Assembly: GCA_023663945.1 (NCBI GenBank)
Contig: JAMPGL010000016.1
Coordinates: 1 to 64,000, forward strand
DNA: 64,000 nucleotides
Source: Lachnospiraceae bacterium
GTDB lineage: Bacteria > Bacillota > Clostridia > Lachnospirales > Lachnospiraceae
Direction: 5' to 3'
Part shown: piece by piece, positions 1-64,000 of the stretch
Position numbering within the stretch: the stretch's first letter is position 1
How the letters are laid out: each line of letters starts with the position of its first letter
Position numbers and translations under genes: made by a program
Notes under the pieces: model-generated
The model's input: the letters and a program-made list of their open reading frames with translations, nothing else
Databases searched by the model: none
Told to the model about the DNA's origin: nothing

Positions 1-109
1 ACTGCTGTGCTTTTTAGTGAGCGAGAGCGTGGCGACGTAGAAATAAATCTCCATATAAGCGTCCGTTTTCTAAACTCCCTTTACCACATTAAACCGAAAA
101 AAAAGACTA

Positions 110-149
110 AGGTCATTTCAGCTATCATCAAAGAAAACTGAAATGACCT
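110..149. terminator. hairpin, probable terminator
   Basis: A 12-base inverted repeat (110-121 with 138-149, arms AGGTCATTTCAG and CTGAAATGACCT) encloses a 16-base loop. An A-run precedes it on the plus strand, which is a T-run after the hairpin when read on the minus strand, so it could end transcripts coming from the minus-strand gene at 310-576. Confidence 0.5.
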
Positions 150-179
150 GATCCCTTTCTTATATCATCTTGTGAAGCC

Positions 180-288
180 AACAACCCCGATGCAAAGCAT
201 AGCGCATCTTCGATGCAGGGTTGTTGACCCTCGCGGCAGTCGTCAAAGGTCAAAACCAGCCTTAACTGGTTCTAAGCATGACTTTGAC
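180..288. repeat. tandem nested inverted repeats, unknown role
   Basis: Two palindromic units lie side by side. The first pairs AACAACCC at 180-187 with GGGTTGTT at 218-225. The second pairs GTCAAAG at 242-248 with CTTTGAC at 282-288 and contains an inner AACCAG/CTGGTT pair at 254-259 and 266-271. It lies just beyond the stop of the 310-576 gene. It may be RNA structure or a short interspersed palindromic element. The rest of 1-309 shows no convincing gene. Confidence 0.4.
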
Positions 289-309
289 TCGTTGCTCGCA
301 GGAATAAAA

Positions 310-576
310 TCATCCCTCAACAATCAAATATCTTCCATCCCCGATGTCGAACACTTCATCTGCCTCTAGGATTTCATCTCCTTTGGCTCCGTCCAAATCA
401 ATTCCTTCCTCCTCAAAGAAATCCCATACCTCACGGACGGAATGAACCACCACCGCCAGACATTCTTCCAGAAATGCTTCTGCTTCCTCAAGATTGGAAA
501 CAACATCTCCTTCCGGGAACAGCTGGCTCTGATTGTCCAGAAAGCACTGCAATACAGCATCGTCAAATTCATGCAT
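310..576 (-). CDS. small acidic hypothetical protein
   Basis: An 88-residue acidic protein starting MHEFDDAVLQCF; I do not recognise its family. The start at 576 is chosen because GGAGG lies at proper spacing just upstream, inside the end of the preceding phosphatase gene. The two genes overlap (ATGCATGA), so translation is probably coupled. The protein has no membrane segment or signal peptide, and the only notable composition is a run of Glu and Asp in the middle and C-terminal part. It is the last gene of the run from pheA to here. Confidence 0.7.
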   Translation of the reverse strand: MHEFDDAVLQCFLDNQSQLFPEGDVVSNLEEAEAFLEECLAVVVHSVREVWDFFEEEGIDLDGAKGDEILEADEVFDIGDGRYLIVEG

Positions 577-1372
577 GAAAAAGCACCTCCTTTCGTATGA
601 TCTGATAAACACCTTTTTGTTTATAGCCGGGGCAGATGCCTCCTGCCGCCTGTTTTACCTCATCCACTGCCGTGTCCACCGCATAACTGTATCCGGCGGC
701 ACGCATCATTCCAATATCATTATCATTATCGCCAAATACCATAGTCTCCTGCCTACTGATTTTCAGATGGTTTTCCAGAATCTTCAGACCATTTCCTTTA
801 TCCACGCTGCTGTCCATAAAGTCAACCCATTCTTCTCCTGCCATGCATGCCTTGACTTTATCCTGCCATTTGGGGATAAACAAGCTCTCGCCCAGTTTGC
901 GGATGCTTCCTTTCCGGTAAACTGCAATCTTAATAATCGTATCGTCAACTTTCAGCACATCCTCCACCCTGCGGAATGCATTGTGATACCCATAAGTAAT
1001 CAGATTTACAAAATCTTCATTCCGGCTTTCCACAAGACTTCCGTTTGGCGTTGAAGTAATTGTCTCACATTCTCCATAATAAGGGCGGAGCATGGTTATA
1101 ATTCCCTCAATATGTTCCCGTTTCATGGGCGTAACTGAAATATTTTGATTTTGATAACGAATGTGGGCGCCGTTTTCGGCGATATAGGCAATCTCATCCG
1201 CCACATCCCGAAATACATTCCTGAGGCTTTCATACTGTCTGCCGCTGGCGGCGCAGAATAAAATCCCTCTTTTCGTCAGTTCCCGGATGGTCTCTGCCAT
1301 TTCCGGATACAAATCCGGCGTAGAGTCCTTAATCAGCGTTCCATCCACATCCGATGCTATCAGCTTGATCAT
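569..1372 (-). CDS. Cof-type HAD-IIB family hydrolase
   Basis: A 267-residue haloacid dehalogenase phosphatase of the Cof/YidA type, expected to remove phosphate from sugar phosphates or similar small metabolites in the cytoplasm. The N-terminal nucleophile motif DVDGTL is at residues 8-13 and the metal-binding GDNDND motif near residue 214. A large C2-type cap lies between them, as in the IIB subfamily, and the length is normal. It starts four bases after the maf stop. The substrate cannot be read from sequence. Confidence 0.9.
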   Translation of the reverse strand: MIKLIASDVDGTLIKDSTPDLYPEMAETIRELTKRGILFCAASGRQYESLRNVFRDVADEIAYIAENGAHIRYQNQNISVTPMKREHIEGIITMLRPYYGECETITSTPNGSLVESRNEDFVNLITYGYHNAFRRVEDVLKVDDTIIKIAVYRKGSIRKLGESLFIPKWQDKVKACMAGEEWVDFMDSSVDKGNGLKILENHLKISRQETMVFGDNDNDIGMMRAAGYSYAVDTAVDEVKQAAGGICPGYKQKGVYQIIRKEVLFHA

Positions 1373-1376
1373 TCTT

Positions 1377-1988
1377 TTATCCTTCCAAGTCCATCTTCTT
1401 AAGTTCCTGCCAAAGTCTCCCCACCGGCAGTCCTACCACATTGCTGTAATCCCCTGAGATTCTCTTAATCCATGCGGCGCATCTCCCCTGTATTCCGTAA
1501 GCTCCCGCCTTATCCATGGGCTCTCCGGTGGCAACGTAATCCCTGATTTCCTTACTGCTCACCGGATACATGGTTACAGAGGTCTTTTCCACAAAGGTTC
1601 TGACCTTGCGCACTGCTCTTTTCTGGTTGTTCCATTCCTGAAAAATCAGCGTCACCCCGGTGTAAACCTGATGCGTATTCCCCTGCAGAAGCGCCAGCAT
1701 CTCCTCAGCGTCCTGCTCATCCGCCGGTTTTCCTAACACCCTTTCCCCAACTGCAACCAGGGTGTCCGCCCCGATAACCAGTGCATGCTCCTTTTCCTCT
1801 TCCGAAAAGCCCTCAAACACCGCAAGCGCCTTTTGTCTGGAAAGCTCTCTTACCATCCGGGCAGGTATTCTGCTTTGCGTGGTCTCCTCAATATCCGCCG
1901 GCAATATCTGAAACTTGATTCCTGCCAAGGCAAGAAGCTCTCTCCTTCTGGGCGAAGCGCTTGCCAGAAAGATAGTTTTCTTATTCAT
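1377..1988 (-). CDS. maf: Maf family nucleotide pyrophosphatase
   Basis: A 203-residue Maf/YhdE protein. The family hydrolyses noncanonical or normal nucleoside triphosphates (dTTP/UTP-type) to monophosphates and affects septum formation when overexpressed. The N-terminal signature SASPRRREL is at residues 10-18 and the conserved IGADTLV block near residue 72, with a conserved DKAGAYGIQG stretch towards the C-terminus. The start overlaps the end of ppk by eight bases, which suggests translational coupling in the ppx-ppk-maf-Cof run. Confidence 0.93.
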   Translation of the reverse strand: MNKKTIFLASASPRRRELLALAGIKFQILPADIEETTQSRIPARMVRELSRQKALAVFEGFSEEEKEHALVIGADTLVAVGERVLGKPADEQDAEEMLALLQGNTHQVYTGVTLIFQEWNNQKRAVRKVRTFVEKTSVTMYPVSSKEIRDYVATGEPMDKAGAYGIQGRCAAWIKRISGDYSNVVGLPVGRLWQELKKMDLEG

Positions 1989-4104
1989 GATGTATTTCGG
2001 GAATGAACACCCTGCGCCCGGTCAGCTCATTGCTTTCCTTTGCCGTCTGCGCGGCAAGCCTGCCAAATTCCAACTGCGCATTAAAGGTTCCTTTCCCTCT
2101 CCTGTCTACTTTTTCGTATGTTCCGTCTGACATCAGCACATGCGCCTTCGCGGTATCCTTGAGCTGCATAGTCAGAATATTCATCAGTTTCTCCCTAAGC
2201 TTCGGCGTCTCTATGGGAAACATAATCTCCACCCGGCGTTCCAGATTCCGGGGCATCCAGTCTGCGCTGGCGCAATAGTATTCCGGTTTTCCGTCGTTTT
2301 CAAAATAAAAGATACGGCAATGCTCTAAGAAATTTCCCACAATGGAGCGGACGCTGATATTGTCTCCGATTCCCGGAAGCCCTGTTTTCAGACAGCAGAT
2401 TCCCCGTATGATCAGTTCAACCCTTACGCCCTCCGACGCCGCCTCGTAAAGTGCCTCTATAATATCTTTATCGCACAGGCTGTTGATCTTGGCGATTATA
2501 TGACCGCCCCTGCCTGCCTTGGCATTTTCCTTTTCCCGGTTGATCAACTGTAAAAACCGGTCTTTCAGCCACAAGGGAGCCAGCGAAAGCTTATTCCAGA
2601 ATAACGGCTCCGAATAACCGGAAAGCATGTTAAAGACGGCTGTCGCATCCTCCCCGATGGAAGGAGAACAGGTGAGGAGCCCCACATCCGTATACAGTTT
2701 TGCCGTGGAATCGTTATAATTCCCCGTTCCCAGATGGACGTACCTTCGGATGCCGTCCTCTTCTCTCCGAACCACCAGCGTAATCTTGCTGTGCGTCTTA
2801 AGTCCCACCAGCCCATAGATTACGTGACAGCCTGCTTTTTCCAGCATTTTTGCCCATACAATATTGTTTTCCTCGTCAAACCGCGCTTTCAGCTCCACCA
2901 GCACGGAAACCTGCTTTCCGTTTTCCGCCGCCTGCGCCAGCGCCGCGATGATGGGCGAATTGCCGCTGACACGGTACAGCGTCTGTTTGATGGCAAGTAC
3001 ATCCCTGTCCCTTGCCGCCTGCCGGATAAAGTCCACCACCGGCGCAAAGGTTTCGTAAGGATGGTGAAGCAGAATATCTCCCTTACGGATTTGTTCAAAT
3101 ATATCGCTGTCCGCGGAAAGCTCCGGCACCGGCTGGGGCGCCGCGTAACGCTTTTCTTTCAGGTGGTCGTATCCGGGAAGCCCGTACATTTGCATAAGGA
3201 ACGTCAGATCCAGCGGTCCCGCAATTTGATAAATGTCCTCTTCCTCAATAGACAATTCCTGCTTAATGATGTCCAGAAGCCTTACATCGATTCCCTGTTC
3301 CACCTCCAGACGGATCGCCTGTCCCCACTGCCTTTTCTTTAACTGCTTTTCAATTTCTTTCAGCAGATCCTCCGCCTCATCCTCCTCAATGGAAAAATCC
3401 GCATTGCGCATGATTCGGAAGGGATAGGAGCAGACAATATCGTAATTGAGAAACAGCTTTTGAATGTTTCTCTCAATCACCTCTTCCAAGAGGATTACCG
3501 CTTTCTCCTCGTCGTTTTCGGAGGGAATCTGTATAATTCTCGGCAGCACGCTGGGCACCTGCACGGTTACAAACTCCAAGTCTCCTCCACTCTTTTTGGT
3601 CACTAACGCCCCGATATTTAAAGATTTATTCCGAATCAGCGGAAAAGGCCTCGAAGAGTCCACTGCCATGGGCGTAAGCACCGGATATACATTTTCCTCA
3701 TAAAATTTATCTACAAACTCCGCCTCAGCGGGCGTCAGCTTTTCATGCTTTTCGATGACGCGCAGACCATTCTGCAAAAGCTGGGGCAGCAGACGGTTAT
3801 AGACCGCATACTGCTTCTCCACCAGCTCATGGGTCGCCTCATAAACCTTTGTAAGCTGTTCTCCCGGCGTCATCCCGGCTATATCCGGTCTGTCATAGCC
3901 TGCATTCTCCATATCCTTTAAGGATGCCACTCTGACCATAAAAAATTCGTCCAGGTTCGACGCGGTGATGCTCAAAAATTTCAGCCGTTCAAACAGCGGA
4001 TTTTCTTTATCCTTTGCTTCACTTAAGACCCTCTTGTCAAAAAGGAGCCAGCTAAGCTCTCTGTTTGTGTAAAATCCCGGGTCTGCATATTTGGATTTGC
4101 TCAT
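1981..4104 (-). CDS. ppk1: polyphosphate kinase 1
   Basis: A 707-residue PPK1, which reversibly moves the ATP gamma-phosphate onto polyphosphate. It starts MSKSKYADPG. I chose this start over one six codons upstream because GGAGG sits seven bases before it. The middle and C-terminal phospholipase-D-like lobes are visible: KQTLYR, the block YVHLGTGNYN with the predicted autophosphorylated His, and RRVEIMFP near the end. The length is normal for PPK1. It lies directly after a Ppx-type phosphatase, so synthesis and breakdown of polyphosphate are encoded together. Confidence 0.95.
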   Translation of the reverse strand: MSKSKYADPGFYTNRELSWLLFDKRVLSEAKDKENPLFERLKFLSITASNLDEFFMVRVASLKDMENAGYDRPDIAGMTPGEQLTKVYEATHELVEKQYAVYNRLLPQLLQNGLRVIEKHEKLTPAEAEFVDKFYEENVYPVLTPMAVDSSRPFPLIRNKSLNIGALVTKKSGGDLEFVTVQVPSVLPRIIQIPSENDEEKAVILLEEVIERNIQKLFLNYDIVCSYPFRIMRNADFSIEEDEAEDLLKEIEKQLKKRQWGQAIRLEVEQGIDVRLLDIIKQELSIEEEDIYQIAGPLDLTFLMQMYGLPGYDHLKEKRYAAPQPVPELSADSDIFEQIRKGDILLHHPYETFAPVVDFIRQAARDRDVLAIKQTLYRVSGNSPIIAALAQAAENGKQVSVLVELKARFDEENNIVWAKMLEKAGCHVIYGLVGLKTHSKITLVVRREEDGIRRYVHLGTGNYNDSTAKLYTDVGLLTCSPSIGEDATAVFNMLSGYSEPLFWNKLSLAPLWLKDRFLQLINREKENAKAGRGGHIIAKINSLCDKDIIEALYEAASEGVRVELIIRGICCLKTGLPGIGDNISVRSIVGNFLEHCRIFYFENDGKPEYYCASADWMPRNLERRVEIMFPIETPKLREKLMNILTMQLKDTAKAHVLMSDGTYEKVDRRGKGTFNAQLEFGRLAAQTAKESNELTGRRVFIPEIHHE

Positions 4105-4118
4105 ACCAAAGCCTCCGT

Positions 4119-5672
4119 TCAAATCGTTCTCTTTTGTCTGATTATGGGCCGCACACTGTATACTTCTTCAAAAAACATAGCTCGTTCGCCAAACAATCCC
4201 TTTTCTAAGGTAATGTCATCATTGGTGTCCACCGTGATGATCAGTTCATTCTCCTTAAGCACCGTCTTAACATTCTTAAACTTCTGCTTATGGCTTCGGT
4301 CCAGCCCGTTGGCAAGGCGCAGGATTGCGGTAAGCTTGGCAATCTTTAAGTAAGATACCATATCAATCATGCCGTACAGGTTCATCTCTTCAAAGTAATC
4401 AAATTCCAGATGATTATACTTTACCACATTTGCCACAATTTGTCTTTCAATGTGGGAAAGCCCGATGATCTCCGTGGACATGATGATGCTGTAAGAGCAC
4501 TCGCCTAAGTTCGTCATGCTGATATATTTTCCGCAGTCATGAAGGATTGTGGACAATTGCAGCAACAGCCGTTCCCGCTTCCCCAGACCGTGGATCTTTT
4601 TCATGCTGTCAAAAATCGTGAGCGCAATCTGCTCTAAGGTTTCGCTCCGCTTTCTGCTTCCCCGGTAACGCTTGCTGATATTGTATGCACAGGCAATAAT
4701 ATCCTTCTCAAAATCGTGTGTGGACACTATTATTTTATTCTTCTGCGCATATTCATATGCAATGCCGTCGCACAAGGTAACTCCCGGCGCCCAGATAAGC
4801 TCCGCCCCCATAGTCTCCATAATCCGCTTGATCATAATCAGCGCGATATATAAAAGGGGCATGGTCTCCTCCGGCATGTTCCAGTGCCTTGCCAGACTGG
4901 ATATGCTCTCCGTCTGATAGACACTGCGGAATTTCTCGAACAGTTCCACTCCGCCGTAACCGGTCATCTCGTTATTGACGCTCTTCTTTCGCAGAAGGGT
5001 GGAAATATAGTCATCCACCACTATAATATTCCGAATTTCCCGATCCCTTAGATACAGCTTCTTGTACACTGCCATCTGTGCATCGATCATCTCATTTAGG
5101 AGATTTTCATACTGCCTGATGCTTGCATTTAACTGAGTCAGATGCTCTTTGAGCCTTAGAACCCCAAGCTTCATATTCTGTGTGGAAACCAAGGTATCCT
5201 TGTCAAAAAGCGAAACCTGAATGCTTCCTCCGCCGATATCCACAATCGCCGTTCCGTTTTCAATGATCTTTTGAAATCCTTCGCCCTGAAATGCAATGGA
5301 TTTGTAATCCAAAAACCGCTGTTCGGAGTTGCTGAGCACCCCGATGCGGATTCCGGTTCTCTGCTGAATCTGGTCAAGCAAAATAGCGGTATTTTCTGTT
5401 TCACGGATAGCGCTGGTTCCGTATGCCACATAGTCGGAAACCTGATAAGCTTTCATAATATCCATAAATTCCCGCAGAATACGGCAGAGCTCTTCCACCC
5501 TCTGGTAACTGAGCTTTCCGGTGGCATAACTCTCCGTTCCCATATCGATGCTGTGACGGATATGGTCGATTTCTTTCATCCCCTTGACCTTGGATACCTC
5601 AAAAATCTTCATGGCAAGCTCATAAGAGCCTACATCAATCGCCGCGAATGTTTTTACTGCCATAATTTTCAA
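4119..5672 (-). CDS. ppx: Ppx/GppA family phosphatase with C-terminal HD domain
   Basis: About 517 residues. The N-terminal two-lobe ASKHA fold characteristic of exopolyphosphatase or pppGpp phosphatase is shown by AAIDVGSYELAM near residue 10, YGTSAIRE near 105 and VDIGGGSIQV near 145. The C-terminal third carries an HD-type segment (ILHDCGKY). The best-placed ribosome site (AGGAG) favours a TTG start at 5672; an ATG three codons later is the alternative. Its neighbour ppk1 starts 15 bases after its stop, which supports a role in polyphosphate turnover. Whether it prefers polyphosphate or pppGpp is not visible. Confidence 0.9.
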   Translation of the reverse strand: MKIMAVKTFAAIDVGSYELAMKIFEVSKVKGMKEIDHIRHSIDMGTESYATGKLSYQRVEELCRILREFMDIMKAYQVSDYVAYGTSAIRETENTAILLDQIQQRTGIRIGVLSNSEQRFLDYKSIAFQGEGFQKIIENGTAIVDIGGGSIQVSLFDKDTLVSTQNMKLGVLRLKEHLTQLNASIRQYENLLNEMIDAQMAVYKKLYLRDREIRNIIVVDDYISTLLRKKSVNNEMTGYGGVELFEKFRSVYQTESISSLARHWNMPEETMPLLYIALIMIKRIMETMGAELIWAPGVTLCDGIAYEYAQKNKIIVSTHDFEKDIIACAYNISKRYRGSRKRSETLEQIALTIFDSMKKIHGLGKRERLLLQLSTILHDCGKYISMTNLGECSYSIIMSTEIIGLSHIERQIVANVVKYNHLEFDYFEEMNLYGMIDMVSYLKIAKLTAILRLANGLDRSHKQKFKNVKTVLKENELIITVDTNDDITLEKGLFGERAMFFEEVYSVRPIIRQKRTI

Positions 5673-5685
5673 TCATGCTCCTTTC

Positions 5686-6984
5686 TCATTTCCCAAGCAG
5701 ATAATCCACAAACTGCTGGGCGCATCTTCCCGAAAGACCGCCGTGGGCAAGCTCCCACCTGCCTGCCTCTGAAAGCAGTTCTTCCTCCGGCATGGTCACA
5801 TGATAACGCTCCGCCAGAACACGCACAATATTTTGAAATTCCTTTTTATTCGGCGCCGCAAAATAAATCGTCACGCCAAACCTGCCCGCTAAGGAAAGCT
5901 TTTCCTGTACGGTATCCCCTGCATGGAGCTGATCCCTGCCCTCCTCCTTGTCTGAGAACTTTTCCCGGATCAGGTGCCTGCGGTTGGAGGTTGCATAGAT
6001 CAGTACATTGTCCGGCTTTCGTTCCAGTCCGCCCTCAATCACAGCCTTCAAGTATTTATATTCAATCTCAAAATCCTCGAAACTCAAATCGTCCATATAG
6101 ATAATAAACTTATAATTGCGGTTCTTAACCTGGGAGATCACGTCGCCCAGATCCCGAAACTGATGCTTATATACCTCAATAATCCGCAGTCCCTTTTCAT
6201 AATATTCATTTGCAACCGCCTTGATGCTGGACGACTTTCCCGTCCCCGCGTCGCCGAAAAGGAGACAGTTGTTGGCTCTTTTGCCGTTCACAAAAGCCTC
6301 CGTATTCTCAATCAGCTTTCTCTTGGGAATCTCATATCCCACAAGATCATCCAGACGGACATGTGCAATCCTTGGAATCGGCACAATCCGGACGCCGCTC
6401 TCATCGTGAACAACCCGGAACGCCTTGTGAAGACCAAACTTCCCAACTCCATAATCCTTATAAAATTCTGTCAGGGTCGCCTTCATCTCCTCCGGCGTAT
6501 GGTCTTTGGCAAACTTTACCGCCAAGGAACAAATCCGCTCCCTGATGCGGCTGTTGTACACTTTACTTTCCCTGTCATTGCTTTCGTAATTGGTAATAAG
6601 GTCAAATCCGTCTATGGAAAGCGCTCTGACCAGCTCCGAAAAATCATAATCAAACAATTCCTTAAAAATCACAATATCATGAAGAACCGCCCGGTTAATA
6701 GTTCCCTCCGCCTGTCCTCTTATTTCGCAGGCTCTGCTGTAACTGTTCTCATTGTTTACCAGCAGATTTGAGAGAAAGCAGTGCCACAAATTCCCATAAA
6801 AGCCGTAATTTCCTGCCAGCTCTAAAAGGGAGTACATACAGCTGTAAAAAATGCCTGCCGCCGCTTCCCTGTCCTGCATCTTCTGCAGGTCATATTCCAT
6901 CAGTCCCGTCATATCATGCAGAAGCTTTGCATCACTCTCTTCAAGGTTCCGATATACAATTAACTCCCCGACTCTTATCTTCAT
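5686..6984 (-). CDS. DUF815 family AAA+ ATPase
   Basis: A 432-residue P-loop ATPase. Walker A is LLFGDAGTGKSS near residue 240, Walker B is IIYMDDLSFEDFE near 290, and a sensor-like ATSNRRHL follows. This is the DUF815 signature. The N-terminal half (about 1-200) has no recognised catalytic motif. The cellular role of the family is not established. It ends 14 bases before the ppx start and follows pheA by about 100 bases. Confidence 0.85.
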   Translation of the reverse strand: MKIRVGELIVYRNLEESDAKLLHDMTGLMEYDLQKMQDREAAAGIFYSCMYSLLELAGNYGFYGNLWHCFLSNLLVNNENSYSRACEIRGQAEGTINRAVLHDIVIFKELFDYDFSELVRALSIDGFDLITNYESNDRESKVYNSRIRERICSLAVKFAKDHTPEEMKATLTEFYKDYGVGKFGLHKAFRVVHDESGVRIVPIPRIAHVRLDDLVGYEIPKRKLIENTEAFVNGKRANNCLLFGDAGTGKSSSIKAVANEYYEKGLRIIEVYKHQFRDLGDVISQVKNRNYKFIIYMDDLSFEDFEIEYKYLKAVIEGGLERKPDNVLIYATSNRRHLIREKFSDKEEGRDQLHAGDTVQEKLSLAGRFGVTIYFAAPNKKEFQNIVRVLAERYHVTMPEEELLSEAGRWELAHGGLSGRCAQQFVDYLLGK

Positions 6985-7088
6985 CCGTTACTCTCCTGTA
7001 CCTGCCTCATTCATATCCGTCTCTGTCATATTGCCTTAACCATATCTGTCTCAGCTGTCTTTGCGTGATTCCTCTGAAAACATCGTCC

Positions 7089-8213
7089 TTAATAATTTCC
7101 AAGGACTCTCATGTTTCTCGCCTCTTCCCGAAGCCCCCTGAGAGCATTCTTGACGGAGCTGTCCGAAAGATTTCCATCAAAATCGATAAAGAAACGGTAC
7201 TCCCAGTTTCTCCCCTCAATGGGCCGGCTCTCAATCCGGTTCATGTTAAGATTATTATAAATAAAATGAGAAAGCATATGATAAAGAGAACCGCTCTCGT
7301 GCGGCACCTCAAAACAGATGCTCACCTTCCGGGCATCCTTACGGAAAATCTTCTGGTTGGTCACAATGATAAATCTGGTGGAATTGGTGCTGGATTGGTT
7401 TACGCCCTTTTTCAAAATTTCAAGCCCGTAAAGCTCTGCGGCATATTCCCCGGCAATCGCCGCCTGATTTCTGTCCCCGTCCCCTGCAATCTTCTGAGCC
7501 GCAAATGCATTATTTTCCATGCTGATCTGCTTCCAGTCATATTGATCTAAAAATCTAGCCGACTGCATCAGAGACTGCGGATGGGAATACACTCTCCTGA
7601 CCTCCGAAAGCTCCGTTCCCGGCAGCGCCATCAGGCAGTGCTGGATTTTAATAATCTGCTCCCCCACAATATAATTTTCAAACTCTGCCAAAAGATCATA
7701 AATCTCACTGACAATTCCCGCCGTTGAATTTTCAATGGGGAGCACTGCATAATCCGCGCTTCCCTCCTCAATTGCCATCATAGCGTCCCTGAAAGAATCC
7801 ACATGGAAGTTGTTTACCTGCTCTCCAAAAAATTGAATCATTGCCGCTTGGGAATAAGATCCCTCTGCCCCCTGATAAACTACTCTCACATTTTCCATTT
7901 CCAGCTTGTCAACGCCGATAAAGGGAAGTCTGCCCATGCTTCCATGCTCCGTCAGCAGACGATATTGAAGCTTCCGGCTCATAGACATAATCTGCTCAAA
8001 CAGCTCTTCGATTCCGTAGGCGTTAAACTCATTATGGGTAAGCGCCTTGACACTGCGCAGCTTTTCCTCTTCACGAACCTTATCAAAAACCTTTTTGCCG
8101 GTCTCAATCTTATATTCCGCCACCTGTCTGGAAATATCCATCCGCTGTTCATAGAGCTCTACAATCTGGGAGTCAATTGCGTCAATCTGTTTTCTTAAGT
8201 CTGCTAAATCCAT
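7089..8213 (-). CDS. pheA: bifunctional chorismate mutase / prephenate dehydratase
   Basis: A 374-residue P-protein that converts chorismate to prephenate and then to phenylpyruvate for phenylalanine synthesis. The N-terminal AroQ-type mutase helix bundle spans about 1-90 (LRKQIDAIDSQIVELYEQR). The dehydratase domain follows from about 108 (VVYQGAEGSYSQAA), with NSTRFIIV near 275. A C-terminal ACT domain carries the ESRP motif (IESRPIEGRNWEYRF) that binds phenylalanine for feedback inhibition. Order and length are typical. Confidence 0.95.
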   Translation of the reverse strand: MDLADLRKQIDAIDSQIVELYEQRMDISRQVAEYKIETGKKVFDKVREEEKLRSVKALTHNEFNAYGIEELFEQIMSMSRKLQYRLLTEHGSMGRLPFIGVDKLEMENVRVVYQGAEGSYSQAAMIQFFGEQVNNFHVDSFRDAMMAIEEGSADYAVLPIENSTAGIVSEIYDLLAEFENYIVGEQIIKIQHCLMALPGTELSEVRRVYSHPQSLMQSARFLDQYDWKQISMENNAFAAQKIAGDGDRNQAAIAGEYAAELYGLEILKKGVNQSSTNSTRFIIVTNQKIFRKDARKVSICFEVPHESGSLYHMLSHFIYNNLNMNRIESRPIEGRNWEYRFFIDFDGNLSDSSVKNALRGLREEARNMRVLGNY

Positions 8214-8271
8214 CTCTTACCCTTCCTTCCGGTACCGCCGTCATCGGTATCGCATCATCGATGTTGATACC

Positions 8272-8300
8272 ATTTTATATCAAAAATACCTGCTAATCAA
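8272..8300 (-). promoter_or_regulatory. candidate pheA promoter
   Basis: Read on the minus strand, TTGATT (8300-8295) and TAAAAT (8277-8272) are separated by 17 bases. Between it and pheA a short inverted repeat (GGTATC/GATACC) could form a hairpin in the leader. No leader peptide rich in Phe was seen. Confidence 0.45.
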
Positions 8301-8322
8301 GGCAAAAACTTTTGAGATTTAG

Positions 8323-8351
8323 TTGCACTGTAATTTCCAGTTTATTATAAT
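8323..8351 (+). promoter_or_regulatory. promoter of the DUF5050 gene
   Basis: TTGCAC at 8323-8328 and a perfect TATAAT at 8346-8351 are 17 bases apart. They precede the AAAGGAG ribosome site of the plus-strand gene at 8405. Confidence 0.7.
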
Positions 8352-8404
8352 ATATTTCAGCAGGCAGGTTCTGCCAAAATAATAACACTTCAAAGGAGTT
8401 ACTC

Positions 8405-9445
8405 ATGAAAAAGAATTGGAAAGCCCTGCTTTTTGCAGGTATTCTTCTGTTACTGCTGGCTGGATTCGGAATATTTTCCGCATTCTCATCCAGGATTCCT
8501 CATAATGAGCTTTCCGTCACCGGAAATACCGCAGGCAATTTAAATAACAGCGGTTTGTTTGCCGAGTCTGACGGCAGGGTGTACTTTTCAAACGCCTATG
8601 ACAACGGATGCCTGTACTCCATGAACTCCGATGAGACAGACCTTAAAAAGCTGGCATCCTCACGGGTAAATGCCATCAACACCGGCGGTGATTATCTTTA
8701 TTATTATATGGACAGCGACGGAAACGGCGGCAATGACGGGATGGGATTTGTAGTCCGTACCTACGGAGTCTATCGCTCCCGTCTGAACGGAAAGGGGATT
8801 AAATGCCTTGACCGGAGTGCCTCCGTCACCATGCAGCTTTGCGGAGATTACCTCTATTATCAGCGGTATAACAATAAGGATTTCACCAAGCTGTATAAGG
8901 TCAAAACCGATAAATCCGAAAACACTCTGGTGTCCGACAGCATAATCAATCCTGCCGCATATCATAACGGCATCATTTATTTTAATGGAACAGAGTCCGA
9001 TCACTATCTGTACGCCCTTGATACCGCCACAGATACGATTTCCACCATCTATCAGGGGAATCTATGGTATCCGGCTTATTCAAACGGCTATATTTATTAT
9101 ATGGATGTATCTGAAAATTACAGATTATGCCGGTACTCTCTTTCCGAGAATACCGTTGAGATCCTGACAAACGACAGGGTAGACACCTTTAACGTAGGCG
9201 AACAATATATTTATTACCAGCGCAATTCTGCCACGGAACCGGCGCTGATGCGTATGGGGATTGACGGAAGCAGTCCGGAAGTGGTTGCCGAGGGGAATTA
9301 TTCCGACATCAACCTGACTTCAAGATATGCTTACTTCCATGCCTTCGGTCAGGAAATCCCTGTTTACCACACTCCGGTAAACGGGGACATTGACGTGACA
9401 TCCTTTACGGCGGCGGAAACAGCCGCCCTTCAAAATCAAAAATAG
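8405..9445 (+). CDS. DUF5050 domain protein, membrane-anchored beta-propeller-like
   Basis: 346 residues with a single N-terminal hydrophobic segment (about 8-28) and an extracellular body of repeated blocks such as YLYYYMDSDG, YIYYMDVSEN and YIYYQRNSAT. These YIYY-rich repeats are the hallmark of DUF5050/WD40-like proteins of Clostridia, and about six or seven repeats suggest a propeller. There is no lipobox Cys, so it is probably held by an uncleaved signal anchor. Function unknown. It is the only plus-strand gene in the first 13 kb and has its own promoter and terminator. Confidence 0.8.
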   Translation: MKKNWKALLFAGILLLLLAGFGIFSAFSSRIPHNELSVTGNTAGNLNNSGLFAESDGRVYFSNAYDNGCLYSMNSDETDLKKLASSRVNAINTGGDYLYYYMDSDGNGGNDGMGFVVRTYGVYRSRLNGKGIKCLDRSASVTMQLCGDYLYYQRYNNKDFTKLYKVKTDKSENTLVSDSIINPAAYHNGIIYFNGTESDHYLYALDTATDTISTIYQGNLWYPAYSNGYIYYMDVSENYRLCRYSLSENTVEILTNDRVDTFNVGEQYIYYQRNSATEPALMRMGIDGSSPEVVAEGNYSDINLTSRYAYFHAFGQEIPVYHTPVNGDIDVTSFTAAETAALQNQK

Positions 9446-9447
9446 CA

Positions 9448-9475
9448 CAGCGCCCTTTGGGGCGCTGTTTACAGT
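9448..9475. terminator. bidirectional terminator between DUF5050 gene and folBK
   Basis: A short GC-rich hairpin AGCGCC-CTTTGG-GGCGCT followed by GTTT lies between two convergent genes, within a few bases of both stops. Confidence 0.7.
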
Positions 9476-10278
9476 TCCTTAAGCATCTGCTTTACGGTTT
9501 TACCGCTGAGAGGATGCACATAATACGGGCAGAGCGCAGAAAGCGGTTCCAAGACAAACCTGCGGTTTTCCATATCGGGATGGGGCACGGTCAGTGCCGG
9601 ATCATCCGAGACATAATCCTCAAAAAACAAAATATCCAAATCCAAAGTGCGCGGTCCCCAGTGAATCTTCCGCTCTCGTCCCGCCTCCTCTTCTAACTGG
9701 TTCAAAAAGGCGAGCAGTTCCTTTGGAGCCAGAAGCGTTTCTAATTCCACAGCTCCATTCAAAAAGTCATCCTGTTCTACCCCTCCGTAAGGCGCGGTAG
9801 TGATAAGTTCCGAACATTTCACCCCGCGGATTTTCTGATTGGCACGAAGCTTTTCCACTGCCTCTTCCAGATACCTTTCCTTAGCTCCCATATTGGAACC
9901 GATTCCAAGATAAGCTCTTTTCCAGCCCCGTCTGATTTGTACCGACACATAAGACAAGGGCAGTCCCACCGGAGCCGAAGGTTTCTTGATTTCAAGAGTG
10001 AGCTCCCGGATCAATGGAAAAGTAAGCAGTATCTCTTCCGCAAGATGCTCCGCCGCCGCCTCAATCAGCAGAAAGGTGTTCTGCCTTAAATAATCGCTGA
10101 TAAAACGGCACACCCTGCCATAATCGGTAGAGCAGGACAAATCATCCCGGATTCCCGCCGGTCTTAAATCCGTATTTAAATCGGCGTTTATCATAAAACT
10201 TTGTCCGCAGTCTGTCTCCTCTTTCCATACGCCGTGCCCGGCATAAACCTCTAAATCCCTGATTATGATTGAATCCAT
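9469..10278 (-). CDS. folBK: dihydroneopterin aldolase / HPPK fusion
   Basis: About 269 residues from the chosen start MDSIIIRDLEVYAGHGV, which matches the usual FolB N-terminus. An upstream in-frame ATG at 10356 overlaps the folP stop and would add 26 atypical residues. Residues 1-118 are dihydroneopterin aldolase. The rest is 6-hydroxymethyl-dihydropterin pyrophosphokinase, with AYLGIGSNMG near 125 and GPRTLDLDILFF near 215. The fusion makes two consecutive steps of folate synthesis. It is the last gene of the folate operon. Confidence 0.93.
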   Translation of the reverse strand: MDSIIIRDLEVYAGHGVWKEETDCGQSFMINADLNTDLRPAGIRDDLSCSTDYGRVCRFISDYLRQNTFLLIEAAAEHLAEEILLTFPLIRELTLEIKKPSAPVGLPLSYVSVQIRRGWKRAYLGIGSNMGAKERYLEEAVEKLRANQKIRGVKCSELITTAPYGGVEQDDFLNGAVELETLLAPKELLAFLNQLEEEAGRERKIHWGPRTLDLDILFFEDYVSDDPALTVPHPDMENRRFVLEPLSALCPYYVHPLSGKTVKQMLKEL

Positions 10279-10346
10279 CTTATAACCCATGCCCTTTCCG
10301 CAGCCAGCAGCTTTATACCGCAGGCACAAAACTGCGCATGAAAATT

Positions 10347-11171
10347 TTAAAACCATTCACCCCTGCCGGCTGTGATAATTGCTTCCGCCATTTTTACTGC
10401 GCGTAAGTTTTCTTTAATATCGTGCACCCGCACAAACGAACAGCCTTTTGCCACGGCAAACACAGTAGTAACCAATGTTCCTTCTACCCGCTCTTTGGTG
10501 GGGAGATCCAAGGTCTGTCCAATCACGGATTTCCGGCTGGTTCCAAGCAGGACGGGATAGCCCATCTCTTTTAACACATCCAGGCGTCCGATCACTTCCA
10601 GATTATGTTCATACGTCTTGGCAAATCCGATTCCCGGATCCAAGATAATCTTATCATCCGTTATCCCGGCTTTATGAGCAATCTCAATACTCTCCTTTAA
10701 GTCGGAAATCATATCCGCCATAAAATTTTGATAATTGGTGTCTTTTCGGTTGTGCATCAATACGCAGGGCACCTTTGCCTCACTGACCACTGATGCCAGC
10801 TCCGGGTCAAATTTCAGTCCCCACACATCGTTGATCATATTTACCCCTGCGTAGATTCCCATCTTTGCTACCTGACTCTTGCAGGTATCTAAGGATATCG
10901 GGATGGAAAATCTCCTCTTTATCTCCTGAATCACCGGCATCACACGCCTTGCCTCTTCTTCCCAATGGACAGGCACATGCCCCGGTCTGGTGGATTCTCC
11001 TCCAATATCCAGAATTTCCATCCCCTCATCCAGCATCTCTTCCACCCGGAAAAGCGCCTTGTCAATTCTGGTATACCTCCCTCCGTCGGAGAAAGAATCC
11101 GGCGTCACATTTAATATCCCCATTACATAAGTATGGTTTTCAAGGTCAAAATCACGATTTCCGATCTGCAT
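10347..11171 (-). CDS. folP: dihydropteroate synthase
   Basis: A 274-residue TIM-barrel enzyme joining dihydropterin pyrophosphate and p-aminobenzoate, the sulfonamide target. The signature MGILNVTPDSFSDGG is near residue 17, followed by DIGGESTRPG, a pterin-binding MINDVWG block, and VRVHDI near the C-terminus. The start MQIGNRDF is preferred to one ten codons upstream because GGGGGA lies eight bases before it. It sits between the HD protein and folBK. Confidence 0.95.
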   Translation of the reverse strand: MQIGNRDFDLENHTYVMGILNVTPDSFSDGGRYTRIDKALFRVEEMLDEGMEILDIGGESTRPGHVPVHWEEEARRVMPVIQEIKRRFSIPISLDTCKSQVAKMGIYAGVNMINDVWGLKFDPELASVVSEAKVPCVLMHNRKDTNYQNFMADMISDLKESIEIAHKAGITDDKIILDPGIGFAKTYEHNLEVIGRLDVLKEMGYPVLLGTSRKSVIGQTLDLPTKERVEGTLVTTVFAVAKGCSFVRVHDIKENLRAVKMAEAIITAGRGEWF

Positions 11172-11194
11172 AATAAGTATCCCCCATTTGTTTT

Positions 11195-11677
11195 TTACCA
11201 AATTAATTCCGTGTTCTTACTGCCTTCCTTCCAATCGCATTCCTTTTCCGCCTTGCACGCATAGCAGGGACGGCTCAGCTTGTCCGCCCGGTAAAGAAGC
11301 CCTGACAGGCTTCTCTCCTCCCTTGCCTCTCCATTCCGATGGCTGCGGATTGCCTTTAAGATACTGGATTTCTCCTCCTCATCAAAACCGCAGTCCGTAA
11401 GAATCTCTCCGGATAAAGCTTCTCCAGCCTGCTCATGAGGCGTTCCGTCCTGATACTGAACCCAGCGTCCAATATCGTGCAAAAGCGCCGCGGCGTAAAC
11501 CCTTTCTTTGTTCTCCCCATACCCTTCTGTTTCGTTCAAGATTACCGCCAGCCTTGCCACATCCAAAAAGTGTCCCATGCTATGACGGCAGAAGATACGC
11601 GTTTCCTCCGCCTTTTCATTCTTGGCAAGGTACTCCTGATATTTGGCGTGCTTCAGAATACGGTTGATACGGTCCAT
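11195..11677 (-). CDS. HD-domain protein in the folate operon
   Basis: 160 residues with the HD phosphohydrolase pattern: H at HFLDVARLAV, then LLHDIGRW near residue 68 and a later HRNGEA. Such small HD proteins occur between folE and folP in many Clostridia, and a pathway role such as dephosphorylating dihydroneopterin triphosphate is an inference from position only. The C-terminal third has a CYACKAEKEC Cys pair that could bind metal. Flanking genes are 20-30 bases away. Confidence 0.8.
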   Translation of the reverse strand: MDRINRILKHAKYQEYLAKNEKAEETRIFCRHSMGHFLDVARLAVILNETEGYGENKERVYAAALLHDIGRWVQYQDGTPHEQAGEALSGEILTDCGFDEEEKSSILKAIRSHRNGEAREERSLSGLLYRADKLSRPCYACKAEKECDWKEGSKNTELIW

Positions 11678-11702
11678 CTCGATTCTGCCCCTCTCCTTAT
11701 GC

Positions 11703-12263
11703 TCAATCTTGATTTACCAGATTCAAAAACAGCGTCCTAAGGCTTTCATCCCCCTCGAATGCGCCTCTTGCGGCAACGGTCACCGTCCGGCTCCCCGGCT
11801 TTTTGACCCCGCGCATAGTCATGCACATATGTTCCGCCTGCGCCATTACCATAACCCCCTTAGGGTTTAAATTTTCCATAATGGCGTCTGCGATTTCCGC
11901 TGTGAAACGCTCCTGAATCTGAAGGCGTCTTGCATAAACCTCAACAGTTCTCACCAGCTTGCTGATTCCAACCACCTCTCCATCCGGAATATACGCTATG
12001 TGTATTTTCCCGAAAAAAGGCATCATATGATGCTCACAGATGGAATAAAAGGTAATATCCTTTTCCAGAACCATTTGGTTATCCTGAACCGCAAAGGTCT
12101 TGGACAAATGCTCCCCCGGGTCAGCGTTCATTCCCTCCATCAGTTCCTCGTACATCCGTGCCACCCGCTCCGGCGTGTCCTTTAACCCTTCTCTCCCGCA
12201 GTCCTCTCCAATTCCCTCCAAAAGGAGCCTGACCGCCTCTTCAACTTTCTCTTTGTTTACCAT
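11703..12263 (-). CDS. folE: GTP cyclohydrolase I
   Basis: A 186-residue enzyme that makes 7,8-dihydroneopterin triphosphate from GTP, the first folate step. The zinc and active-site motifs are visible: YSICEHHMMPFFGK near residue 72 and the second zinc Cys at AEHMCMTMRGVKKPGS near 145. The length is normal. Its start overlaps the end of folC by 23 bases and GGGGAG lies eight bases upstream, so the two are coupled. Confidence 0.96.
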   Translation of the reverse strand: MVNKEKVEEAVRLLLEGIGEDCGREGLKDTPERVARMYEELMEGMNADPGEHLSKTFAVQDNQMVLEKDITFYSICEHHMMPFFGKIHIAYIPDGEVVGISKLVRTVEVYARRLQIQERFTAEIADAIMENLNPKGVMVMAQAEHMCMTMRGVKKPGSRTVTVAARGAFEGDESLRTLFLNLVNQD

Positions 12264-13653
12264 GTGAGTCTCTCCCCATTTTCTTCCTGCTTTCTTTATC
12301 AGAGACAGCTTTCACAATCTTTATCAAATTTCCAAGGTAAGACAGCGATCCAAAAGCAACAATCACCGTTTCTTTATCCGCCAGCAGATACGCCAGCTCC
12401 ACCGCTTCCTGCACACTGTCCGTTGCCGTAACATTACCGTGATATTCTCTTGCCATACATGCCAGTTCATAAGCTGACAGCCCTCTCTCCCCCGGTGTTG
12501 GCACTGTGAGAATCTGTTCTGCCAGCGGACAGGTCACCCTCAAAATCTCATCCTGTTCCTTGTCTCTTAATATTCCTATTATATATATAATTCTTCTATT
12601 TGTAAAATAAAACTGTACAGACTGTGCAAGACGCTGTGCTCCGCCGCGGTTATGCGCCCCATCCGCAATAAAGAAAGGTCTTTTCCCAAGCACCTGAAAA
12701 CGCCCCTGCCAGGAAGCCTGCAAGAGCCCTCTATAAACTGCGCGTTCCTTAATCGGAAATCCTGCGGCGTTAAGTTCTTCCATAGCGCTCACCGCCAGCG
12801 CCGCATTTTCCAATTGATAGATTCCCGCCATGCTTATGGCAAGCTCCCGGTATCCCTTATAACAAAAGCTCTGCTTTTCCAGACTGCTCTTAACTCCGGT
12901 AATCTCCGACGGGTCTGTCACGGCAAGGGGAATCGAAAGCTCCTTTGCCCTTCTCTCTAAAACCTCCATCACCTCGGCTTCTCCCTTAAGCACCGCCACT
13001 CTTGAGCCCGGTTTCATAATTCCCGCCTTCTGCTCCGCAATCTGGGAAAGACTGTTCCCCAAAACTCCCATGTGGTCGAAGCTGATGGAAGTAATAATCT
13101 CCAAAACCGTGGTCTTGACAATATTGGTGGCATCCAACAGCCCTCCAAGACCGGTTTCTAACACCACTATATCACAATTCTGCTCCCGAAAGTAAGCAAA
13201 AGCCATAGCAGTTTCAATTTCAAAGGCTGTGGGATGCGGATTTCCCTCCGCCGTCAGTTCTTCACAGATTCCCTTTATCCGTTCCAGCCAAAGGCAAAGA
13301 TCCTTTTTGCTGATGGGTCTTGCGCCAATCTGTATCCTCTCCCGGTAATCAAAAATCGTGGGGGAAAGATACCTGCCTGCGCGATACCCCGACGCTTTTA
13401 ATATTTCGGAGCAGAACGCAAGGACGGAGCCCTTCCCGTTGGTTCCCGCTATATGGATAAACTCCAATTCATCCTGAGGATTTCCAAGCCGTCCGCAAAG
13501 CCTTTGAATACTGGCAAGCCCCGGAACGCTTCCGTATTTTTTTAATTCTTCCACATAATCAAGCGCTTCCTGATAATTCATATGATGATTTATCTTTTCA
13601 TTCATGTTTTCATTTATGTGTTCATTCATACGTTCATTCATGGGTTCATTCAT
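12241..13653 (-). CDS. folC: folylpolyglutamate synthase / dihydrofolate synthase
   Basis: 470 residues. The ATP-binding Mur-ligase signature AGTNGKGSV is near residue 68 and the conserved ADGAHN lies in the C-terminal half. The enzyme adds glutamate to dihydropteroate and to folates. The first roughly 26 residues are a repeat of MNE(x) units; the usual family N-terminus would start at MNYQEALDY. Several ATG codons in the repeat could start translation, and the ribosome site before 13653 is weak, so the start is uncertain by up to 26 codons. First gene of the folate operon. Confidence 0.93.
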   Translation of the reverse strand: MNEPMNERMNEHINENMNEKINHHMNYQEALDYVEELKKYGSVPGLASIQRLCGRLGNPQDELEFIHIAGTNGKGSVLAFCSEILKASGYRAGRYLSPTIFDYRERIQIGARPISKKDLCLWLERIKGICEELTAEGNPHPTAFEIETAMAFAYFREQNCDIVVLETGLGGLLDATNIVKTTVLEIITSISFDHMGVLGNSLSQIAEQKAGIMKPGSRVAVLKGEAEVMEVLERRAKELSIPLAVTDPSEITGVKSSLEKQSFCYKGYRELAISMAGIYQLENAALAVSAMEELNAAGFPIKERAVYRGLLQASWQGRFQVLGKRPFFIADGAHNRGGAQRLAQSVQFYFTNRRIIYIIGILRDKEQDEILRVTCPLAEQILTVPTPGERGLSAYELACMAREYHGNVTATDSVQEAVELAYLLADKETVIVAFGSLSYLGNLIKIVKAVSDKESRKKMGRDSHGKQRES

Positions 13654-13664
13654 CTTTTCACTCT
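13593..13664 (-). repeat. 12-bp tandem repeat at the folC start
   Basis: Six copies, the last degenerate, of a 12-base unit (minus-strand consensus ATGAATGAANNN) cover the 5' end of folC and supply several in-frame ATG codons. Copies start at 13593, 13605, 13617, 13629, 13641 and 13653. Confidence 0.85.
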
Positions 13665-13769
13665 TTCTGTTTTTCGGCGTATAATCTTTGTCCTCACCGC
13701 CATACTATTATAGTAAATGGCAATTTCAAATGCCGTCAAATAACAAACCTGTAAAGGATGGTAACTGCC

Positions 13770-14186
13770 ATGCTGAAAAACTTTTTCAAATGCGGTCTCA
13801 TCGGATGGTGCATGGAAATCATCTTTACCGCACTGGACTCCTTCCGGCGCCGGGACATGCGCCTTATGGGGCAGACCTCTCTGTGGATGTTTCCCATTTA
13901 CGGAAGTGCCTGCCTGTTGTCCCTTTTATTCAAACCGCTGAAAAGACTGCCCGCCTTTGTAAGAGGCAGCGTCTACGCCCTCTGTATTTATATCGGCGAA
14001 TACCTGACCGGCGCGCTTTTGTCCAAACACAAAATCTGTCCCTGGGACTACGAAAAATCCCGCTGGAACATCAAAAGGGTCATACGCCTTGACTATTTTC
14101 CCAACTGGTTTCTTGCCGGTCTCTTATTTGAAAAAGTGCTTTCCAAAAAGCAGGATATTTCGGATAACAGCACGAAAGCGGTATGA
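13770..14186 (+). CDS. CmpB-like putative ABC transporter type IV membrane protein
   Basis: 138 residues with several hydrophobic segments and the family markers CGLIGWCMEIIFTAL near the N-terminus and CPWDYEKSRWNIKRVIRLDYFPNWFLAGLLFE near the C-terminus, which I recognise as the ABC_trans_CmpB (PF06541) pattern. GGATGG eight bases upstream favours this ATG over one four codons earlier. Transport function has not been shown for the family. The gene is divergent from folC. Confidence 0.8.
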   Translation: MLKNFFKCGLIGWCMEIIFTALDSFRRRDMRLMGQTSLWMFPIYGSACLLSLLFKPLKRLPAFVRGSVYALCIYIGEYLTGALLSKHKICPWDYEKSRWNIKRVIRLDYFPNWFLAGLLFEKVLSKKQDISDNSTKAV

Positions 14187-14225
14187 AAAACTCATACCGC
14201 CTATGATATACCACTTATTACCGCC

Positions 14226-14606
14226 TTAATCTGAGAAATCTCCGTCATCCAATTCCGCAGCCCCAATATCCAATGTATTTAAGGTACGGCGTTTCATTCT
14301 TGCCTGCTCGGAAGCTTCCAGAATAAAATTTTTAATCTCCCTCGCATTTTTGATGTGCTCAAGAGCAAGCTTCGGGTGCGTTGTGTCTCCGGTGTAGCAG
14401 ACTACGGTTCCAAGCCCAAAAATCCGCTCCATCAGGGACGTCACCAGCTCCACATCCTGTACCTTGTACATATAGCAGTCATTTTCAATCTTTTTGAAAA
14501 GCCCGCTGTCTATGGTGATGGTGTTTTCCTTTATGTAATAATTTGTAAATGTAAAAGGCAGTCCGCAAAACAGCCATCTCTTTTTTTCTGTATATTCCGT
14601 TGCCAT
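14226..14606 (-). CDS. PH-domain (DUF304-like) protein
   Basis: 126 residues. A bacterial PH domain of the bPH_2/DUF304 type fits the pattern [32 protein letters not shown], then [26 protein letters not shown] and a [10 protein letters not shown] helix. It has no transmembrane segment, unlike many DUF304 proteins. Its acidic tail ends DDGDFSD. It follows a one-spanner membrane protein by about 12 bases, so both may act at the membrane. Confidence 0.8.
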
Positions 14607-14617
14607 CGTTTTCTCCT

Positions 14618-14914
14618 TTACAATTTTTTTAATATGTGATTATACCGCACTGCAAAGCCAATTTTAACAAAAATGGAAACCAGCATCAGCACAATATCCA
14701 GCCAGAGAAGAAGATACATCCATGCAGAAATCTTGGAATAACCGCCTCCTCCAAATTTGTCCCCCAAATAAACTACCGCCACAAGAACAATGCTTGCAAA
14801 CAGAAAAAATATGCGGAACCGGTTTGCTATGTCAATTGGTCTTTTCGCCTTTTCCAAAACCGCTAATTGTTCTTCTGTAAGCCTTCCCCCATTACCGCCG
14901 GTATTCTCTGACAT
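14618..14914 (-). CDS. small two-span membrane protein
   Basis: 98 residues starting [10 protein letters not shown], with GGAGG five bases upstream deciding the start. A hydrophilic N-terminus ([22 protein letters not shown]) is followed by two hydrophobic segments at about 33-53 and 65-87. Family not recognised. It is cotranscribed with the PH-domain protein downstream and lies about 45 bases after nrdR. Confidence 0.7.
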
Positions 14915-14961
14915 TTTTGCCTCCATAGTGTAACTGCATGATCTGCCTGCTCCCAAAGCTT

Positions 14962-15411
14962 TTATTCCAGTACCTTTTTAAGTTCATCCATAAATGTATT
15001 AATATCTTTAAATTCTCTATACACGGATGCAAAACGCACGTAGGCAACTGCCTCTAAATCTTTCAGCTTGTTCATCACCAGCTCTCCGATCACACGGCTT
15101 TGAATTTCCTTTTCTTCTCCGCTGAAAATCTCTGTTTCAACTTCATCCACAAGCTGTTTGATCTGGTTTGCGCTGATGGGACGCTTATGGCACGCGCGAA
15201 GCACCCCTGCTTCAATCTTGGACCGGTCGTAGGTTTCTCTGTTATCATCCTTTTTAATCACAATCAGCGGGATTGTCTCCACCTTTTCATATGTGGTAAA
15301 ACGTTTATCACACTCATCGCAGACCCTGCGGCGTCTGATGGAATTATTATCCTCCGCTGGTCTTGAATCAATGACTCTGGTATTTTCGTGACCGCAAAAC
15401 GGACATTTCAT
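14962..15411 (-). CDS. nrdR: transcriptional repressor NrdR
   Basis: 149-150 residues. The N-terminal zinc ribbon CPFCGHENTRVIDSR with a second Cys pair CDECDKRFTTYE is followed by an ATP-cone domain (VIKKDDNRETYDRSKIEAGVLRAC). NrdR senses ATP/dATP and represses ribonucleotide reductase genes. Start fixed by GAGGAAAACAT just upstream. The leader between it and its promoter is unusually long and structured, see 15431-15630. Ribonucleotide reductase genes are not in this window. Confidence 0.95.
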   Translation of the reverse strand: MKCPFCGHENTRVIDSRPAEDNNSIRRRRVCDECDKRFTTYEKVETIPLIVIKKDDNRETYDRSKIEAGVLRACHKRPISANQIKQLVDEVETEIFSGEEKEIQSRVIGELVMNKLKDLEAVAYVRFASVYREFKDINTFMDELKKVLE

Positions 15412-15430
15412 ATGTTTTCCTCCCTCAATG

Positions 15431-15630
15431 TGTGGCTTTTTGTGCTTGAGCAAAGCTTCCCTGCCCCTCACGGGCAGAGGAGCCTTATCTGCCCCCTTAC
15501 GGGCAGAGGACAGCAAAAGCACGCCAAGGCAGTGCTTTTGCTGTCTCGCTTCGCTCGTCAAACACAAAAAACCGCATCTGCTCATGCAAGCATGGCAGAT
15601 GTGGCTTTTTGTGCTTGACTCTGCCCTTTG
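15431..15630 (-). promoter_or_regulatory. long hairpin-rich nrdR leader with 19-bp direct repeats
   Basis: Between the nrdR promoter and gene, four hairpins lie in a row on the minus strand. The first pairs 15600-15618 plus the adjoining GCAGATG with 15558-15579, about 24 pairs, and the mismatches seen as DNA become G-U pairs in the minus-strand RNA. The second is a perfect 12-base stem, 15510-15521 with 15533-15544. Two CTGCCC/GGGCAG hairpins follow at about 15469-15507. The 19-base sequence at 15600-15618 recurs directly at 15431-15449 and, less exactly, inverted at 15558-15576. Confidence 0.6.
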
Positions 15631-15635
15631 CGTAC

Positions 15636-15664
15636 ATTATAGGTAAATTTATAACTTATGTCAA
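15636..15664 (-). promoter_or_regulatory. nrdR promoter, consensus
   Basis: TTGACA (15664-15659) and TATAAT (15641-15636) on the minus strand are separated by exactly 17 bases. The start point would be near 15629, giving a leader of about 220 bases. Confidence 0.8.
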
Positions 15665-15747
15665 CCATTTTATGAAAGATGGGGAATCAGTTGTTAAGTG
15701 ATTTTGCGCTTCAATGCTTAGTTCTGTATCTTCCAGCAAACCAAAAT

Positions 15748-16092
15748 TTATGCACCGGAAAACTCACCTATAACATCTATTTTCCCAACAATATGCGCAT
15801 TAAATTCTTCTAATTTTTCTGCTGGAATCCATAGTTCGTTATGATATTTATCACCAACGCAATGAATCTCAAATTGAGTGCAATAGTCATCATCCATCTC
15901 AAATTTTGTTACATAGCCTTTATGGTCATCATTGTATTTTACATTCCATCTGGAAGCAATTTCTGCCGCATATTGCTCATTCAGAACCGGATAAAAAATA
16001 GGCTGTTCCGGTAATCTGGGCGGAAACGCACAATACTCTGTTTCCCTGATAAGCTCCAATTCCTTTGTTCCGACAGGTCTATATAAAATCAT
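15748..16092 (-). CDS. conserved hypothetical protein, often labelled ADP-ribosylation/crystallin J1
   Basis: 114 residues starting MILYRPVGTKELELI behind GGAGG. The conserved core FPPRLPEQPIFYPVLNEQYA near residue 23 and the ELWIPAEKLEEFNAHIVG tail recall a family of about 115 residues commonly named ADP-ribosylation/crystallin J1 in databases, a label that I believe has no experimental basis. It is a soluble protein with no signal. First gene of the accessory region. Confidence 0.7.
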   Translation of the reverse strand: MILYRPVGTKELELIRETEYCAFPPRLPEQPIFYPVLNEQYAAEIASRWNVKYNDDHKGYVTKFEMDDDYCTQFEIHCVGDKYHNELWIPAEKLEEFNAHIVGKIDVIGEFSGA

Positions 16093-16158
16093 GTTTCCCT
16101 CCTTCGTATCACAGTTCTTTATGTCAACACTAATATGGACATCAGCATCATAAACTAT

Positions 16159-17709
16159 CTATATTAGTATTTTCCAAGTTCCACCATTGTCAGGTCCTAC
16201 GCGTTCTATAATTTTGTTTTCTTTTAAATCTGATATATATCTGGCAACTGTTCTATCCGTAACGTGCAATTTTGTTTTCATCTCATCTATTGATATATAC
16301 GGATTTTCCGAAATCATTTTTATGATTTTTACAATCTTCTCCAATTTTTTATTAGAAACTTCGCACATATAAATTTTCAATTTTTCTTCTGAAATTTCTA
16401 TGACATTTTCTATGACATTTTCTATGACATTTTCTTTTTCTTCCAAAAACGCCGGATGAATCGGAATCCGTATTCTCATAGCACGTCTATCTTCATCTGT
16501 AAAGAATTCTGCACGTGGAGAACCATTCTTTTCCAGCCCTTCCTGTATCGTAGGAATACCAGACGAATGACCTTCTGACAAATCCAATTCTTTCAAAAAT
16601 TCTCCCAGTCTTCTATTTCGATAATATCTTGAAACAAATCTCTTTCCTTCAGCTATTGTCTTTTCTGAAATAGATCTGTCAATACCCGGAAAATTCATAA
16701 TATTGATACAGTCCGGCTCTATCTCTATTGTCACCGGCTCACAAGACATATAATCTCTGTGATAAAATGCATTAACAACAGCTTCTTCAATCGCCTGATA
16801 TGGATAGTTCATAATCCTTAGGGCTTCCATCTGGTTTGGAACCTTAATTACTTTTTCTCGTATAAAAAGATTGCGAAAACGTTCCATTGTTGCCTGAATC
16901 ATCTGCGGTACTGAGCCTGTAATATTGGGAAAATCTTCACTAACACTGGGATTTTCTACACTTCCTTTAGGAAATGATGTCATCTGTACATAAGTATACG
17001 GAAAGAATTTGTCTGGATGTTCACAGAACATCATAACTGCCACATTCTGAACATACCTAAGTTCCGGTGGTCCCACTAACAACTGCATATCTTCCAATAT
17101 TTCTTCTACGCCACGCTCTCTAACCTGCTTTGCAAGTTTACTTCCTGTCTTACGTAAATGATCTTCCAAAAGAACAGGAGAAATATCATCAAAAGTTGCT
17201 TTATGATTTGCCCTGCAATCAAAAGGAGTCTGATCGGACATATTAATCAATTCTCGTTCCTGCTCAGGGTTTGCTTTCACAGAACTGGTAAGATAGCGAA
17301 TATAATAGCTGTATTTCTTGTCCTTTTTACCTGTAACATATTCTGGAGATTTGTATGGTCGCTGTTGCCCGGTTCTTGCTACAATGACAAGAATCCACTT
17401 ACCATCTACTTCTGCCGGAATTACCTTTGGAAAATATGGTGGAGAAATCATGTTATTGTAACCAATCATATCTTTTTGAATATCATCCAACATATATTCC
17501 GGAATTCCTCTTACCGGACGTACTGCTACACCATTCTTTTCTTCCACTCCAACAGCTATATATCCACCACCATCGTTATTGAAATCATTTGCAAATGCAC
17601 AGACACTATGATAGACATCGTCAGGATTCCATCCTGCCTTAAACTCTATGCGGTCTGATTCTATTTTTCTTTTGTTTAATAAATCTTCTACGCTTATCTC
17701 AAGTTCCAT
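16159..17709 (-). CDS. AlbA_2/Schlafen-type ATP-binding regulator with HTH
   Basis: 516 residues starting MELEISVEDLLNKRK, with GGAG eight bases upstream. The N-terminal AlbA_2 (Schlafen AAA_4) domain reads ESDRIEFKAGW then GGGYIAVGVEE. The middle carries a divergent histidine-kinase-like ATP-binding segment (EEAVVNAFYHRDY, GHSSGIPTIQEGL). A linker with three NVIE units follows at about 430-442, then a C-terminal winged helix (ISIDEMKTKLHVTDRTVARYISDLKENKII). Members are thought to be regulators or defence-linked proteins. Visibly more AT-rich than the core genes. Confidence 0.85.
   Translation of the reverse strand: MELEISVEDLLNKRKIESDRIEFKAGWNPDDVYHSVCAFANDFNNDGGGYIAVGVEEKNGVAVRPVRGIPEYMLDDIQKDMIGYNNMISPPYFPKVIPAEVDGKWILVIVARTGQQRPYKSPEYVTGKKDKKYSYYIRYLTSSVKANPEQERELINMSDQTPFDCRANHKATFDDISPVLLEDHLRKTGSKLAKQVRERGVEEILEDMQLLVGPPELRYVQNVAVMMFCEHPDKFFPYTYVQMTSFPKGSVENPSVSEDFPNITGSVPQMIQATMERFRNLFIREKVIKVPNQMEALRIMNYPYQAIEEAVVNAFYHRDYMSCEPVTIEIEPDCINIMNFPGIDRSISEKTIAEGKRFVSRYYRNRRLGEFLKELDLSEGHSSGIPTIQEGLEKNGSPRAEFFTDEDRRAMRIRIPIHPAFLEEKENVIENVIENVIEISEEKLKIYMCEVSNKKLEKIVKIIKMISENPYISIDEMKTKLHVTDRTVARYISDLKENKIIERVGPDNGGTWKILI
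16391..16437 (-). repeat. 12-bp tandem repeat encoding ENVI units
   Basis: Three near-identical 12-base units, TTTCTATGACAT on the plus strand, encode the NVIENVIENVIE linker between the ATP-binding part and the winged helix of the AlbA_2 protein. The copy number may vary between strains. Confidence 0.8.
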
Positions 17710-17935
17710 AGTGTCATCTCCAATCAATATATTGCTATACAAATTTGCTTATAAAACATATTGTTCCATTTACTTTTATCCATAACTATGCAAGTGAGTT
17801 TGCCCTTAAACTTTCCCAAATCCATTTTACAAATGGCTTTTGTTATAATCCTTTCCCAAACAATCTAACGGGATTATTTATGTTACTGAACTCTCATAAG
17901 GACAAAATTTAAAATCAGTCTGTATATCTCTCCTT

Positions 17936-17968
17936 GTAAAAATGACTATGCGTTTCCACATAGCCATT
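17936..17968 (-). terminator. terminator after the DUF1062 gene
   Basis: CATAGCCATT at 17959-17968 pairs with AATGACTATG at 17941-17950 (one G-U) and is followed on the minus strand by TTTTT. The rest of 17710-18064 shows no gene. Confidence 0.6.
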
Positions 17969-18064
17969 TGTGTAGTAACTCCATTAGAGTTGCTAATGCT
18001 TTTAGCAGTCCATTTTACGGCAGGACTCACCACTAATAGTATAATACTATATTTCTAAAGATAG

Positions 18065-18649
18065 TCAATCTGTTTGGGAAAATTTCTCTACATTTACATG
18101 AATAGAAATAGATTGCGGCAGTTCCCTCCTTAATTCCATTTTTCCATTCTCCAACAAGTTTTTGACCTGGCTTCTTGACATTCCCAAAATTTCAGCAATT
18201 TGTTTTTCAGGGCGGATCTTCAGTTGATAAGGATTCCTTATTGTAATCACAACCTGTTCTCCGAAATCACTGTGCTCCGTAGTTTCATGCAGTTTTACAA
18301 AATCATAATTCACCTTTTCTAAATCAATGGTTGCTTTGTTCTTATGAAATAACTGCACACTTTTACCATACATTTCCGCTAATTGCTCATCATTGTCCAA
18401 AAAACACTGGTATTCTTCCTTTGGTATGAAAGAAACTTTTTGCCGTTCATAAATTGAAAGATTAAGGGTATGTTTACATTCTTCACATTGATAAATCAGC
18501 CAGATATCCACTTTATTGCCGTTGGCATTGATACGGAACTTTTTCGTATTTTGAAAATATGTCTTTCTGTCACATTTGGGGCAGACCCGAACAATCCAAA
18601 ATGATTCTTTTAGGGCAATTTCATATTCTATTTTTCTTAAATAGCACAT
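18065..18649 (-). CDS. DUF1062 domain protein
   Basis: About 194 residues. Two CxxC pairs in the N-terminal half (VCPKCDRKTYF and YQCEECKHTL) suggest a zinc ribbon. The C-terminal part contains an HTH-like segment IAEILGMSRSQVKNLLENGKMEL. This is the DUF1062 layout. The ATG at 18649 is preferred because the other one, two codons upstream, touches its AGGAG site. Function unknown; DNA binding is plausible from the HTH-like part. Confidence 0.75.
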   Translation of the reverse strand: MCYLRKIEYEIALKESFWIVRVCPKCDRKTYFQNTKKFRINANGNKVDIWLIYQCEECKHTLNLSIYERQKVSFIPKEEYQCFLDNDEQLAEMYGKSVQLFHKNKATIDLEKVNYDFVKLHETTEHSDFGEQVVITIRNPYQLKIRPEKQIAEILGMSRSQVKNLLENGKMELRRELPQSISIHVNVEKFSQTD

Positions 18650-18712
18650 TTGCATCTCCTGTTCATTTTGCGGTATGATGCGCAGGCTATTACATTATTT
18701 TGTTTATTGTAT

Positions 18713-18734
18713 TTGCAATAGCCACGCTATGCAA
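18713..18734. repeat. dispersed palindrome, copy 1
   Basis: TTGCAATAGCCACGCTATGCAA: TTGCA-TAGC pairs with GCTA-TGCAA with one bulged base. Related copies are at 19268-19290 and 23163-23182, all in the accessory region. Confidence 0.5.
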
Positions 18735-18865
18735 AGCAAACGGGTGTAGTCATAAACATAGTTCTCCTTCCGTTATAATTATTATTTCGATGCTGCTTTC
18801 TTAGGAACTTAATATAACATATCTTAATATGGCATTCCACCTCACACATTTTTATAAAAAAATAT

Positions 18866-18896
18866 GAGTCAATACCATTATAGTATCGACTCATTT
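18866..18896 (-). terminator. terminator after the CD3324-like gene
   Basis: ATGAGTC at about 18866 pairs with GACTCAT at about 18888-18894, with an inner ATAC/GTAT pair. On the minus strand it is followed by ATATTTTTTTAT. It directly follows the stop at 18898. Confidence 0.7.
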
Positions 18897-18897
18897 T

Positions 18898-19167
18898 TTA
18901 CTCGCTCTCTTTTCTCAAAATACGTTGTATGCTTTTCTCAGACAAATAATACTTAGAAGCTAATTCTGAAACTTTGTCCCCGGCAAGATAATCCTTGTAA
19001 ATTTGCCGGTTACGCATCTGAAGTTCCTGCTTAATCTGTGTGCCTGCGCCCCATGCCTGTCTATTTGCTGACTTGCGTGGAATGTAAATATTTTCCCCGT
19101 CAACATACTGCTGTATCAATTCGATTACTTCAATGGGCAGAATTTCTTCTGCTCTTATATAGCCCAT
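18898..19167 (-). CDS. CD3324 family small HTH protein
   Basis: 89 residues starting MGYIRAEEILPIEVIELIQQYVDGENIYIPRK behind AGGAGG. The C-terminal half is a helix-turn-helix (DYLAGDKVSELASKYYLSEKSIQRILRKE). The protein resembles the CD3324 family and the Mor-like activator fold. It is probably a DNA-binding regulator; its target is not evident, though the divergent MFS pump gene is the nearest transcription unit. Confidence 0.75.
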   Translation of the reverse strand: MGYIRAEEILPIEVIELIQQYVDGENIYIPRKSANRQAWGAGTQIKQELQMRNRQIYKDYLAGDKVSELASKYYLSEKSIQRILRKESE

Positions 19168-19267
19168 GTCTGCCTCCTAAACAAATATTTTTTAGGAATA
19201 GCATTGGCTATAACAATCTAAGTAACATAAAGATGAACCATTAAGCGGCAACATCCGTTGTCTTTTA

Positions 19268-19290
19268 TTGCAATAGCCAGTGCTATGCAG
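19268..19290. repeat. dispersed palindrome, copy 2
   Basis: TTGCAATAGCCAGTGCTATGCAG, a variant of the 18713-18734 unit, about 120 bases before the MFS leader peptide. Confidence 0.5.
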
Positions 19291-19450
19291 ACATAACATA
19301 TCGTCTCATATACAAGTCCCCTTTCCTTCTGAAATTTCTTTTACATAATACCAGTAGTCTTATTTAAAATCAACCCAAAAAACACTTGTCTCTATGTGGT
19401 TAATGGTTTACTATAAAATAGAATGCGGCAATATGAAAGGAGACAAAAAG

Positions 19451-19486
19451 ATGCTTTGCATTGCAACAGCTCCATGCAGAGTCTGA
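19451..19486 (+). CDS. leader peptide MLCIATAPCRV of the MFS gene
   Basis: An 11-codon open frame with a strong site (AAAGGAG at 19436-19442, eight bases before ATG), about 90 bases before the MFS pump gene. Its end overlaps the left arms of two competing hairpins. Size, site strength and placement match the leader peptides of inducible antibiotic-resistance genes, where a drug-stalled ribosome changes the RNA fold. Confidence 0.6.
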   Translation: MLCIATAPCRV

Positions 19487-19570
19487 GGAGACTGCATGGA
19501 GGAATCATTTTGGTTGATATCCTCAGACTTTGCTTCTGGTTTGTAAATATGTAAAACAAAAGGAGCAAAG
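19470..19570 (+). promoter_or_regulatory. attenuator: competing hairpins and sequestered ribosome site
   Basis: Four arms are visible. A (19470-19479, CTCCATGCAG) pairs perfectly with C (19492-19501). B (19480-19489, AGTCTGAGGA) pairs perfectly with D (19520-19529). C and D can also pair: GAGGAATCA at about 19499-19507 with TGATATCCTC at 19515-19524. CTTTGCTTCT at 19528-19537 can pair with AGGAGCAAAG at 19561-19570, the ribosome site of the pump gene, with one G-U. A-C and B-D exclude each other because B is the loop of A-C. Confidence 0.6.
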
Positions 19571-19572
19571 AA

Positions 19573-20865
19573 ATGAAATTTATAAAAAAGAATGAACTAT
19601 ATAAGTTAAAGGATTTTTTGATACTTTGGAGTACGCAAAGCATATCCCAGCTTGGCAGCAGCATGACAGGATTTGCATTGACATTGTGGCTGTATGAAAA
19701 AACAGGTTCCTCCCTGAGTACAGCAGCGCTTACGATATGTTCTTATGCGCCATACGTATTAATGAGCATATTTGCCGGCGCATTAACAGACCGGTTTGAC
19801 AAAAAGCGGACAATGCTTGGCTGCGATACCTTTGCTGCAATTTGCACGATTATTGTATTTGTATTGTTTCGGACAAACAGCTTGACGGCGTGGCATTTAT
19901 ATGCTTTGAATGCAGTTTCTGGATTAATGAATACAGTCCAACAGCCTGCCAGTGAGGTTGCTATGACACTTATTATGCCGGAAAAGTATTACCAACAAAC
20001 AAGCGGACTCCGTTCTCTGTCAAGAAGCCTGATTTCTATACTGAATCCTTTGATTGCTACAGCATTATACTCATTTATAGGGCTTAATGGTGTAATAGCG
20101 GTTGACATCAGCAGCTTTTTTGTTGCGTTTTCGGCATTATTGTTTTTGGTCAAAATTCCGAAAAATAAAGGCGGTCAAAAAGAAAGTGTACTCGTTCTTG
20201 CTAAAGAAGGGCTTGTGTTTTTGAGAGAAAATCCGCTTATTATGGCATTGATTTTATTTATGTCCGGCGTTAATCTGACAGCGTCTGCCTTTGATGCCGT
20301 GCTGCCCGGTTATGTGCTCCCCAATCCGAAAGGCGGCTCATCTGTTTTGGGAATTGTCACATCTTGTTCCGGCATTGCTATGATCATCGGCAGTCTGGCA
20401 GTTTCCGTTTTGCCAAAGCCAAAAAACAGGGTAAAGATTATTTATTTAACGATGCTGTTTTCATTGGGAACCGAAAACTTTTTGTTAGCGTTTTCAAGAG
20501 AATCATTATTATGGTGTATCGGGCAGATGATCGGATGGATTCTTGTACCGATTATGAGTGCAAATTTGGATGTGGTTCTCAGAACCGCCATTCCCGTGGA
20601 ATTACAGGGACGTGTCTATGCCTGCCGCAATACGCTTCAATTTTTTACAATTCCCATAGGCTTGTTTATCGGCGGTTTTATGGTGGATAACGTGTGTGAA
20701 CCGTTTATGAGAGCATATGGTAATTTATTCGTTTTAAAAACGCTCTTTGGCTCAGGGAAAGGTTCCGGTGCTGCGCTTATGATGCTGATACTTGGAGTAA
20801 GCGGAAGTTTGATCTGCCTCATCACCGGGAAAAAATTGAAGAAATACCAGTATAACGAAGAATAG
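19573..20865 (+). CDS. MFS efflux transporter, MefA/MFS_3-like
   Basis: 430 residues with about 12 hydrophobic segments. The N-terminal FLILWSTQSISQLGSSMTGFALTLWLYEKTGS, the loop GALTDRFDKKRTM near residue 75 and the block MNTVQQPASEVAMTLIMP are typical of macrolide-type MFS_3 exporters. ATG 19573 has AAAGGAG nine bases upstream. An upstream leader peptide and hairpins suggest induction by a ribosome-targeting drug, which would fit a macrolide-like substrate, but the substrate is an inference. Confidence 0.85.
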   Translation: MKFIKKNELYKLKDFLILWSTQSISQLGSSMTGFALTLWLYEKTGSSLSTAALTICSYAPYVLMSIFAGALTDRFDKKRTMLGCDTFAAICTIIVFVLFRTNSLTAWHLYALNAVSGLMNTVQQPASEVAMTLIMPEKYYQQTSGLRSLSRSLISILNPLIATALYSFIGLNGVIAVDISSFFVAFSALLFLVKIPKNKGGQKESVLVLAKEGLVFLRENPLIMALILFMSGVNLTASAFDAVLPGYVLPNPKGGSSVLGIVTSCSGIAMIIGSLAVSVLPKPKNRVKIIYLTMLFSLGTENFLLAFSRESLLWCIGQMIGWILVPIMSANLDVVLRTAIPVELQGRVYACRNTLQFFTIPIGLFIGGFMVDNVCEPFMRAYGNLFVLKTLFGSGKGSGAALMMLILGVSGSLICLITGKKLKKYQYNEE

Positions 20866-20877
20866 CTTTATTTACAA

Positions 20878-20923
20878 GGGGCTGTCACACTAGTGATTGA
20901 AAAATCAATAGTCCGGCAGCCCC
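20878..20923 (+). terminator. terminator after the MFS gene
   Basis: GGGGCTG at 20878-20884 pairs with CAGCCCC at 20917-20923 and encloses an inner ATTG/CAAT-type hairpin. The T-run is weak, so it may serve both convergent genes. Confidence 0.5.
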
Positions 20924-20964
20924 ATTTCCTGTCCTAATTATGCTGACTTCAACATTTGTTTCAA

Positions 20965-21747
20965 TCATTTTTGTGCAACAATGGAAATCCACGCTGGCAG
21001 CGCTGCCATAGGATTATATTTCCAGTTATTTATTTGTGCAAATTTCTCTTTGTCCTGTTTTGTTAATTCCTCATATGAAAACCAAAATGATGCGTTTACA
21101 GCTTGTAGTTCTTCCATTTCCTTTATAGATAACCGCGCCTGTATCATTGCATTTACTAAATCCTGTACACGCCAATGGCAATGTGGCGTAATTTGCTCAT
21201 ATGGCTTAATAATTTGGGGTTCTTTCCAAGGTTCGCCTGTAAATGGGCGGTTGAAGGGATGGATATCAAACATAATCGAAATTCCGTCTGTTTTTAATAC
21301 TCTGTATATGTTTTTATACATTGCCGCTATATCCGCAATCCAAGTGTGTGTACCATTTGATGTATAAACCAAATCGAAGTTGTTATCTTCAATATTTGAA
21401 AGCTGTGTTGTGTCATCACAAATAAAACGAATACTAAGTTTCTTTCTATCTGCAATTTCCCGCGCAAATTCTAATTGCCTCTCGCTGATATCCGTTGAAG
21501 TAACTTCTGCACCCAATAATGCAAAAGCAAAAGCGGCATGATTATCCCCGCTTGAAGGCAACAACACCTTTTTTCCATGCAATTCAGGTATATATTTATT
21601 TATCATTTGATATACTGTGGGATGAAAGGCACTGGCTGGCTCTTTAATCAATTCTTCAATTTTCACATCTGTTCTGAGTGATTGATACCAGTCTGATTCT
21701 GCCGTTTCATTCCAGCTGTCTTTGATTTGCTTTAACCATTCTTCCAC
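20965..21747 (-). CDS. class I SAM-dependent methyltransferase
   Basis: 260 residues, GTG start with GGGGAG eight bases upstream. The Rossmann SAM motif VLLPSSGDNHAAFAFALLG replaces the common E/DxGxGxG, followed by AEVTSTDISERQLEFARE and DNNFDLVYTSNGTHTWI. A Trp-rich N-terminus (WLKQIKDSWNETAESDWYQSL) precedes it. Substrate unknown; small-molecule methylation is likely. Neighbouring genes do not reveal a pathway. Confidence 0.82.
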   Translation of the reverse strand: MEEWLKQIKDSWNETAESDWYQSLRTDVKIEELIKEPASAFHPTVYQMINKYIPELHGKKVLLPSSGDNHAAFAFALLGAEVTSTDISERQLEFAREIADRKKLSIRFICDDTTQLSNIEDNNFDLVYTSNGTHTWIADIAAMYKNIYRVLKTDGISIMFDIHPFNRPFTGEPWKEPQIIKPYEQITPHCHWRVQDLVNAMIQARLSIKEMEELQAVNASFWFSYEELTKQDKEKFAQINNWKYNPMAALPAWISIVAQK

Positions 21748-21997
21748 TGCAATGTCTCCCCGAAATTATATCTATTAAATTTCCATTTATTAAATTGTTT
21801 AATGCTATTATCTTACCACAAACACACTCGTAATTCCATTAAATTTTTCTCAATTTCCTTTTCCGTATTCCGTTTGATCATCATCTACAGAAGCGATGGA
21901 ACATCACTTTGCCTGTTTCCTCTGCTCTGTGACGACTATCCTCGGCTTGTGGCAGCTGATATAGGATTTTGGAAAGGAATAGGTTTTAGATACAAAT

Positions 21998-22026
21998 AGG
22001 ACACATAGATTTTTTCTATACGTCCT
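21998..22026 (-). terminator. hairpin after the XRE gene
   Basis: AGGACACATAGA pairs with TCTATACGTCCT across a T-rich loop, a few bases past the stop of the XRE gene. The following T-run is short. The remainder of 21748-22032 has one plus-strand open frame without a ribosome site, which I do not call. Confidence 0.4.
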
Positions 22027-22032
22027 TACGCT

Positions 22033-22637
22033 CTAATACCTATTTGCCCCACATTTTGCGTATAAACAGGTTATTCCAACAATAATGACCGAAGATAAAA
22101 CATTACCAATAAACCAACTGAAAATTCCAAAACAAAGATATACAGAAAGGCAATACATCAGTTCCGCTATCGCCATCTTTTTTCTGTATTTGATGGGCAT
22201 TTTCCATGTATAAATTCCCATAATTATTGCACTTACCAGTGCAGCAAACGAAGCAACAATAGTCAATAGGTTATCATGATTTGTTAATCCGATGCACGCA
22301 ACAATACAACTTCCCGCATAAATAATGATTGGAATTATTTTCTGCTCCTGCTGACACTGATACTTTGCTATGCTTAACGTTTCATTCAATACCTCTGCCA
22401 CCTCTGTTTTTGAAATGCTCTCACCATATTCCTTTTCAGATTTCATAAGTTCCTGAACGCTTATCCCTAAAGCTCCTGCTAACGGTTCAAGGGTGTTTAT
22501 ATCTGGAAAACCTATCCCTCGTTCCCATCGGCTTACCGCCTTGTTAGTTACTTGTAATTTTATTGCTAAATCGGCTTGCGTCATATTTTTTCTTTCCGCA
22601 TTTCAGCAATAAAAGCACCGAATTTTTTAGCGTCCAT
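22033..22637 (-). pseudogene. XRE-family regulator with membrane tail, frameshifted in an A-run
   Basis: The normal start is ATG at 22637 behind GAGGAGGTGATGAA, reading MDAKKFGAFIAEMRKEK, then a one-base slip in a run of six A (22586-22591) puts the rest, MTQADLAIKLQVTNKAVSRWERGIGFPD, in another frame starting at 22584. One extra A would join them into a classic HTH_3 domain. The second part (183 residues) has an HTH and a C-terminal half with about three hydrophobic segments. It may still be made from the internal ATG, by slippage, or be switched on and off. Confidence 0.7.
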
Positions 22638-22902
22638 TTCATCACCTCCTCATTAGACCATAATGCCAACTATGGAAAATATCAACCGATGTTTCGTTTA
22701 CCTCATGTTTTACAAGTAATCTACTATTCGTTTCCACAAAATATATCCTTAAAAGCACATATACTTATGCTATTTTATCATAAATAATGTGTTGCTATGC
22801 TGTGCCTCTAAGGAAATAACCGGATATATTGCTTTGCACTCAATCTCAAATATTTCTTTATCCTCCGAAAACAATACTCTGCCGGAGACCGCAGACGTTT
22901 GA

Positions 22903-23042
22903 TTCTCGGAATATTAGATTTTCTGCAAGTTGCAAATGCAAAACATGTGAATTATATCATCACGAGAAACACGGATGATTTTAAAAGTTCCAGTGTTCCC
23001 ACACTCACTCCGATAGATTTTTTGCAGAAGCACCGCCCTTGA
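22903..23042 (+). pseudogene. remnant of a PIN-domain (VapC-like) toxin
   Basis: A plus-strand frame reads ILGILDFLQVANAKHVNYIITRNTDDFKSSSVPTLTPIDFLQKHRP and then stops at 23040-23042. NYIITRNTDDF followed by VPTLTPIDFL is the C-terminal signature of PIN-domain ribonucleases. No N-terminal catalytic part or antitoxin gene is found upstream, and the frame breaks near 22900. Probably a decayed toxin gene. The rest of 22638-23226 holds the third dispersed palindrome and nothing else I can support. Confidence 0.55.
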
Positions 23043-23162
23043 CAGGCAGTATATAATTCACTGCTCTCAAAATCCTGCTTCGTGTCGCAATATATATCCG
23101 TGTTTCGATGAATCGGCAGGTCAAAGAGGGCGATTCCATGGACAATTGGCGAATGCCACAGG

Positions 23163-23182
23163 GCAATAGCCACACTATGCAA
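23163..23182. repeat. dispersed palindrome, copy 3
   Basis: GCAATAGCCACACTATGCAA, related to 18713-18734 and 19268-19290. Confidence 0.45.
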
Positions 23183-23226
23183 ATTGAAGTTCGTAAATTT
23201 CTGCTTGGCTTTTTATTTGCAGACTA

Positions 23227-23439
23227 CTACAATGCACTCGGTTTATTAGCTGCCCTTTCGGCTGCTTTCTCCCTGGCGCGGGCTTTTCTGCGAGCTATAA
23301 ACGCAGCCCTTTCTTCCGCCTCTAACGCTCTTTTTTGCTGTTCCTTCTGTTGAACATAATCATCCCATAAGACATAGACTCCAAATCCAGCCAGTATGAG
23401 TTCGATTACCATCAGTAATGTTTTCATTATCTTTTTCAT
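23227..23439 (-). CDS. small membrane-anchored coiled-coil protein
   Basis: 70 residues starting MKKIMKTLLMVIELILAGFGVYVLWDDY, one membrane span at about 6-24, then a highly charged helix of Glu, Arg, Lys and Ala (YVQQKEQQKRALEAEERAAFIARRKAR). The start is set by GGAAAGGAGG six bases upstream and overlaps the preceding stop (ATGA). Family not recognised. Coupling to the CmpB-like gene suggests a partner subunit. Confidence 0.7.
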   Translation of the reverse strand: MKKIMKTLLMVIELILAGFGVYVLWDDYVQQKEQQKRALEAEERAAFIARRKARAREKAAERAANKPSAL

Positions 23440-24485
23440 TGCAAACCTCCTTTCCCTGTCAAAGCCTCCGCTGGGATAAAACGCCACTCGCAGAACCGTT
23501 TCTGCATACGGTTATCATCCCATTTTTCATCTATATAACGCTCAATGGCATTGCGGGGCACAGCTCCTTGATGCCGCTGCGACCAGCGGACAATACATAT
23601 AGACGTAATCAGCAGATTAACTGCCATAAACACGCTCAGACCAATACAGGCAGTGTTCCACATGAATCCGTTCATTTTGGAAAACAACTTACTCAATACA
23701 GGTACGCACCATCTGGAAAACGCTGCCCCTGCAATGCCCCATCCAACCGTAAATGTTGGACACACCAGTCCGTCGATATTCAGAAACTTTCCGCTGTAAT
23801 CCCATGCCTGCATATGCAGCCCATATTTCAAGAGCGCGCCACAAAGATACTCCACAACAGTTATTGCCACAGCAAATACAAAAAATTGCAAAACATAGCT
23901 TTTATTTTTCATCAAAACTGCTCCGATATATGTAATCACCGCTCCAACACCGTAAATAATGCAGAACGGTCCCCATATAGCTATGGTGTGGGTTTCCCAA
24001 TGCCCATGACTCAATACGCAAAACACTCCTTCAATAAGAACGCCTGACAGACTTCCCATCATAAACAACCAAAACAGATGGGAATAAACAATCGGCTGCT
24101 GCGTTCTGCCGTTCAACGCCTTCTGCATCTTTTTCTTTTTTCTTGATTGAAAAGCATCCTTTGTCTTTTGAAGAAGCTGTTTTAAAATGGCAAGTGTCTT
24201 TTTGTCATTTGGAAACAGCCACCGAAGCAATACAAGCGCAATGGCAAAGGTCACTATCTTTTCAGGTGAAATCGGAAGCCATAGGAAAGCAAGATAAGCA
24301 CTTGCTACAGCCATCATCCATCCAATTTCATAGTAAGTTCCGATTCCCAACATAACATACGACCATCCGTTTGTGATCATCCAGGCAATGCCAAGGCACA
24401 GTAAAAAGCGTGGATTTAATAAAAATCCGATTGTCTTTTTGAATTTTTCTTTGTATTTCACAGGTTTTCTATCTTTTGTTTCCAT
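23436..24485 (-). CDS. CmpB-like membrane protein with extra N-terminal membrane domain
   Basis: 349 residues. The C-terminal half carries the ABC_trans_CmpB pattern: SLSGVLIEGVFCVLSHGHWE, then YLCGALLKYGLHMQAWDYSGKFLNIDGLVCPTFTVGWGIAG. The N-terminal half has about three hydrophobic segments (residues 20-120) and a basic linker rich in Lys at about 140-165. Longer than the 138-residue relative at 13770. Function unproven. It is followed by the coupled 70-residue protein. Confidence 0.75.
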   Translation of the reverse strand: METKDRKPVKYKEKFKKTIGFLLNPRFLLCLGIAWMITNGWSYVMLGIGTYYEIGWMMAVASAYLAFLWLPISPEKIVTFAIALVLLRWLFPNDKKTLAILKQLLQKTKDAFQSRKKKKMQKALNGRTQQPIVYSHLFWLFMMGSLSGVLIEGVFCVLSHGHWETHTIAIWGPFCIIYGVGAVITYIGAVLMKNKSYVLQFFVFAVAITVVEYLCGALLKYGLHMQAWDYSGKFLNIDGLVCPTFTVGWGIAGAAFSRWCVPVLSKLFSKMNGFMWNTACIGLSVFMAVNLLITSICIVRWSQRHQGAVPRNAIERYIDEKWDDNRMQKRFCEWRFIPAEALTGKGGLQ

Positions 24486-24562
24486 TTTTCCCCCATGCCT
24501 GCCCAGTCAGGCGCCAATTTCAATATTGGGAAGTTTACTTCCAAACTAATATCCCTGTATCG

Positions 24563-25894
24563 TTACATATATTGATACTTCTTTCTCTTTGCAAACAGAA
24601 ATATCATCGAAATAGCAAAGGCAAAAATCTCCGCCGTTACGTCCGCAAACCAGATTCCGTCAAGCTTGAACAGAATTGGCAGAATCAGGATTGCCGCCAT
24701 CTTGAAAACAAAAGTGCGCAGGAAAGAAATTGCCGCCGACACACCGCCGTCATTAAGTGCGGTAAAGAAGGACGATGCAAAAACATTAAATCCTACAATT
24801 ATAAAGGATACTGTGGAAATCCGCAGTGCCCGCACCGTCATGTCAAACAGCTCCGGATTATAGCCCACGAATAGTTTTGCCAATGGGACAGCGAGAATCT
24901 GCGCTGCCATAACCATTGCCGCCCCGGTTGCAAACATAAGGATATTGCTCTTTCTCAAAAGATTTTTCAGTTCCGCATGATTCCCTGCGCCATAGTGATA
25001 ACTGATAACAGGCGCGCTCCCCATTGAGTAGCCAATAAAAATTGCAGCAAAAATAAACTGTACATACATAAGTACTCCGTAGGAAGCAACTCCATTCGCA
25101 CCTGCATATTTGAGCAGTTGGAAATTATACAAAATGCCTATTACTGCCGAAGTAGCGTTAGATACCATTTCGGAAGAACCGTTGGCACAGGCTTTCAGAA
25201 TCGGCCGCACTTCCAGTTTTGTTTTCACCAGCCTCAAAAGACTGCTGTTCGGGCGCAGGAAATAGATAAGCGGTATCACCGCCCCCACACACTGACTGAA
25301 GCCCGTGGCAAGCGCAGCTCCTGCAACGCCCCACTTAAATACAGCGATAAATAAGGCATCCAATGCCATATTTGTCACACCAGACGCCACAGTTGCCAAG
25401 AGACCAAGATTGGGTTTTTCTGCCACAATCAAAAAACTTTGGAATGAATACTGCAGCATAAAGGGAACGGTAAATCCCATTGTGACAACACCATACAGGA
25501 CACAGTAGGGAAGCATCCCATCTGTTGCGCCTAGCAAATATGACACAGGTTTCATTACAGCAATCCCGACCGCCGTAAGAACGGCGCCTGCAATAACCGA
25601 TACCCATATCATCATGGTAAAATAGCGGTCTGCCTGTTTTTGTTTCTGCTCCCCCAATATTCTGGCAGTCAAAGCGCTGCCGCCGCTTCCCAGCATAAAG
25701 CCCACTCCGCCCAGTATCGTATTGAAAGGCATGATTAAATTAATCGCGGCAAAAGCAGTGTCGCCCACAAAATTGGAGACAAACAGACCGTCCACGACAC
25801 CGTAAATGGAGGTAAACACCATCATCACAATCGACGGCATGACGAAGCGCAGGAGGCGTTTATAATTAAAATGGTCACATAATTGAATTTTCAT
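24563..25894 (-). CDS. MATE family efflux transporter
   Basis: 443 residues starting MKIQLCDHFNYKRLLRFVMPSIVMMVFTSIYGVVDGLFVSN, twelve hydrophobic segments, with MPFNTILGGVGFMLGSGGSALTARILGE in the first half, as in the DinF/NorM-type MatE fold. AAAGGAG precedes the ATG at 25894 by about eleven bases. It is 26 bases after marR, in the same operon, so a drug or metabolite exported by this pump probably relieves MarR repression. Confidence 0.9.
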   Translation of the reverse strand: MKIQLCDHFNYKRLLRFVMPSIVMMVFTSIYGVVDGLFVSNFVGDTAFAAINLIMPFNTILGGVGFMLGSGGSALTARILGEQKQKQADRYFTMMIWVSVIAGAVLTAVGIAVMKPVSYLLGATDGMLPYCVLYGVVTMGFTVPFMLQYSFQSFLIVAEKPNLGLLATVASGVTNMALDALFIAVFKWGVAGAALATGFSQCVGAVIPLIYFLRPNSSLLRLVKTKLEVRPILKACANGSSEMVSNATSAVIGILYNFQLLKYAGANGVASYGVLMYVQFIFAAIFIGYSMGSAPVISYHYGAGNHAELKNLLRKSNILMFATGAAMVMAAQILAVPLAKLFVGYNPELFDMTVRALRISTVSFIIVGFNVFASSFFTALNDGGVSAAISFLRTFVFKMAAILILPILFKLDGIWFADVTAEIFAFAISMIFLFAKRKKYQYM

Positions 25895-25919
25895 CTTTGA
25901 AGCGTCTCCTTTGACCTGT

Positions 25920-26366
25920 TTACTGATGTTTCTTTTCGTATTCTTCCTGCATAAACTGGTTGAGCTTACGGAAAACCGAAATAAAAAGCTCCCTTTCTTC
26001 CCCTGTGATTCTGGAAAAAGCTGTCTGCTCGATTTCCTGCGTTTCCCCGATTGCTTTTTCACAGAACTGTTTCCCGCTATCTGTAAGCACAATGCGTTTT
26101 CTGTTGCGGGTATTTGGAATTACCTCCAATGTTATCCACTCTTTTTTTAACAGCGCGGCAATGGAAGTATTGACCGTCTGCTTAGAATATGACCAGCTAT
26201 TGCACAAGTCCACCTGCGATACAGGCTCGTCATAGTTATATAGGATATATAGTATCCAGTATATGCTGTCGGTAAGTCCGTAACTCTGCGCTATATTATG
26301 GTAGATTTCATCACTTTCATTGCAAAGCTGGTTAATTTCGATCATTTGTTTTTTTATGGTGCTCAT
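25920..26366 (-). CDS. MarR family transcriptional regulator
   Basis: 148 residues with the MarR winged-helix pattern: YWILYILYNYDEPVSQVDLCNSWSYSKQTVNTSIAALLKKEWITLEVIPNTRNRKRIVLTDSGKQ, residues about 36-100, flanked by dimerisation helices. It is followed by a MATE pump and preceded by its own promoter overlapped by a long palindrome, so autorepression is likely. Confidence 0.9.
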   Translation of the reverse strand: MSTIKKQMIEINQLCNESDEIYHNIAQSYGLTDSIYWILYILYNYDEPVSQVDLCNSWSYSKQTVNTSIAALLKKEWITLEVIPNTRNRKRIVLTDSGKQFCEKAIGETQEIEQTAFSRITGEERELFISVFRKLNQFMQEEYEKKHQ

Positions 26367-26388
26367 AACGCTTCCTCCTGCTAAATGA

Positions 26389-26437
26389 AGTATCCGGTTT
26401 CGGACTTACTATATAATAGTCCGAAACCAGATACTTG
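26389..26437. promoter_or_regulatory. MarR operator, 19-bp inverted repeat
   Basis: AAGTATCCGGTTTCGGACT at 26389-26407 and AGTCCGAAACCAGATACTT at 26419-26437 match in 18 of 19 positions as an inverted repeat. The palindrome covers the space from the -35 edge to beyond the -10 of the marR promoter, a placement suited to steric repression. Confidence 0.8.
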
Positions 26438-26442
26438 TCAAC
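26414..26442 (-). promoter_or_regulatory. marR-MATE promoter
   Basis: TTGACA (26442-26437) and TATTAT (26419-26414) on the minus strand with 17 bases between. The operator is centred on the -10 region. Confidence 0.8.
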
Positions 26443-26614
26443 AGATTAATCAAAAATTTTGCAACTGTTCAAGCATGCTTTCCTTAACATATATAACTTC
26501 CCCACATTCAATCCGAAATAATCTATAAATATCTGTAGACTAACTGAAAATGGTTTGATACAATAAAAAACGTCAATTCGCACGAACAGTCAGTGAAAAA
26601 GGAGAAATTTAAAT

Positions 26615-28183
26615 ATGTTCCATTTTGGATTTTCCTATGTAGGGCTTATCTATCTATTGATGCTGTTTATCCCTAATATCATTTGGACAAAACATAAACC
26701 TGTAGATTATGAACAATACGCCCAGCAGGAAAGCAAAGTTTTACAAATCATAGAAAAGAGTGGTGAAGTATTAGTCTGCTGTTGTGTATTAATATTTTCT
26801 GATTTCAACATAAGGCTTAATTCTATTTGGAGCATATGGTTATTAATTTCATTTATGCTGATGCTTTTGTATGAAATTTACTGGATTAAATATTTCCAAA
26901 GTGAAAAAGGAATGTCTGATTTTTATAGGAGTATTTGCGGGATTCCGGTTGCAGGAGCAACATTGCCGGTGTGTGCATTTATTTTGCTTGGCGTGTATGG
27001 GAGTAATGTATTCCTTATCATTTCAACAATCATTCTGGGAGTCGGGCATATAGGCATTCATGCGGGTCACTATAAAAATTTATCTAAAAACACAAAAAAG
27101 AAAAATATTTTCATTCGTATTATAAAAGGCGTTGTCTGCATCATCCTTTTCATTCTTTTGTGCATTGCTGTTGTAATTATCGGATGCCGGAATTTTAATT
27201 ATATTGATTCGTATATCAATAATGACAAAGGCGTAAACGAAGGGACATATGTTTCCCTTGGCGGTCAAGAGCAATATCTGCTTATTCAGGGCGAAGATAC
27301 TGCAAACCCTGTTATTATATGGCTGCACGGCGGTCCTGCAGGCCCGGAATCATTTGTAAATTATACTTTTCAGAAACATCTTGCAGAAGATTATACCTTT
27401 ATAAACTGGGATCAGAGAGGCTGCGGAAGAACTTATTTTCATAACGCAGATAAAGATGCTTCAAACGAAACAGTTTCCTTTGAGCAGGCTCAAGCCGACT
27501 TAGATGCCCTGGTGGATTATGCCTGCAATCGTTTTCATGTGGAAAAAGTAATTATTGTCGGACATTCTTACGGAACAATGTTGGGAAGTCAGTATGTGCT
27601 GAATCATCCGGAAAAGGTTTTGGCTTATGTCGGCGTTGGTCAGGTCGTTACAATGGAAAGCGATATTTACAGCTATGAAGATGCACTGGCAAAAGCAATT
27701 GCATTAGGTGATGATACACAAGAAATGGAAGCTGTTTATCAGAAATATATGGAAGATCGGTCACTTGTTACTATGATGGATTTAAGGAATTATACAAGCG
27801 AATATCATGTGGCAAAGAAGGCTGCCAATACCATCTGGGAAGGAATCACTTCACCTTATATGGGCGTTGACGATGTTCGATGGTTTTTGAAGCAGGCAGG
27901 AAATTTGGAAGAATATCTTTCCCTGAATAAGCAGTTATTTGATTATATAACAGCAGCAGATGTGCGCGACTACGGACTGGCGTATCAGGTGCCTGTGGGA
28001 TTTATTACCGGTTCTGATGACTGGACAACACCGAGCAAATATGTGGAGGATTATTATAACGCAATCAATGCACCCCAAAAACAGTTTTTTCTGCTGGAAG
28101 AATGCGGTCATACGCCGCAATTTGATTCTCCTGTGGAATTTTGCAGTATCTTAAAGAAGATGCTGGATATGAAGCCGGACTAG
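26615..28183 (+). CDS. membrane-anchored alpha/beta hydrolase, prolyl aminopeptidase-like
   Basis: 522 residues in two parts. Residues 1-205 have about six hydrophobic segments. Residues 215-522 form an alpha/beta hydrolase: oxyanion motif WLHGGPAGPES near 237, WDQRGCGRT near 263, nucleophile elbow VGHSYGTMLG near 311, and a C-terminal GHTPQFDSP with the likely catalytic His. HGGPG-type motifs are typical of proline iminopeptidases. The hydrolase may face outside or inside; membrane topology is not resolved. AAAGGAG lies upstream of the ATG. Confidence 0.8.
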   Translation: MFHFGFSYVGLIYLLMLFIPNIIWTKHKPVDYEQYAQQESKVLQIIEKSGEVLVCCCVLIFSDFNIRLNSIWSIWLLISFMLMLLYEIYWIKYFQSEKGMSDFYRSICGIPVAGATLPVCAFILLGVYGSNVFLIISTIILGVGHIGIHAGHYKNLSKNTKKKNIFIRIIKGVVCIILFILLCIAVVIIGCRNFNYIDSYINNDKGVNEGTYVSLGGQEQYLLIQGEDTANPVIIWLHGGPAGPESFVNYTFQKHLAEDYTFINWDQRGCGRTYFHNADKDASNETVSFEQAQADLDALVDYACNRFHVEKVIIVGHSYGTMLGSQYVLNHPEKVLAYVGVGQVVTMESDIYSYEDALAKAIALGDDTQEMEAVYQKYMEDRSLVTMMDLRNYTSEYHVAKKAANTIWEGITSPYMGVDDVRWFLKQAGNLEEYLSLNKQLFDYITAADVRDYGLAYQVPVGFITGSDDWTTPSKYVEDYYNAINAPQKQFFLLEECGHTPQFDSPVEFCSILKKMLDMKPD

Positions 28184-28210
28184 AAACCGGAATCAAAATT
28201 CTAATCCAAA

Positions 28211-28246
28211 CCTGCCGAAAATCAGACTTTTTGACTTTTCGGCAGG
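28211..28246. terminator. bidirectional terminator between hydrolase and nth
   Basis: CCTGCCGAAAA at 28211-28221 pairs perfectly with TTTTCGGCAGG at 28236-28246. The T/A stretches serve both convergent genes. Confidence 0.8.
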
Positions 28247-28289
28247 TCGCTGATGCTGTGCGGAACACGTAAAGCGAAGCCTATTTCCA

Positions 28290-28934
28290 TCAGATGCCAA
28301 CCTTCCCGCAAATGTCTTTCAAACAGCATTTATCGCAATAAGGTTTGGTTCGTGCAGTGCACACCTCTCGTCCATGATACACCAACCGGTGACAGAAATC
28401 ACTCCCTTCCTCAGGCGGAATAATCTTCCACAATTCCATTTCCACCTTCTTCGGTTCCTTAATCCCGTCTACCAGCCCCATGCGGTTAACCAGCCGGATG
28501 CAGTGGGTATCGGTCACAATGGCAGGCTTTCCAAACACATCTCCCATGATTAGATTTGCACTTTTGCGCCCTACTCCCGGCAATGCCAGCAGCGCATCAA
28601 AATCCTCCGGCACCCTGCCGTGATATTTCTCCTTCAATACCTTCATGCAGGTGCTGATGTCTCTCGCTTTGCTGTGTCCAAGTCCGCAGGGCTTAACAAT
28701 CTCTTCAATCTCTTCTACCTTTGCCTCTGCCAAAGATTCCACATCGGGAAATTTGGCATACAAATCCTGCACCACTACATTAACCCTTGCATCCGTGCAC
28801 TGCGCCGCCAGCCGAACGCTTACCAGAAGCTTCCATGCCTGATTGTAGTCCAGTGTGCATCCTGCATCCGGATATTCCTTTTTCAATCTTTCTATAATTT
28901 CCAGTGCAAGCTTTTCTTTCGCTGTCTTTTTCAT
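28290..28934 (-). CDS. nth: endonuclease III
   Basis: A 214-residue base-excision glycosylase/AP lyase for oxidised pyrimidines. The helix-hairpin-helix LPGVGRKSANLIMG includes the catalytic Lys near residue 121; the catalytic Asp is in VTDTHCIRL near 140. The C-terminal iron-sulfur cluster Cys pattern reads CTARTKPYCDKCCLKDIC. The normal AQ(A)TD helix is AAQCTDARVN here. Separate transcription unit with lepB upstream by about 80 bases. Confidence 0.95.
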   Translation of the reverse strand: MKKTAKEKLALEIIERLKKEYPDAGCTLDYNQAWKLLVSVRLAAQCTDARVNVVVQDLYAKFPDVESLAEAKVEEIEEIVKPCGLGHSKARDISTCMKVLKEKYHGRVPEDFDALLALPGVGRKSANLIMGDVFGKPAIVTDTHCIRLVNRMGLVDGIKEPKKVEMELWKIIPPEEGSDFCHRLVYHGREVCTARTKPYCDKCCLKDICGKVGI

Positions 28935-29012
28935 CCTGTGTTCTCCCCTTCGTTATCCTGATCCCATATAGAAAATGACAAATAAATTTGCTGTTTTCTA
29001 TAACATTATCAC

Positions 29013-29546
29013 TCATTCCTTCTGCCACAGCCACTTCAGCTCCGGAAAATACTCAAATTCTGCTCTGCCTGCGATTTCCTTTTTTTCCACAAAGGAATCT
29101 GTCCAATATCGGGAATCCCAGGAATTATTCCGATTATCCCCCATAACAAAATAAGAATCTTCCGGTACTAGGAACGGACCAAATTCTCCTTCCATCGGCT
29201 CTTTTAAATAATTTTCCTCAAGAACCTCGCCGTCTATGTAAACTTTCCCGTCTTTCCCGAGTACTGTCTCCCCCGGCAGTCCGATAATACGCTTTAAATA
29301 GTTGGTTTTCCCATCATCCGGAAAAAGAAAGGAAATGATATCTCCGCGCTTCGGTTCCTCACTAATGTAGGCAAGCCGATTGATAATAATACGGCTCTCC
29401 GGCATTATGGTATTTTCCATGGAACCAGTCGGAACCTGAGCATTGGCAATTAACTTATTACTGATCAGAAACCCAAATACCAACGCTGTAAGCATGACCC
29501 TTGACCAGTCTAATATCTCCAGCAGTATTTCTTTTTTCTTTCTCAT
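29013..29546 (-). CDS. lepB: signal peptidase I
   Basis: 177 residues starting MRKKKEILLEILDWSRV, GGAGG five bases upstream. One N-terminal membrane anchor at about 13-35. The Ser nucleophile is in VPTGSMENTI near residue 47 and the Lys general base in YLKRIIGLPGE near residue 88; box E MGDNRNNSWDSRYW follows. It cleaves signal peptides of exported proteins outside the membrane. Confidence 0.95.
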   Translation of the reverse strand: MRKKKEILLEILDWSRVMLTALVFGFLISNKLIANAQVPTGSMENTIMPESRIIINRLAYISEEPKRGDIISFLFPDDGKTNYLKRIIGLPGETVLGKDGKVYIDGEVLEENYLKEPMEGEFGPFLVPEDSYFVMGDNRNNSWDSRYWTDSFVEKKEIAGRAEFEYFPELKWLWQKE

Positions 29547-29640
29547 TTTTCCTCCCTGTCTGCGCAATCAGCCTAATTCAATATAAATATTATACCAGAG
29601 CCGCCCAAGATCGCAACGCCATTTTTCTTCCTTTTCAAAA

Positions 29641-29734
29641 AAGCAGGGTATTCCTTCACATGCTCCCGCCTAAGTGACAAGCCTTCATACTTCCACCTGC
29701 CTGCTTAGACGGGGCACATCGGGATACCCTGCTT
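29641..29734 (-). terminator. long two-part stem after hsp20, terminator or small RNA
   Basis: AAGCAGGGTATTCC at 29641-29654 pairs with GGGATACCCTGCTT at 29721-29734, and an inner stem pairs 29662-29674 with 29704-29715. On the minus strand the structure ends in GCTTTTTTG. At about 94 bases it is much longer than a normal terminator. Confidence 0.6.
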
Positions 29735-29766
29735 ATCTGCTGGTCCAATCACTTTTCTAACAAAAA

Positions 29767-30213
29767 TTAACCTTCAATGGCAATTCTCTTTGATTCTTCT
29801 ACTTCTTTTGCATCTCTTTTGGGCACGGAAAGCTTCAAAAGCCCGTCTTCAAACCTGGCTTTGATGTCCTCCTCCCTAATTTCTTCTCCTACATAAAAGC
29901 TCCTCGAACAGCTTCCGTAATAACGTTCTCTGCGGATATAGCTGCCGTTTTCTTCCGTGTCATTGTTTGCTTCTCTTTCTGCTTTGACAGTCAGACAGCC
30001 GTTCGTGAGATCCGCCGAAATCTCATCCTTTTTGTAACCGGGAAGGTCAATTGCAATCTCGTAACCGCTGTCCGTTTCCCTGACATCCGTGCTCATCATG
30101 TTCTTCAGGGAACCTTTGCGCGCCATATCCTTCCTTCCGAAAAAGTCATCATCAAACGGAAAATTCATCATCTCGTCAAATAAATTATCTCTAAAAATAC
30201 TGGGCATCATCAT
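29767..30213 (-). CDS. Hsp20/alpha-crystallin small heat shock protein
   Basis: 148 residues with an alpha-crystallin domain from about 45 to 140: DVRETDSGYEIAIDLPGYKKDEI, then LTVKAEREANNDTEENGSYIRRERYYGSCSRSFYVGEEI and the GLLKLSVPK motif near the C-terminus. The short C-terminal tail ESKRIAIEG provides the I-x-I-like anchor. An ATP-independent chaperone holding unfolded proteins. CIRCE upstream indicates HrcA control. Confidence 0.95.
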   Translation of the reverse strand: MMMPSIFRDNLFDEMMNFPFDDDFFGRKDMARKGSLKNMMSTDVRETDSGYEIAIDLPGYKKDEISADLTNGCLTVKAEREANNDTEENGSYIRRERYYGSCSRSFYVGEEIREEDIKARFEDGLLKLSVPKRDAKEVEESKRIAIEG

Positions 30214-30317
30214 AAATCATTCCTCCATTTCCTCTGCTGTTTTGATACAGCTAATATATTATTTGCAAATATGAGAAAGAATATGATTTATCTTTATTCT
30301 TTCTTTGTTATACAAAT

Positions 30318-30346
30318 AATATAACACATAGAATTAGCACTGTCAA
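30318..30346 (-). promoter_or_regulatory. hsp20 promoter
   Basis: TTGACA (30346-30341) and TATATT (30323-30318) on the minus strand, 17 bases apart. The -35 lies inside the CIRCE spacer. Confidence 0.8.
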
Positions 30347-30360
30347 CACGTGAGTGCTAA
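30334..30360. promoter_or_regulatory. CIRCE operator
   Basis: TTAGCACTG-N9-GAGTGCTAA matches the CIRCE consensus TTAGCACTC-N9-GAGTGCTAA with a single change. HrcA binds this element and represses heat-shock genes at normal temperature. Confidence 0.92.
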
Positions 30361-30409
30361 AATTTTAAAATAATTTATCTGACTTTATTATCTTTCTTCT
30401 AATCCATGT

Positions 30410-31729
30410 TTATTTGCCATTCTTACTGAGAAGGCACACCATCTCAATATCGTCGGTATAAGGAAACATATCAACCGCAGCCGCTTTTTTTAACTGATAA
30501 CCACTATCACACAAATATTTTAAATCCCTTGCCAAAGTCTGCGCATTGCAGGACACATAGACAATTTTCTTCGGCTTCAGCGTATTTAGCGCTTCAAGAA
30601 ACTTCTCACTGCTTCCGGTTCTTGGCGGATCCATCAGCACAACATCGACGCGCACTCCCTCCCGCGCCATATCCATTGCAAAATCACCGGCATCCGCCTG
30701 ATAAAACCGGACATTGGACAGTTGATTTTTCCTTGCCCCCTCTATGGCGTCCTTGACGGCATCCCGGTTTAGTTCCACTCCCATCACCTGCTTTGCCCGG
30801 GGCGATGCGATCATCCCAATAGTCCCCGTTCCACAATAAGCATCCAGTACCTGCTCTTTTCCGGTAAGCCCCGCATAAGCAATCGCCTTTTCATACAGCT
30901 TTTCCGCCTGAACGGGATTCACCTGATAAAACGCCTTAGGCGACAGCTTAAACCGCATTCCGCAGAGTTCATCTTCGATGCAACCGGGACCATAAATGAC
31001 CTGCTGGCGGTCTCCAAGCACCATGCTGGTCTTACGGTCGTTTACATTAACCACCACGGTTGTAATCTCCGGATGCTCTTTTAAAAGCGCTTTAACAAAA
31101 TTATTTTTGGATGGCAGGATGGGGGAGCGAAGCACCAGAATCACCATAATCTGCCCCGTTGCATATCCTGTTCTGACCAGCACATGACGAAGCAGACCGT
31201 AACCGGTATCCTCGTCATAAACCTTAATCTTAAAAGATTTCAGAAGTCCCCTGATAGTGCCTATGATTGCATCCGCCTTTTCATCTTCCAAAAGACAGCT
31301 CTCCACCGGAACAATCTTGTGCGTCCCATTCTGATAAATTCCTGAAATGATATTTCCCTTACGGTCCCTTCCAAAAACAGCATGAACCTTACAGCGGTAA
31401 TGGAGAGGATCTTTCATGCCGATTATTTCTTCCACCTTTCCATAAGGAGCGAGAAGCTTCGCCGCCTGTTCCTTTTTCCACTTAAGCTGCCTGCTGTAGT
31501 CCATATACAAAAGCTGACAGCCCCCGCACTTTTTTGATACGGGACAAAGTACCGCTCCTTTTCCCTTTTTCTCTTTTTCGTTTCCTTCTTTTCTATTTTC
31601 CTCTTTTCTGCTTTCTCCTTTTTTGCTTTCTCCCTTTTTGTTTTCTCCTTTTTTGCTTTCTCCCTTTTTGTTTTCTTTCTGCCCGTATACTTCTTTCTTT
31701 TTTTCTTCTCTTTTTTCTTCTTTTTTCAT
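30410..31729 (-). CDS. rlmD: 23S rRNA (uracil-5-)-methyltransferase RlmD/RlmCD-type
   Basis: About 439 residues from MKKEEKREEKK; GGAGGAGAG precedes this ATG directly, while a longer frame starts 25 codons upstream. Residues about 1-60 are a Lys/Glu repeat tail. Then come the iron-sulfur Cys motif CPVSKKCGGC, a central TrmA-like part, SAM motif DAYCGTGTIGM, DPPRTG, and SCNAQTLARD holding the catalytic Cys. Equivalent proteins methylate U747/U1939 in 23S rRNA. The N-terminal tail replaces the TRAM domain position and is probably disordered. Confidence 0.9.
   Translation of the reverse strand: MKKEEKREEKKKEVYGQKENKKGESKKGENKKGESKKGESRKEENRKEGNEKEKKGKGAVLCPVSKKCGGCQLLYMDYSRQLKWKKEQAAKLLAPYGKVEEIIGMKDPLHYRCKVHAVFGRDRKGNIISGIYQNGTHKIVPVESCLLEDEKADAIIGTIRGLLKSFKIKVYDEDTGYGLLRHVLVRTGYATGQIMVILVLRSPILPSKNNFVKALLKEHPEITTVVVNVNDRKTSMVLGDRQQVIYGPGCIEDELCGMRFKLSPKAFYQVNPVQAEKLYEKAIAYAGLTGKEQVLDAYCGTGTIGMIASPRAKQVMGVELNRDAVKDAIEGARKNQLSNVRFYQADAGDFAMDMAREGVRVDVVLMDPPRTGSSEKFLEALNTLKPKKIVYVSCNAQTLARDLKYLCDSGYQLKKAAAVDMFPYTDDIEMVCLLSKNGK
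31593..31720 (-). repeat. 15/30-bp tandem repeat in the rlmD 5' region
   Basis: Repeats on the plus strand of the form CTCCTTTTTTGCTTTC alternating with TCCCTTTTTGTTTT encode KKGEN/KKGES units. Two full 30-base repeats and several partial ones are visible. Confidence 0.75.
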
Positions 31730-31847
31730 CTCTCCTCCTGCTTTTTCGGTCAATATCCCCGCTGCAAACAAATCTTTGGCATAGAGCGTTGGCCTTCGCG
31801 GCATTCGCCGGCTGTCTGCGCAGGCACGGCGTCTGGCTCACTGCCTG

Positions 31848-31880
31848 CAAAAAAAGAGAACCCTGCTCTCAGGATTCTCT
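31848..31880 (-). terminator. terminator after the 31887-32177 gene
   Basis: AGAGAATCCTG pairs with CAGGGTTCTCT and is followed on the minus strand by TTTTTTTG. It lies just past the stop at 31887 and separates this gene from rlmD. Confidence 0.85.
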
Positions 31881-31886
31881 GGAACT

Positions 31887-32177
31887 TCATGAATCTTCTT
31901 TTGTCTTTCTAATCTTGACCGCTTCCATCCCCTGAACAAGCTGTGTTGCCCTCTCAATATCCGCTTCATTGATATGAATGACAAATATATTCTTTTCCTT
32001 TTTTCTGTCCGCGCCAAATACTCTGGAAAAAAAAGGACGCTCCTGCCACTCAATAAAATAGGAAATTCTATTCTTTAAAAAAAGCTTTTCCAATTTCTCC
32101 TTGCTTTCCTGGTCATATACCCTGCAAAAGGGCACCTCCCTGTTAAATCTCTGGTTATCAAAAACCAACGTTGTCAT
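31887..32177 (-). CDS. conserved hypothetical protein
   Basis: 96 residues starting MTTLVFDNQRFNREVPFCRVYDQESKEKLEKLFLKNRISYFIEW, with GGGGAG upstream. The body ends IHINEADIERATQLVQGMEAVKI, which recalls short alpha-beta signalling-type domains such as DUF2007 but without firm support. No signal or membrane part. It has its own strong terminator. Confidence 0.65.
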   Translation of the reverse strand: MTTLVFDNQRFNREVPFCRVYDQESKEKLEKLFLKNRISYFIEWQERPFFSRVFGADRKKEKNIFVIHINEADIERATQLVQGMEAVKIRKTKEDS

Positions 32178-32277
32178 CTGCTGTCTCCCCTGCCATTTGA
32201 TATTGCGTTATGTTAACTTCTTTTATTATAATTCACTACCCTATATCTTTTCAACAGGAAAATGAAATTTTTTGGAT

Positions 32278-32571
32278 TTATAGTGCCATTCTCTTTGAAA
32301 GCTCCCACAACGATTTCTGCTCTGTGTACTGTTCGTTCAGCCAATCCGCCGCCTGCATAACTCCTTCCGCAGAGAATGGAAATTCCTTCCGCTGCTTCTT
32401 CGCCTCCTCCGTCTTAGCATAACAATAGGGCTCCGGCCAAATAATCACTTCCAGAACTTCTCCCTCTCCGCCCTCTTTCTTTTTGAGCATATACCGCATC
32501 CCATCCATGCTGGCGGAATACTCTTCCTTCTTCACATAATTGAAAATGTGAAATTTATCTTTCTCTATCAT
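32278..32571 (-). CDS. conserved hypothetical protein
   Basis: 97 residues starting MIEKDKFHIFNYVKKEEYSASMDGMRYMLKKKEG. Aromatic-rich middle (VIIWPEPYCYAKTEEAKK) and an amphipathic C-terminal half. Not recognised. The ribosome site is weak (AAAGG 13 bases upstream). Codon use resembles neighbouring core genes. Confidence 0.6.
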   Translation of the reverse strand: MIEKDKFHIFNYVKKEEYSASMDGMRYMLKKKEGGEGEVLEVIIWPEPYCYAKTEEAKKQRKEFPFSAEGVMQAADWLNEQYTEQKSLWELSKRMAL

Positions 32572-32613
32572 CTGCTTTTGTAAACCTTTCTGATTGATTG
32601 TATTAATTTCTTA

Positions 32614-32652
32614 ACTCAAATTTCCCATATTAAAAATGGGAGCTTGAGTTTC
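32614..32652. other. hairpin upstream of the tRNA gene
   Basis: AACTCAA pairs with TTGAGTT around an inner CCCAT/ATGGG stem. It lies between the divergent hypothetical gene and the tRNA promoter; role unclear. Confidence 0.4.
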
Positions 32653-32695
32653 TTATATAAACAAAAAGCCGGAAAAGCCATTTTCCAGAAAAGAG

Positions 32696-32724
32696 TTGAC
32701 AAACAAAACACCTGATGATAATAT
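32696..32724 (+). promoter_or_regulatory. tRNA promoter
   Basis: TTGACA at 32696-32701 and TAATAT at 32719-32724 with 17 bases between, about 29 bases before the tRNA 5' end. Confidence 0.65.
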
Positions 32725-32752
32725 ATAAATCGTGGTTCGATTATAGGAACAT

Positions 32753-32825
32753 CGGGGTGTGGCTCAGGTGGTAGAGCGCTACTTTAGGGAAGTAGAGGCC
32801 GCAAGTTCAAGTCTTGTCACTCCGA
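32753..32825 (+). tRNA. tRNA-Pro (anticodon AGG)
   Basis: A 73-base cloverleaf. Acceptor CGGGGTG pairs with CACTCCG, giving C1-G72 and A73, the bacterial tRNA-Pro identity. The D stem is GCTC/GAGC, the anticodon stem CTACT/AGTAG with loop TTAGGGA, so the anticodon is AGG with G37, reading CCU. The T arm is GCAAG-TTCAAGT-CTTGT. CCA is not encoded. A34 in tRNA-Pro is unusual in bacteria. Confidence 0.85.
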
Positions 32826-32830
32826 TTATC

Positions 32831-32876
32831 AAAACCGCTAAATGCATGCAGACTGTATTTAGCGGTTTTTCTTTTT
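32831..32876 (+). terminator. tRNA terminator
   Basis: AAAACCGCTAAAT at 32831-32843 pairs with ATTTAGCGGTTTT at 32857-32869, a 13-pair stem, followed by TTCTTTTT. Confidence 0.9.
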
Positions 32877-32929
32877 CGACTTCCCGCATAAGATTGATTC
32901 TAATATCCCACAATCTATCTCTGCTTTAA

Positions 32930-34114
32930 TTATGTCTTTCCTGCTTTCATCTTTTCCGCCGTCATCACAGACTCTTTGTTTCTCCTGTTTACATCATCGC
33001 GGAGCAGCACATAAACGGTAGAAAGCAAGGGAATGAACACCAGCATCCCAAGTACACCCATCAGGCTTCCGCCCACTGTCACGGCGGCAAGCACCCAGAT
33101 AGAGGGCAGTCCTACCGAGTTCCCGACCACGTGAGGATAAATCAGATTTCCCTCAATCTGTTGAAGAATGATAAACAGCACTACAAACCAAAGCGCCTTT
33201 ACCGGGTCATCCACCAGCATCAAAAAGGCTCCCACAAAGCATCCAATAAACGCGCCTACAATGGGAATGAGTGCCGTAAAGGCAATCAGCACTCCAATCA
33301 TCACCGCGTAGTCAAAGCCGAAAATCGTCATGCTCACCACGAACATTAAGCCAAGTATCACTGCCTCCGTGCACTGACCAGAGATAAAATTGCTGAAATT
33401 CTGATTAAGAAGCGCAAGCACCCTGCGGATGCTTTTGTAAAGCTTAGGCCTAGTGTACGCCGTCAAAAGCCTGTCAAACTGGTTTAACAGCTTTTCCTTC
33501 TGAATCAGCAGATAGATGGAAAAAATCAGCGCAATAAAGAAATTGACCGTATTGCTGATAATACTGCCCGCCACAGTAACGGTTGAAGAAAGCATGCTTC
33601 CCAGCCCATTTTTCAAAAAATTAATGACCATGTTAATTGCATCATCCCAATTGACCTCCGGCATTTCCAAGCTTTCAAGCCACGCGGACAACTGCGGATT
33701 TTCTTCAAAGACCACTTCAAGATACTGAATCAGATTCCCATAAAAAACAGGCAGTTTATTTGCCAATATTCCCACGGTCTCAATGAGCTGGGGAATTACC
33801 GTAATGAGAACTAATGTAACCACAAGAACAACCGAAAGGTATGCCATTATCAGGCTGATGCCTCTTCCCCACTTCTGCGCAAACTTTCCCGCCGGTCTGC
33901 CCCTGCGTCCGCTGAACAGCTTTTTCTCATAAAATCCCATAGGAATGTGGATGACAAAGGCAATCATCCCGCCTATCAGGAACGGCTTCATAATTCCAAG
34001 TACAAATAAGAATGCCGTGCACAAAAAGTCAAACTTCAGAAGCGCCAGAATCACAACTGCCGTAAAGAGAATCAAGCCTTTTATTTTTCTCATGTTTTTC
34101 TGATTTAAATTCAT
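32930..34114 (-). CDS. AI-2E family transporter
   Basis: 394 residues with about seven or eight hydrophobic segments. Typical blocks are GGMIAFVIHIPMGFYEKKLF near residue 45, PIVGAFIGCFVGAFLMLVDDPVKALWFVVLFIILQQIEGNLIYPHVVGNSVGLPSIWVLAAVTVGG near 290-350. Family members export autoinducer-2, ions or other solutes; the substrate here is not evident. GGGAG lies upstream of the ATG. pepD is 18 bases upstream. Confidence 0.9.
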   Translation of the reverse strand: MNLNQKNMRKIKGLILFTAVVILALLKFDFLCTAFLFVLGIMKPFLIGGMIAFVIHIPMGFYEKKLFSGRRGRPAGKFAQKWGRGISLIMAYLSVVLVVTLVLITVIPQLIETVGILANKLPVFYGNLIQYLEVVFEENPQLSAWLESLEMPEVNWDDAINMVINFLKNGLGSMLSSTVTVAGSIISNTVNFFIALIFSIYLLIQKEKLLNQFDRLLTAYTRPKLYKSIRRVLALLNQNFSNFISGQCTEAVILGLMFVVSMTIFGFDYAVMIGVLIAFTALIPIVGAFIGCFVGAFLMLVDDPVKALWFVVLFIILQQIEGNLIYPHVVGNSVGLPSIWVLAAVTVGGSLMGVLGMLVFIPLLSTVYVLLRDDVNRRNKESVMTAEKMKAGKT

Positions 34115-34132
34115 CTTTTTCTCCCTAAACGC

Positions 34133-35632
34133 TTACAAATTCTCTAACAGTTTCACCAGATATTCCCACATTCTCCCTGCCGATGCAATGCTGAGTTCTT
34201 CACCGGTAGTATGCACATCCTTCATGTCCGGTCCGATAGATACGCAGTCAAGTCCCGGAATTTTAGATATTAACAGCCCGCACTCTACGCCTGCATGAAT
34301 CGCCTGAATCAACGGCTTCTTATGATACATTTCCTCGTAAGTGCTTACCATCTTTTCCCGAAGCGGAGAATCCTTGCGGAAATTCCACCCCGGATAGTCT
34401 CCAACCACCTCGGTATCCGCTCCCGCCAAATCCGCAAGGCTGATAAGCCTTTCGATTAAGGCTTCCTTTGCGCTCTCCACCGAACTTCGCACAGAAATTC
34501 CAATTCGGACGCAGCCCTCCTCTAAGGAAAGCAGACCGGGATTTAAAGATGTCTCCACAAGCCCCTCCATGGCAGTGCTCATGGTCTGAACGCCCCAGGG
34601 CAGCGCATTCAGCAGATTTACCGCGCGCCTGCTCTGTGCTTCCTGTAAGGCGGTAAACTCCCCAATCTTCCCATAGGTGCTGGTAATTTTAACGTTCTCA
34701 TCGCGGTCGGCAAATTCATCCGAAAGATCTTTCTGTAATTTATCACAGGAGACTTTCAGGCGTGCAAGATACTCCTGCTCTGCAAATCCATCCTGCATCA
34801 CCTTTTGTTTTCCGCTCCGGTTTTCGTATCCAGTAATCAAAATCTGAGCTTTCGCCCAAGTCGGAATCGCGTTGTCTGCCGCGCCGCCGGTTAAGTCCCT
34901 GATTACAAAATCAACCTTTTCCGAAAGCTTTCTCAAGGCTCTTCCCATAAGGCAGACTGCATTTCCGCGCTGTTTATTGATTTCTCCTCCGGAATGCCCG
35001 CCTTTCAGCCCGTCAATAAGAATCTCGCAGGGAATCCCTACCCTGTTTTCCATTTCGCCGGGAAGGGCTAAATTAACCCTGGCGCCTCCTGCACAGCCTG
35101 CCAAAAAGATTCCTTCCTCCTCAGAATCCAGATTAATCAACTGCTTTGCTTTCAGAGGGCTTACATCCAGAACCCGCGCCCCGTCCATTCCCACTTCTTC
35201 GTCCACCGTAAACACCACTTCAACTCTGGGATGGCGGTACGTCTGCCCGTCAAGAAGCGCCAGCCCGTAAGCAAGCGCAATTCCGTCATCGCCGCCTAAA
35301 CTGGTATCCACCGCGGAAAGCCTGTCGCCATCCACAAACAGCCGAAGCCCAAACTTGGTCATATCCAAATTGCAGTCCGGTTCTTTGACCGCTACCATGT
35401 CCATGTGCCCCTGTAACATAACAGGCTCATGCTCCTCGTATCCCGGCGATGCCTCTTTAATGATAATCACATTTCCAATCTCATCCCGGTAATGCTCCAG
35501 CCCTCTCTCCACGGCAAAATCCTCAAGAAACTGACTGATTCCAGCCGTGTTCCCTGAACCGTGCGGTATTCTGCATATCTCTTCAAAAAAGTAAAAAACA
35601 GCCTTGGGTTCCAGATTTTCTAATACTCTCAT
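34133..35632 (-). CDS. pepD: aminoacyl-histidine dipeptidase (M20 family)
   Basis: 499 residues, PepD-type metallo-dipeptidase that breaks Xaa-His dipeptides in the cytoplasm. First metal-binding motif LQGHMDMV near residue 78, LGGDDGIALAY near 117, then VVFTVDEEVGMDGA with the catalytic Glu near 148. The lid domain fills residues about 200-380 and a final HAGVECGLL holds a metal His. Length is normal. Confidence 0.93.
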   Translation of the reverse strand: MRVLENLEPKAVFYFFEEICRIPHGSGNTAGISQFLEDFAVERGLEHYRDEIGNVIIIKEASPGYEEHEPVMLQGHMDMVAVKEPDCNLDMTKFGLRLFVDGDRLSAVDTSLGGDDGIALAYGLALLDGQTYRHPRVEVVFTVDEEVGMDGARVLDVSPLKAKQLINLDSEEEGIFLAGCAGGARVNLALPGEMENRVGIPCEILIDGLKGGHSGGEINKQRGNAVCLMGRALRKLSEKVDFVIRDLTGGAADNAIPTWAKAQILITGYENRSGKQKVMQDGFAEQEYLARLKVSCDKLQKDLSDEFADRDENVKITSTYGKIGEFTALQEAQSRRAVNLLNALPWGVQTMSTAMEGLVETSLNPGLLSLEEGCVRIGISVRSSVESAKEALIERLISLADLAGADTEVVGDYPGWNFRKDSPLREKMVSTYEEMYHKKPLIQAIHAGVECGLLISKIPGLDCVSIGPDMKDVHTTGEELSIASAGRMWEYLVKLLENL

Positions 35633-35705
35633 TTTCCACCTCTTTATCTTTATTTTAAGTTCGCATCTTCCTACTTTGCATCATACCATATGTGCGGAGC
35701 AGAAA

Positions 35706-35754
35706 AAAGACCTTATTGCTTTGAACGTCAAATTCGTTCAATCATAAGGTCTTT
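35706..35754 (-). terminator. terminator after rplT
   Basis: AAAGACCTTAT at 35706-35716 pairs perfectly with ATAAGGTCTTT at 35744-35754 around an inner GAACG/CGTTC stem. On the minus strand it is followed by TTTTTTC. Confidence 0.85.
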
Positions 35755-35798
35755 GGTCTCTTATTTGCGCCTGTAAAGTACTTCTTTGACAGTCCTCA

Positions 35799-36155
35799 TT
35801 AAGCAAGCTTACTCTTTGCAAGTTCTGCCAGCGTCTTAAAGCCTTCTGCATCATTCACTGCCAGTTCTGCCAGCATCTTTCTGTTGATGTCAACCTCTGC
35901 AAGCTTAAGACCATGCATAAATCTGCTGTAGGAAAGTCCGTTCATTCTTGCAGCAGCATTGATACGCGCAATCCAAAGCTGTCTGAACTGACGTTTTCTC
36001 TGCTTACGTCCTGCATAGGAAGAAGCAAGCGCTCTCATAACTGACTGCTTTGCAACTCTATACTGTTTGCTTCTGGCTCCTCTGTAGCCTTTTGCAAGCT
36101 TTAATACCCGGTTATGTTTCTTCTTGGCATTCATGCCGCCTTTAATTCTTGCCAT
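35799..36155 (-). CDS. rplT: 50S ribosomal protein L20
   Basis: 118 residues, normal length, starting [32 protein letters not shown], the L20 signature. L20 binds 23S rRNA early in assembly and, in Firmicutes, the leader of its own operon to stop transcription. Last gene of infC-rpmI-rplT; AGGAGG upstream. Confidence 0.98.
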
Positions 36156-36177
36156 GTCTTATATCCTCCTTACGACC

Positions 36178-36375
36178 TTATAAATAGGGTAAAATCTTCT
36201 TCATATTCTTAACATTTGTCTTGTCAGTAATCGCAGGCTGCCTGAGATTTCTCTTTCTCTTGGTAGACTTCTTGGTTAAGATATGGCTCTTGTAAGCTTT
36301 ACTTCTTTTTAATTTACCTGTTCCTGTAGCTTTGAAACGCTTTGCAGCAGATTTGCTTGTTTTCATTTTGGGCAT
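36178..36375 (-). CDS. rpmI: 50S ribosomal protein L35
   Basis: 65 residues starting [31 protein letters not shown], the L35 signature. AGGAGG nine bases before this ATG rejects a longer frame with 19 extra residues. Lies between infC and rplT. Confidence 0.97.
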
Positions 36376-36449
36376 AACTGATTCCTCCTGTTTCCTAATA
36401 ATTATTTCTGCCGACAGGCATGTCCCTGTCATTTATTTTAACTGGCAGG

Positions 36450-36956
36450 CTAACGCTTTTCAGTTAAAAACATTGTCATACTTCTTCCTTCTACCTTGGG
36501 GGCTTTTTCTACCACGCTCACATCGGAAAGCGCCTGCGCAAAGTCATCCAGAATATGTTTGCTGTTTGCCATATGCGCCATCTCCCGTCCGCGGAACCGA
36601 AGCGTAACCTTAACGCGGTCCCCTTTTGACAGAAACTTTCTTGCAGCATTCACCTTAGTATTCAGATCATTGGTATCAATATTGGGAGATAAGCGGATTT
36701 CTTTAATTTCAATAACGCGCTGTTTCTTACGGGCTTCCTTTTCCTTGCGGGTAAGCTCGTATTTATACTTTCCGTAATCTACCAACTTACATACCGGCGG
36801 TTTCGCTGTTGGTGCGATTTTAACCAGATCGACACCTGCATCTTCTGCCATCTGTAACGCTTCTCTTGAAGACATAATCCCTAACTGCTCTCCGTCTTCT
36901 CCAATCACTCGTACTTCTTTGTCTCTGATCTGTTCGTTAATGAATAATTCGCTAAT
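36450..36956 (-). CDS. infC: translation initiation factor IF-3, AUU start
   Basis: 168 residues if started at ATT 36956, which follows GGAGG at eight bases and gives (M)SELFINEQIRDKEVRVIGEDGEQLG, the complete IF-3 N-terminus. The next usable start, GTG at 36908, would cut 16 conserved residues. AUU starts are known for infC and let IF-3 repress its own synthesis. Two domains: N-terminal to about 80, then ARKFLSKGDRVKVTLRFRGREMAH in the C-terminal RNA-binding part. Confidence 0.93.
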   Translation of the reverse strand: MSELFINEQIRDKEVRVIGEDGEQLGIMSSREALQMAEDAGVDLVKIAPTAKPPVCKLVDYGKYKYELTRKEKEARKKQRVIEIKEIRLSPNIDTNDLNTKVNAARKFLSKGDRVKVTLRFRGREMAHMANSKHILDDFAQALSDVSVVEKAPKVEGRSMTMFLTEKR

Positions 36957-37162
36957 GGCTGTATCCTCCCTACATAAAAAAAGTGAATAGCACAGCTATC
37001 CACTACATACTCTTCCTCCTGCCGGTCTTCGCGCGGCAAAGCTTCCGGAATCTAAAAATCTTCAAAGTAAAAGATTCTTTAAAAGTATTAACACCTGTAA
37101 GCACGTTCGCCACAGGGTGAGAGTGGATACTCTGCTTGACTGTTCATGCGCCAACCGCATGC
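36957..37162 (-). promoter_or_regulatory. L20-type leader with terminator and antiterminator
   Basis: A terminator hairpin AGTGGATAGC-TGT-GCTATTCACT followed by TTTTTTT lies at 36976-37004 (minus). Its left arm AGTGGATA can instead pair with an upstream TATCCACT (plus-strand 37122-37129). This is the layout of Firmicutes L20 leaders, where L20 binding favours the terminator. Leader length from the predicted start point is about 205 bases. Confidence 0.75.
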
Positions 37163-37168
37163 TTTATT

Positions 37169-37197
37169 ACTATAGCATCTGAATTTTCAAAAGTCAA
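37169..37197 (-). promoter_or_regulatory. infC operon promoter
   Basis: TTGACT (37197-37192) and TATAGT (37174-37169) on the minus strand, 17 bases apart. Confidence 0.75.
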
Positions 37198-37228
37198 TAC
37201 CAAATGCAAATTATTTTGACCCAAATAT

Positions 37229-37855
37229 TTATTTTGACTTGGCAAGACTGCTTTCCTCGTCCCTGACCAGACGAATCTCTCCGTCCGATATATCAAAATC
37301 CGCCATAAGCTGGTCATCCGCCATCTGACTGTAAGTGATAGTATAAGTATCATCCGCCGTAATCAGATAAGTCAATTGTTCAATCTGACCCTCCCCCGCC
37401 TGATAGGTGCTTCTGATTTTATATGCCGGAACTCCTTCCATGTCAATCTCCTCAAAGGATTCTACCTGCAGGTCTACGTCCCAGCCTTCTTCTGCAAAAG
37501 CATTCTCAACCGTTTCCTCATAAATCTTTCCGGTCAGCTTGTCCGACACCTTTCCAGCCTCTTCTCCCGGAGAAACCGTATAATAAATATTGGAGGAATC
37601 CAGAGGGCTTCTCTCATGGACATACATTCCCTCTATCTCTTCGGAAGGCTGATACCCGGCAGGGATTAAAAGCGCACAGTACTGCACGGAATCCTCCTCC
37701 TGCACCTGACTGGTCTTTAATTCAAATTCTTTCATTTCTATGTACTCGGTTTCCTGCCCATCCTCAGTTTGAATGCCGGCAACCGTGATAACCTTTTGCT
37801 CACAGCCCGTAAGCAGGGATACCAGCAAAAGCCCAAGCATTAATTTCTTTTTCAT
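37229..37855 (-). CDS. lipoprotein of unknown function
   Basis: 208 residues. Signal peptide with lipobox LLTGC at residues 15-19, so it is cut before Cys and lipid-anchored outside. The mature part is acidic, with blocks QYCALLIPAGYQPSEEIEGMYVHE and a C-terminal YLITADDTYTITYSQMAD resembling stress/anti-sigma sensor lipoproteins. Family not named. Its stop is about 32 bases past the predicted infC -35, so the two units are packed tightly. Confidence 0.7.
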   Translation of the reverse strand: MKKKLMLGLLLVSLLTGCEQKVITVAGIQTEDGQETEYIEMKEFELKTSQVQEEDSVQYCALLIPAGYQPSEEIEGMYVHERSPLDSSNIYYTVSPGEEAGKVSDKLTGKIYEETVENAFAEEGWDVDLQVESFEEIDMEGVPAYKIRSTYQAGEGQIEQLTYLITADDTYTITYSQMADDQLMADFDISDGEIRLVRDEESSLAKSK

Positions 37856-37946
37856 ATTATCAATTCCTTAAAACTTTATAGACGCCGCTACCAAATATTT
37901 AAACACAAACGGTTAAAATATTCAAGCCCTGAAATATTGCATAAAA

Positions 37947-37980
37947 ATACCTGTTCTTCACTTTGATGAAAAACAGGTAT
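37947..37980 (-). terminator. terminator after the DUF1540 gene
   Basis: ATACCTGTT at 37947-37955 pairs with AACAGGTAT at 37972-37980; TTTTTAT follows on the minus strand. Confidence 0.8.
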
Positions 37981-37990
37981 CTGTCTTGTC

Positions 37991-38305
37991 TTACCTTTCC
38001 TGAAAAGTGGAGCAGGCTGTCTCCCTGCAGCTGCAGGCTCCGCATCCCCGGATGTCCACATGGTCTGCCGTACATTTATAATCACTGTTATGAATGCACT
38101 TAACCGCCTCACAGTCAATGCTGATTACGGAACTGGGATGCCCGACGGAACTGGTAAACCGATCGTTTTTGGACTCTGAAAAGCTCTCACAGCAGGTATC
38201 ATCATCACAGCAGGCGCGCTGTCCGCCCACAAGAATGTCTCCCTTACAGCAGTATTCGCTTTTGTTATGAACGCAATTGTCTACGGAACACCTTAATTCG
38301 GCCAT
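37991..38305 (-). CDS. DUF1540 domain protein, two repeats
   Basis: 104 residues with two Cys-rich repeats: LRCSVDNCVHNKSEYCCKGDILVGG and CEAVKCIHNSDYKCTADHVDIRG, each followed by a CxC cluster. This is the DUF1540 layout, probably metal-binding, found in many spore-forming Clostridia. Function unknown. Monocistronic, with its own terminator; AGGAGG upstream. Confidence 0.88.
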   Translation of the reverse strand: MAELRCSVDNCVHNKSEYCCKGDILVGGQRACCDDDTCCESFSESKNDRFTSSVGHPSSVISIDCEAVKCIHNSDYKCTADHVDIRGCGACSCRETACSTFQER

Positions 38306-38379
38306 TTTCTTACCTCCTTTACCTATGACAGTAATAGTATGACCGTTTCTGCATTTCCGTATACATTCTTTATTCTCTT

Positions 38380-38979
38380 TTATGCAGAAATTTCATTTCC
38401 CTCCGTGATTCTCTGAAAGTCCTGCTCCGTCTTAAAGTTATAGCATTTGGTGCAGCGGGAAGTGGAATATTCAAATCCAGTCTTTAAGTTTTTGATTGTA
38501 AAACTTACTTCCAGAATATTTTGGTCATTCCGCCTTTTAATTTCCATCTGGGTAATCCGAAATCCCATGTAAGCCTTGGAGTCAAGCATCCAGTCCGAAT
38601 CTTCATAGTGCAGGCACAGCAGTCCATCCTCAACCGTGCAGACCACCGGCTTCCCCTCCCGGTCGTAAAAGGCGGCACTGACCGGACAGGAATCCTCTTC
38701 CTCCTGCGCCGGAATCGTGCCGAGCGCAATGTCCCTTCCTTCATCCGCCCGCGCCGCAGCCAGCTCTCCGGTAACCTTATCAAGGAGCATCTCCCCGACG
38801 CTCTGCGCATACATAGACGCCGTCAGCTCACTGTGGGTAATCACCGCAGAAGAAATAACCGAAACGGCCGCCGCCATAAAGATGCCGATAAGCGCAAAGG
38901 TTACAATCATTTCCGTCAGCGTGATGCCGCGATTGTCATCTGAAAATTTATTATTTTGTATCAACAGCTTCTTGTCCAT
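38380..38979 (-). CDS. type IV pilin-like protein (minor pseudopilin)
   Basis: 199 residues. The prepilin site is NRGITLTEMIVTFALIGIFMAAAVSVISSA, with a Gly before Ile and Glu at +5, then one hydrophobic helix. The body contains a Cys pair near the end (STSRCTKCYNF). Distal gene of the pilus operon. Minor pilins start assembly or prime retraction in related systems. Confidence 0.8.
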   Translation of the reverse strand: MDKKLLIQNNKFSDDNRGITLTEMIVTFALIGIFMAAAVSVISSAVITHSELTASMYAQSVGEMLLDKVTGELAAARADEGRDIALGTIPAQEEEDSCPVSAAFYDREGKPVVCTVEDGLLCLHYEDSDWMLDSKAYMGFRITQMEIKRRNDQNILEVSFTIKNLKTGFEYSTSRCTKCYNFKTEQDFQRITEGNEISA

Positions 38980-38996
38980 TTTTATTCCCTTGACTG

Positions 38997-39338
38997 TTAC
39001 TGACCATTCTGCGTAGTGTCAAAATAGTAGATTGTTCCGCTCAAATTCTCTTTGTCCGCCTTTTTCAGTGTTCCCGTCACATAAAAAGAACCCCATTCTC
39101 CGGAAAAACTGATATTTGTCTGATCCGCTACGATCTGTTCGTTTGTCTCTCCCAAGTAAAACGCTTCGATCAAGTGACTGTTATTTAAAATCATATCCTT
39201 AGAATCCATCATCATTCCGGTAGAAAGCTTCTGAATCCTGAAATAGCTGGTCACAAACAAAAGAAGCAGCGCAAAAGAAATCACCACTGTAATCATTGTT
39301 GTTCCCTGATTTTTCTTTTTTTTACTTCTTTTCCACAT
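38997..39338 (-). CDS. small pilin-like membrane protein
   Basis: 113 residues starting MWKRSKKKKNQGTTMITVVISFALLLLFVTSYFRIQKLSTGM, GGAG eight bases upstream. It has the short basic leader, Gly and hydrophobic helix of a prepilin but Thr-Thr-Met instead of the usual F/I..E, so Glu5 is missing. Position in the operon supports a minor-pilin role. Overlaps the preceding stop by 17 bases. Confidence 0.65.
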   Translation of the reverse strand: MWKRSKKKKNQGTTMITVVISFALLLLFVTSYFRIQKLSTGMMMDSKDMILNNSHLIEAFYLGETNEQIVADQTNISFSGEWGSFYVTGTLKKADKENLSGTIYYFDTTQNGQ

Positions 39339-39921
39339 GTTTCCAGCTCCATCTCTCATAATCGCCAAGCATTGTCAAATCCAGCTCGTACACATCGGTG
39401 ACACTGCAGCTTTGTTCCTTGCTCACCGCCGTAGTCTCCACAATAAGCTCTCCCGGACGGTTGCCGCTCCCCTGCCGTGTCCAATACATGGAAAGGCTGA
39501 TATCCGCCACTTCTCCTACGGTTCCATCCCGGTTAATCCGAAAAGTGCGGACTGCGTTCTCACGGCTGTGAACTGCGGTATCCTCCTCATCGTAATAGGG
39601 CCAGGTGCCGTCAGTAATGTTTTGCTTCACATAATACCAGATGGAACTCCCGGTAGTGTTTTCCGCACGTCCTTCCTCCTCCGCCATCAGACTGCCAAAG
39701 GCATATCGCTCCGACGTAAGCATTTCCTCCAGTTCTTCACTGAAGGAAACAGCAAGGATTCTGCTCTGTTCGGAAGCCAGCGTTCTTCCCGAGGTGCTTA
39801 AAAGCACCGAAGCCGTCAGGAACAATCCCATGGAAAGTGCCATAATAACAGCCATCACACAAATTACTACAATGGTGGTTGCTCCGGTATTATCCCGGCT
39901 GATATTACACTCTTTCTTCAC
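39322..39921 (-). CDS. PilX-like minor pilin
   Basis: About 199 residues from a GTG start with AAAGGAG six bases upstream. The N-terminus MKKECNISRDNTGATTIVVICVMAVIMALSMGLFLTASVLLS has a leader, Gly and hydrophobic helix, and it lacks Glu5. The soluble part contains an ending YDQ-like VTDVYELDLTMLGDYERW. Similar to PilX-type accessory pilins; assignment by context. Confidence 0.65.
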   Translation of the reverse strand: MKKECNISRDNTGATTIVVICVMAVIMALSMGLFLTASVLLSTSGRTLASEQSRILAVSFSEELEEMLTSERYAFGSLMAEEEGRAENTTGSSIWYYVKQNITDGTWPYYDEEDTAVHSRENAVRTFRINRDGTVGEVADISLSMYWTRQGSGNRPGELIVETTAVSKEQSCSVTDVYELDLTMLGDYERWSWKHVEKK

Positions 39922-39934
39922 AGAAGGCTCCTTT

Positions 39935-40582
39935 CTAATCAAGACCGTAATAGCCTATCATATATTCATTTCGATATTCATCCTGCCTGTCACTGATGTT
40001 GACTCTCCCGTTCCGGCTGGTTTCAATATAGGTAAATTTCCGGCATTTGTCACTGTACAGCACGCTGTACACCTGTCCGCTGTCCGGATTAAACTCCAGG
40101 GCAATACATGCATTCAAAATACTTTTGTCAAACAAAAACTCGTCAAAAATCCCATACAAAGCCTGATACGCCCTGCTCTCCCGGTCGCTCCGCCCTTCAT
40201 ATTCCCCGGCACGGTACTTCTCGTAACTGTCCCGGTCGCCTGTCAGACAGTAAATCTTTCCGTCTTTGGCCTCCTCCGCTCTTTCACTTTCGGATGCAGG
40301 CGTTCCATCCGGCGTAACAATTAGGGATAAGTCTACCACATCGGATGCCGACTCTTCTAACTGTTTTAACTGCCCTCTGACACTGTAATCCACAAGCTTC
40401 GTCTGGGCTGCCGAAAAGAGCGTCTGGGCATAACTGTTCTGCCTTTTATAATCCGCATAGTCCTGATAAGCAAGCACGCCTGCCACGCTGAGGGTCACCA
40501 GCATCAACATGATCACAAAGCTGACAACCAATTCCACAAGAGTAAATCCCCCGTTTGAAGCCTGCCGCTTCTTATTCCTCAT
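39935..40582 (-). CDS. type IV prepilin-like protein
   Basis: 215 residues. Standard prepilin motif ASNGGFTLVELVVSFVIMLMLVTLSVAGVLAYQDY: cleavage after Gly, Phe+1 and Glu+5. The start overlaps the end of pilB by 11 bases. Larger than the major pilin, so likely a minor pilin. Confidence 0.85.
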   Translation of the reverse strand: MRNKKRQASNGGFTLVELVVSFVIMLMLVTLSVAGVLAYQDYADYKRQNSYAQTLFSAAQTKLVDYSVRGQLKQLEESASDVVDLSLIVTPDGTPASESERAEEAKDGKIYCLTGDRDSYEKYRAGEYEGRSDRESRAYQALYGIFDEFLFDKSILNACIALEFNPDSGQVYSVLYSDKCRKFTYIETSRNGRVNISDRQDEYRNEYMIGYYGLD

Positions 40583-42275
40583 AATATGCCACCTTCATAA
40601 CTTCTTCTACCGTTGTAATGCCGTTTCTTAAATAATAGAGCGCACTCTGCTTTAAAGTCTTCATTCCCTGTTTCTTTAAAAGATATTCCTTTATCTCTTC
40701 TACCTGAACATTTTCCGTGATCATCCGGCGCACTTCTTTATCGATGGTCATAATCTCATGAACCGCAATACGTCCCCGGTAACCGGTATTGTTGCAGACC
40801 GGGCATCCGCACGCCTTTTTGACCATGCGGGGAAGGGTTCCGTCTGCAACGTTTACGCCGATCAGATTCTCATCCTCCTCGGTCAGCTCTCTTTCCTCGC
40901 AGCATTCCTGACACACCTTGCGCATCAGTCTCTGTGCCACTACGCCCACCAGAGAATTGGCGATCAGATAAGGCTCCAGCCCCATGTCCTTCAAGCGGAC
41001 AGCGGAGGACGCCGCATCGTTGGTATGAAGAGTGGAAAAAACCAAATGTCCCGTAAGGGCGGAGCGGACGGAAATGGACGCCGTCTCCGAATCTCTGGTC
41101 TCACCCACCATGATAATATCGGGATCCTGCCTCAGCAGCGCTCTAAGCCCGGTCTCAAAGGTAAGCCCCGCAAGCGGATTGACCTGCATCTGATTGACTC
41201 TGGGCAGATTCTTTTCTACCGGATCCTCAATAGTTGATATATTTACGTTCCGCTTAGCCAGTTCCTCCAAAATCATATAAAGCGTGGTTGTCTTGCCGGA
41301 GCCGGTAGGTCCCGTCAAGTAGATAATCCCGTTGGGGGAACGCAGCATGCGCAGAAGCTTCTGGTAATCCTCATCCAGCATCCCAAACTGATTGCTGTTG
41401 TCAATTCTTGCATTTCCTGCCAAAAGGCGGAGCACTGCTTTCTCGCCGAATACGGTAGGAATCACCGAAACACGAATATTTAAGTACCCTTCCGGCTGAC
41501 GCACCTTAAAATGCCCATCCTGAGGTGCTCTTCTCTCTGCAATATCCAGCTCCGCCAAAATCTTAATACGGGCAATCAGCGAATTATGTACATTCGTCTT
41601 CAAGGTAACATATTCAACGATGGTTCCGTCTATCCTCATCCGGACGCTGGTTTTATCTTCAAAAGGCTCGATATGAATGTCGCTGGCATTGGTGCTGTAA
41701 GCACGCTGGATCAGGGAATTAAGCAGGTTGATGATAGGAGTATCGTCATCGCCCTCCTCCACCTCCATCTCTTCCACATTCTGCGTCTCAGTGGCTTCAT
41801 TTGCTTTATTGGCGGCTTCCTTGGCTGAAACCTCCGCATAATAAAAGTGAATCGCCTTTAACAATGGCGCCTTCTCACTGAGAAAAATAGTCAGCTCCAT
41901 GCCCGTAATCTGACGGACATCTTCCAGACCGTAAAAGTTTAAGGGATCGTTGACAATCACCTGAAGGCTGTTTCCCAGCATTCCCACCGGCAGTACACAA
42001 TACTTCTCCGCTACCTGTCTGGGAATCTTTTCAACTGCTTCAATATCAACGGTAAGACTACTGACATTGATTACCTCGCAGTCCATTTTTACCGCCATTG
42101 CTTCCAGCATCTGGCTCTCCGTGATATAGCCCTGTTCAATCAGAACCTCTCCCAGACGTTTGCCCTTTTCCTTTTTTTGAACCTCCAGAGCTTTCTGCAG
42201 ATCCTCATCGGACAGGTATCCCTGTTCCTTTAACATATCACCGATTTTTAAATTTTTGCCGGTCATCGCTTCCAT
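40572..42275 (-). CDS. pilB: GspE/PilB family pilus assembly ATPase
   Basis: About 567 residues from MEAMTGKNLKIGDMLKEQG, GGAGG eight bases upstream. N-terminal GspE_N domains (KRLGEVLIEQGYITESQML), then Walker A TGPTGSGKTTTLY, Asp box IEDPVE, Walker B QDPDIIMVGETRD and His box ALTGHLVFSTLHTNDA. A tetra-Cys zinc motif (CQECC ... CGCPVCNNTGYRGR) is present as in extension ATPases. It powers pilus polymerisation at the inner face of the membrane. Confidence 0.93.
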   Translation of the reverse strand: MEAMTGKNLKIGDMLKEQGYLSDEDLQKALEVQKKEKGKRLGEVLIEQGYITESQMLEAMAVKMDCEVINVSSLTVDIEAVEKIPRQVAEKYCVLPVGMLGNSLQVIVNDPLNFYGLEDVRQITGMELTIFLSEKAPLLKAIHFYYAEVSAKEAANKANEATETQNVEEMEVEEGDDDTPIINLLNSLIQRAYSTNASDIHIEPFEDKTSVRMRIDGTIVEYVTLKTNVHNSLIARIKILAELDIAERRAPQDGHFKVRQPEGYLNIRVSVIPTVFGEKAVLRLLAGNARIDNSNQFGMLDEDYQKLLRMLRSPNGIIYLTGPTGSGKTTTLYMILEELAKRNVNISTIEDPVEKNLPRVNQMQVNPLAGLTFETGLRALLRQDPDIIMVGETRDSETASISVRSALTGHLVFSTLHTNDAASSAVRLKDMGLEPYLIANSLVGVVAQRLMRKVCQECCEERELTEEDENLIGVNVADGTLPRMVKKACGCPVCNNTGYRGRIAVHEIMTIDKEVRRMITENVQVEEIKEYLLKKQGMKTLKQSALYYLRNGITTVEEVMKVAYYEE

Positions 42276-42289
42276 ACGCTGAACCTCCA

Positions 42290-43090
42290 TCACTGATTAC
42301 ACATGTATATTTCAAAACTGATTGTCAAACGGTCTGATTTAACCGTCTGAGTTACCGGCATAACCACCTGCGGCTCCGGCTCCGTAAACTCCTCTTCCCA
42401 AAGATCCAGATCTTCCTCTCCGGCTTCTCCATCCTCATCCATATCGAAATCCGTCTCCTCCTCATCCAGCTCGGGTTCCGGAGTGGGAACCGGCGTGGGG
42501 CGGGGCGTTTCTGCCACAGGCTGCTCCGTGGTCACCCACTCCGCGCTGGAAATGCTGATTGCCGGATAATGCTCGGAAATATCATCCACCAGCTGCCAGA
42601 GATCCTGATCTGACCCCTCGATCACGCAGGTAACCCTCGCCGTGTAAAGTGGGAGAAGAACCTCCGTCTCGTCGCTGCCCTTGGGCGTAATCTCCGCTTC
42701 CCTTCCTGCCTCGGAATACTGATACCACTTCACCACAGTTGACGTTTCCGGCATGGTAACGGAAAGACTCTGAATCGACATATTGTGATTGAGCATCAGG
42801 GTTGTCACCATTCGTTCTGCTCCCTGACTCTGCTGCATGGGATAGTAGCGTGCAAGCACATTTCTAAGCTGCTCTTTTGTCTGCTCTTCTTTTAACGCCA
42901 TATCCTGAGCGCTGGAAGCTTTATTATCAAAATCAGCCTCTTGTTCCGTCGTCACCCGGAGCTCACTTTTAATCTGTTTATTTTTGGCGGCTAACGGTTT
43001 AAATACCAGCAAAAAGAACATCAGCGCAATTAAAAACGCTGCCAGAATACCGAGAAGCTTTTTGTCCCGCTCTGTAATGACCATGTTCAT
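42290..43090 (-). CDS. PilO/GspM-like alignment subunit with acidic insert
   Basis: 266 residues from MNMVITERDKKLLGILAAFLIALMFFLLVFKP. One membrane span, then a coiled coil (KNKQIKSELRVTTEQEADF) and a ferredoxin-like part, as in PilO. A Pro/Glu/Asp-rich insert at about 205-245 (PRPTPVPTPEPELDEEETDFDMDEDGE) is unusual. Sits between the PilM-PilN fusion and pilB. Confidence 0.75.
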   Translation of the reverse strand: MNMVITERDKKLLGILAAFLIALMFFLLVFKPLAAKNKQIKSELRVTTEQEADFDNKASSAQDMALKEEQTKEQLRNVLARYYPMQQSQGAERMVTTLMLNHNMSIQSLSVTMPETSTVVKWYQYSEAGREAEITPKGSDETEVLLPLYTARVTCVIEGSDQDLWQLVDDISEHYPAISISSAEWVTTEQPVAETPRPTPVPTPEPELDEEETDFDMDEDGEAGEEDLDLWEEEFTEPEPQVVMPVTQTVKSDRLTISFEIYMCNQ

Positions 43091-43092
43091 GA

Positions 43093-44550
43093 TTATTCCG
43101 CCTCCCCTCTTCCTGCTCCTGCTGAAAGGGCACACACTACATGAATATTATACACATCCTGCCCGCTCACCAAGGTATATCCGCTGTACTCCACCGATTC
43201 AAATATCCCTTGCTGCTGGAGACGCTCCACAAAATCACTGACCTCCTGCACATTGCCCGCCGAGGCACTGACTGTCAGGATTCCGCTGTCTCTGTTAAAG
43301 CTCCTTACCTCCACCGTCACTTCGCTTCCTGCACAGGATTGAAGGACATCATTGAGGGATGAGTGAAATGTGGGATAGCTCATCAGCTGATTCCAGAGGT
43401 TTCCCGCCTCCTCCATCCGCTTTTCCATATTGGAAATGCTTGCCTCCGCCAGTTCGTAAGAAGCGCGGTTGTCGGCTACGGAAGAATCCTGCATCCCCCT
43501 CTCCATCTTGCGGAGCCTGGAATCCCGCGACAGATACATGCCCCCCATCACCGCCGTGATAAGAAGACAGGCTGACAGGGATAACACCGCCGGCAGAATC
43601 ATCTCCATAACCTCTCTGCGCCTGACGTTCTTAGCGCTCTCCTGCTTCAGCTGTCTGACAAAGTCCGCCGTTTTATCTACCTTTTGAGAACCGCCCATGG
43701 GATAGACAAATTCCACTGTCCCCGTATTTCCTGTGCGCTTCTTAATCTTCCGTTTATCGTCCCGGTAAATGCGGGGCGCAATCTGCTGGGTAAATTCTTT
43801 GTTCTCCTCAATCACATTTTTGAGCTCTGTCTGATTCTGTCCGCACAGATAGAGAACGTTAATAGGGTCTTCTACATGCTGTGAAGTTGCAAACTGAAGG
43901 AGACGCTCCACCACCGCTCCCGCCTCGGAAGCAAGCGCCTTCTGGTCGTCCTCTGAGAAAATCCGGTTTCTCTGTGAGTAAAGATATACCCCTTTGACAA
44001 AAAGAATGCTGATAATCTCCTGTCCGTCTAAAATCTGGACAATACAATTGTTTTTGCGAATCTCAGGAGCATCCATAAACCTTCTTACAAAATTGGCTAT
44101 CGCCGGTTCTATGGAAATAATCTCCACGCCCGCCTGGGCAAACAGCCGGATGTATCCTTCCAAAAACTCCCTCTCCGCGGCAACAGCAAAAATTCTCTGC
44201 ATCTTTCCGCCGTTCAAAGTTTCCAGCACATGATAAGAAAACACCGTATTTTCGGTTCTGCTGTCTGCAAACTCTCTGGCGATCATCTTTTTTAATTCTT
44301 TGTTTCCAATCTTGGGAAGCTCCAGCACCCTGCTGTTCAGCTGCGTGCTGTTGATGACCAGCCTGCACTCCTTGTGAGGCAGCCGGTTATCCGCCATAAA
44401 CTGTCTGATCCACGAAAGAAACATCTCCTCGTCTGTCACAATCCCATTGATGATGCTTCCTTCCGGAGCCATACCCTGACAGACAAGAACCGTATTTTTA
44501 TCCCTGATTTCCACCGCCTGAACCAGACGATTCGATAAATATAATATCAT
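43093..44550 (-). CDS. PilM-PilN fusion protein
   Basis: 485 residues. Residues about 1-290 resemble the actin-like PilM (NSTQLNSRVLELPKIGNKELKKMIAREF, ISIEPAIANFVRRF, NCIVQILDGQEIISILFVKG). A membrane span at about 318-340 (MILPAVLSLSACLLITAVMGGMYL) is followed by coiled coil and a PilN-like ferredoxin fold (VEVRSFNRDSGILTVSASAGN). PilM and PilN normally are two proteins bound through the PilN N-terminal tail; here they are one chain. Confidence 0.75.
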   Translation of the reverse strand: MILYLSNRLVQAVEIRDKNTVLVCQGMAPEGSIINGIVTDEEMFLSWIRQFMADNRLPHKECRLVINSTQLNSRVLELPKIGNKELKKMIAREFADSRTENTVFSYHVLETLNGGKMQRIFAVAAEREFLEGYIRLFAQAGVEIISIEPAIANFVRRFMDAPEIRKNNCIVQILDGQEIISILFVKGVYLYSQRNRIFSEDDQKALASEAGAVVERLLQFATSQHVEDPINVLYLCGQNQTELKNVIEENKEFTQQIAPRIYRDDKRKIKKRTGNTGTVEFVYPMGGSQKVDKTADFVRQLKQESAKNVRRREVMEMILPAVLSLSACLLITAVMGGMYLSRDSRLRKMERGMQDSSVADNRASYELAEASISNMEKRMEEAGNLWNQLMSYPTFHSSLNDVLQSCAGSEVTVEVRSFNRDSGILTVSASAGNVQEVSDFVERLQQQGIFESVEYSGYTLVSGQDVYNIHVVCALSAGAGRGEAE

Positions 44551-44565
44551 AGACTTCTTCTCCCT

Positions 44566-45771
44566 TTAATAGTATGCAGAGGAGCCAATCGCCGAATAAG
44601 ACTCATAAATCGGCATCATGACCGCTATCATAATAAAACCAATCAGCACTGCCATTGCCGTAATCAGCACCGGCTCTAAATAACTGATCAGCCGGTTGAC
44701 CGCCATCTCGGATTCGTAGTCAAAGGAATCCGCCATCGCGTCCAGCATCTGAACCAGATCGCCGCTCTCCTCACCGACCCTGACGACGGAAGGAAGCTTT
44801 TTGCGGAACCCCTTTATCTTTTCTAAGGATTCGCTCAGGGAACCGCCTGCCCGAAGACAGCTGATTGCCGTGTCAAATTGTCTCTCTATGTAACTGTTTC
44901 CAATCGTCTTTCTTGAAATCTGCATGGCTGTGATAATGGGAATGCCCGAACTGTACAGCGAGCTTAAATTTCTGGCAAACCTTGCGGTATATATCACCAT
45001 CAGAAGTCTGCCAATCACCGGAAATTTCAGCTTCATCCGATCACGCCACACACGCACCGCCGGCATTCTTCCCATCACTACCAAAATTACCACCGCCACA
45101 ATAATTACCGGTATGATTCCCTTCCAGTTGCGCCCCACAAATCCGCTGATTCCAAACAAAACCCTGGTAGGCGCCGGAAGTGTTTCCAAACTGTCAAACA
45201 TATCTGTAAGCTGGGGGAGAATAAAGCTCATAATAAACACCAGTACCACAAACACCAGCCCTGTCAAAATCTTCGGATATACCGTTGCCCCACGGATTTT
45301 AATATTAAGCTGATGCTCCTTCTCATAATGCACTGCCAGCCTTTTGGCTGTATCTGCAAGCTTTCCGCTGGTCTCCGCCGCACGGTACATATTCACCATC
45401 AAAAGCGGAAACGCCCCGTTCTGCTGTTCCATGGCATCGGAAACCGCTTCCCCCTGCCGGATCAGCTTAAGCACTGCGGTCAGCACCGCCCTCTCTTTGG
45501 GCTTTCTGGTCTCCTCCTGAGAAAGGATTGTAAAGGCGCGAACCAGCGTCACCCCTGCTCCCAGCATATCTCCCAATTCCCGGTTAAACTCGGAAAGCAT
45601 AAGCTGCGGAAGCTGTTTGGTGGCAGAATCCTCCATTCCGCTTTCCGTGTCGATTAAGAATTTGTCCTGTTCCTTCAGCTTGCGGTATAATTCATCCTCA
45701 TCGACAGCGTGCATGATTCCACTGATTGTGTCACCTTGTTTATCTCTGGCCAGATATCTGTATTTCGCCAT
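44566..45771 (-). CDS. pilC: GspF/PilC family pilus platform protein
   Basis: 401 residues with two GspF repeats of about 120 residues and three membrane spans. Blocks include QLMLSEFNRELGDMLGAGVTLVRAFTIL, GKLADTAKRLAVHYEKEHQLNIKIRGATVYP and, in the second repeat, RFARNLSSLYSSGIPIITAMQISRKTIGN. It anchors the ATPase in the membrane. First gene after the major pilin, in the same direction. Confidence 0.92.
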   Translation of the reverse strand: MAKYRYLARDKQGDTISGIMHAVDEDELYRKLKEQDKFLIDTESGMEDSATKQLPQLMLSEFNRELGDMLGAGVTLVRAFTILSQEETRKPKERAVLTAVLKLIRQGEAVSDAMEQQNGAFPLLMVNMYRAAETSGKLADTAKRLAVHYEKEHQLNIKIRGATVYPKILTGLVFVVLVFIMSFILPQLTDMFDSLETLPAPTRVLFGISGFVGRNWKGIIPVIIVAVVILVVMGRMPAVRVWRDRMKLKFPVIGRLLMVIYTARFARNLSSLYSSGIPIITAMQISRKTIGNSYIERQFDTAISCLRAGGSLSESLEKIKGFRKKLPSVVRVGEESGDLVQMLDAMADSFDYESEMAVNRLISYLEPVLITAMAVLIGFIMIAVMMPIYESYSAIGSSAYY

Positions 45772-45846
45772 TTTTAACCATGCCTTTCTTTAAATACTAC
45801 TTTCATGTATGAATACCTTCATATATGAATGCTTTCATATATCAGA

Positions 45847-45871
45847 TTAGCGGTGCCTATAACACCGCTAA
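45847..45871 (-). other. intercistronic hairpin after the major pilin
   Basis: TTAGCGGTG pairs with CACCGCTAA. On the minus strand it lies about 20 bases after the pilin stop and is followed by repeats of ATATATGAA rather than a T-run. It may stabilise the pilin mRNA or end most transcripts so that pilin exceeds assembly proteins. Confidence 0.5.
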
Positions 45872-45893
45872 CCTCATCCATTGGATTCTTCTG

Positions 45894-46358
45894 CTACTGA
45901 ATTACTGTCCATATACCGTCTGCCAATGTCACGGTAGCGCCCTCATATTGAACGGTAATGCCCACAACTGTAAAATATCCGTGATTCGATGACATTCCGC
46001 TGTCTCCTAAGGTGTCGCTTTCAAATTCAACGCTTTCGATTGATGCACCGTCCGCATCCGCCATCCGCAAAATTCTCTCTTTATCATTCTCCGACAAATC
46101 ATGGTTTGCATGAGCAGCCGTTCCATCCCAAGCGGCATACTTTTCCGATTCAATTGCCTGCGCCGCCATATAAATGCTTCTGGCGCTGAGCACATACTGC
46201 TTTCCCTTTGCCTCATCAATCCATCCCATAAGACCGGGTATCAATATGGCTGCAAGCACCGTCAAGATGACCATTACCACAATCATCTCCACAAGCGTAA
46301 AACCGCGGTTTTGACCTATTATATGATTGTCCTTTTTATGTATAATCCGTTTGTCCAT
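45894..46358 (-). CDS. major type IV pilin
   Basis: 154 residues. Leader of 18 residues ending QNRG, then FTLVEMIVVMVILTVLAAILIPGLMGWIDEAKGKQ, with Phe+1 and Glu+5. The body is short and acidic, ending in a beta region YFTVVGITVQYEGATVTLADGIWTV. First gene of the operon, behind GGGGG, hence the likely main subunit. Confidence 0.88.
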   Translation of the reverse strand: MDKRIIHKKDNHIIGQNRGFTLVEMIVVMVILTVLAAILIPGLMGWIDEAKGKQYVLSARSIYMAAQAIESEKYAAWDGTAAHANHDLSENDKERILRMADADGASIESVEFESDTLGDSGMSSNHGYFTVVGITVQYEGATVTLADGIWTVIQ

Positions 46359-46399
46359 ATTTTCCCCCGTCTTCTCTGTCAGAATCTATTATATTTTCT

Positions 46400-46428
46400 A
46401 TTTTATCGTTTTTTGCTTCTCCCGTCAA
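46400..46428 (-). promoter_or_regulatory. pilus operon promoter
   Basis: TTGACG (46428-46423) and TAAAAT (46405-46400) on the minus strand with 17 bases between, inside the 3' end of the upstream glycosyltransferase gene. Confidence 0.5.
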
Positions 46429-47998
46429 TGTCAGAAAATTTCTTTATCGAATAGATATTAAACCAGTACCTCTCCAGCATCACGCTGAAGACTTCATCCG
46501 CGCCGATTCCTTCCGCTTCCCACTTCTGTATGATCTCTTCCCTTGCCTCGCCGCTTCCTATAAACCAGACATTCCTGCCTGTTCCCAGCAGTTCCTTAAT
46601 CCTCCGGATTCCCGCCTCATCTTCAAATTCTCCTTCCACGAGACTGTGATTCTGAGGATACATTCTGCAAATCAACGGCTCCGGATTCTGATACCACAGC
46701 CAGGAATCATTTTGCAGATAAAAAGAATTTACCGCCTGCACTTGGTCAAAATTAAAAATTAAAATATCTTCCCCGCCAATCTGCTCCAGAACTTCCTGTG
46801 TTTTTTCCATCTGGACTCTTTTCCACATCTCTTCCCCGTAAAAGGAACGATAATTCCTCACTCCTATCACAGCCAGCGCTAAGACCATGACAGTTCCTGC
46901 CCCTCTGCCCGGTTTAAGCTCCGAGACCATAATCGAAAATGCCAGCCAGAACACGCCTGCTGCCGGAAGCATATAACGGTAGACAAAAATCGGGCGCACC
47001 AGCGCAGACGCCAAAAAGCCAAATCCAATAATTCCCATCAGCACAGACAGACAGCCTGCGCAAAAAATCAGCTTCCTCTGCGCCTTTTTGTCCTCTCTTC
47101 TCCGGATGCTCCGCAGAATCCATACTGCAAATCCTGCCCCGTAAAAAAGACACAGCGCAACAGCCGCAATATTGCCAAGCATCTCATGTCCAAGCGCCGG
47201 GCAGAACAGAAACTTGACGCATCCCAAAAGCGTCCGTATGGAGAGCGGCTGTATCCAATAATTCTCTTTCACATTTTTTACTTGGGACACCACCGCCGTG
47301 GCAAGCCACGGCAGATAACCCAATGCGCACACCGCTCCGCTTGCCAGAAACGGTTTTATTCTCTTCCCAAGGCGACGGCTCCAAAGAGCCTCCCCAAATA
47401 AATACACATAAATCATGCACGCCGCCACGCACGCAAAATAGTGGGTATAGCAGGCGGCAAGGGCGTACACGGTCAGCATGCCCCAATGAATCCAATCTTT
47501 TCTCCGGTCTTCTGAAAAGTCGGTAAGCTCATAGGCGTGAAGCATTCCCGCCGTAATAAAGAAAAGCGCATAGCCGTACATTCTTATTTCTACTGTATAA
47601 TCCGCCATCTGCGGCATGGTTATCAGCAAAAAGAAATACAGCCCTGCGCTGAACATTCCAAAATGCTTTCTAATTTTAGTCACAGCATAAAGCATACACA
47701 GGAAAAAGGGAAGCACGGAGAGAAGCTTTGCGATCATGACCTGCTCCGCGCCGCTTTTTCCCGCTCCAAGACTTCCCAGAAATAACTTTACAATCATGTA
47801 ATAAAGAGGCGGATGGACATCCGCCGCCGTAATGTCAATCAGTTCCCTAAGGGGCTGTCCTGCCAGCCCCATTGTGAACAGTTCATCATACCATATATCG
47901 CCGCTAAAACACAGAAACACGGAAGCTCCAAGCATCATAATGCCTGCCGTGAGCAGAATGATTCCTATGATATCCTTCCATGACGCCCTTTGCTTCAT
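46403..47998 (-). CDS. GT39-like membrane glycosyltransferase
   Basis: 531 residues, about ten membrane spans. The first loop has the acidic motif GDIWYDELFTMGLAG near residue 33 and the TAADVHPPLYYMIVKLFLG block near 58, typical of ArnT/PMT-type GT-C transferases using polyprenyl-phosphate sugars. It lies directly upstream of the pilus operon, so pilin or cell-surface glycosylation is a possibility only. Confidence 0.75.
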   Translation of the reverse strand: MKQRASWKDIIGIILLTAGIMMLGASVFLCFSGDIWYDELFTMGLAGQPLRELIDITAADVHPPLYYMIVKLFLGSLGAGKSGAEQVMIAKLLSVLPFFLCMLYAVTKIRKHFGMFSAGLYFFLLITMPQMADYTVEIRMYGYALFFITAGMLHAYELTDFSEDRRKDWIHWGMLTVYALAACYTHYFACVAACMIYVYLFGEALWSRRLGKRIKPFLASGAVCALGYLPWLATAVVSQVKNVKENYWIQPLSIRTLLGCVKFLFCPALGHEMLGNIAAVALCLFYGAGFAVWILRSIRRREDKKAQRKLIFCAGCLSVLMGIIGFGFLASALVRPIFVYRYMLPAAGVFWLAFSIMVSELKPGRGAGTVMVLALAVIGVRNYRSFYGEEMWKRVQMEKTQEVLEQIGGEDILIFNFDQVQAVNSFYLQNDSWLWYQNPEPLICRMYPQNHSLVEGEFEDEAGIRRIKELLGTGRNVWFIGSGEAREEIIQKWEAEGIGADEVFSVMLERYWFNIYSIKKFSDIDGRSKKR

Positions 47999-48049
47999 AC
48001 CCTGTTCCTTCGTTCCTTTGCATTCTTCGACTGCTTTGCGTTTCTTTGG

Positions 48050-50014
48050 TTACTTTGCTTCTTCCTTCGGCTCTTCCCTGCGGATTTCCTTGGTGCGGAT
48101 TTCTTTGCAGATCTGGTCGATAAACTCTGAAAGAGGTTTCACTCCCTCGTCCCCTGCAAAACGGCTTCTTACGGACACCGTGCCGTCGGTCTCTTCCTGC
48201 TGTCCCACCACAAGCATATAAGGCAGTTTGGCAAGCCTTGCCTCACGAATCTTAAATCCAATCTTTTCGGAACGGCTGTCTACCTCCGCCAGCACTCCGT
48301 TTGCCTTTAACTCACCGCGGACCTTCTGCGCATAATCCTCATATTTGTCGGAGATGGGAAGAACTCTCACCTGTACCGGGCAAAGCCATGTAGGGAATTT
48401 ACCCTCATACTTTTCAATCAGCCATGCAAGGGTCCTCTCATAACAGCCCATGGAGGTTCTGTGAATAATATACGGACGTACCTTATCGCCGTTCTGGTCA
48501 ATGTAGTACATATCAAACTGCGCCGCCAAAAGCGCATCCCACTGAATGGTGATCATGGTGTCTTCCTTGCCGTACACGTTCTTGGTGTTGATATCGATCT
48601 TCGGACCGTAAAACGCCGCTTCCCCCACATCCTCAACAAAGGGAATCTCCAGCTCCTTCATAATATTGCGCATATGATCCTGAGTCTGCTCCCAAACCTC
48701 CGGCTCGCCAATATATTTTTCCCTATTATCCGGATCCCACTTGGACAGGTGGTAAGTCACATCCTCTTCCACACCCAAAGTCTTAAGACAATACTGTGCA
48801 AGGGCAATACACTTTTTAAACTCTTCCACCATCTGATCCGGACGGACGATCAAATGCCCCTCCGAAATCGTGAACTGGCGCACTCTGGTAAGACCGTGCA
48901 TTTCGCCGGAATCCTCGTTGCGGAACAGCGTGGAAGTCTCTCCATAGCGAAGGGGAAGATCCCTGTAGGAATGCTGGGTTGCCTTATAAACAAAATACTG
49001 GAACGGACAGGTCATGGGGCGGAGGGCAAATACCTCCTTATCCACTTCCTCATCCCCCAACACAAACATTCCTTCTTTGTAATGATCCCAGTGGCCGGAA
49101 AGCTTGTAAAGGTCGCTTTTTGCCATAAGAGGCGTCTTGGTTCTGATATAGCCCCACTCGTTATCCTCCAAATCCTCAATCCAGCGCTGCATCGTCTGAA
49201 TCATCTTGGCTCCCTTGGGCATCAAAAGCGGAAGCCCCTGTCCGATCACATCCACCGTGGTAAAAAGCTCCATTTCCCTGCCTAACTTGTTGTGGTCGCG
49301 GAGCTTGATATTTTCCAGATATTCCAGATACTCTGCAAGCTCTTCCTTTTTATTAAAAGCAGTGCCGTAAATCCGCTGAAGCATAGTCCGGTTGGAGTCA
49401 CCTCTCCAATAGGCACCCGAGGAGGAGGTCAGCTTGAACGCCTTGATTCCCTTGGTGTTCATTAAATGCGGGCCTGCGCACAAATCCACAAATTCTCCCT
49501 GATCATAAAAAGAGATTTCCGCATCCTCCGGCAAATCCTGAATCAGCTCCACCTTGTAAGGCTCCCCTTTGTCCTGCATAAACTTAATTGCTTCCGCTCT
49601 GGGAAGGGTAAACCGTTTCAGTTCATGCCCCTCTTTGATGATCTTTTTCATCTCCGCCTCAATCTTATCCAGATCCTCTCTGGAAAAAGGCTCGTGCTCA
49701 AAGTCATAGTAATATCCCGTATCAATGCTGGGACCGATAGCAAGCTTTGCCTCCGGAAAAAGGCGTTTCACCGCCTCCGCCATAACATGGGAACAGGTAT
49801 GCCTTACCACACGCAGCCCCTCCGCATCGTTTGCCGTCAAAATGTTCAAAGCGCAGTCCTTGTCGATAACGGTACGCAGATCCACCACTTCCCCATCCAG
49901 TTCTCCGGCACACGCCGCTCTGGCAAGCCCTTCGCTTAAATCCTTCGCAATCTCATACACGCTGAGCGCGCTGTCATATTCCTTTACGGAACCATCTTTT
50001 AATGTAATCTTCAT
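48050..50014 (-). CDS. thrS: threonyl-tRNA synthetase
   Basis: About 654 residues from MKITLKDGSVKEYDSALSV. TGS domain at about 1-60, second additional domain with HxxxH at HTCSHVMAEAV, class II motifs (MTCPFQYFVYK, RYGETSTLFRNEDSGEMHGLTRVRQF, HRTSMGCYERTLAWLIEKYEG) and the C-terminal anticodon-binding domain. Controlled by a T-box leader upstream. Confidence 0.97.
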   Translation of the reverse strand: MKITLKDGSVKEYDSALSVYEIAKDLSEGLARAACAGELDGEVVDLRTVIDKDCALNILTANDAEGLRVVRHTCSHVMAEAVKRLFPEAKLAIGPSIDTGYYYDFEHEPFSREDLDKIEAEMKKIIKEGHELKRFTLPRAEAIKFMQDKGEPYKVELIQDLPEDAEISFYDQGEFVDLCAGPHLMNTKGIKAFKLTSSSGAYWRGDSNRTMLQRIYGTAFNKKEELAEYLEYLENIKLRDHNKLGREMELFTTVDVIGQGLPLLMPKGAKMIQTMQRWIEDLEDNEWGYIRTKTPLMAKSDLYKLSGHWDHYKEGMFVLGDEEVDKEVFALRPMTCPFQYFVYKATQHSYRDLPLRYGETSTLFRNEDSGEMHGLTRVRQFTISEGHLIVRPDQMVEEFKKCIALAQYCLKTLGVEEDVTYHLSKWDPDNREKYIGEPEVWEQTQDHMRNIMKELEIPFVEDVGEAAFYGPKIDINTKNVYGKEDTMITIQWDALLAAQFDMYYIDQNGDKVRPYIIHRTSMGCYERTLAWLIEKYEGKFPTWLCPVQVRVLPISDKYEDYAQKVRGELKANGVLAEVDSRSEKIGFKIREARLAKLPYMLVVGQQEETDGTVSVRSRFAGDEGVKPLSEFIDQICKEIRTKEIRREEPKEEAK

Positions 50015-50099
50015 TTCTTTCCTTCCTTTCTGCTTTCTCTGCAAACACTCTTTCTAAAGCTGGCTTTTCAATGCGGTTCGTCCCGCCGGGCAGTCTATT

Positions 50100-50395
50100 C
50101 TTTCTTTCAAAAAAAGAATCCCATGCACTACGATTTGTAATGCATGGGACGTAAAATACGCGGTTCCACCCTGCTTGCCTTAAAAAGAATCTGCTTCCTT
50201 AAAAGCATCCTTCTTCCAAGACCACTCATTGCCTTTAACGCAGGCATACGAACCGGATTGGGGTCACTCCGAGTTAGTTTTCGTCTGCTTCCCACAAAGA
50301 CATTTTCAGCCCGGCGCACTCACACCGATGTCTCTCTCTGCTGTTTTCCGCAGATTACTCGTCTCATCAACGTTTTGTTTATTACTGTTTTTTAT
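50100..50395 (-). promoter_or_regulatory. T-box riboswitch of thrS
   Basis: The T-box core AGCAGGGTGGAACCGCG is at about 50158-50174 (minus). A terminator hairpin TCCCATGCA/TGCATGGGA (about 50119-50149) followed by TTTTTTTG comes next. The 5' part opens GATGAGACGAGTAATC, as in stem I. A Thr codon, ACC, lies in GGAGTGACC and is the likely specifier, not proven. Uncharged tRNA-Thr would prevent termination. Confidence 0.9.
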
Positions 50396-50401
50396 CAGAT
50401 G

Positions 50402-50430
50402 ATAGAATTATCATATGATATTTTTGTCAA
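50402..50430 (-). promoter_or_regulatory. thrS promoter
   Basis: TTGACA (50430-50425) and a weak TTCTAT (50407-50402) with 17 bases between on the minus strand. Confidence 0.5.
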
Positions 50431-50456
50431 TCTGTAAAGAGGGAAATTTCACATTC

Positions 50457-52175
50457 TTATTCCCCGCCTAAAATGAAATGCAGCTCATCAAATTTGTAAA
50501 GATATGCAGGTAATTTTTCCTTTTCTACCGGATAAATACTTTTCACCCTTTGTATATATTCTCCTTCCGCAACTATTTTCTCTTCCCATTCAAAGAAACG
50601 CCCTTCATTTCCTAATTCATCTAATTCATGCATTTTTCCAAAGCCGATTTGCTCCCACTGTCCGTCACGAAGAGCATAAAAAATTTCAAAGCCTTCCCAC
50701 ATATGAGAACCTGAGTTAACCAGCAAACCTTCCTTTTCCACATAACGAATCCCAAAACGATAGGTTTCTAATGCACTTACCGTATTATCATGAAAAGATA
50801 ATACCTTACTGTTTAATGCCCAGCCTGAGTCTACGACTAATTCAGGAATATCATCATCATCTACATAAATAAATGCATACTTAGCGCTATCCCTGTCATC
50901 ATAGGAATCCAGATATTCCAGATAAGCCTTTCCCCACTCTCCCACCTGTTCCATTCCCGGCAATTCCCGCCATCCGTCATACTCACAGATATATCCAATT
51001 TTTCCGGTAAAGGTCGGTCTGACAGCCAAAATATCATCCGGTATGTCCCAATAATAATACCTGCCGTCATCGCTGCTGTAACGCATCATCACAAAGCCTT
51101 CTTCCGCTCCTTCGTCGGCTTCAATAAGACGCGGTTTTTCCCACCAGAATCCACTCCACAACGCTTTATAAAGCGAAAGCATACTATATCCTAAATCCAT
51201 TCCCGGCTCTAAGCAATAAAAGTCAGTGATTGCGCCCCGCCTAGCAGCGCCAATCCAGAAGGCAATATCTGTCTTTTCCTCCTGAATAATCTGTTCTTGG
51301 ATCCGTTCAAACTCTTCCCACGAAGTAATGGTCGCCAGATATCCTCCCCATTTTCTGCAAGCCGCCTCCGCTTCTGTCCACGTCATGTCGGCTTCTACGA
51401 GTTTATAGTAATGATTAGCAGAAGCAACTGCGCCTGTTTTTAGCAGAGAAGAAATATCTTTGTAAATATAATAATGCCCTTCCGGTTCCTTAGATTCTTC
51501 CTCCGGATAAATATCCTGAAGTTTCTGCTCATATTCTTCCTCCGTCACGGATTCGCCATCCCATTCATATATATAATCAATATAATCTTCCGTACTGTTT
51601 TCGTAATTCAGCCAGTATTCGCCGCATCCAATCTGTTTCCAGTGTCCTTCCTGAATCGTATAGACAAAATCAAAATAGGAATCCATATTTCCTGATCTAT
51701 TACATACAAGATTGCCTCTTTCAATGTAGTATAACCCGGAACGGTAAATATCTACCTCATCCAATATTCCGTCATGATACGTCAAAAGCAGAGAACTACC
51801 GACTGTATTTATCTCCAATTCAGGAATACTATCATCATCCACATAAATGAAAGTGTAAGTACACTTATCCTTACCTTCATATGATTCCAGATACTCCAAA
51901 TATGCCTTTTCCCAATCTTCCATCTGGTATGTTTCAGCCTTCTGATTTCTATCCGATGGGTTATCCAATGGGTTATCCGGTGTCTGTATCGGCATCACAG
52001 CCGGCTGTAAATCCGGCGTTTTAACCGGTTCTACAGTCGGCTGCAATTCTATCTTCACACTATACAATTCTTCTGCCTCTGTTCCTGAATCAGCACATGA
52101 TGTAACAGACAGCGCCATAGCTGCCAATAAAAAGACCAGTATTCTTCTGAAAATTAATCCGTTTTGTTTCTCCAT
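50457..52175 (-). CDS. lipoprotein with C-type-lectin-like domain between two homologous domains
   Basis: 572 residues from [15 protein letters not shown]. Lipobox VTSC near residue 26. A Pro/Thr linker follows. Domain 1 (about 80-225) and domain 3 (about 415-565) are alike: WEKAYLEYLESYEGKD/FIYVDDDSIPEL versus WGKAYLEYLDSYDDRD/FIYVDDDDIPEL, and both end in a Tyr/Trp-rich IGxGE/K block. The middle (about 255-400) has YYKLVEADMTWTEAEAACRKWGGYLATITSWEE, the start of a C-type lectin fold. The start overlaps the SEC-C stop (TGATG). Ligand unknown. Confidence 0.75.
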   Translation of the reverse strand: MEKQNGLIFRRILVFLLAAMALSVTSCADSGTEAEELYSVKIELQPTVEPVKTPDLQPAVMPIQTPDNPLDNPSDRNQKAETYQMEDWEKAYLEYLESYEGKDKCTYTFIYVDDDSIPELEINTVGSSLLLTYHDGILDEVDIYRSGLYYIERGNLVCNRSGNMDSYFDFVYTIQEGHWKQIGCGEYWLNYENSTEDYIDYIYEWDGESVTEEEYEQKLQDIYPEEESKEPEGHYYIYKDISSLLKTGAVASANHYYKLVEADMTWTEAEAACRKWGGYLATITSWEEFERIQEQIIQEEKTDIAFWIGAARRGAITDFYCLEPGMDLGYSMLSLYKALWSGFWWEKPRLIEADEGAEEGFVMMRYSSDDGRYYYWDIPDDILAVRPTFTGKIGYICEYDGWRELPGMEQVGEWGKAYLEYLDSYDDRDSAKYAFIYVDDDDIPELVVDSGWALNSKVLSFHDNTVSALETYRFGIRYVEKEGLLVNSGSHMWEGFEIFYALRDGQWEQIGFGKMHELDELGNEGRFFEWEEKIVAEGEYIQRVKSIYPVEKEKLPAYLYKFDELHFILGGE

Positions 52176-52681
52176 CAGCTTTTCTTTCCACAGCACTTCT
52201 TATATTTCTTGCCGCTTCCGCAGGGGCAGGGATCATTGGGGTATACCTTGTCCGGCTTCACAATGGTCATAGAAGACTTCTGCTCTCTGTAAAGCTCTTT
52301 TCTCTTGTCCTCGTCAAAAATCTCTTCCCACTCAGGAAGCCCATACAGCCAGTCGGCTCCCGCCGCCACCATGTTTTTATAAAGAAGCTCTTTGTCAAAT
52401 GCGAGGCTGACCTGCGTATCCTCCTCCATCTCCTCAATCGGATTGGCTTCCTTCAAACTGTCATTGATTCCATCCAAAAATCCTGTCATAGTCATGATGT
52501 CAATGCCGTATTTCTCAGCCAGCTCTGCAACCGTACCGGATACTGTCTCATCAGGATTCTTTAAAAGTTCTGCGTATATATCCTTTTCCTTCTGAAAATA
52601 ATCCGACCAGAGTCTCTGCAGATCTCCTTTATTTGCTGTTTCTGAATACGCCATATCGCGCCATGTTTTAAGCAATGCCAT
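52175..52681 (-). CDS. SEC-C motif protein
   Basis: 168 residues. The C-terminus is the SEC-C zinc motif [17 protein letters not shown], as in SecA. The N-terminal part ([20 protein letters not shown]) is helical and acidic. AGGAGG upstream. Similar small SEC-C proteins in Clostridia have no established function. The stop is shared with the lectin-like lipoprotein start. Confidence 0.85.
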
Positions 52682-52729
52682 AAAACGATTCCTCCTTACC
52701 TGCCGTCAACAGATATATTGTAATTTGCG

Positions 52730-52759
52730 GTGACAAGCACCTTTTTGACATTATATATT
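52730..52759 (+). promoter_or_regulatory. candidate promoter for the structured RNA
   Basis: GTGACA at 52730-52735 and TATATT at 52754-52759 with 18 bases between (or TATATA at 52752 with 16). The start point would be near 52765. Confidence 0.4.
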
Positions 52760-52761
52760 AC

Positions 52762-52986
52762 TTTAGGGAAAAAGTAAAATTTTTTATTTAAAATGAATAA
52801 GATTCCAAAACTGGTCAATAATACTAATAATCATTGGAACCCCCTCCTTTGATGACGTGGAAATTTGGATACGGCGTGTTAGGCAGGCCGCTTCAAAAAG
52901 CCACAAGTACCTGAAGATAAATGAATACTTATCCTCCCCTAAGGAAGCCCCTAGGAATGCGGAAACCGCATTTTTAGGGGCTTTTG
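52762..52986 (+). ncRNA. candidate structured non-coding RNA
   Basis: About 220 bases with no open frame. Long-range pairs close it: TTAGGG at 52763-52768 with CCCTAA at 52937-52942, and ATAAGATTC at 52797-52805 with GAAT-A-CTTAT at 52923-52932 (nine pairs, one bulge). Inside, TTCCAA/TTGGAA and further GGC/GCC pairs are possible. It ends in a terminator. No protein gene on this strand lies nearby. I do not recognise the class; it is not tmRNA, RNase P or SRP by the motifs I know. Confidence 0.5.
52945..52986 (+). terminator. terminator of the structured RNA
   Basis: AAGCCCCTA at 52945-52953 pairs with TAGGGGCTT at 52975-52983, with an inner AATGCGG/CCGCATT stem, followed by TTTGCT. No protein gene on the plus strand ends here. 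Confidence 0.7.
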
Positions 52987-53046
52987 CTATGTTTGACCAA
53001 TAAGCCTGTCCGCGGAGCAGGCGTTTGGTGCTATTCTTTAGGGATT

Positions 53047-53359
53047 TTATTTAGTAACTTTCTGACCACTACCACTAAAATCGAAATCGTATATCTTAAA
53101 GATTTCATTCTGGATAGCCAGATTGTCTTCGTAATCGTTTTTGCACTTATAATAGGTGTTTAAAGTTCTCCAAATCCACCTGATCCGTCATTGCTCTTTT
53201 GGCTTCCTTGCGAAATTTCTTCTTTACTTCATCCTCTGAAGCCCCTGTGATCTGGTGGCGTTTTCCGCTCTCTGAATACTTAGTAGGAATCGTGGTATAA
53301 TACTGTATCTGTTGTCCCTTCTGCCGGGAATTGATTTTCGGAATTGTAATCTCACTCAT
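53047..53359 (-). pseudogene. truncated integrase remnant
   Basis: A 70-residue frame at 53147-53359, MSEITIPKINSRQKGQQIQYYTTIPTKYSESGKRHQITG, matches the N-terminal arm-binding part of tyrosine-recombinase integrases and stops at FKHLL. Another frame continues from about 53157 with TYYKCKNDYEDNLAIQNEIFKIYDFDFSGSGQKVTK and stops at 53047. The catalytic domain is absent, so the gene is deleted and frameshifted. Confidence 0.55.
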
Positions 53360-53365
53360 GGCAAT

Positions 53366-53476
53366 CTACTCTTGCGTCTTATCAAGAAGGACATCTGCCA
53401 CGTCCTCTAAATCTATATCAATTGTACCACATTTTATCAGATTCAGCAATTCTCTGTTTGATATTTCGATTTTAAG
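53366..53476 (-). pseudogene. small mobile-element ORF remnant
   Basis: A frame reading KIEISNRELLNLIKCGTIDIDLEDVADVLLDKTQE and stopping at 53366-53368, with GGGAGG upstream but no usual start codon. It lies just before the integrase remnant, where excisionase-type or regulatory genes are common. Confidence 0.4.
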
Positions 53477-53602
53477 CTAACCTCCCAAGCTTCTCCTTTC
53501 TCGATTTTTCCTAAGTATCAGTTTCCAGCTATTATAAGAAATCTCCCATCCTTCCCATGTATCAAAAGACTTTGGAAAAATGACTTTTGACACCCACATC
53601 AT
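53477..53602 (-). pseudogene. 41-residue ORF remnant upstream of integrase
   Basis: MMWVSKVIFPKSFDTWEGWEISYNSWKLILRKNRERRSLGG, with coding-like composition but no clear ribosome site. Probably the 3' end of another mobile-element gene. Not recognised. Confidence 0.35.
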
Positions 53603-53685
53603 GAAAATATCAACAATAAAAATCAAATAAAGATGACATTATATGGAAGCGGCAACAATTACAACCCAAAATGCATAACTACATA

Positions 53686-53720
53686 AAATACCCCCTGTTA
53701 AAAAATGCAGAGGGTATTTT
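53686..53720. terminator. terminator after the aldo/keto reductase gene
   Basis: AAATACCCCCTG at 53686-53697 pairs with CAGAGGGTATTTT at 53708-53720. It is bidirectional in form, with T-runs on both sides. Confidence 0.75.
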
Positions 53721-53771
53721 TAGATGCACCTGACAGCACAAGATGCAATTGTATATTTTTATATCTGATTA

Positions 53772-54773
53772 TTAGGGATATGGATAACCGCAAATATCAT
53801 TAATTTTTTGCAACTCTTCCGCCGAAAAAGCAGTATTCTGTATCGCTTTAATATTATCCAAAATCTGTTCCGGTTTGGAAGCGCCAATCAGAACGCTTGT
53901 CACAATATTATCTTTTAATACCCATGCAAGCGCCATCTCCGCCAGCGTCTGTCCCCTCTCACCTGCAAGTGTATTCAACGCACATATTTTCGCAAGCTTT
54001 TCTTTTGTGACAGAGTTCATATTCAAAAATCTGCCGTCTGTTTTCACGCGAGAATCCTCAGGAATTCCATGCAGATAACGGTCAGTCAATAAACCTTGCG
54101 CAAGAGGGCTGAAAGCAATAATCCCTTTTCCTAATGCTGCGGCAGTTTCTTTCAAACCGTTTTTCTCAATCGTGCGGTCGAAGATAGAATACCGGTTCTG
54201 GTTAATAATAAAAGGGCAATGCAGCGAATCCAAAATGGCACATGCCTTTTCCAGCGTTGGCCCATCATAGTTGGAGAGTCCGGCATAGAGTGCTTTACCA
54301 CTCTTTACCGCCTGATTAAGGGCTCCCATTGTCTCCTCTAAAGGCGTATCCGGATCCATGCGGTGGTGGTAGAAAATATCCACATAGTCAAGCTGCAAAC
54401 GTTTCAAACTTTGGTCAAGACTGGCAAGCAGATATTTGCGGCTGCCCCAGTTGCCGTAAGGACCGGGCCACATATAATATCCCGCTTTTGTGCTTATAAT
54501 AAGTTCATCGCGGTAAGCCGAAAAATTTTCTTTTAAAATACGCCCCGTATTAGTTTCCGCACTGCCGTCTTCCGGACCGTAGTTATTAGCGAGGTCAAAA
54601 TGAGTGATGCCGTTATCGAAAGCTGTAAAACACAATTTTCGCATGGTGTCATAATTGCTGGTACTGCCGAAATTATGCCAAAATCCCAGCGAAACCGCCG
54701 GAAGCCGCAGACCGCTGTTTCCGCAATGAGGATATTTCATAGTGTCATATCTTGTTTCTGATGCTTTATACAT
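53772..54773 (-). CDS. aldo/keto reductase (YghZ-like)
   Basis: 333 residues of the aldo/keto reductase barrel. Visible are FDLANNYG (catalytic Asp and Tyr), ISTKAG, the HHRMDPDTPLEETM block with the active-site His, and the C-terminal NADPH site VLIGASKPEQI. The N-terminus MKYPHCGNSGLRLPAVSLGFWHNFG and the GNWGSRKYLLASLDQSLKRL block match the L-glyceraldehyde 3-phosphate reductase group. Monocistronic. Confidence 0.9.
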   Translation of the reverse strand: MYKASETRYDTMKYPHCGNSGLRLPAVSLGFWHNFGSTSNYDTMRKLCFTAFDNGITHFDLANNYGPEDGSAETNTGRILKENFSAYRDELIISTKAGYYMWPGPYGNWGSRKYLLASLDQSLKRLQLDYVDIFYHHRMDPDTPLEETMGALNQAVKSGKALYAGLSNYDGPTLEKACAILDSLHCPFIINQNRYSIFDRTIEKNGLKETAAALGKGIIAFSPLAQGLLTDRYLHGIPEDSRVKTDGRFLNMNSVTKEKLAKICALNTLAGERGQTLAEMALAWVLKDNIVTSVLIGASKPEQILDNIKAIQNTAFSAEELQKINDICGYPYP

Positions 54774-54913
54774 TTCAAACTCCTTTATACTATGAAAATT
54801 TTTCTGATGAAATATAGTAACGAATACGATACAAAAATCAAGAAAGTCCGTCTTTCGTTAAAGCGCTATGAATACTCTGACGCTTTTGATTATTTATTAA
54901 TTTATTGCTTTTT

Positions 54914-54986
54914 CTTTTAAGCTCAACAGCTTAAAACTCACATAGCTAACCGGGTACATACCGGTCAAAAACGGACATACCCGGTT
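54914..54986 (-). terminator. tandem hairpins after mglC
   Basis: AACCGGGTA at 54948-54956 pairs with TACCCGGTT at 54978-54986 with further inner pairs. A second palindrome TTTTAAGC/GCTTAAAA lies at 54914-54935. They follow the mglC stop and probably end the operon. The rest of 54774-55015 has no gene. Confidence 0.65.
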
Positions 54987-55015
54987 AAACATTCTATTTA
55001 ATTATTGAGCGACAA

Positions 55016-56674
55016 TTACTTCTTCTGAACATATTTCAAGCAGTCGATAGTAACAGCCGCCAAAATAATGATACCGGAGAACACAAACTGCAGGTTGGTA
55101 TCCACACCAAGAATTGTCAGGGAATAAGTCAAAGCGGTGAAAATCAGAACACCAACAACAATACCTTGAATCTTACCAATACCACCGCTAAACGAAATAC
55201 CGCCGACTACGCAGGCCGCAATCGCGTCAGTTTCCCAGCCCTGACCGTAAGAGGCAGAACCGGAACCCACCATGCGAATACACTCTAACCACGCACCAAA
55301 AGCATACAGAATACCGGCAATGGCAAAGGTGATAATCGTCACCTTGAATACAGAGATACCGGACACAGCCGCCGCCTCAGAATTTCCGCCGACAGCATAC
55401 ATATTCTTGCCGAGAGTAGTCTTATTCCAAATAAAGTACATAACACATACAACCGCAACTGCCCACAGGATAATTGTCGGGAACTTACCGCCAATCTTTG
55501 GCATAATGAACGCCGGAATTTCGGTCTCAATAGCGCCAAACGATACACCCTTCGTCGCATAAGTCATCAACCCAAACATAATCAACATGTTAGCCATTGT
55601 TGAAATAAACGGGTGAATCTTAAACTTTGCGGTGAAAAATCCTGCAAAGCTGGTGAAAAGCGTCGTCACACAGCAGCAGATAATCAGAGCCAACACAACA
55701 CGGATCCCCACTGGAACCGCACTAAAATCAAACGTATGTCCAAACAAAGCGCCGGTATTAGCACCCTTGTGCATAATCATGGTTGACAAAACCATCGTAG
55801 TTCCGACCATACGCCCAACAGACAAATCCGTACCGCCCAACAGAATCAAACCGCCTACACCGAGAGCTAAAAACATACGCGGAGACGCCGCCTGAAGAAT
55901 ATTCAAAATATTTGTCAACGTCAGAAGCTTCGTATGTTTCACCACAGGAGCCAGAATACACAGCATAATAAAAACGCAGATGATGACAATGTACAGACCA
56001 TTGTTCAAGAGGAACTGTCTGATATTAAAATTATACTTGTAGGCCTCCCAATTCTGTTTCTGCTTTTCTCCGTAAGTAAATTTAGACAGACGCAGCAAAT
56101 CAATCAGATGATACCTGTGCGTATAAGCGTCATGCTGACGATCCTTAATTTCCTGCAATGCAGCGGTATGTTTTAACTTTGCGTCAAACTGTCTGTTTTT
56201 ATAAACGTATTTCTCATCCTTAATTTCACTCTGGTCGGTCAACCCAGCTAATTCAGATTTATACTGGCTCTTTAATTCAGCCAGTTCAGCTTCATAACGC
56301 TTATCCTCCACTGCCTTCTCTTCCACGCAGGAAGCAACAACCTTGCTGTAATAATCCTTGTCATAATTGGCATCGAGATATTTAACTGCTTCATCTATCA
56401 AAGACTTAATCTCTGCCTTATTCTTTTCTTCGACAGCTTTCGCCTGAACAAGTGCTTTCTTATCCTTTTCAATGAGAGCTGCCTTTTCGCTCTTCGTATA
56501 GTTGGCATTCTCCTTGACAATTGCGATATGGTTCGTCAGAGAAGTTACCTTATCTGTTCCGTCAACACGAAGCGCATTGATTTTTTCCTGAATTTTGCCC
56601 ACATATTCGTCAATGGGCGCCAGGAGTTTCTGCTCGTCCTCAAGAGAGAGGATTTTCCCATTTTCATTGGCCAT
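55016..56674 (-). CDS. mglC: sugar ABC transporter permease MglC with long cytoplasmic N-terminus
   Basis: About 552 residues from MANENGKILSLEDEQ. Residues about 1-215 are charged and helical, without a membrane segment (AEIKSLIDEAVKYLD, YEAELAELKSQYKSELAGL). The BPD_transp_2 permease follows from about 225 with eight to ten spans, including GTDLSVGRMVGTTMVLS and VVGGISFSGGIGKI. Usual MglC proteins have about 330 residues and lack the extension. It imports galactose or a related sugar together with MglA and MglB. Confidence 0.88.
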   Translation of the reverse strand: MANENGKILSLEDEQKLLAPIDEYVGKIQEKINALRVDGTDKVTSLTNHIAIVKENANYTKSEKAALIEKDKKALVQAKAVEEKNKAEIKSLIDEAVKYLDANYDKDYYSKVVASCVEEKAVEDKRYEAELAELKSQYKSELAGLTDQSEIKDEKYVYKNRQFDAKLKHTAALQEIKDRQHDAYTHRYHLIDLLRLSKFTYGEKQKQNWEAYKYNFNIRQFLLNNGLYIVIICVFIMLCILAPVVKHTKLLTLTNILNILQAASPRMFLALGVGGLILLGGTDLSVGRMVGTTMVLSTMIMHKGANTGALFGHTFDFSAVPVGIRVVLALIICCCVTTLFTSFAGFFTAKFKIHPFISTMANMLIMFGLMTYATKGVSFGAIETEIPAFIMPKIGGKFPTIILWAVAVVCVMYFIWNKTTLGKNMYAVGGNSEAAAVSGISVFKVTIITFAIAGILYAFGAWLECIRMVGSGSASYGQGWETDAIAACVVGGISFSGGIGKIQGIVVGVLIFTALTYSLTILGVDTNLQFVFSGIIILAAVTIDCLKYVQKK

Positions 56675-56694
56675 AATTTTCGTTTTCCCTCCAA

Positions 56695-58203
56695 TCACAA
56701 ATATTTTGCACTAAGTCTCAGGAGCTCCTCCTGATTCGTTTCTTTGGTATTAACGATACCGGAAAGCCGCCCGTTAGACATAACGCCGATTCGGTTTGTG
56801 ATTCCCAGAATCTCAGGCATCTCAGAAGAAACGACGATAATTGTCTTGCCCATCTTGGCCATCCTGATAATCAGTTCATAAATCTCATATTTAGCACCAA
56901 CATCAATACCCCGGGTAGGCTCATCCATCATAAATACTGCTGGATCGCGTTCCAGCCACTTCCCGAAGATAACCTTCTGCTGATTACCGCCGGACAGCGC
57001 GGTAATGAGATCGGAGGGACCCATGCACTTGGTTCGCATGACATTTATCTGGTTGGCGGTTGCCTTGACCATTTTATCATTTGAGAGCGCAACACCGGTT
57101 TTATAGTGTCCCAAATTGGCAATCGTCGTATTAAACGTCAAATTACCCTCAAGGAAAAGTCCGGTGGCTTTTCGTTCCTCTGTAATCATGGCAAAGCCAT
57201 GTTTCATAGCATCTTCTGAATTTTCAAAATTCATCAGCCGCCCCTTGTAATACACACGGCCCGCCGCTCTGGTGCGGACACCAAACATTGTCTCTAAAAG
57301 CTCTGAACGACCTGCTCCTACAAGTCCGTAAAGACCGAATATTTCTCCTTCCTTCACATCAAACGTGATGTCTTTCAGGTTAGGTTCATACTTCGTAGAC
57401 AAATGCTGCACAGAAAGTACTACATCTCCCGGGATATTGTCCACCGGCGGGAAACGGTTATCAAGCGACCGGCCGACCATAGCTGCAATTAATTCATTCA
57501 TATTTGTATCTTTGGTGTCCTTTGTCGCAACTAGCTTACCATCACGAAGGATAGATACCTGATCGCAAATTTCGAATATCTCATCCATTTTATGAGAAAT
57601 ATAAACCAGAGAGATACCTTGTTCTCTCAGATTACGCATCATCTCAAACAGTTTATCTACCTCTCTGACAGTCAGGGAAGAGGTAGGCTCATCCAACACA
57701 ATCAATCTTGCATCGTACGAAATAGCCTTTGCAATCTCAACCATCTGTCTTGCAGAGACCGACATGGTCTTCATCGGAGCGGTCAGATTGACGGTCATGT
57801 TCAGCTTTCTAAACAAATCGGCTGCTTCCCTCTTCATACGAGCCTCATCTACGACCCCCATAGAATTCTTGGGATAACGGCCTAGGAACAGATTATCCAA
57901 AACATTTCTCTCCAGACACTGGTTCAACTCCTGATGAACCATAGCAACACCATTTTCCAGAGCATCCTTAGGTCCTGAAAAATTGACTTCCTTGCCATTC
58001 AGAAAAATTGTTCCCTCGTCTTTCTGATAAGTTCCGAAGAGACATTTCATCATTGTCGACTTACCAGCGCCGTTCTCTCCCATCAGCCCCATAATACTGC
58101 CCTCTTTCACATCCAAATTGATGTGGTCAAGAACGCGATTACGGCCGAAAGACTTACACATACCACAGATCGATAAGACGTTCTTTGTTTCCTTATCAGA
58201 CAT
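56695..58203 (-). CDS. mglA: galactose/methyl galactoside ABC transporter ATP-binding protein
   Basis: 502 residues with two ABC modules. The first has Walker A LMGENGAGKSTMMK near residue 40, signature SVSARQMVEIAKA near 150 and Walker B LIVLDEPTSSL. The second has LYGLVGAGRSELLE near 287, LSGGNQQKVIFGKWL near 400 and FMMDEPTRGIDVG. This double-module form is typical of sugar importers. Its stop overlaps the mglC region. An IS element separates it from mglB. Confidence 0.93.
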   Translation of the reverse strand: MSDKETKNVLSICGMCKSFGRNRVLDHINLDVKEGSIMGLMGENGAGKSTMMKCLFGTYQKDEGTIFLNGKEVNFSGPKDALENGVAMVHQELNQCLERNVLDNLFLGRYPKNSMGVVDEARMKREAADLFRKLNMTVNLTAPMKTMSVSARQMVEIAKAISYDARLIVLDEPTSSLTVREVDKLFEMMRNLREQGISLVYISHKMDEIFEICDQVSILRDGKLVATKDTKDTNMNELIAAMVGRSLDNRFPPVDNIPGDVVLSVQHLSTKYEPNLKDITFDVKEGEIFGLYGLVGAGRSELLETMFGVRTRAAGRVYYKGRLMNFENSEDAMKHGFAMITEERKATGLFLEGNLTFNTTIANLGHYKTGVALSNDKMVKATANQINVMRTKCMGPSDLITALSGGNQQKVIFGKWLERDPAVFMMDEPTRGIDVGAKYEIYELIIRMAKMGKTIIVVSSEMPEILGITNRIGVMSNGRLSGIVNTKETNQEELLRLSAKYL

Positions 58204-58232
58204 TGCTATACTCCTGCCTTTTTATTTTTTTT

Positions 58233-59239
58233 GGTGTTAGTCAAAAAATGAGTTGGTAAATATAGCATCATCTATACCACCAGTAAGCTGTGTGGAACGA
58301 TGTCCTTTACCGTGTGAATATTTATAGTGCATCCCGGCCTAAACAGCTTCTTTATGAGAAGTGCGATTTTTGCCTCTATGGAGCGGTATGCTATCTGGAA
58401 CAATGCATTATACCTGTTAAGGTATTTTGTTGCCACCCCACGGTAGAAGATATAACAGCCCTTTATGAAAGAATGCAGGTTGTTTACGGTGTTCAGATTA
58501 TAAAAACCTGACTTCTGCCCGTTTACGTCTTCAACCTTACAGCCCGCCAGTGTTCCAAGAACCGAATAACTACGCAAGCCATCGGTCAAGGCAAGCGTTC
58601 CGGACTGGATATATCCCTCAAATATGGCCTGGAACTCTTCACGGGAAGGTTTTCCCGGTTTCCCGTGCGGATGACCACATCGCCCTTCCGCTGGGCACCG
58701 ATACAGACGCAGACGTACTCATTGGATATACCGCGTTTCTGGGCTTTTGCTCCATGTTGAAAGCGGTCTGATGTGTGAGCCCGAGCGTTTTTCCAGCATA
58801 ACTGAGGGAACCCTCCTCCAGAGTCTGTCTAAAAAATCCTGCCACACATCCATTCCAAAGTGTGACATGGACAGTACGGTTCCTGTGGCCGGCACATAGG
58901 TTTTCCCACAGAACTTGCAGAAATAATGCTGCTTTCCGCGTTTAAACCCATAAAGGATTATGTTATGGGATCCACAGTGCGGACACGGGATGCGCTCCGG
59001 TGTAATCTGCTCCGTACCGTTGCCATGCGGAATCACATTAGAAGCAAGGAGCAGTCCGGCTATTTCGTCCTATGATAACGTTTTCAGATATTCAACAAGG
59101 GTCTGACGGTCCAACATATTAATCACCATAATCCTGACAGCACAGGATGCCTTTCTTCAATGTTGAGACCATTATATCGATTCAACTGTCCAAGTAAACA
59201 GACTTATAAGGGCGACCAACCCATTTTTTGACTAACACC
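58233..59239 (-). mobile_element. degenerate IS1595-family element between mglB and mglA
   Basis: Terminal inverted repeats of 25 bases: GGTGTTAGTCAAAAAATG at the left end (58233-58257) and its complement at the right (59215-59239), one mismatch. Between them lies a broken transposase gene. Length about 1,007 bases. The flanks are T-rich on both sides, so a target duplication cannot be decided (eight T on the left, TTTCTTTT on the right). Confidence 0.85.
58272..59129 (-). pseudogene. IS1595-family (ISXO2-like) transposase, inactive
   Basis: Reading from 59129: MVINMLDRQTLVEYLKTLS, then a TAG, then DEIAGLLLASNVIPHGNGTEQITPERIPCPHCGSHNI, zinc ribbon CPHCG ... CKFCGKTYVPATGTVLSMSHFGMDVWQDFL. 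The frame then shifts at least three times (QTLEEGSLSYAGKTLGLTHQTAFNM; ISNEYVCVCIGAQRKGDVV; EEFQAIFEGYIQSGTLALTDGLRSYSVLGTLAGCKVEDV). The end NLNTVNNLHSFIKGCYIFYRGVATKYLNRY is the usual C-terminus. A nonsense codon plus frameshifts make it inactive. Confidence 0.85.
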
Positions 59240-59301
59240 TTTCTTTTTTACCAGATACTTTATAAAGCAACAGCCACTCGCTTCGCGGGTGTCTTTATGC
59301 T

Positions 59302-59339
59302 AACGAGTCATTAGGAAGAGGTCTTCCTAATGACCCGTT
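59302..59339 (-). other. stable hairpin between mglB and the IS
   Basis: AACGAGTCATTAGGAAGA at 59302-59319 pairs with TCTTCCTAATGACCCGTT at 59322-59339, one mismatch, 18 positions. No T-run follows. Such hairpins after binding-protein genes protect the mRNA 3' end and give more binding protein than transporter. Confidence 0.65.
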
Positions 59340-59367
59340 CTTTAGCTGCAGAATCTCTAAGCTGATA

Positions 59368-60732
59368 TTACTGGAGCTTAGATGTGTATGCAGCACCATT
59401 ATCAGTCTTAACCATGTTGATAGCAAAGCCGTCATACTCACTGGGGTTAGCCAGTCTGTCAGTGATATTAGCTTCTGTCTGACCATCACCCTTAATATAT
59501 TCAACATCCAGATTCAGAATACCGTCATAATTCTCCAACTGAGGAAGATATGTAGCATTCAGGAAGTTATCGGTGGAGTTGAAGATATCCAGCCATACAT
59601 GTTTTGTAGGAGCATCGGCCTCATCCAACTGATTATTGAAAGCAGCGTTAGGAGCTGTAGCATCCAGATAAGATTCATAATTGTCAGCCGTAACAGCACC
59701 GTTCAATGCATAGAAGCTGCGTGTAGCGTCATCATATTTGTAAAGAGACGCATCCAGAACATTGCCTGCTGCATCGGGCGTGCTGATACCTGTCATGATA
59801 TCCGCATCATCCAGAGCATTACGCAGTACACGAAGTGTCAGATAAGCCTGAATGTCAGCATTCTGGGAAATCGTACCACAGTAACCGTCAGCAATAGCTG
59901 CAACAGCATCGCTGTTTGCATCATAACCAAAAGTAGGAACATTGTTGTCTTTAGACCATGCATTAAACACAGCCATGCCCATGCCGTCATTGTTGGAAAC
60001 AACTACATCAATCTGGTCGCCGAACTGACCACTCCAGCTTGCGATAGCGTTACCAGCAGTAGGAGCATCCCATGTAGCGCCGGAATTGTTCTTCATTTCC
60101 TGAGAAGCCAACTCACGAACAACATATTCTTTTCCGCCGATTGTAATGGAACCGTCCTGGACGTGTTCAGCAGAACCATCCGGGTTAGTACCGACAGGCT
60201 GGGAATCAACATCATTGATGCCTGTAACTTCTGTCAAACTCTGATTAGGATCGGGTACTGCAGTGCCAAGAGCTAAACGAGCGCCACGTGTACGAGCAAT
60301 AGAATCGTTGTGGCCAATGTCGCCGATGCACAGAACATAACCGATGACACCATCACCGTTACGGTCGATTCCTTCGCCCTGCGCCTGCAGATATTCAACA
60401 ATCATCTGACCCTGCAGCTCAGCACCCTGAACAGCATCGAATCCAACATAATAGGTCTTGTCATTAAATGTTAAAGCGTCCATATCCAACTCACCTGTTG
60501 TGCTGTTGGAAGGCTGACGGTTAAACCAGATAACCGGTTTGTCAGCATTAGCAACATCACCGGATGCAGTAACTTCTGCCCCCCCGTCTTCTGCCGGAGC
60601 TGCTTCATCAGTCGAAGCTGCTTCATCAGTCGGAGTTGTTGCGGGTGTTTCTTCTGCTTTGTTTCCACATGCAGCCAAAGATAAAGCCATCAAGGATGCA
60701 AGCGTCAGTGCAATTAACTTCTTTGATCTCAT
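59368..60732 (-). CDS. mglB: galactose-type sugar-binding lipoprotein
   Basis: 454 residues. Signal peptide and lipobox LAAC near residue 19-22, then an Ala/Glu/Thr-rich linker at 25-55. Periplasmic-binding-protein fold blocks are PVIWFNRQPSN, YVGFDAVQGAELQGQMIVEYL, VVSNNDGMGMAVFNAW and DRNGDGVIGYVL, the last like the calcium-site region of galactose-binding proteins. Longer than E. coli MglB (about 330) with extra segments near 165-215 and 330-400. Supplies sugar to MglAC. Confidence 0.9.
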   Translation of the reverse strand: MRSKKLIALTLASLMALSLAACGNKAEETPATTPTDEAASTDEAAPAEDGGAEVTASGDVANADKPVIWFNRQPSNSTTGELDMDALTFNDKTYYVGFDAVQGAELQGQMIVEYLQAQGEGIDRNGDGVIGYVLCIGDIGHNDSIARTRGARLALGTAVPDPNQSLTEVTGINDVDSQPVGTNPDGSAEHVQDGSITIGGKEYVVRELASQEMKNNSGATWDAPTAGNAIASWSGQFGDQIDVVVSNNDGMGMAVFNAWSKDNNVPTFGYDANSDAVAAIADGYCGTISQNADIQAYLTLRVLRNALDDADIMTGISTPDAAGNVLDASLYKYDDATRSFYALNGAVTADNYESYLDATAPNAAFNNQLDEADAPTKHVWLDIFNSTDNFLNATYLPQLENYDGILNLDVEYIKGDGQTEANITDRLANPSEYDGFAINMVKTDNGAAYTSKLQ

Positions 60733-60831
60733 AGTCTGAAATCCTCCCTTTCTCTGCTCATTTTTGAGTGCTTTTTATTTGGCGCCATATATACAGATAT
60801 TTCTTTGTACATTATGGCTACCTACAAATTT

Positions 60832-60860
60832 ATTATAGAGAAATGTCTGATAATTTTCAA
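60832..60860 (-). promoter_or_regulatory. mglB promoter
   Basis: TTGAAA (60860-60855) and TATAAT (60837-60832) on the minus strand, 17 bases apart, giving a leader of about 93 bases. This suggests that mglB can be transcribed separately from the sensor genes. Confidence 0.7.
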
Positions 60861-60909
60861 TTAAGAAATTCTTTGATTCTTATTGAATTTTTTCGTAGTT
60901 TTTTACTTT

Positions 60910-61989
60910 TTATGGTTCATTCTCCATATTTCTGACTAATATTTCCTGCGGCGTCCAATAATAAGTACCGTCTATCAGCGGATATTCTTCTGGTTTTTCC
61001 TCTCCGAGGGCACAGCTTGCCGCCAGTTCCAAAATGGCATCGGCATAAATTTCTTTGTTGGCGGACACCGTCCCCAAAAATTTTCCGCTCTCCAATGCCT
61101 CAATTCCCGGCGTCGTCCCGTCAATCCCGATCACGTTGATATCCGTAATGCCCGCCCTGTCCAGCGCGTCGATTGCGCCAAGTGCCATGTCGTCGTTATT
61201 GCTGACCACAAGTTCTATCGTATCCGGGTACGCCCCAAGCCATTGTTCCATCAGCGCGGAGGCCTGGCTGCGCTCCCAGTTGGCAATACCGCCAGTAATC
61301 TTTTCAATCGGCACGCCGCCGTCTTTCAGCGTCCGGATGGACCATTCCGTGCGAATGAGGGAATCCTGATGGCTTGTCTCCCCTTCAAGCAGCACATAAT
61401 TCACCATGCCATCCCCGTTGAGGTCTATCGTCTCCGGAGACTCTTTGTAAAAATCCACTACCATCCGCCCCTGCAGAACTGCCGTCTCCTTCGCATCCAC
61501 TCCAATATAATAAAGCTTATCCCAGCGGTTCATATCTTCTTCCACCGGCTGCCTGTTAAAAAACACGACCGGAACTTCCGCGCTCATGGCCTTATCAATA
61601 ATCATGGATGCATCCATGCGGTCCACCGGATTAATGCACAGCACATCGCATCCAAGAGAAATAAACCGCTCCACCTGATTATTCTGCGTGCTCTGGCTGC
61701 TTTTCGCGTCCTGAATATCCAGCATTACTTTGATGCCGTGTTCTTTTTCATATTCCTTCGCCCTGTTTTCCAGTTCGTTACGGAGATTTGTAATAAACGT
61801 ATCGTCATTCCTGTAAAAACTGATTCCAATGCGGATGGAGTTCTTTTTTTCCTCTTTCTTTCCGCCCTCACATCCTGTCAAAAGCAGGCTTACCCCGAGC
61901 AGAAAGCCTACCACTTTTATCTTTCTGCTCCGCCCTTTCTTTTCGGCTTCTCTTTTGCACTTACTCCATCGGGAACAATATTTTTTCAT
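60910..61989 (-). CDS. second galactose-type sugar-binding lipoprotein
   Basis: 359 residues. A basic N-terminus, then a signal peptide with lipobox LLTGC near residue 36-40. The mature part has IRIGISFYRNDDTFITNLRNELENRA, CINPVDRMDASMIIDKA, FFNRQP, DLNGDGMVNYVLLEGETSHQD and VVSNNDDMALGAIDAL, all typical of galactose/glucose-binding proteins of normal size. Its start overlaps the preceding gene by 29 bases. Likely sensory, feeding the histidine kinase, or a second uptake protein. Confidence 0.88.
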   Translation of the reverse strand: MKKYCSRWSKCKREAEKKGRSRKIKVVGFLLGVSLLLTGCEGGKKEEKKNSIRIGISFYRNDDTFITNLRNELENRAKEYEKEHGIKVMLDIQDAKSSQSTQNNQVERFISLGCDVLCINPVDRMDASMIIDKAMSAEVPVVFFNRQPVEEDMNRWDKLYYIGVDAKETAVLQGRMVVDFYKESPETIDLNGDGMVNYVLLEGETSHQDSLIRTEWSIRTLKDGGVPIEKITGGIANWERSQASALMEQWLGAYPDTIELVVSNNDDMALGAIDALDRAGITDINVIGIDGTTPGIEALESGKFLGTVSANKEIYADAILELAASCALGEEKPEEYPLIDGTYYWTPQEILVRNMENEP

Positions 61990-62929
61990 ATTCTGGTTTC
62001 CTCAAATCTTTCTTCTCTATATAATAGGATTCCATGATGAGCGGTTCCTTAACTTCCTTTCCTTCCAATGCCTGCACTGCCATATACACACTGAAATATC
62101 CCCTGCCAAACTCATCCGTCACACAGATTCCCGCAATCAGCTCCCTGTCCAAATCATTCCATATTTCCTGCGTATTTCCCCTGCCGTAAAGCCCCACTAT
62201 CTGCTCCGCATATTCGGGATTTCCTGCCAAAATTCCCGCCATTTCCGCTAAAATTTCAGGATTTGCAGCTAAAAGTGCCGGTCTGTTTTCAAAAGATTCT
62301 TCAAACAGTTTTTGATACCCTTCCTCTTCGTCAGGCTCTGCGGTCTGTAAAACATGCCCGCTTTCTTTCAGCACTTCTTTTGCCCCTTCCAAAAAATCAT
62401 CGCTCATAGGCTCTTCACTGCCAGATTCCGTAAGCAGCACTACCGGGCAGTTTTCCGGTATTTTCTCCGCCATCTTTTCGCTAAGCATCTCCCCCATCTT
62501 CCAGTAATCGACAATCACTTTTCCCGCCATTTTTTCCTGCGCTATCCCCGTGCTGAGAAGCACCACCGGCACAGCTGTCTGTTTTTCCAAAAGTGCCCCG
62601 CCAAATCTTTCTTCATCCACCGGCGCCACAATCAAAGCGTCCACACCATCCTGCTCTTCCCGGCTAATCAGTTCCATCTGCTGCATCTCATCCAATTTTT
62701 CATAGAGCGTAATGAAATGCACGTCCGCATTGTATTCTATCGCCGCTTGATCCATTCCTTTCCGGAAATTACTGTAATTATCATCTCCGACATCTTCAAT
62801 GATAACCGCTATCTCATAGACTTCCTTCTCCGGCTCTCTGATAATCAAATCCGTAGAGCACATTAAAAACAATACAAACAGACCTGCCAAATAAAAAAGT
62901 ATGAATATTTTTGCACGTTTTCCTATCAT
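61961..62929 (-). CDS. membrane-anchored periplasmic-binding-like sensor protein
   Basis: 322 residues. An N-terminal membrane anchor (residues about 7-24) without a clear lipobox. The body has a Peripla_BP_4-type fold: IAVIIEDVGDDNYSNFRKGMDQAAIEYNAD, GVDALIVAPVDEE, VVLLSTGIAQEK, AGICVTDEFGRGYFSVYMAVQALEGKEV. The start overlaps the kinase stop (ATGA). In related operons such proteins serve YesM-type kinases as external ligand sensors; that role is inferred from position. Confidence 0.78.
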   Translation of the reverse strand: MIGKRAKIFILFYLAGLFVLFLMCSTDLIIREPEKEVYEIAVIIEDVGDDNYSNFRKGMDQAAIEYNADVHFITLYEKLDEMQQMELISREEQDGVDALIVAPVDEERFGGALLEKQTAVPVVLLSTGIAQEKMAGKVIVDYWKMGEMLSEKMAEKIPENCPVVLLTESGSEEPMSDDFLEGAKEVLKESGHVLQTAEPDEEEGYQKLFEESFENRPALLAANPEILAEMAGILAGNPEYAEQIVGLYGRGNTQEIWNDLDRELIAGICVTDEFGRGYFSVYMAVQALEGKEVKEPLIMESYYIEKKDLRKPEYEKILFPME

Positions 62930-64000
62930 GTCTGCTCTTTCTCCATTGTTTCTGAATATGTTCTTGCCGGCAGATGAATCCGGATAATTGTCCCCTCGTC
63001 TGGTTCCGATTCGATGGTAAGACCGTAATCTTCCCCAAAATACAGGCGGATTCTTTCGTTTACATTTTTCACGCCGATGCCCGAGCCCCGTCTGGAAGAA
63101 ACATGGGGTGCATCCCCGAGCAGATTCTCTGCCTGTTCCTTCGTCATACCGAAACCATTGTCGCGCACTTCAAAAAAAAGCTCCTCACCGTCTCTCCAAA
63201 CTTTCACATAAATCTCCCCGTCGCCATCCATAAACTCCATGCCGTGATAGATAGCATTTTCCACAAGGGGCTGCAACATCAGTTTCAGGCTGGCAAGCAC
63301 CATTACATCCTCTCCCGCTTCGATTTTATAGATAAACTTATTCTTAAACCGCGTCTGCTGAATCGTCAAATAATTCCGGATGTGTTCCACTTCATCATGC
63401 ACGGAAATAATGCTCTTCCCCTTGCTCAAACTGATACGGAAAAATCTTGCAAGCGCCGTCACAATCCTGACCGCTTCCTGTCTTTGTTCATTCTCAATCA
63501 TCCAGACGATGATATCCAGCGTATTGTAGAGGAAATGCGGATTAATCTGGGACTGCAGCGTATCAAACTCACTTTTCCGCTTCGCCTCATGCTCCACCAC
63601 AATATCCTGCATCAGCGTCTTAATCCGCTTTGCCATATCGCCGATAGAACGCCCCAAATGCCTGATTTCATAAGATCCGCCAATATATACCTCGGCATCC
63701 AAATCCCCCGCCTCAATGGCATTGACCGATTTTTCCAGTTCATGGATGGGGTTTGTAATACGCGAAGAAATAAAGGCATTGATGAGCACCAGCACCAGCA
63801 AAAACGCTGCGACCACAAACACCGCGAACAGCCGCATTTTCAGCGTGTTTAAAGACAGTCCCTCTTCCGGCGTAACGCTGAGCAGCTTCCAGCCGGTATA
63901 TCCCACAGACTTCACGCTGACGTCCCGGCTTTCTCCCTCGTATTCTTCTTTGTAGCTTCCGTCCCGGTATTCCATCGCGGCGGAAATATTTTCACTTAAA
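62926..64000 (-). CDS. YesM/LytS-type sensor histidine kinase, partial
   Basis: The gene runs past the window end; 358 codons are visible and the frame is open at 64000. An extracellular part ends near TGWKLLSVTPEEG, then a membrane span (MRLFAVFVVAAFLLVLVLINAFI), a HAMP domain (ITNPIHELEKSVNAIEAGDLDAEV), the phosphoacceptor QSQINPHFLYNTLDIIVWMIENEQRQ and the ATPase motifs VENAIYHGMEF and DNGFGMT/GSGIGVKNVNERI. Its response regulator should lie next to it outside this window. Confidence 0.9.
   Translation of the reverse strand, partial: LSENISAAMEYRDGSYKEEYEGESRDVSVKSVGYTGWKLLSVTPEEGLSLNTLKMRLFAVFVVAAFLLVLVLINAFISSRITNPIHELEKSVNAIEAGDLDAEVYIGGSYEIRHLGRSIGDMAKRIKTLMQDIVVEHEAKRKSEFDTLQSQINPHFLYNTLDIIVWMIENEQRQEAVRIVTALARFFRISLSKGKSIISVHDEVEHIRNYLTIQQTRFKNKFIYKIEAGEDVMVLASLKLMLQPLVENAIYHGMEFMDGDGEIYVKVWRDGEELFFEVRDNGFGMTKEQAENLLGDAPHVSSRRGSGIGVKNVNERIRLYFGEDYGLTIESEPDEGTIIRIHLPARTYSETMEKEQT

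Follow-up and report, generated by a model that had tools for sequence, protein, structure and literature searches.

A probable RNA switch with a leader peptide, common to MFS pump, CatA-like, Cfr and Lsa genes within one bacterial class

How is the efflux-type pump gene at 19573..20865 (+) controlled, and does the short reading frame in front of it respond to a drug? The gene lies in a 64,000-nucleotide stretch of contig JAMPGL010000016.1 from a Lachnospiraceae bacterium (hereafter the window) and encodes a 430-aa MFS transporter (MFS_1/MFS_3, TIGR00900-like). Its closest match among named resistance pumps is MefA, at 110.6 bits against a cut-off of 675; the protein falls below all MefA/B/C/En2 cut-offs and below that of TIGR00900 (179.8 vs 319.6), and no PDB chain was related to it by sequence at E 0.001. 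Directly behind the pump, on the opposite strand, is a SAM methyltransferase gene (20965-21747, -). A first-pass annotation had proposed that the pump is drug-induced through a leader-peptide attenuator. Our analysis indicates that the locus is probably a leader-peptide RNA switch common to MFS pump, CatA-like, Cfr and Lsa genes of one class, in which a stalled ribosome is predicted to free the Shine-Dalgarno (SD) sequence of the gene downstream.

The leader reading frame, identified from the sequence and its homologues, encodes MLCIATAPCRV (ATG CTT TGC ATT GCA ACA GCT CCA TGC AGA GTC TGA, 19451..19486, +) and is preceded by the SD sequence AAAGGAG at 19436..19442 (+); an in-frame ATG further upstream (MKGDKKMLCIATAPCRV) is a possible other start. 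All of the RNA arms lie on the same strand. Arm A, CTCCATGCAG (19470..19479), falls within leader codons and forms a 10-bp helix with arm C, CTGCATGGAG (19492..19501). Arm B, GCAGAGTCTGAGGA (19476..19489), overlaps both A and the leader stop codon and pairs with arm D, TCCTCAGACTTTGC (19520..19533), over 14 pairs including one G-U, four of them beyond the ten described earlier and reaching into arm E. Because A and B share 19476-19479, the full A:C and B:D helices are mutually exclusive. Arm E, CTTTGCTTC (19528..19536), is an anti-Shine-Dalgarno sequence that overlaps D and forms a 9-bp helix with the pump-gene SD arm, GGAGCAAAG (19562..19570). In addition, C' and D can form a small hairpin, AGGAATCA...TGATATCCT (19500..19523), and similar pairing was seen by eye, uncounted, in the homologue alignment. 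The 11-codon leader with its strong ribosome site, the exclusive A:C and B:D pairs, the C-D alternative and a stem masking the pump SD had all been read from this DNA in the first-pass annotation, and each is borne out here, the earlier B:D 10-mer being part of the 14-pair helix and the mask being kept in homologues. The leader stretch folds with z = -3.98, and 0/200 shuffles were as stable. At gathering score, no Rfam 15 family matched the leader, a tRNA being the sole match within the window. Neither the exact peptide nor the leader itself was found in the literature searched, in which subscription papers are poorly covered.

A similarity search with the pump protein returned 41 loci, of which 37 were examined and four excluded for a partial gene (L038, L040, L041 and L042). 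The leader core is present in 35/37, being absent from L003 and L022, and its arms covary, so that the combination of leader, MFS gene and covarying arms that the annotation had suggested seeking in other genomes does occur there. L003 keeps a weak remnant (26.5 bits) consisting of part of E and the SD arm. At L004, an insert of ~70 nt upstream of 2501 splits the leader; it has imperfect terminal inverted repeats (by eye), is flanked by duplicated CCTCAG and looks like a miniature mobile element. Most carriers are labelled as Lachnospiraceae; further ones belong to other Bacillota, and one MAG each bears the label Treponema or Muribaculaceae. Thomasclavelia saccharogumia DSM 17460 (L010) is a cultured carrier. 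Leader copies also occur in plasmid records from Monoglobus (L001, 51.3% pump identity) and Subdoligranulum (L045, 53.5%), and the core pattern gave two further pump loci with a leader in viral contigs (L043 and L044). The pump-protein search found no matches in the viral contigs. There, a loose pattern gave 97 stretches, and among the 80 matches listed, 79 were new and none matched the model up to E = 1; an E:SD pattern gave two stretches, neither matching the model at E 0.01. Pump and leader together were found in one plasmid record and zero phage records of the plasmid and phage collections; the leader alone gave only chance matches in plasmids (E 0.4, one genus) and none in phages.

Sequence 5' of the leader is variable by eye (27 loci). 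Among 39 leaders, the ATG is codon 1 of a 12-codon frame in 32 and lies one codon later in six, including the window; L036 has no clear start. The stop codon sits at the same place in 38/39, L023 lacking one. The consensus is M-x-L-C-I-(A/V)-x-A-P-C-(R/K)-(V/A)-stop. As codons 8-12 lie inside the arms, their conservation may be driven by the RNA. Codon 5 lies outside the arms (19460-19462 in the window) and is Ile in 33/39 leaders, written ATT in 33/33, compared with ATT in 257/527 Ile codons of 15 pump genes; L045, outside the 39, has ATC. Codon 4 is variable, being Tyr, Thr, Ile or Ala in 9/39. The peptide outside the stems is not universal: L043 lacks C-I, and three of four CatA-like leaders read MKRGLD...

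Covariation was counted in a MAFFT alignment of 36 copies, from which the split leader of L004 was excluded; the covariation and permutation statistics ignore the relatedness of the copies. For A:C and E:SD together, 99.0% of cells are paired (99.1% for E:SD alone), with 3 double changes vs 0.2 after shuffling, a level reached by 1/500 shuffles. For B:D, 98.8% of cells are paired, with 12 double-changed cells vs 3.4 shuffled and 0/500 as high. On the pump tree, which covers 35 of the 36 rows, pair 38:89 changes state at least 12 times and pair 39:88 five times, one-sided changes included. We also aligned 75 diverse copies with a model that does not contain B:D, four antisense rows having been dropped beforehand. 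Cognate B and D arms pair at 9.29/10 inner positions vs a permuted mean of 8.85 (sd 0.05), which 0/10,000 permutations reach. In fixed register, inner B:D is weaker in the CatA-like copies (7-8/10), L164 (6), L202 (5) and L271 (4). The annotation's proposal had depended on conservation of the peptide or arms in homologues; the leader, its arms and the SD mask are conserved and covary.

To ask where a ribosome on the leader would open the pump SD, we masked the leader from the 5' end up to an edge of variable position and folded the remainder. Across the 36 copies, the mean probability that the SD is open was 0.27-0.34 with the edge +4 to +6 nt past the G of GCT and 0.02-0.10 at other edges, the best edge being +6 in 34/36. 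Across 66 diverse copies, mean openness was 0.49-0.52 at +4 to +6 and 0.17-0.39 elsewhere, falling to ~0.30 with B covered; 21/66 stayed above 0.5 even at +21. A clear peak appeared in 51 of the 66, at +4 to +6 in 47 of these, and 15 had none. The optimum edge corresponds to Ile in the P site for a ribosome edge of +15 (from the first P-site base) or to Cys for +17; an RNase R-based edge of +17 is given in an excerpt of PMC6238534. The predicted arrest thus falls after 3-5 residues, in a register that depends on the assumed ribosome footprint.

For the window itself, equilibrium folding gives an open probability of 0.14 at the best register. Masking of A makes B:D the predicted fold up to the point at which the SD is transcribed; the two folds then nearly tie, at -29.2 kcal/mol with B:D vs -29.9 kcal/mol for the closed fold. 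With the leader free, A:C is the fold before D exists, but between the synthesis of D and that of the complete SD region B:D is thermodynamically favoured over A:C here too. Since the window SD opens only weakly at equilibrium, the switch must rely on the order of folding, and we predict that it is kinetic, the first-formed of A:C or B:D deciding the outcome. Folding in both states had been put forward as a check in the annotation; the SD mask is conserved, and its release with A masked is a folding prediction, a weak one for the window at equilibrium. Between 19150 and 21000, a search for terminator-like sites with loops of 3-8 found none between leader and pump, the only one lying upstream at 19244-19262, and no T-run follows any arm at the locus. 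As the leader holds no terminator-like site, control is likely translational.

Searches with models of the element showed how far it extends beyond pump genes. Model R1 matched 54/397 genomes of the family, the window's own genome included. Of 54 places besides the window, 48 are followed by the pump according to blastp and two more (L175 and L182) according to tblastn; the others precede an esterase (PF00756, L190), a CatA-like gene (L193), a CD3324-family gene (L197) and no recognised gene (L194). Model R2 matched 28/391 genomes of the class, again with the own genome, and gave 24 new places: 15 before MFS genes, three before CatA-like genes (L266, L267 and L269), two before Cfr (L272 and L275), and one each before an Lsa ABC-F gene (L274), a methyltransferase gene (L271), a CD3324 gene (L270) and no recognised gene (L273). 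In the phylum, 6/398 genomes matched, own included, with MFS genes at L199 and L200 and, by sequence, CD3324 at L202. By eye, arms A and C are retained at L194 and L273. At L201 (1501-1650) the leader stands directly before an apparent pump C-terminal end, as if by internal deletion. L203 (E 4.4e-4) has no arms by eye and no gene, and was taken as a chance match. The element is thus distributed over unrelated genes.

The two Cfr proteins (L272 and L275) score above three cut-offs (642.4/677.8 vs 468, 598.4/621 vs 550 and 582.2/600 vs 530), and Lsa L274 is above its curated cut-off (762.6 vs 750). The CatA-like proteins of L193, L266, L267 and L269 carry the Pfam CAT domain and fall below the CatA cut-off (209.8-214 vs 270). 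At the Cfr and Lsa places the element matches with E 1.2e-4 to 9.5e-4 for one genome, and B:D, which is outside the model, pairs at 10, 10 and 9 of 10 positions. The Cfr, Lsa and CD3324 (L197 and L202) copies keep the arms while their leader runs in a different frame, as with MENKDTMLTHDNLHIKPETSGDIYME in front of Lsa; the frame of L197, L202, L272 and L275 was read by eye, and where the leader of L272 starts is uncertain. The leaders of L272, L275 and L274 share T-H-(N/D)-(R/N)-L-H-x-K, frame-shifted relative to the pump leaders, with the arms alike. In the 500 nt upstream of the mobile cfr, cfr(B), cfr(C) and cfr(D) genes and of a CatA-like plasmid gene (one record each), no match reached E <= 0.1, the best being 0.2.

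Together, these observations suggest the following scheme. In the OFF state, A:C would form first during transcription, D/E would be available for pairing with GGAGCAAAG, and the pump would stay untranslated. In the ON state, a drug-bound ribosome would arrest with the P site on Cys or Ile of M-(x)-L-C-I, masking A and leaving B exposed, and the 14-pair B:D helix would then take CUUUGC from the SD arm, likely freeing the pump's ribosome-binding site. Had the ribosome moved further on, B too would be covered and the SD would stay masked, so that the switch would respond to a single narrow arrest register. The occurrence of this element in front of Cfr, Lsa and CatA-like genes leads us to infer that the inducer is a peptidyl-transferase-centre antibiotic that halts early elongation, of the phenicol, lincosamide, pleuromutilin or streptogramin A class. 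Relatives of Cfr and Lsa confer protection from peptidyl-transferase-centre drugs, and CatA does so from phenicols; the annotation of the Cfr(C) record names phenicol, lincosamide, oxazolidinone, pleuromutilin and streptogramin. A predicted arrest after only 3-5 residues also argues for such drugs rather than for the mef macrolide motif. Lincosamide, streptogramin A and pleuromutilin drugs are described in parts of PMC12421871 as inhibitors of early elongation, which fits that position. The earlier proposal of a drug-induced pump gains partial support from the conservation, the covariation and the places before Cfr and Lsa, and its analogy with erm and mef/msr turns out to be loose, given that no terminator-like site was found in the leader and that the predicted arrest is early.

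Other readings of the same leader have to be set against this one. An erm-like version of the switch, sensing macrolides by nascent-chain arrest further along the leader, would suit a pump whose closest named relative is MefA (110.6 bits) and homologous leaders with I-A-x-A or I-V-V-A, which resemble the arrest motifs of ErmAL1 and ErmCL. Arrest at codons 6-8, however, would cover B, which leaves the SD closed in most of the 36 copies and lowers its openness in the 66 diverse ones (~0.30 vs 0.52); moreover, the element also precedes Cfr, Lsa and CatA-like genes, families not known, to our knowledge, for resistance to 14-membered-type macrolides. We consider macrolide sensing of this kind unlikely. 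We hold it very unlikely that the leader is an attenuator for amino-acid supply (Ile or Cys, for example) or general translation stress, with slowing at codons 3-5, even though the predicted register falls on the Cys/Ile codons and Ile codon 5 is ATT in 33/33 leaders vs 257/527 codons in the pumps. There is a single such codon and no run of regulatory codons, codon 4 varies in 9/39 leaders, three of four CatA-like leaders lack both residues, and several of the genes served belong to drug-resistance families.

The arms alone could damp translation, and a conserved structured leader might set mRNA stability or basal translation with no drug sensing at all; the maintenance of two exclusive helices through compensatory changes, alongside a leader ORF that ends in a stop codon, makes this decidedly unlikely. 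Ribosome-mediated transcriptional attenuation of the mef/msr(D) type is known for the same type of gene, and transcription attenuators of several ABC-F genes are described in parts of PMC12421871. Such control seems hardly tenable at a locus with no terminator-like site from leader to pump (loops 3-8) and no T-run after the arms, where the last hairpin contains the SD and E:SD is 99.1% paired in the 36 copies. Of the readings considered, a translational switch responding to early arrest on the leader is the most likely.

On the minus strand, the window also carries leaders of a second class. One, MRRYVMSA-stop (19283..19309, -; model match 19165-19319), precedes a CD3324-family gene (18898..19167, -; 89 aa, Mor-like HTH); the other, MTTPVCFA-stop (18727..18753, -; or MFMTTPVCFA from 18759; model match 18647-18763), precedes a DUF1062 gene (18065..18655, -; 196 aa). 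The CD3324 leader folds with z = -4.36; the fold of the DUF1062 leader alone is not significant (z -1.16). Relatives of CD3324 occur in 45/150 genomes. Among 30 fetched CD3324 loci, 23 have an eight- or nine-codon leader such as M(R/K)RYVM-x-A with its stop in the hairpin, one (L223) has seven codons and six have none. The CD3324 leaders of L216, L224, L225, L226, L228 and L229 have a second arm type, GCTCAGTAGTCTGAGC, and peptides ending in AQ. DUF1062 relatives occur in 18/120 genomes, a CD3324 gene adjoining in 12 of the 18; six other loci have the leaders MTTPVYFA, MTAPVYFA, MTTPVCFA, MTTPYCFA or MTTPANFA, two a different peptide and nine no leader by eye. Model R3, built from some of the CD3324 and DUF1062 loci, matched 70 places in 44/299 genomes; among 30 fetched places, CD3324 follows 26 and DUF1062 4, and of the three matches in the window's genome two lie within the window.

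For covariation in this class we used 24 rows out of 33 extracted; the nine set aside have long loops or another arm type. The nested structure masking the SD has 39 double-changed cells vs 20.2 shuffled (0/500 as high), but no more than 78.2% of its cells are paired, and a slid control comes to 32 cells; pairs showing double changes, 12 vs 9.5 shuffled (32/500), are not clearly above expectation. The masking test gave no clear arrest register, and we therefore claim no mechanism for class 2 beyond SD masking. As a speculation that we regard as rather less than an even bet, the locus may belong to a drug-sensing hub of gut Clostridia, with one switch on pump, CatA-like, Cfr and Lsa genes and a sister class on CD3324 and DUF1062. 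CD3324 would then be a transcription factor, the Clostridial counterpart of WhiB7 (which WblC resembles), and three leader-controlled genes at one locus would read the same antibiotic.

The pump leader is thus real, widespread and covarying, and is likely a translational attenuator that early-elongation inhibitors would probably induce. It would be a common attenuator family of Lachnospiraceae and their kin, absent from Rfam, in which one RNA module with changeable leader peptides and reading frames stands in front of genes for pumps, drug acetyltransferase-like proteins, rRNA methylases and a ribosome-protection protein. It points to this MFS family, and through leaders of their own to CD3324 and DUF1062, as candidates for a role in the response to ribosome-targeting drugs, and the site at which it predicts the ribosome to stop is sharply defined and open to direct test.

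Among known systems, the cat leader, MVKTD, undergoes early arrest; early arrest is likewise predicted here, where CatA-like and MFS genes share one leader. Arrest on erm leaders comes after 8-10 residues; the leader in the window differs from the ermC type in its peptide, its arms and its predicted arrest after 3-5 residues. The translational attenuators of the chloramphenicol acetyltransferase gene cat and the exporter gene cmlA also combine a short leader ORF with translational control of a resistance gene, and in the ermC type leader arrest changes the pairing and frees the gene's SD, the same logic as predicted here (both as described in excerpts of PMC5418344). Compared by description with cat/cmlA, the present element has a dedicated anti-mask helix, B:D, another peptide, and places before unrelated resistance genes. 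The mef/mel(msr) and msrD systems have an MFS pump and a leader peptide in common with the window; their leaders act transcriptionally, with a terminator, and carry the peptides MTASMRLR or the six-residue MsrDL, according to parts of PMC10314930. The Arg/Lys-x-Arg/Lys arrest motif, as it appears in those parts, is absent from MLCIATAPCRV. The ARE ABC-F attenuators (vgaA, lmrC, vmlR, tiaA and are5sc) share the use of very short uORFs, with lincosamide, streptogramin A and pleuromutilin drugs causing early stalling on those of tiaA and are5sc; unlike the window, and again by description, they use a terminator and anti-terminator (parts of PMC12421871). The same parts place the Streptomyces regulator WblC under ribosome-mediated attenuation, as CD3324 possibly is here, although CD3324 belongs to another, Mor-like family. 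Overall, the system in the window likely works in the manner of the cat, cmlA and ermC attenuators, with the freeing of the SD resting on folding prediction, and what sets it apart from known attenuators is the use of a single RNA module, with interchangeable leader peptides, for several unrelated resistance genes.
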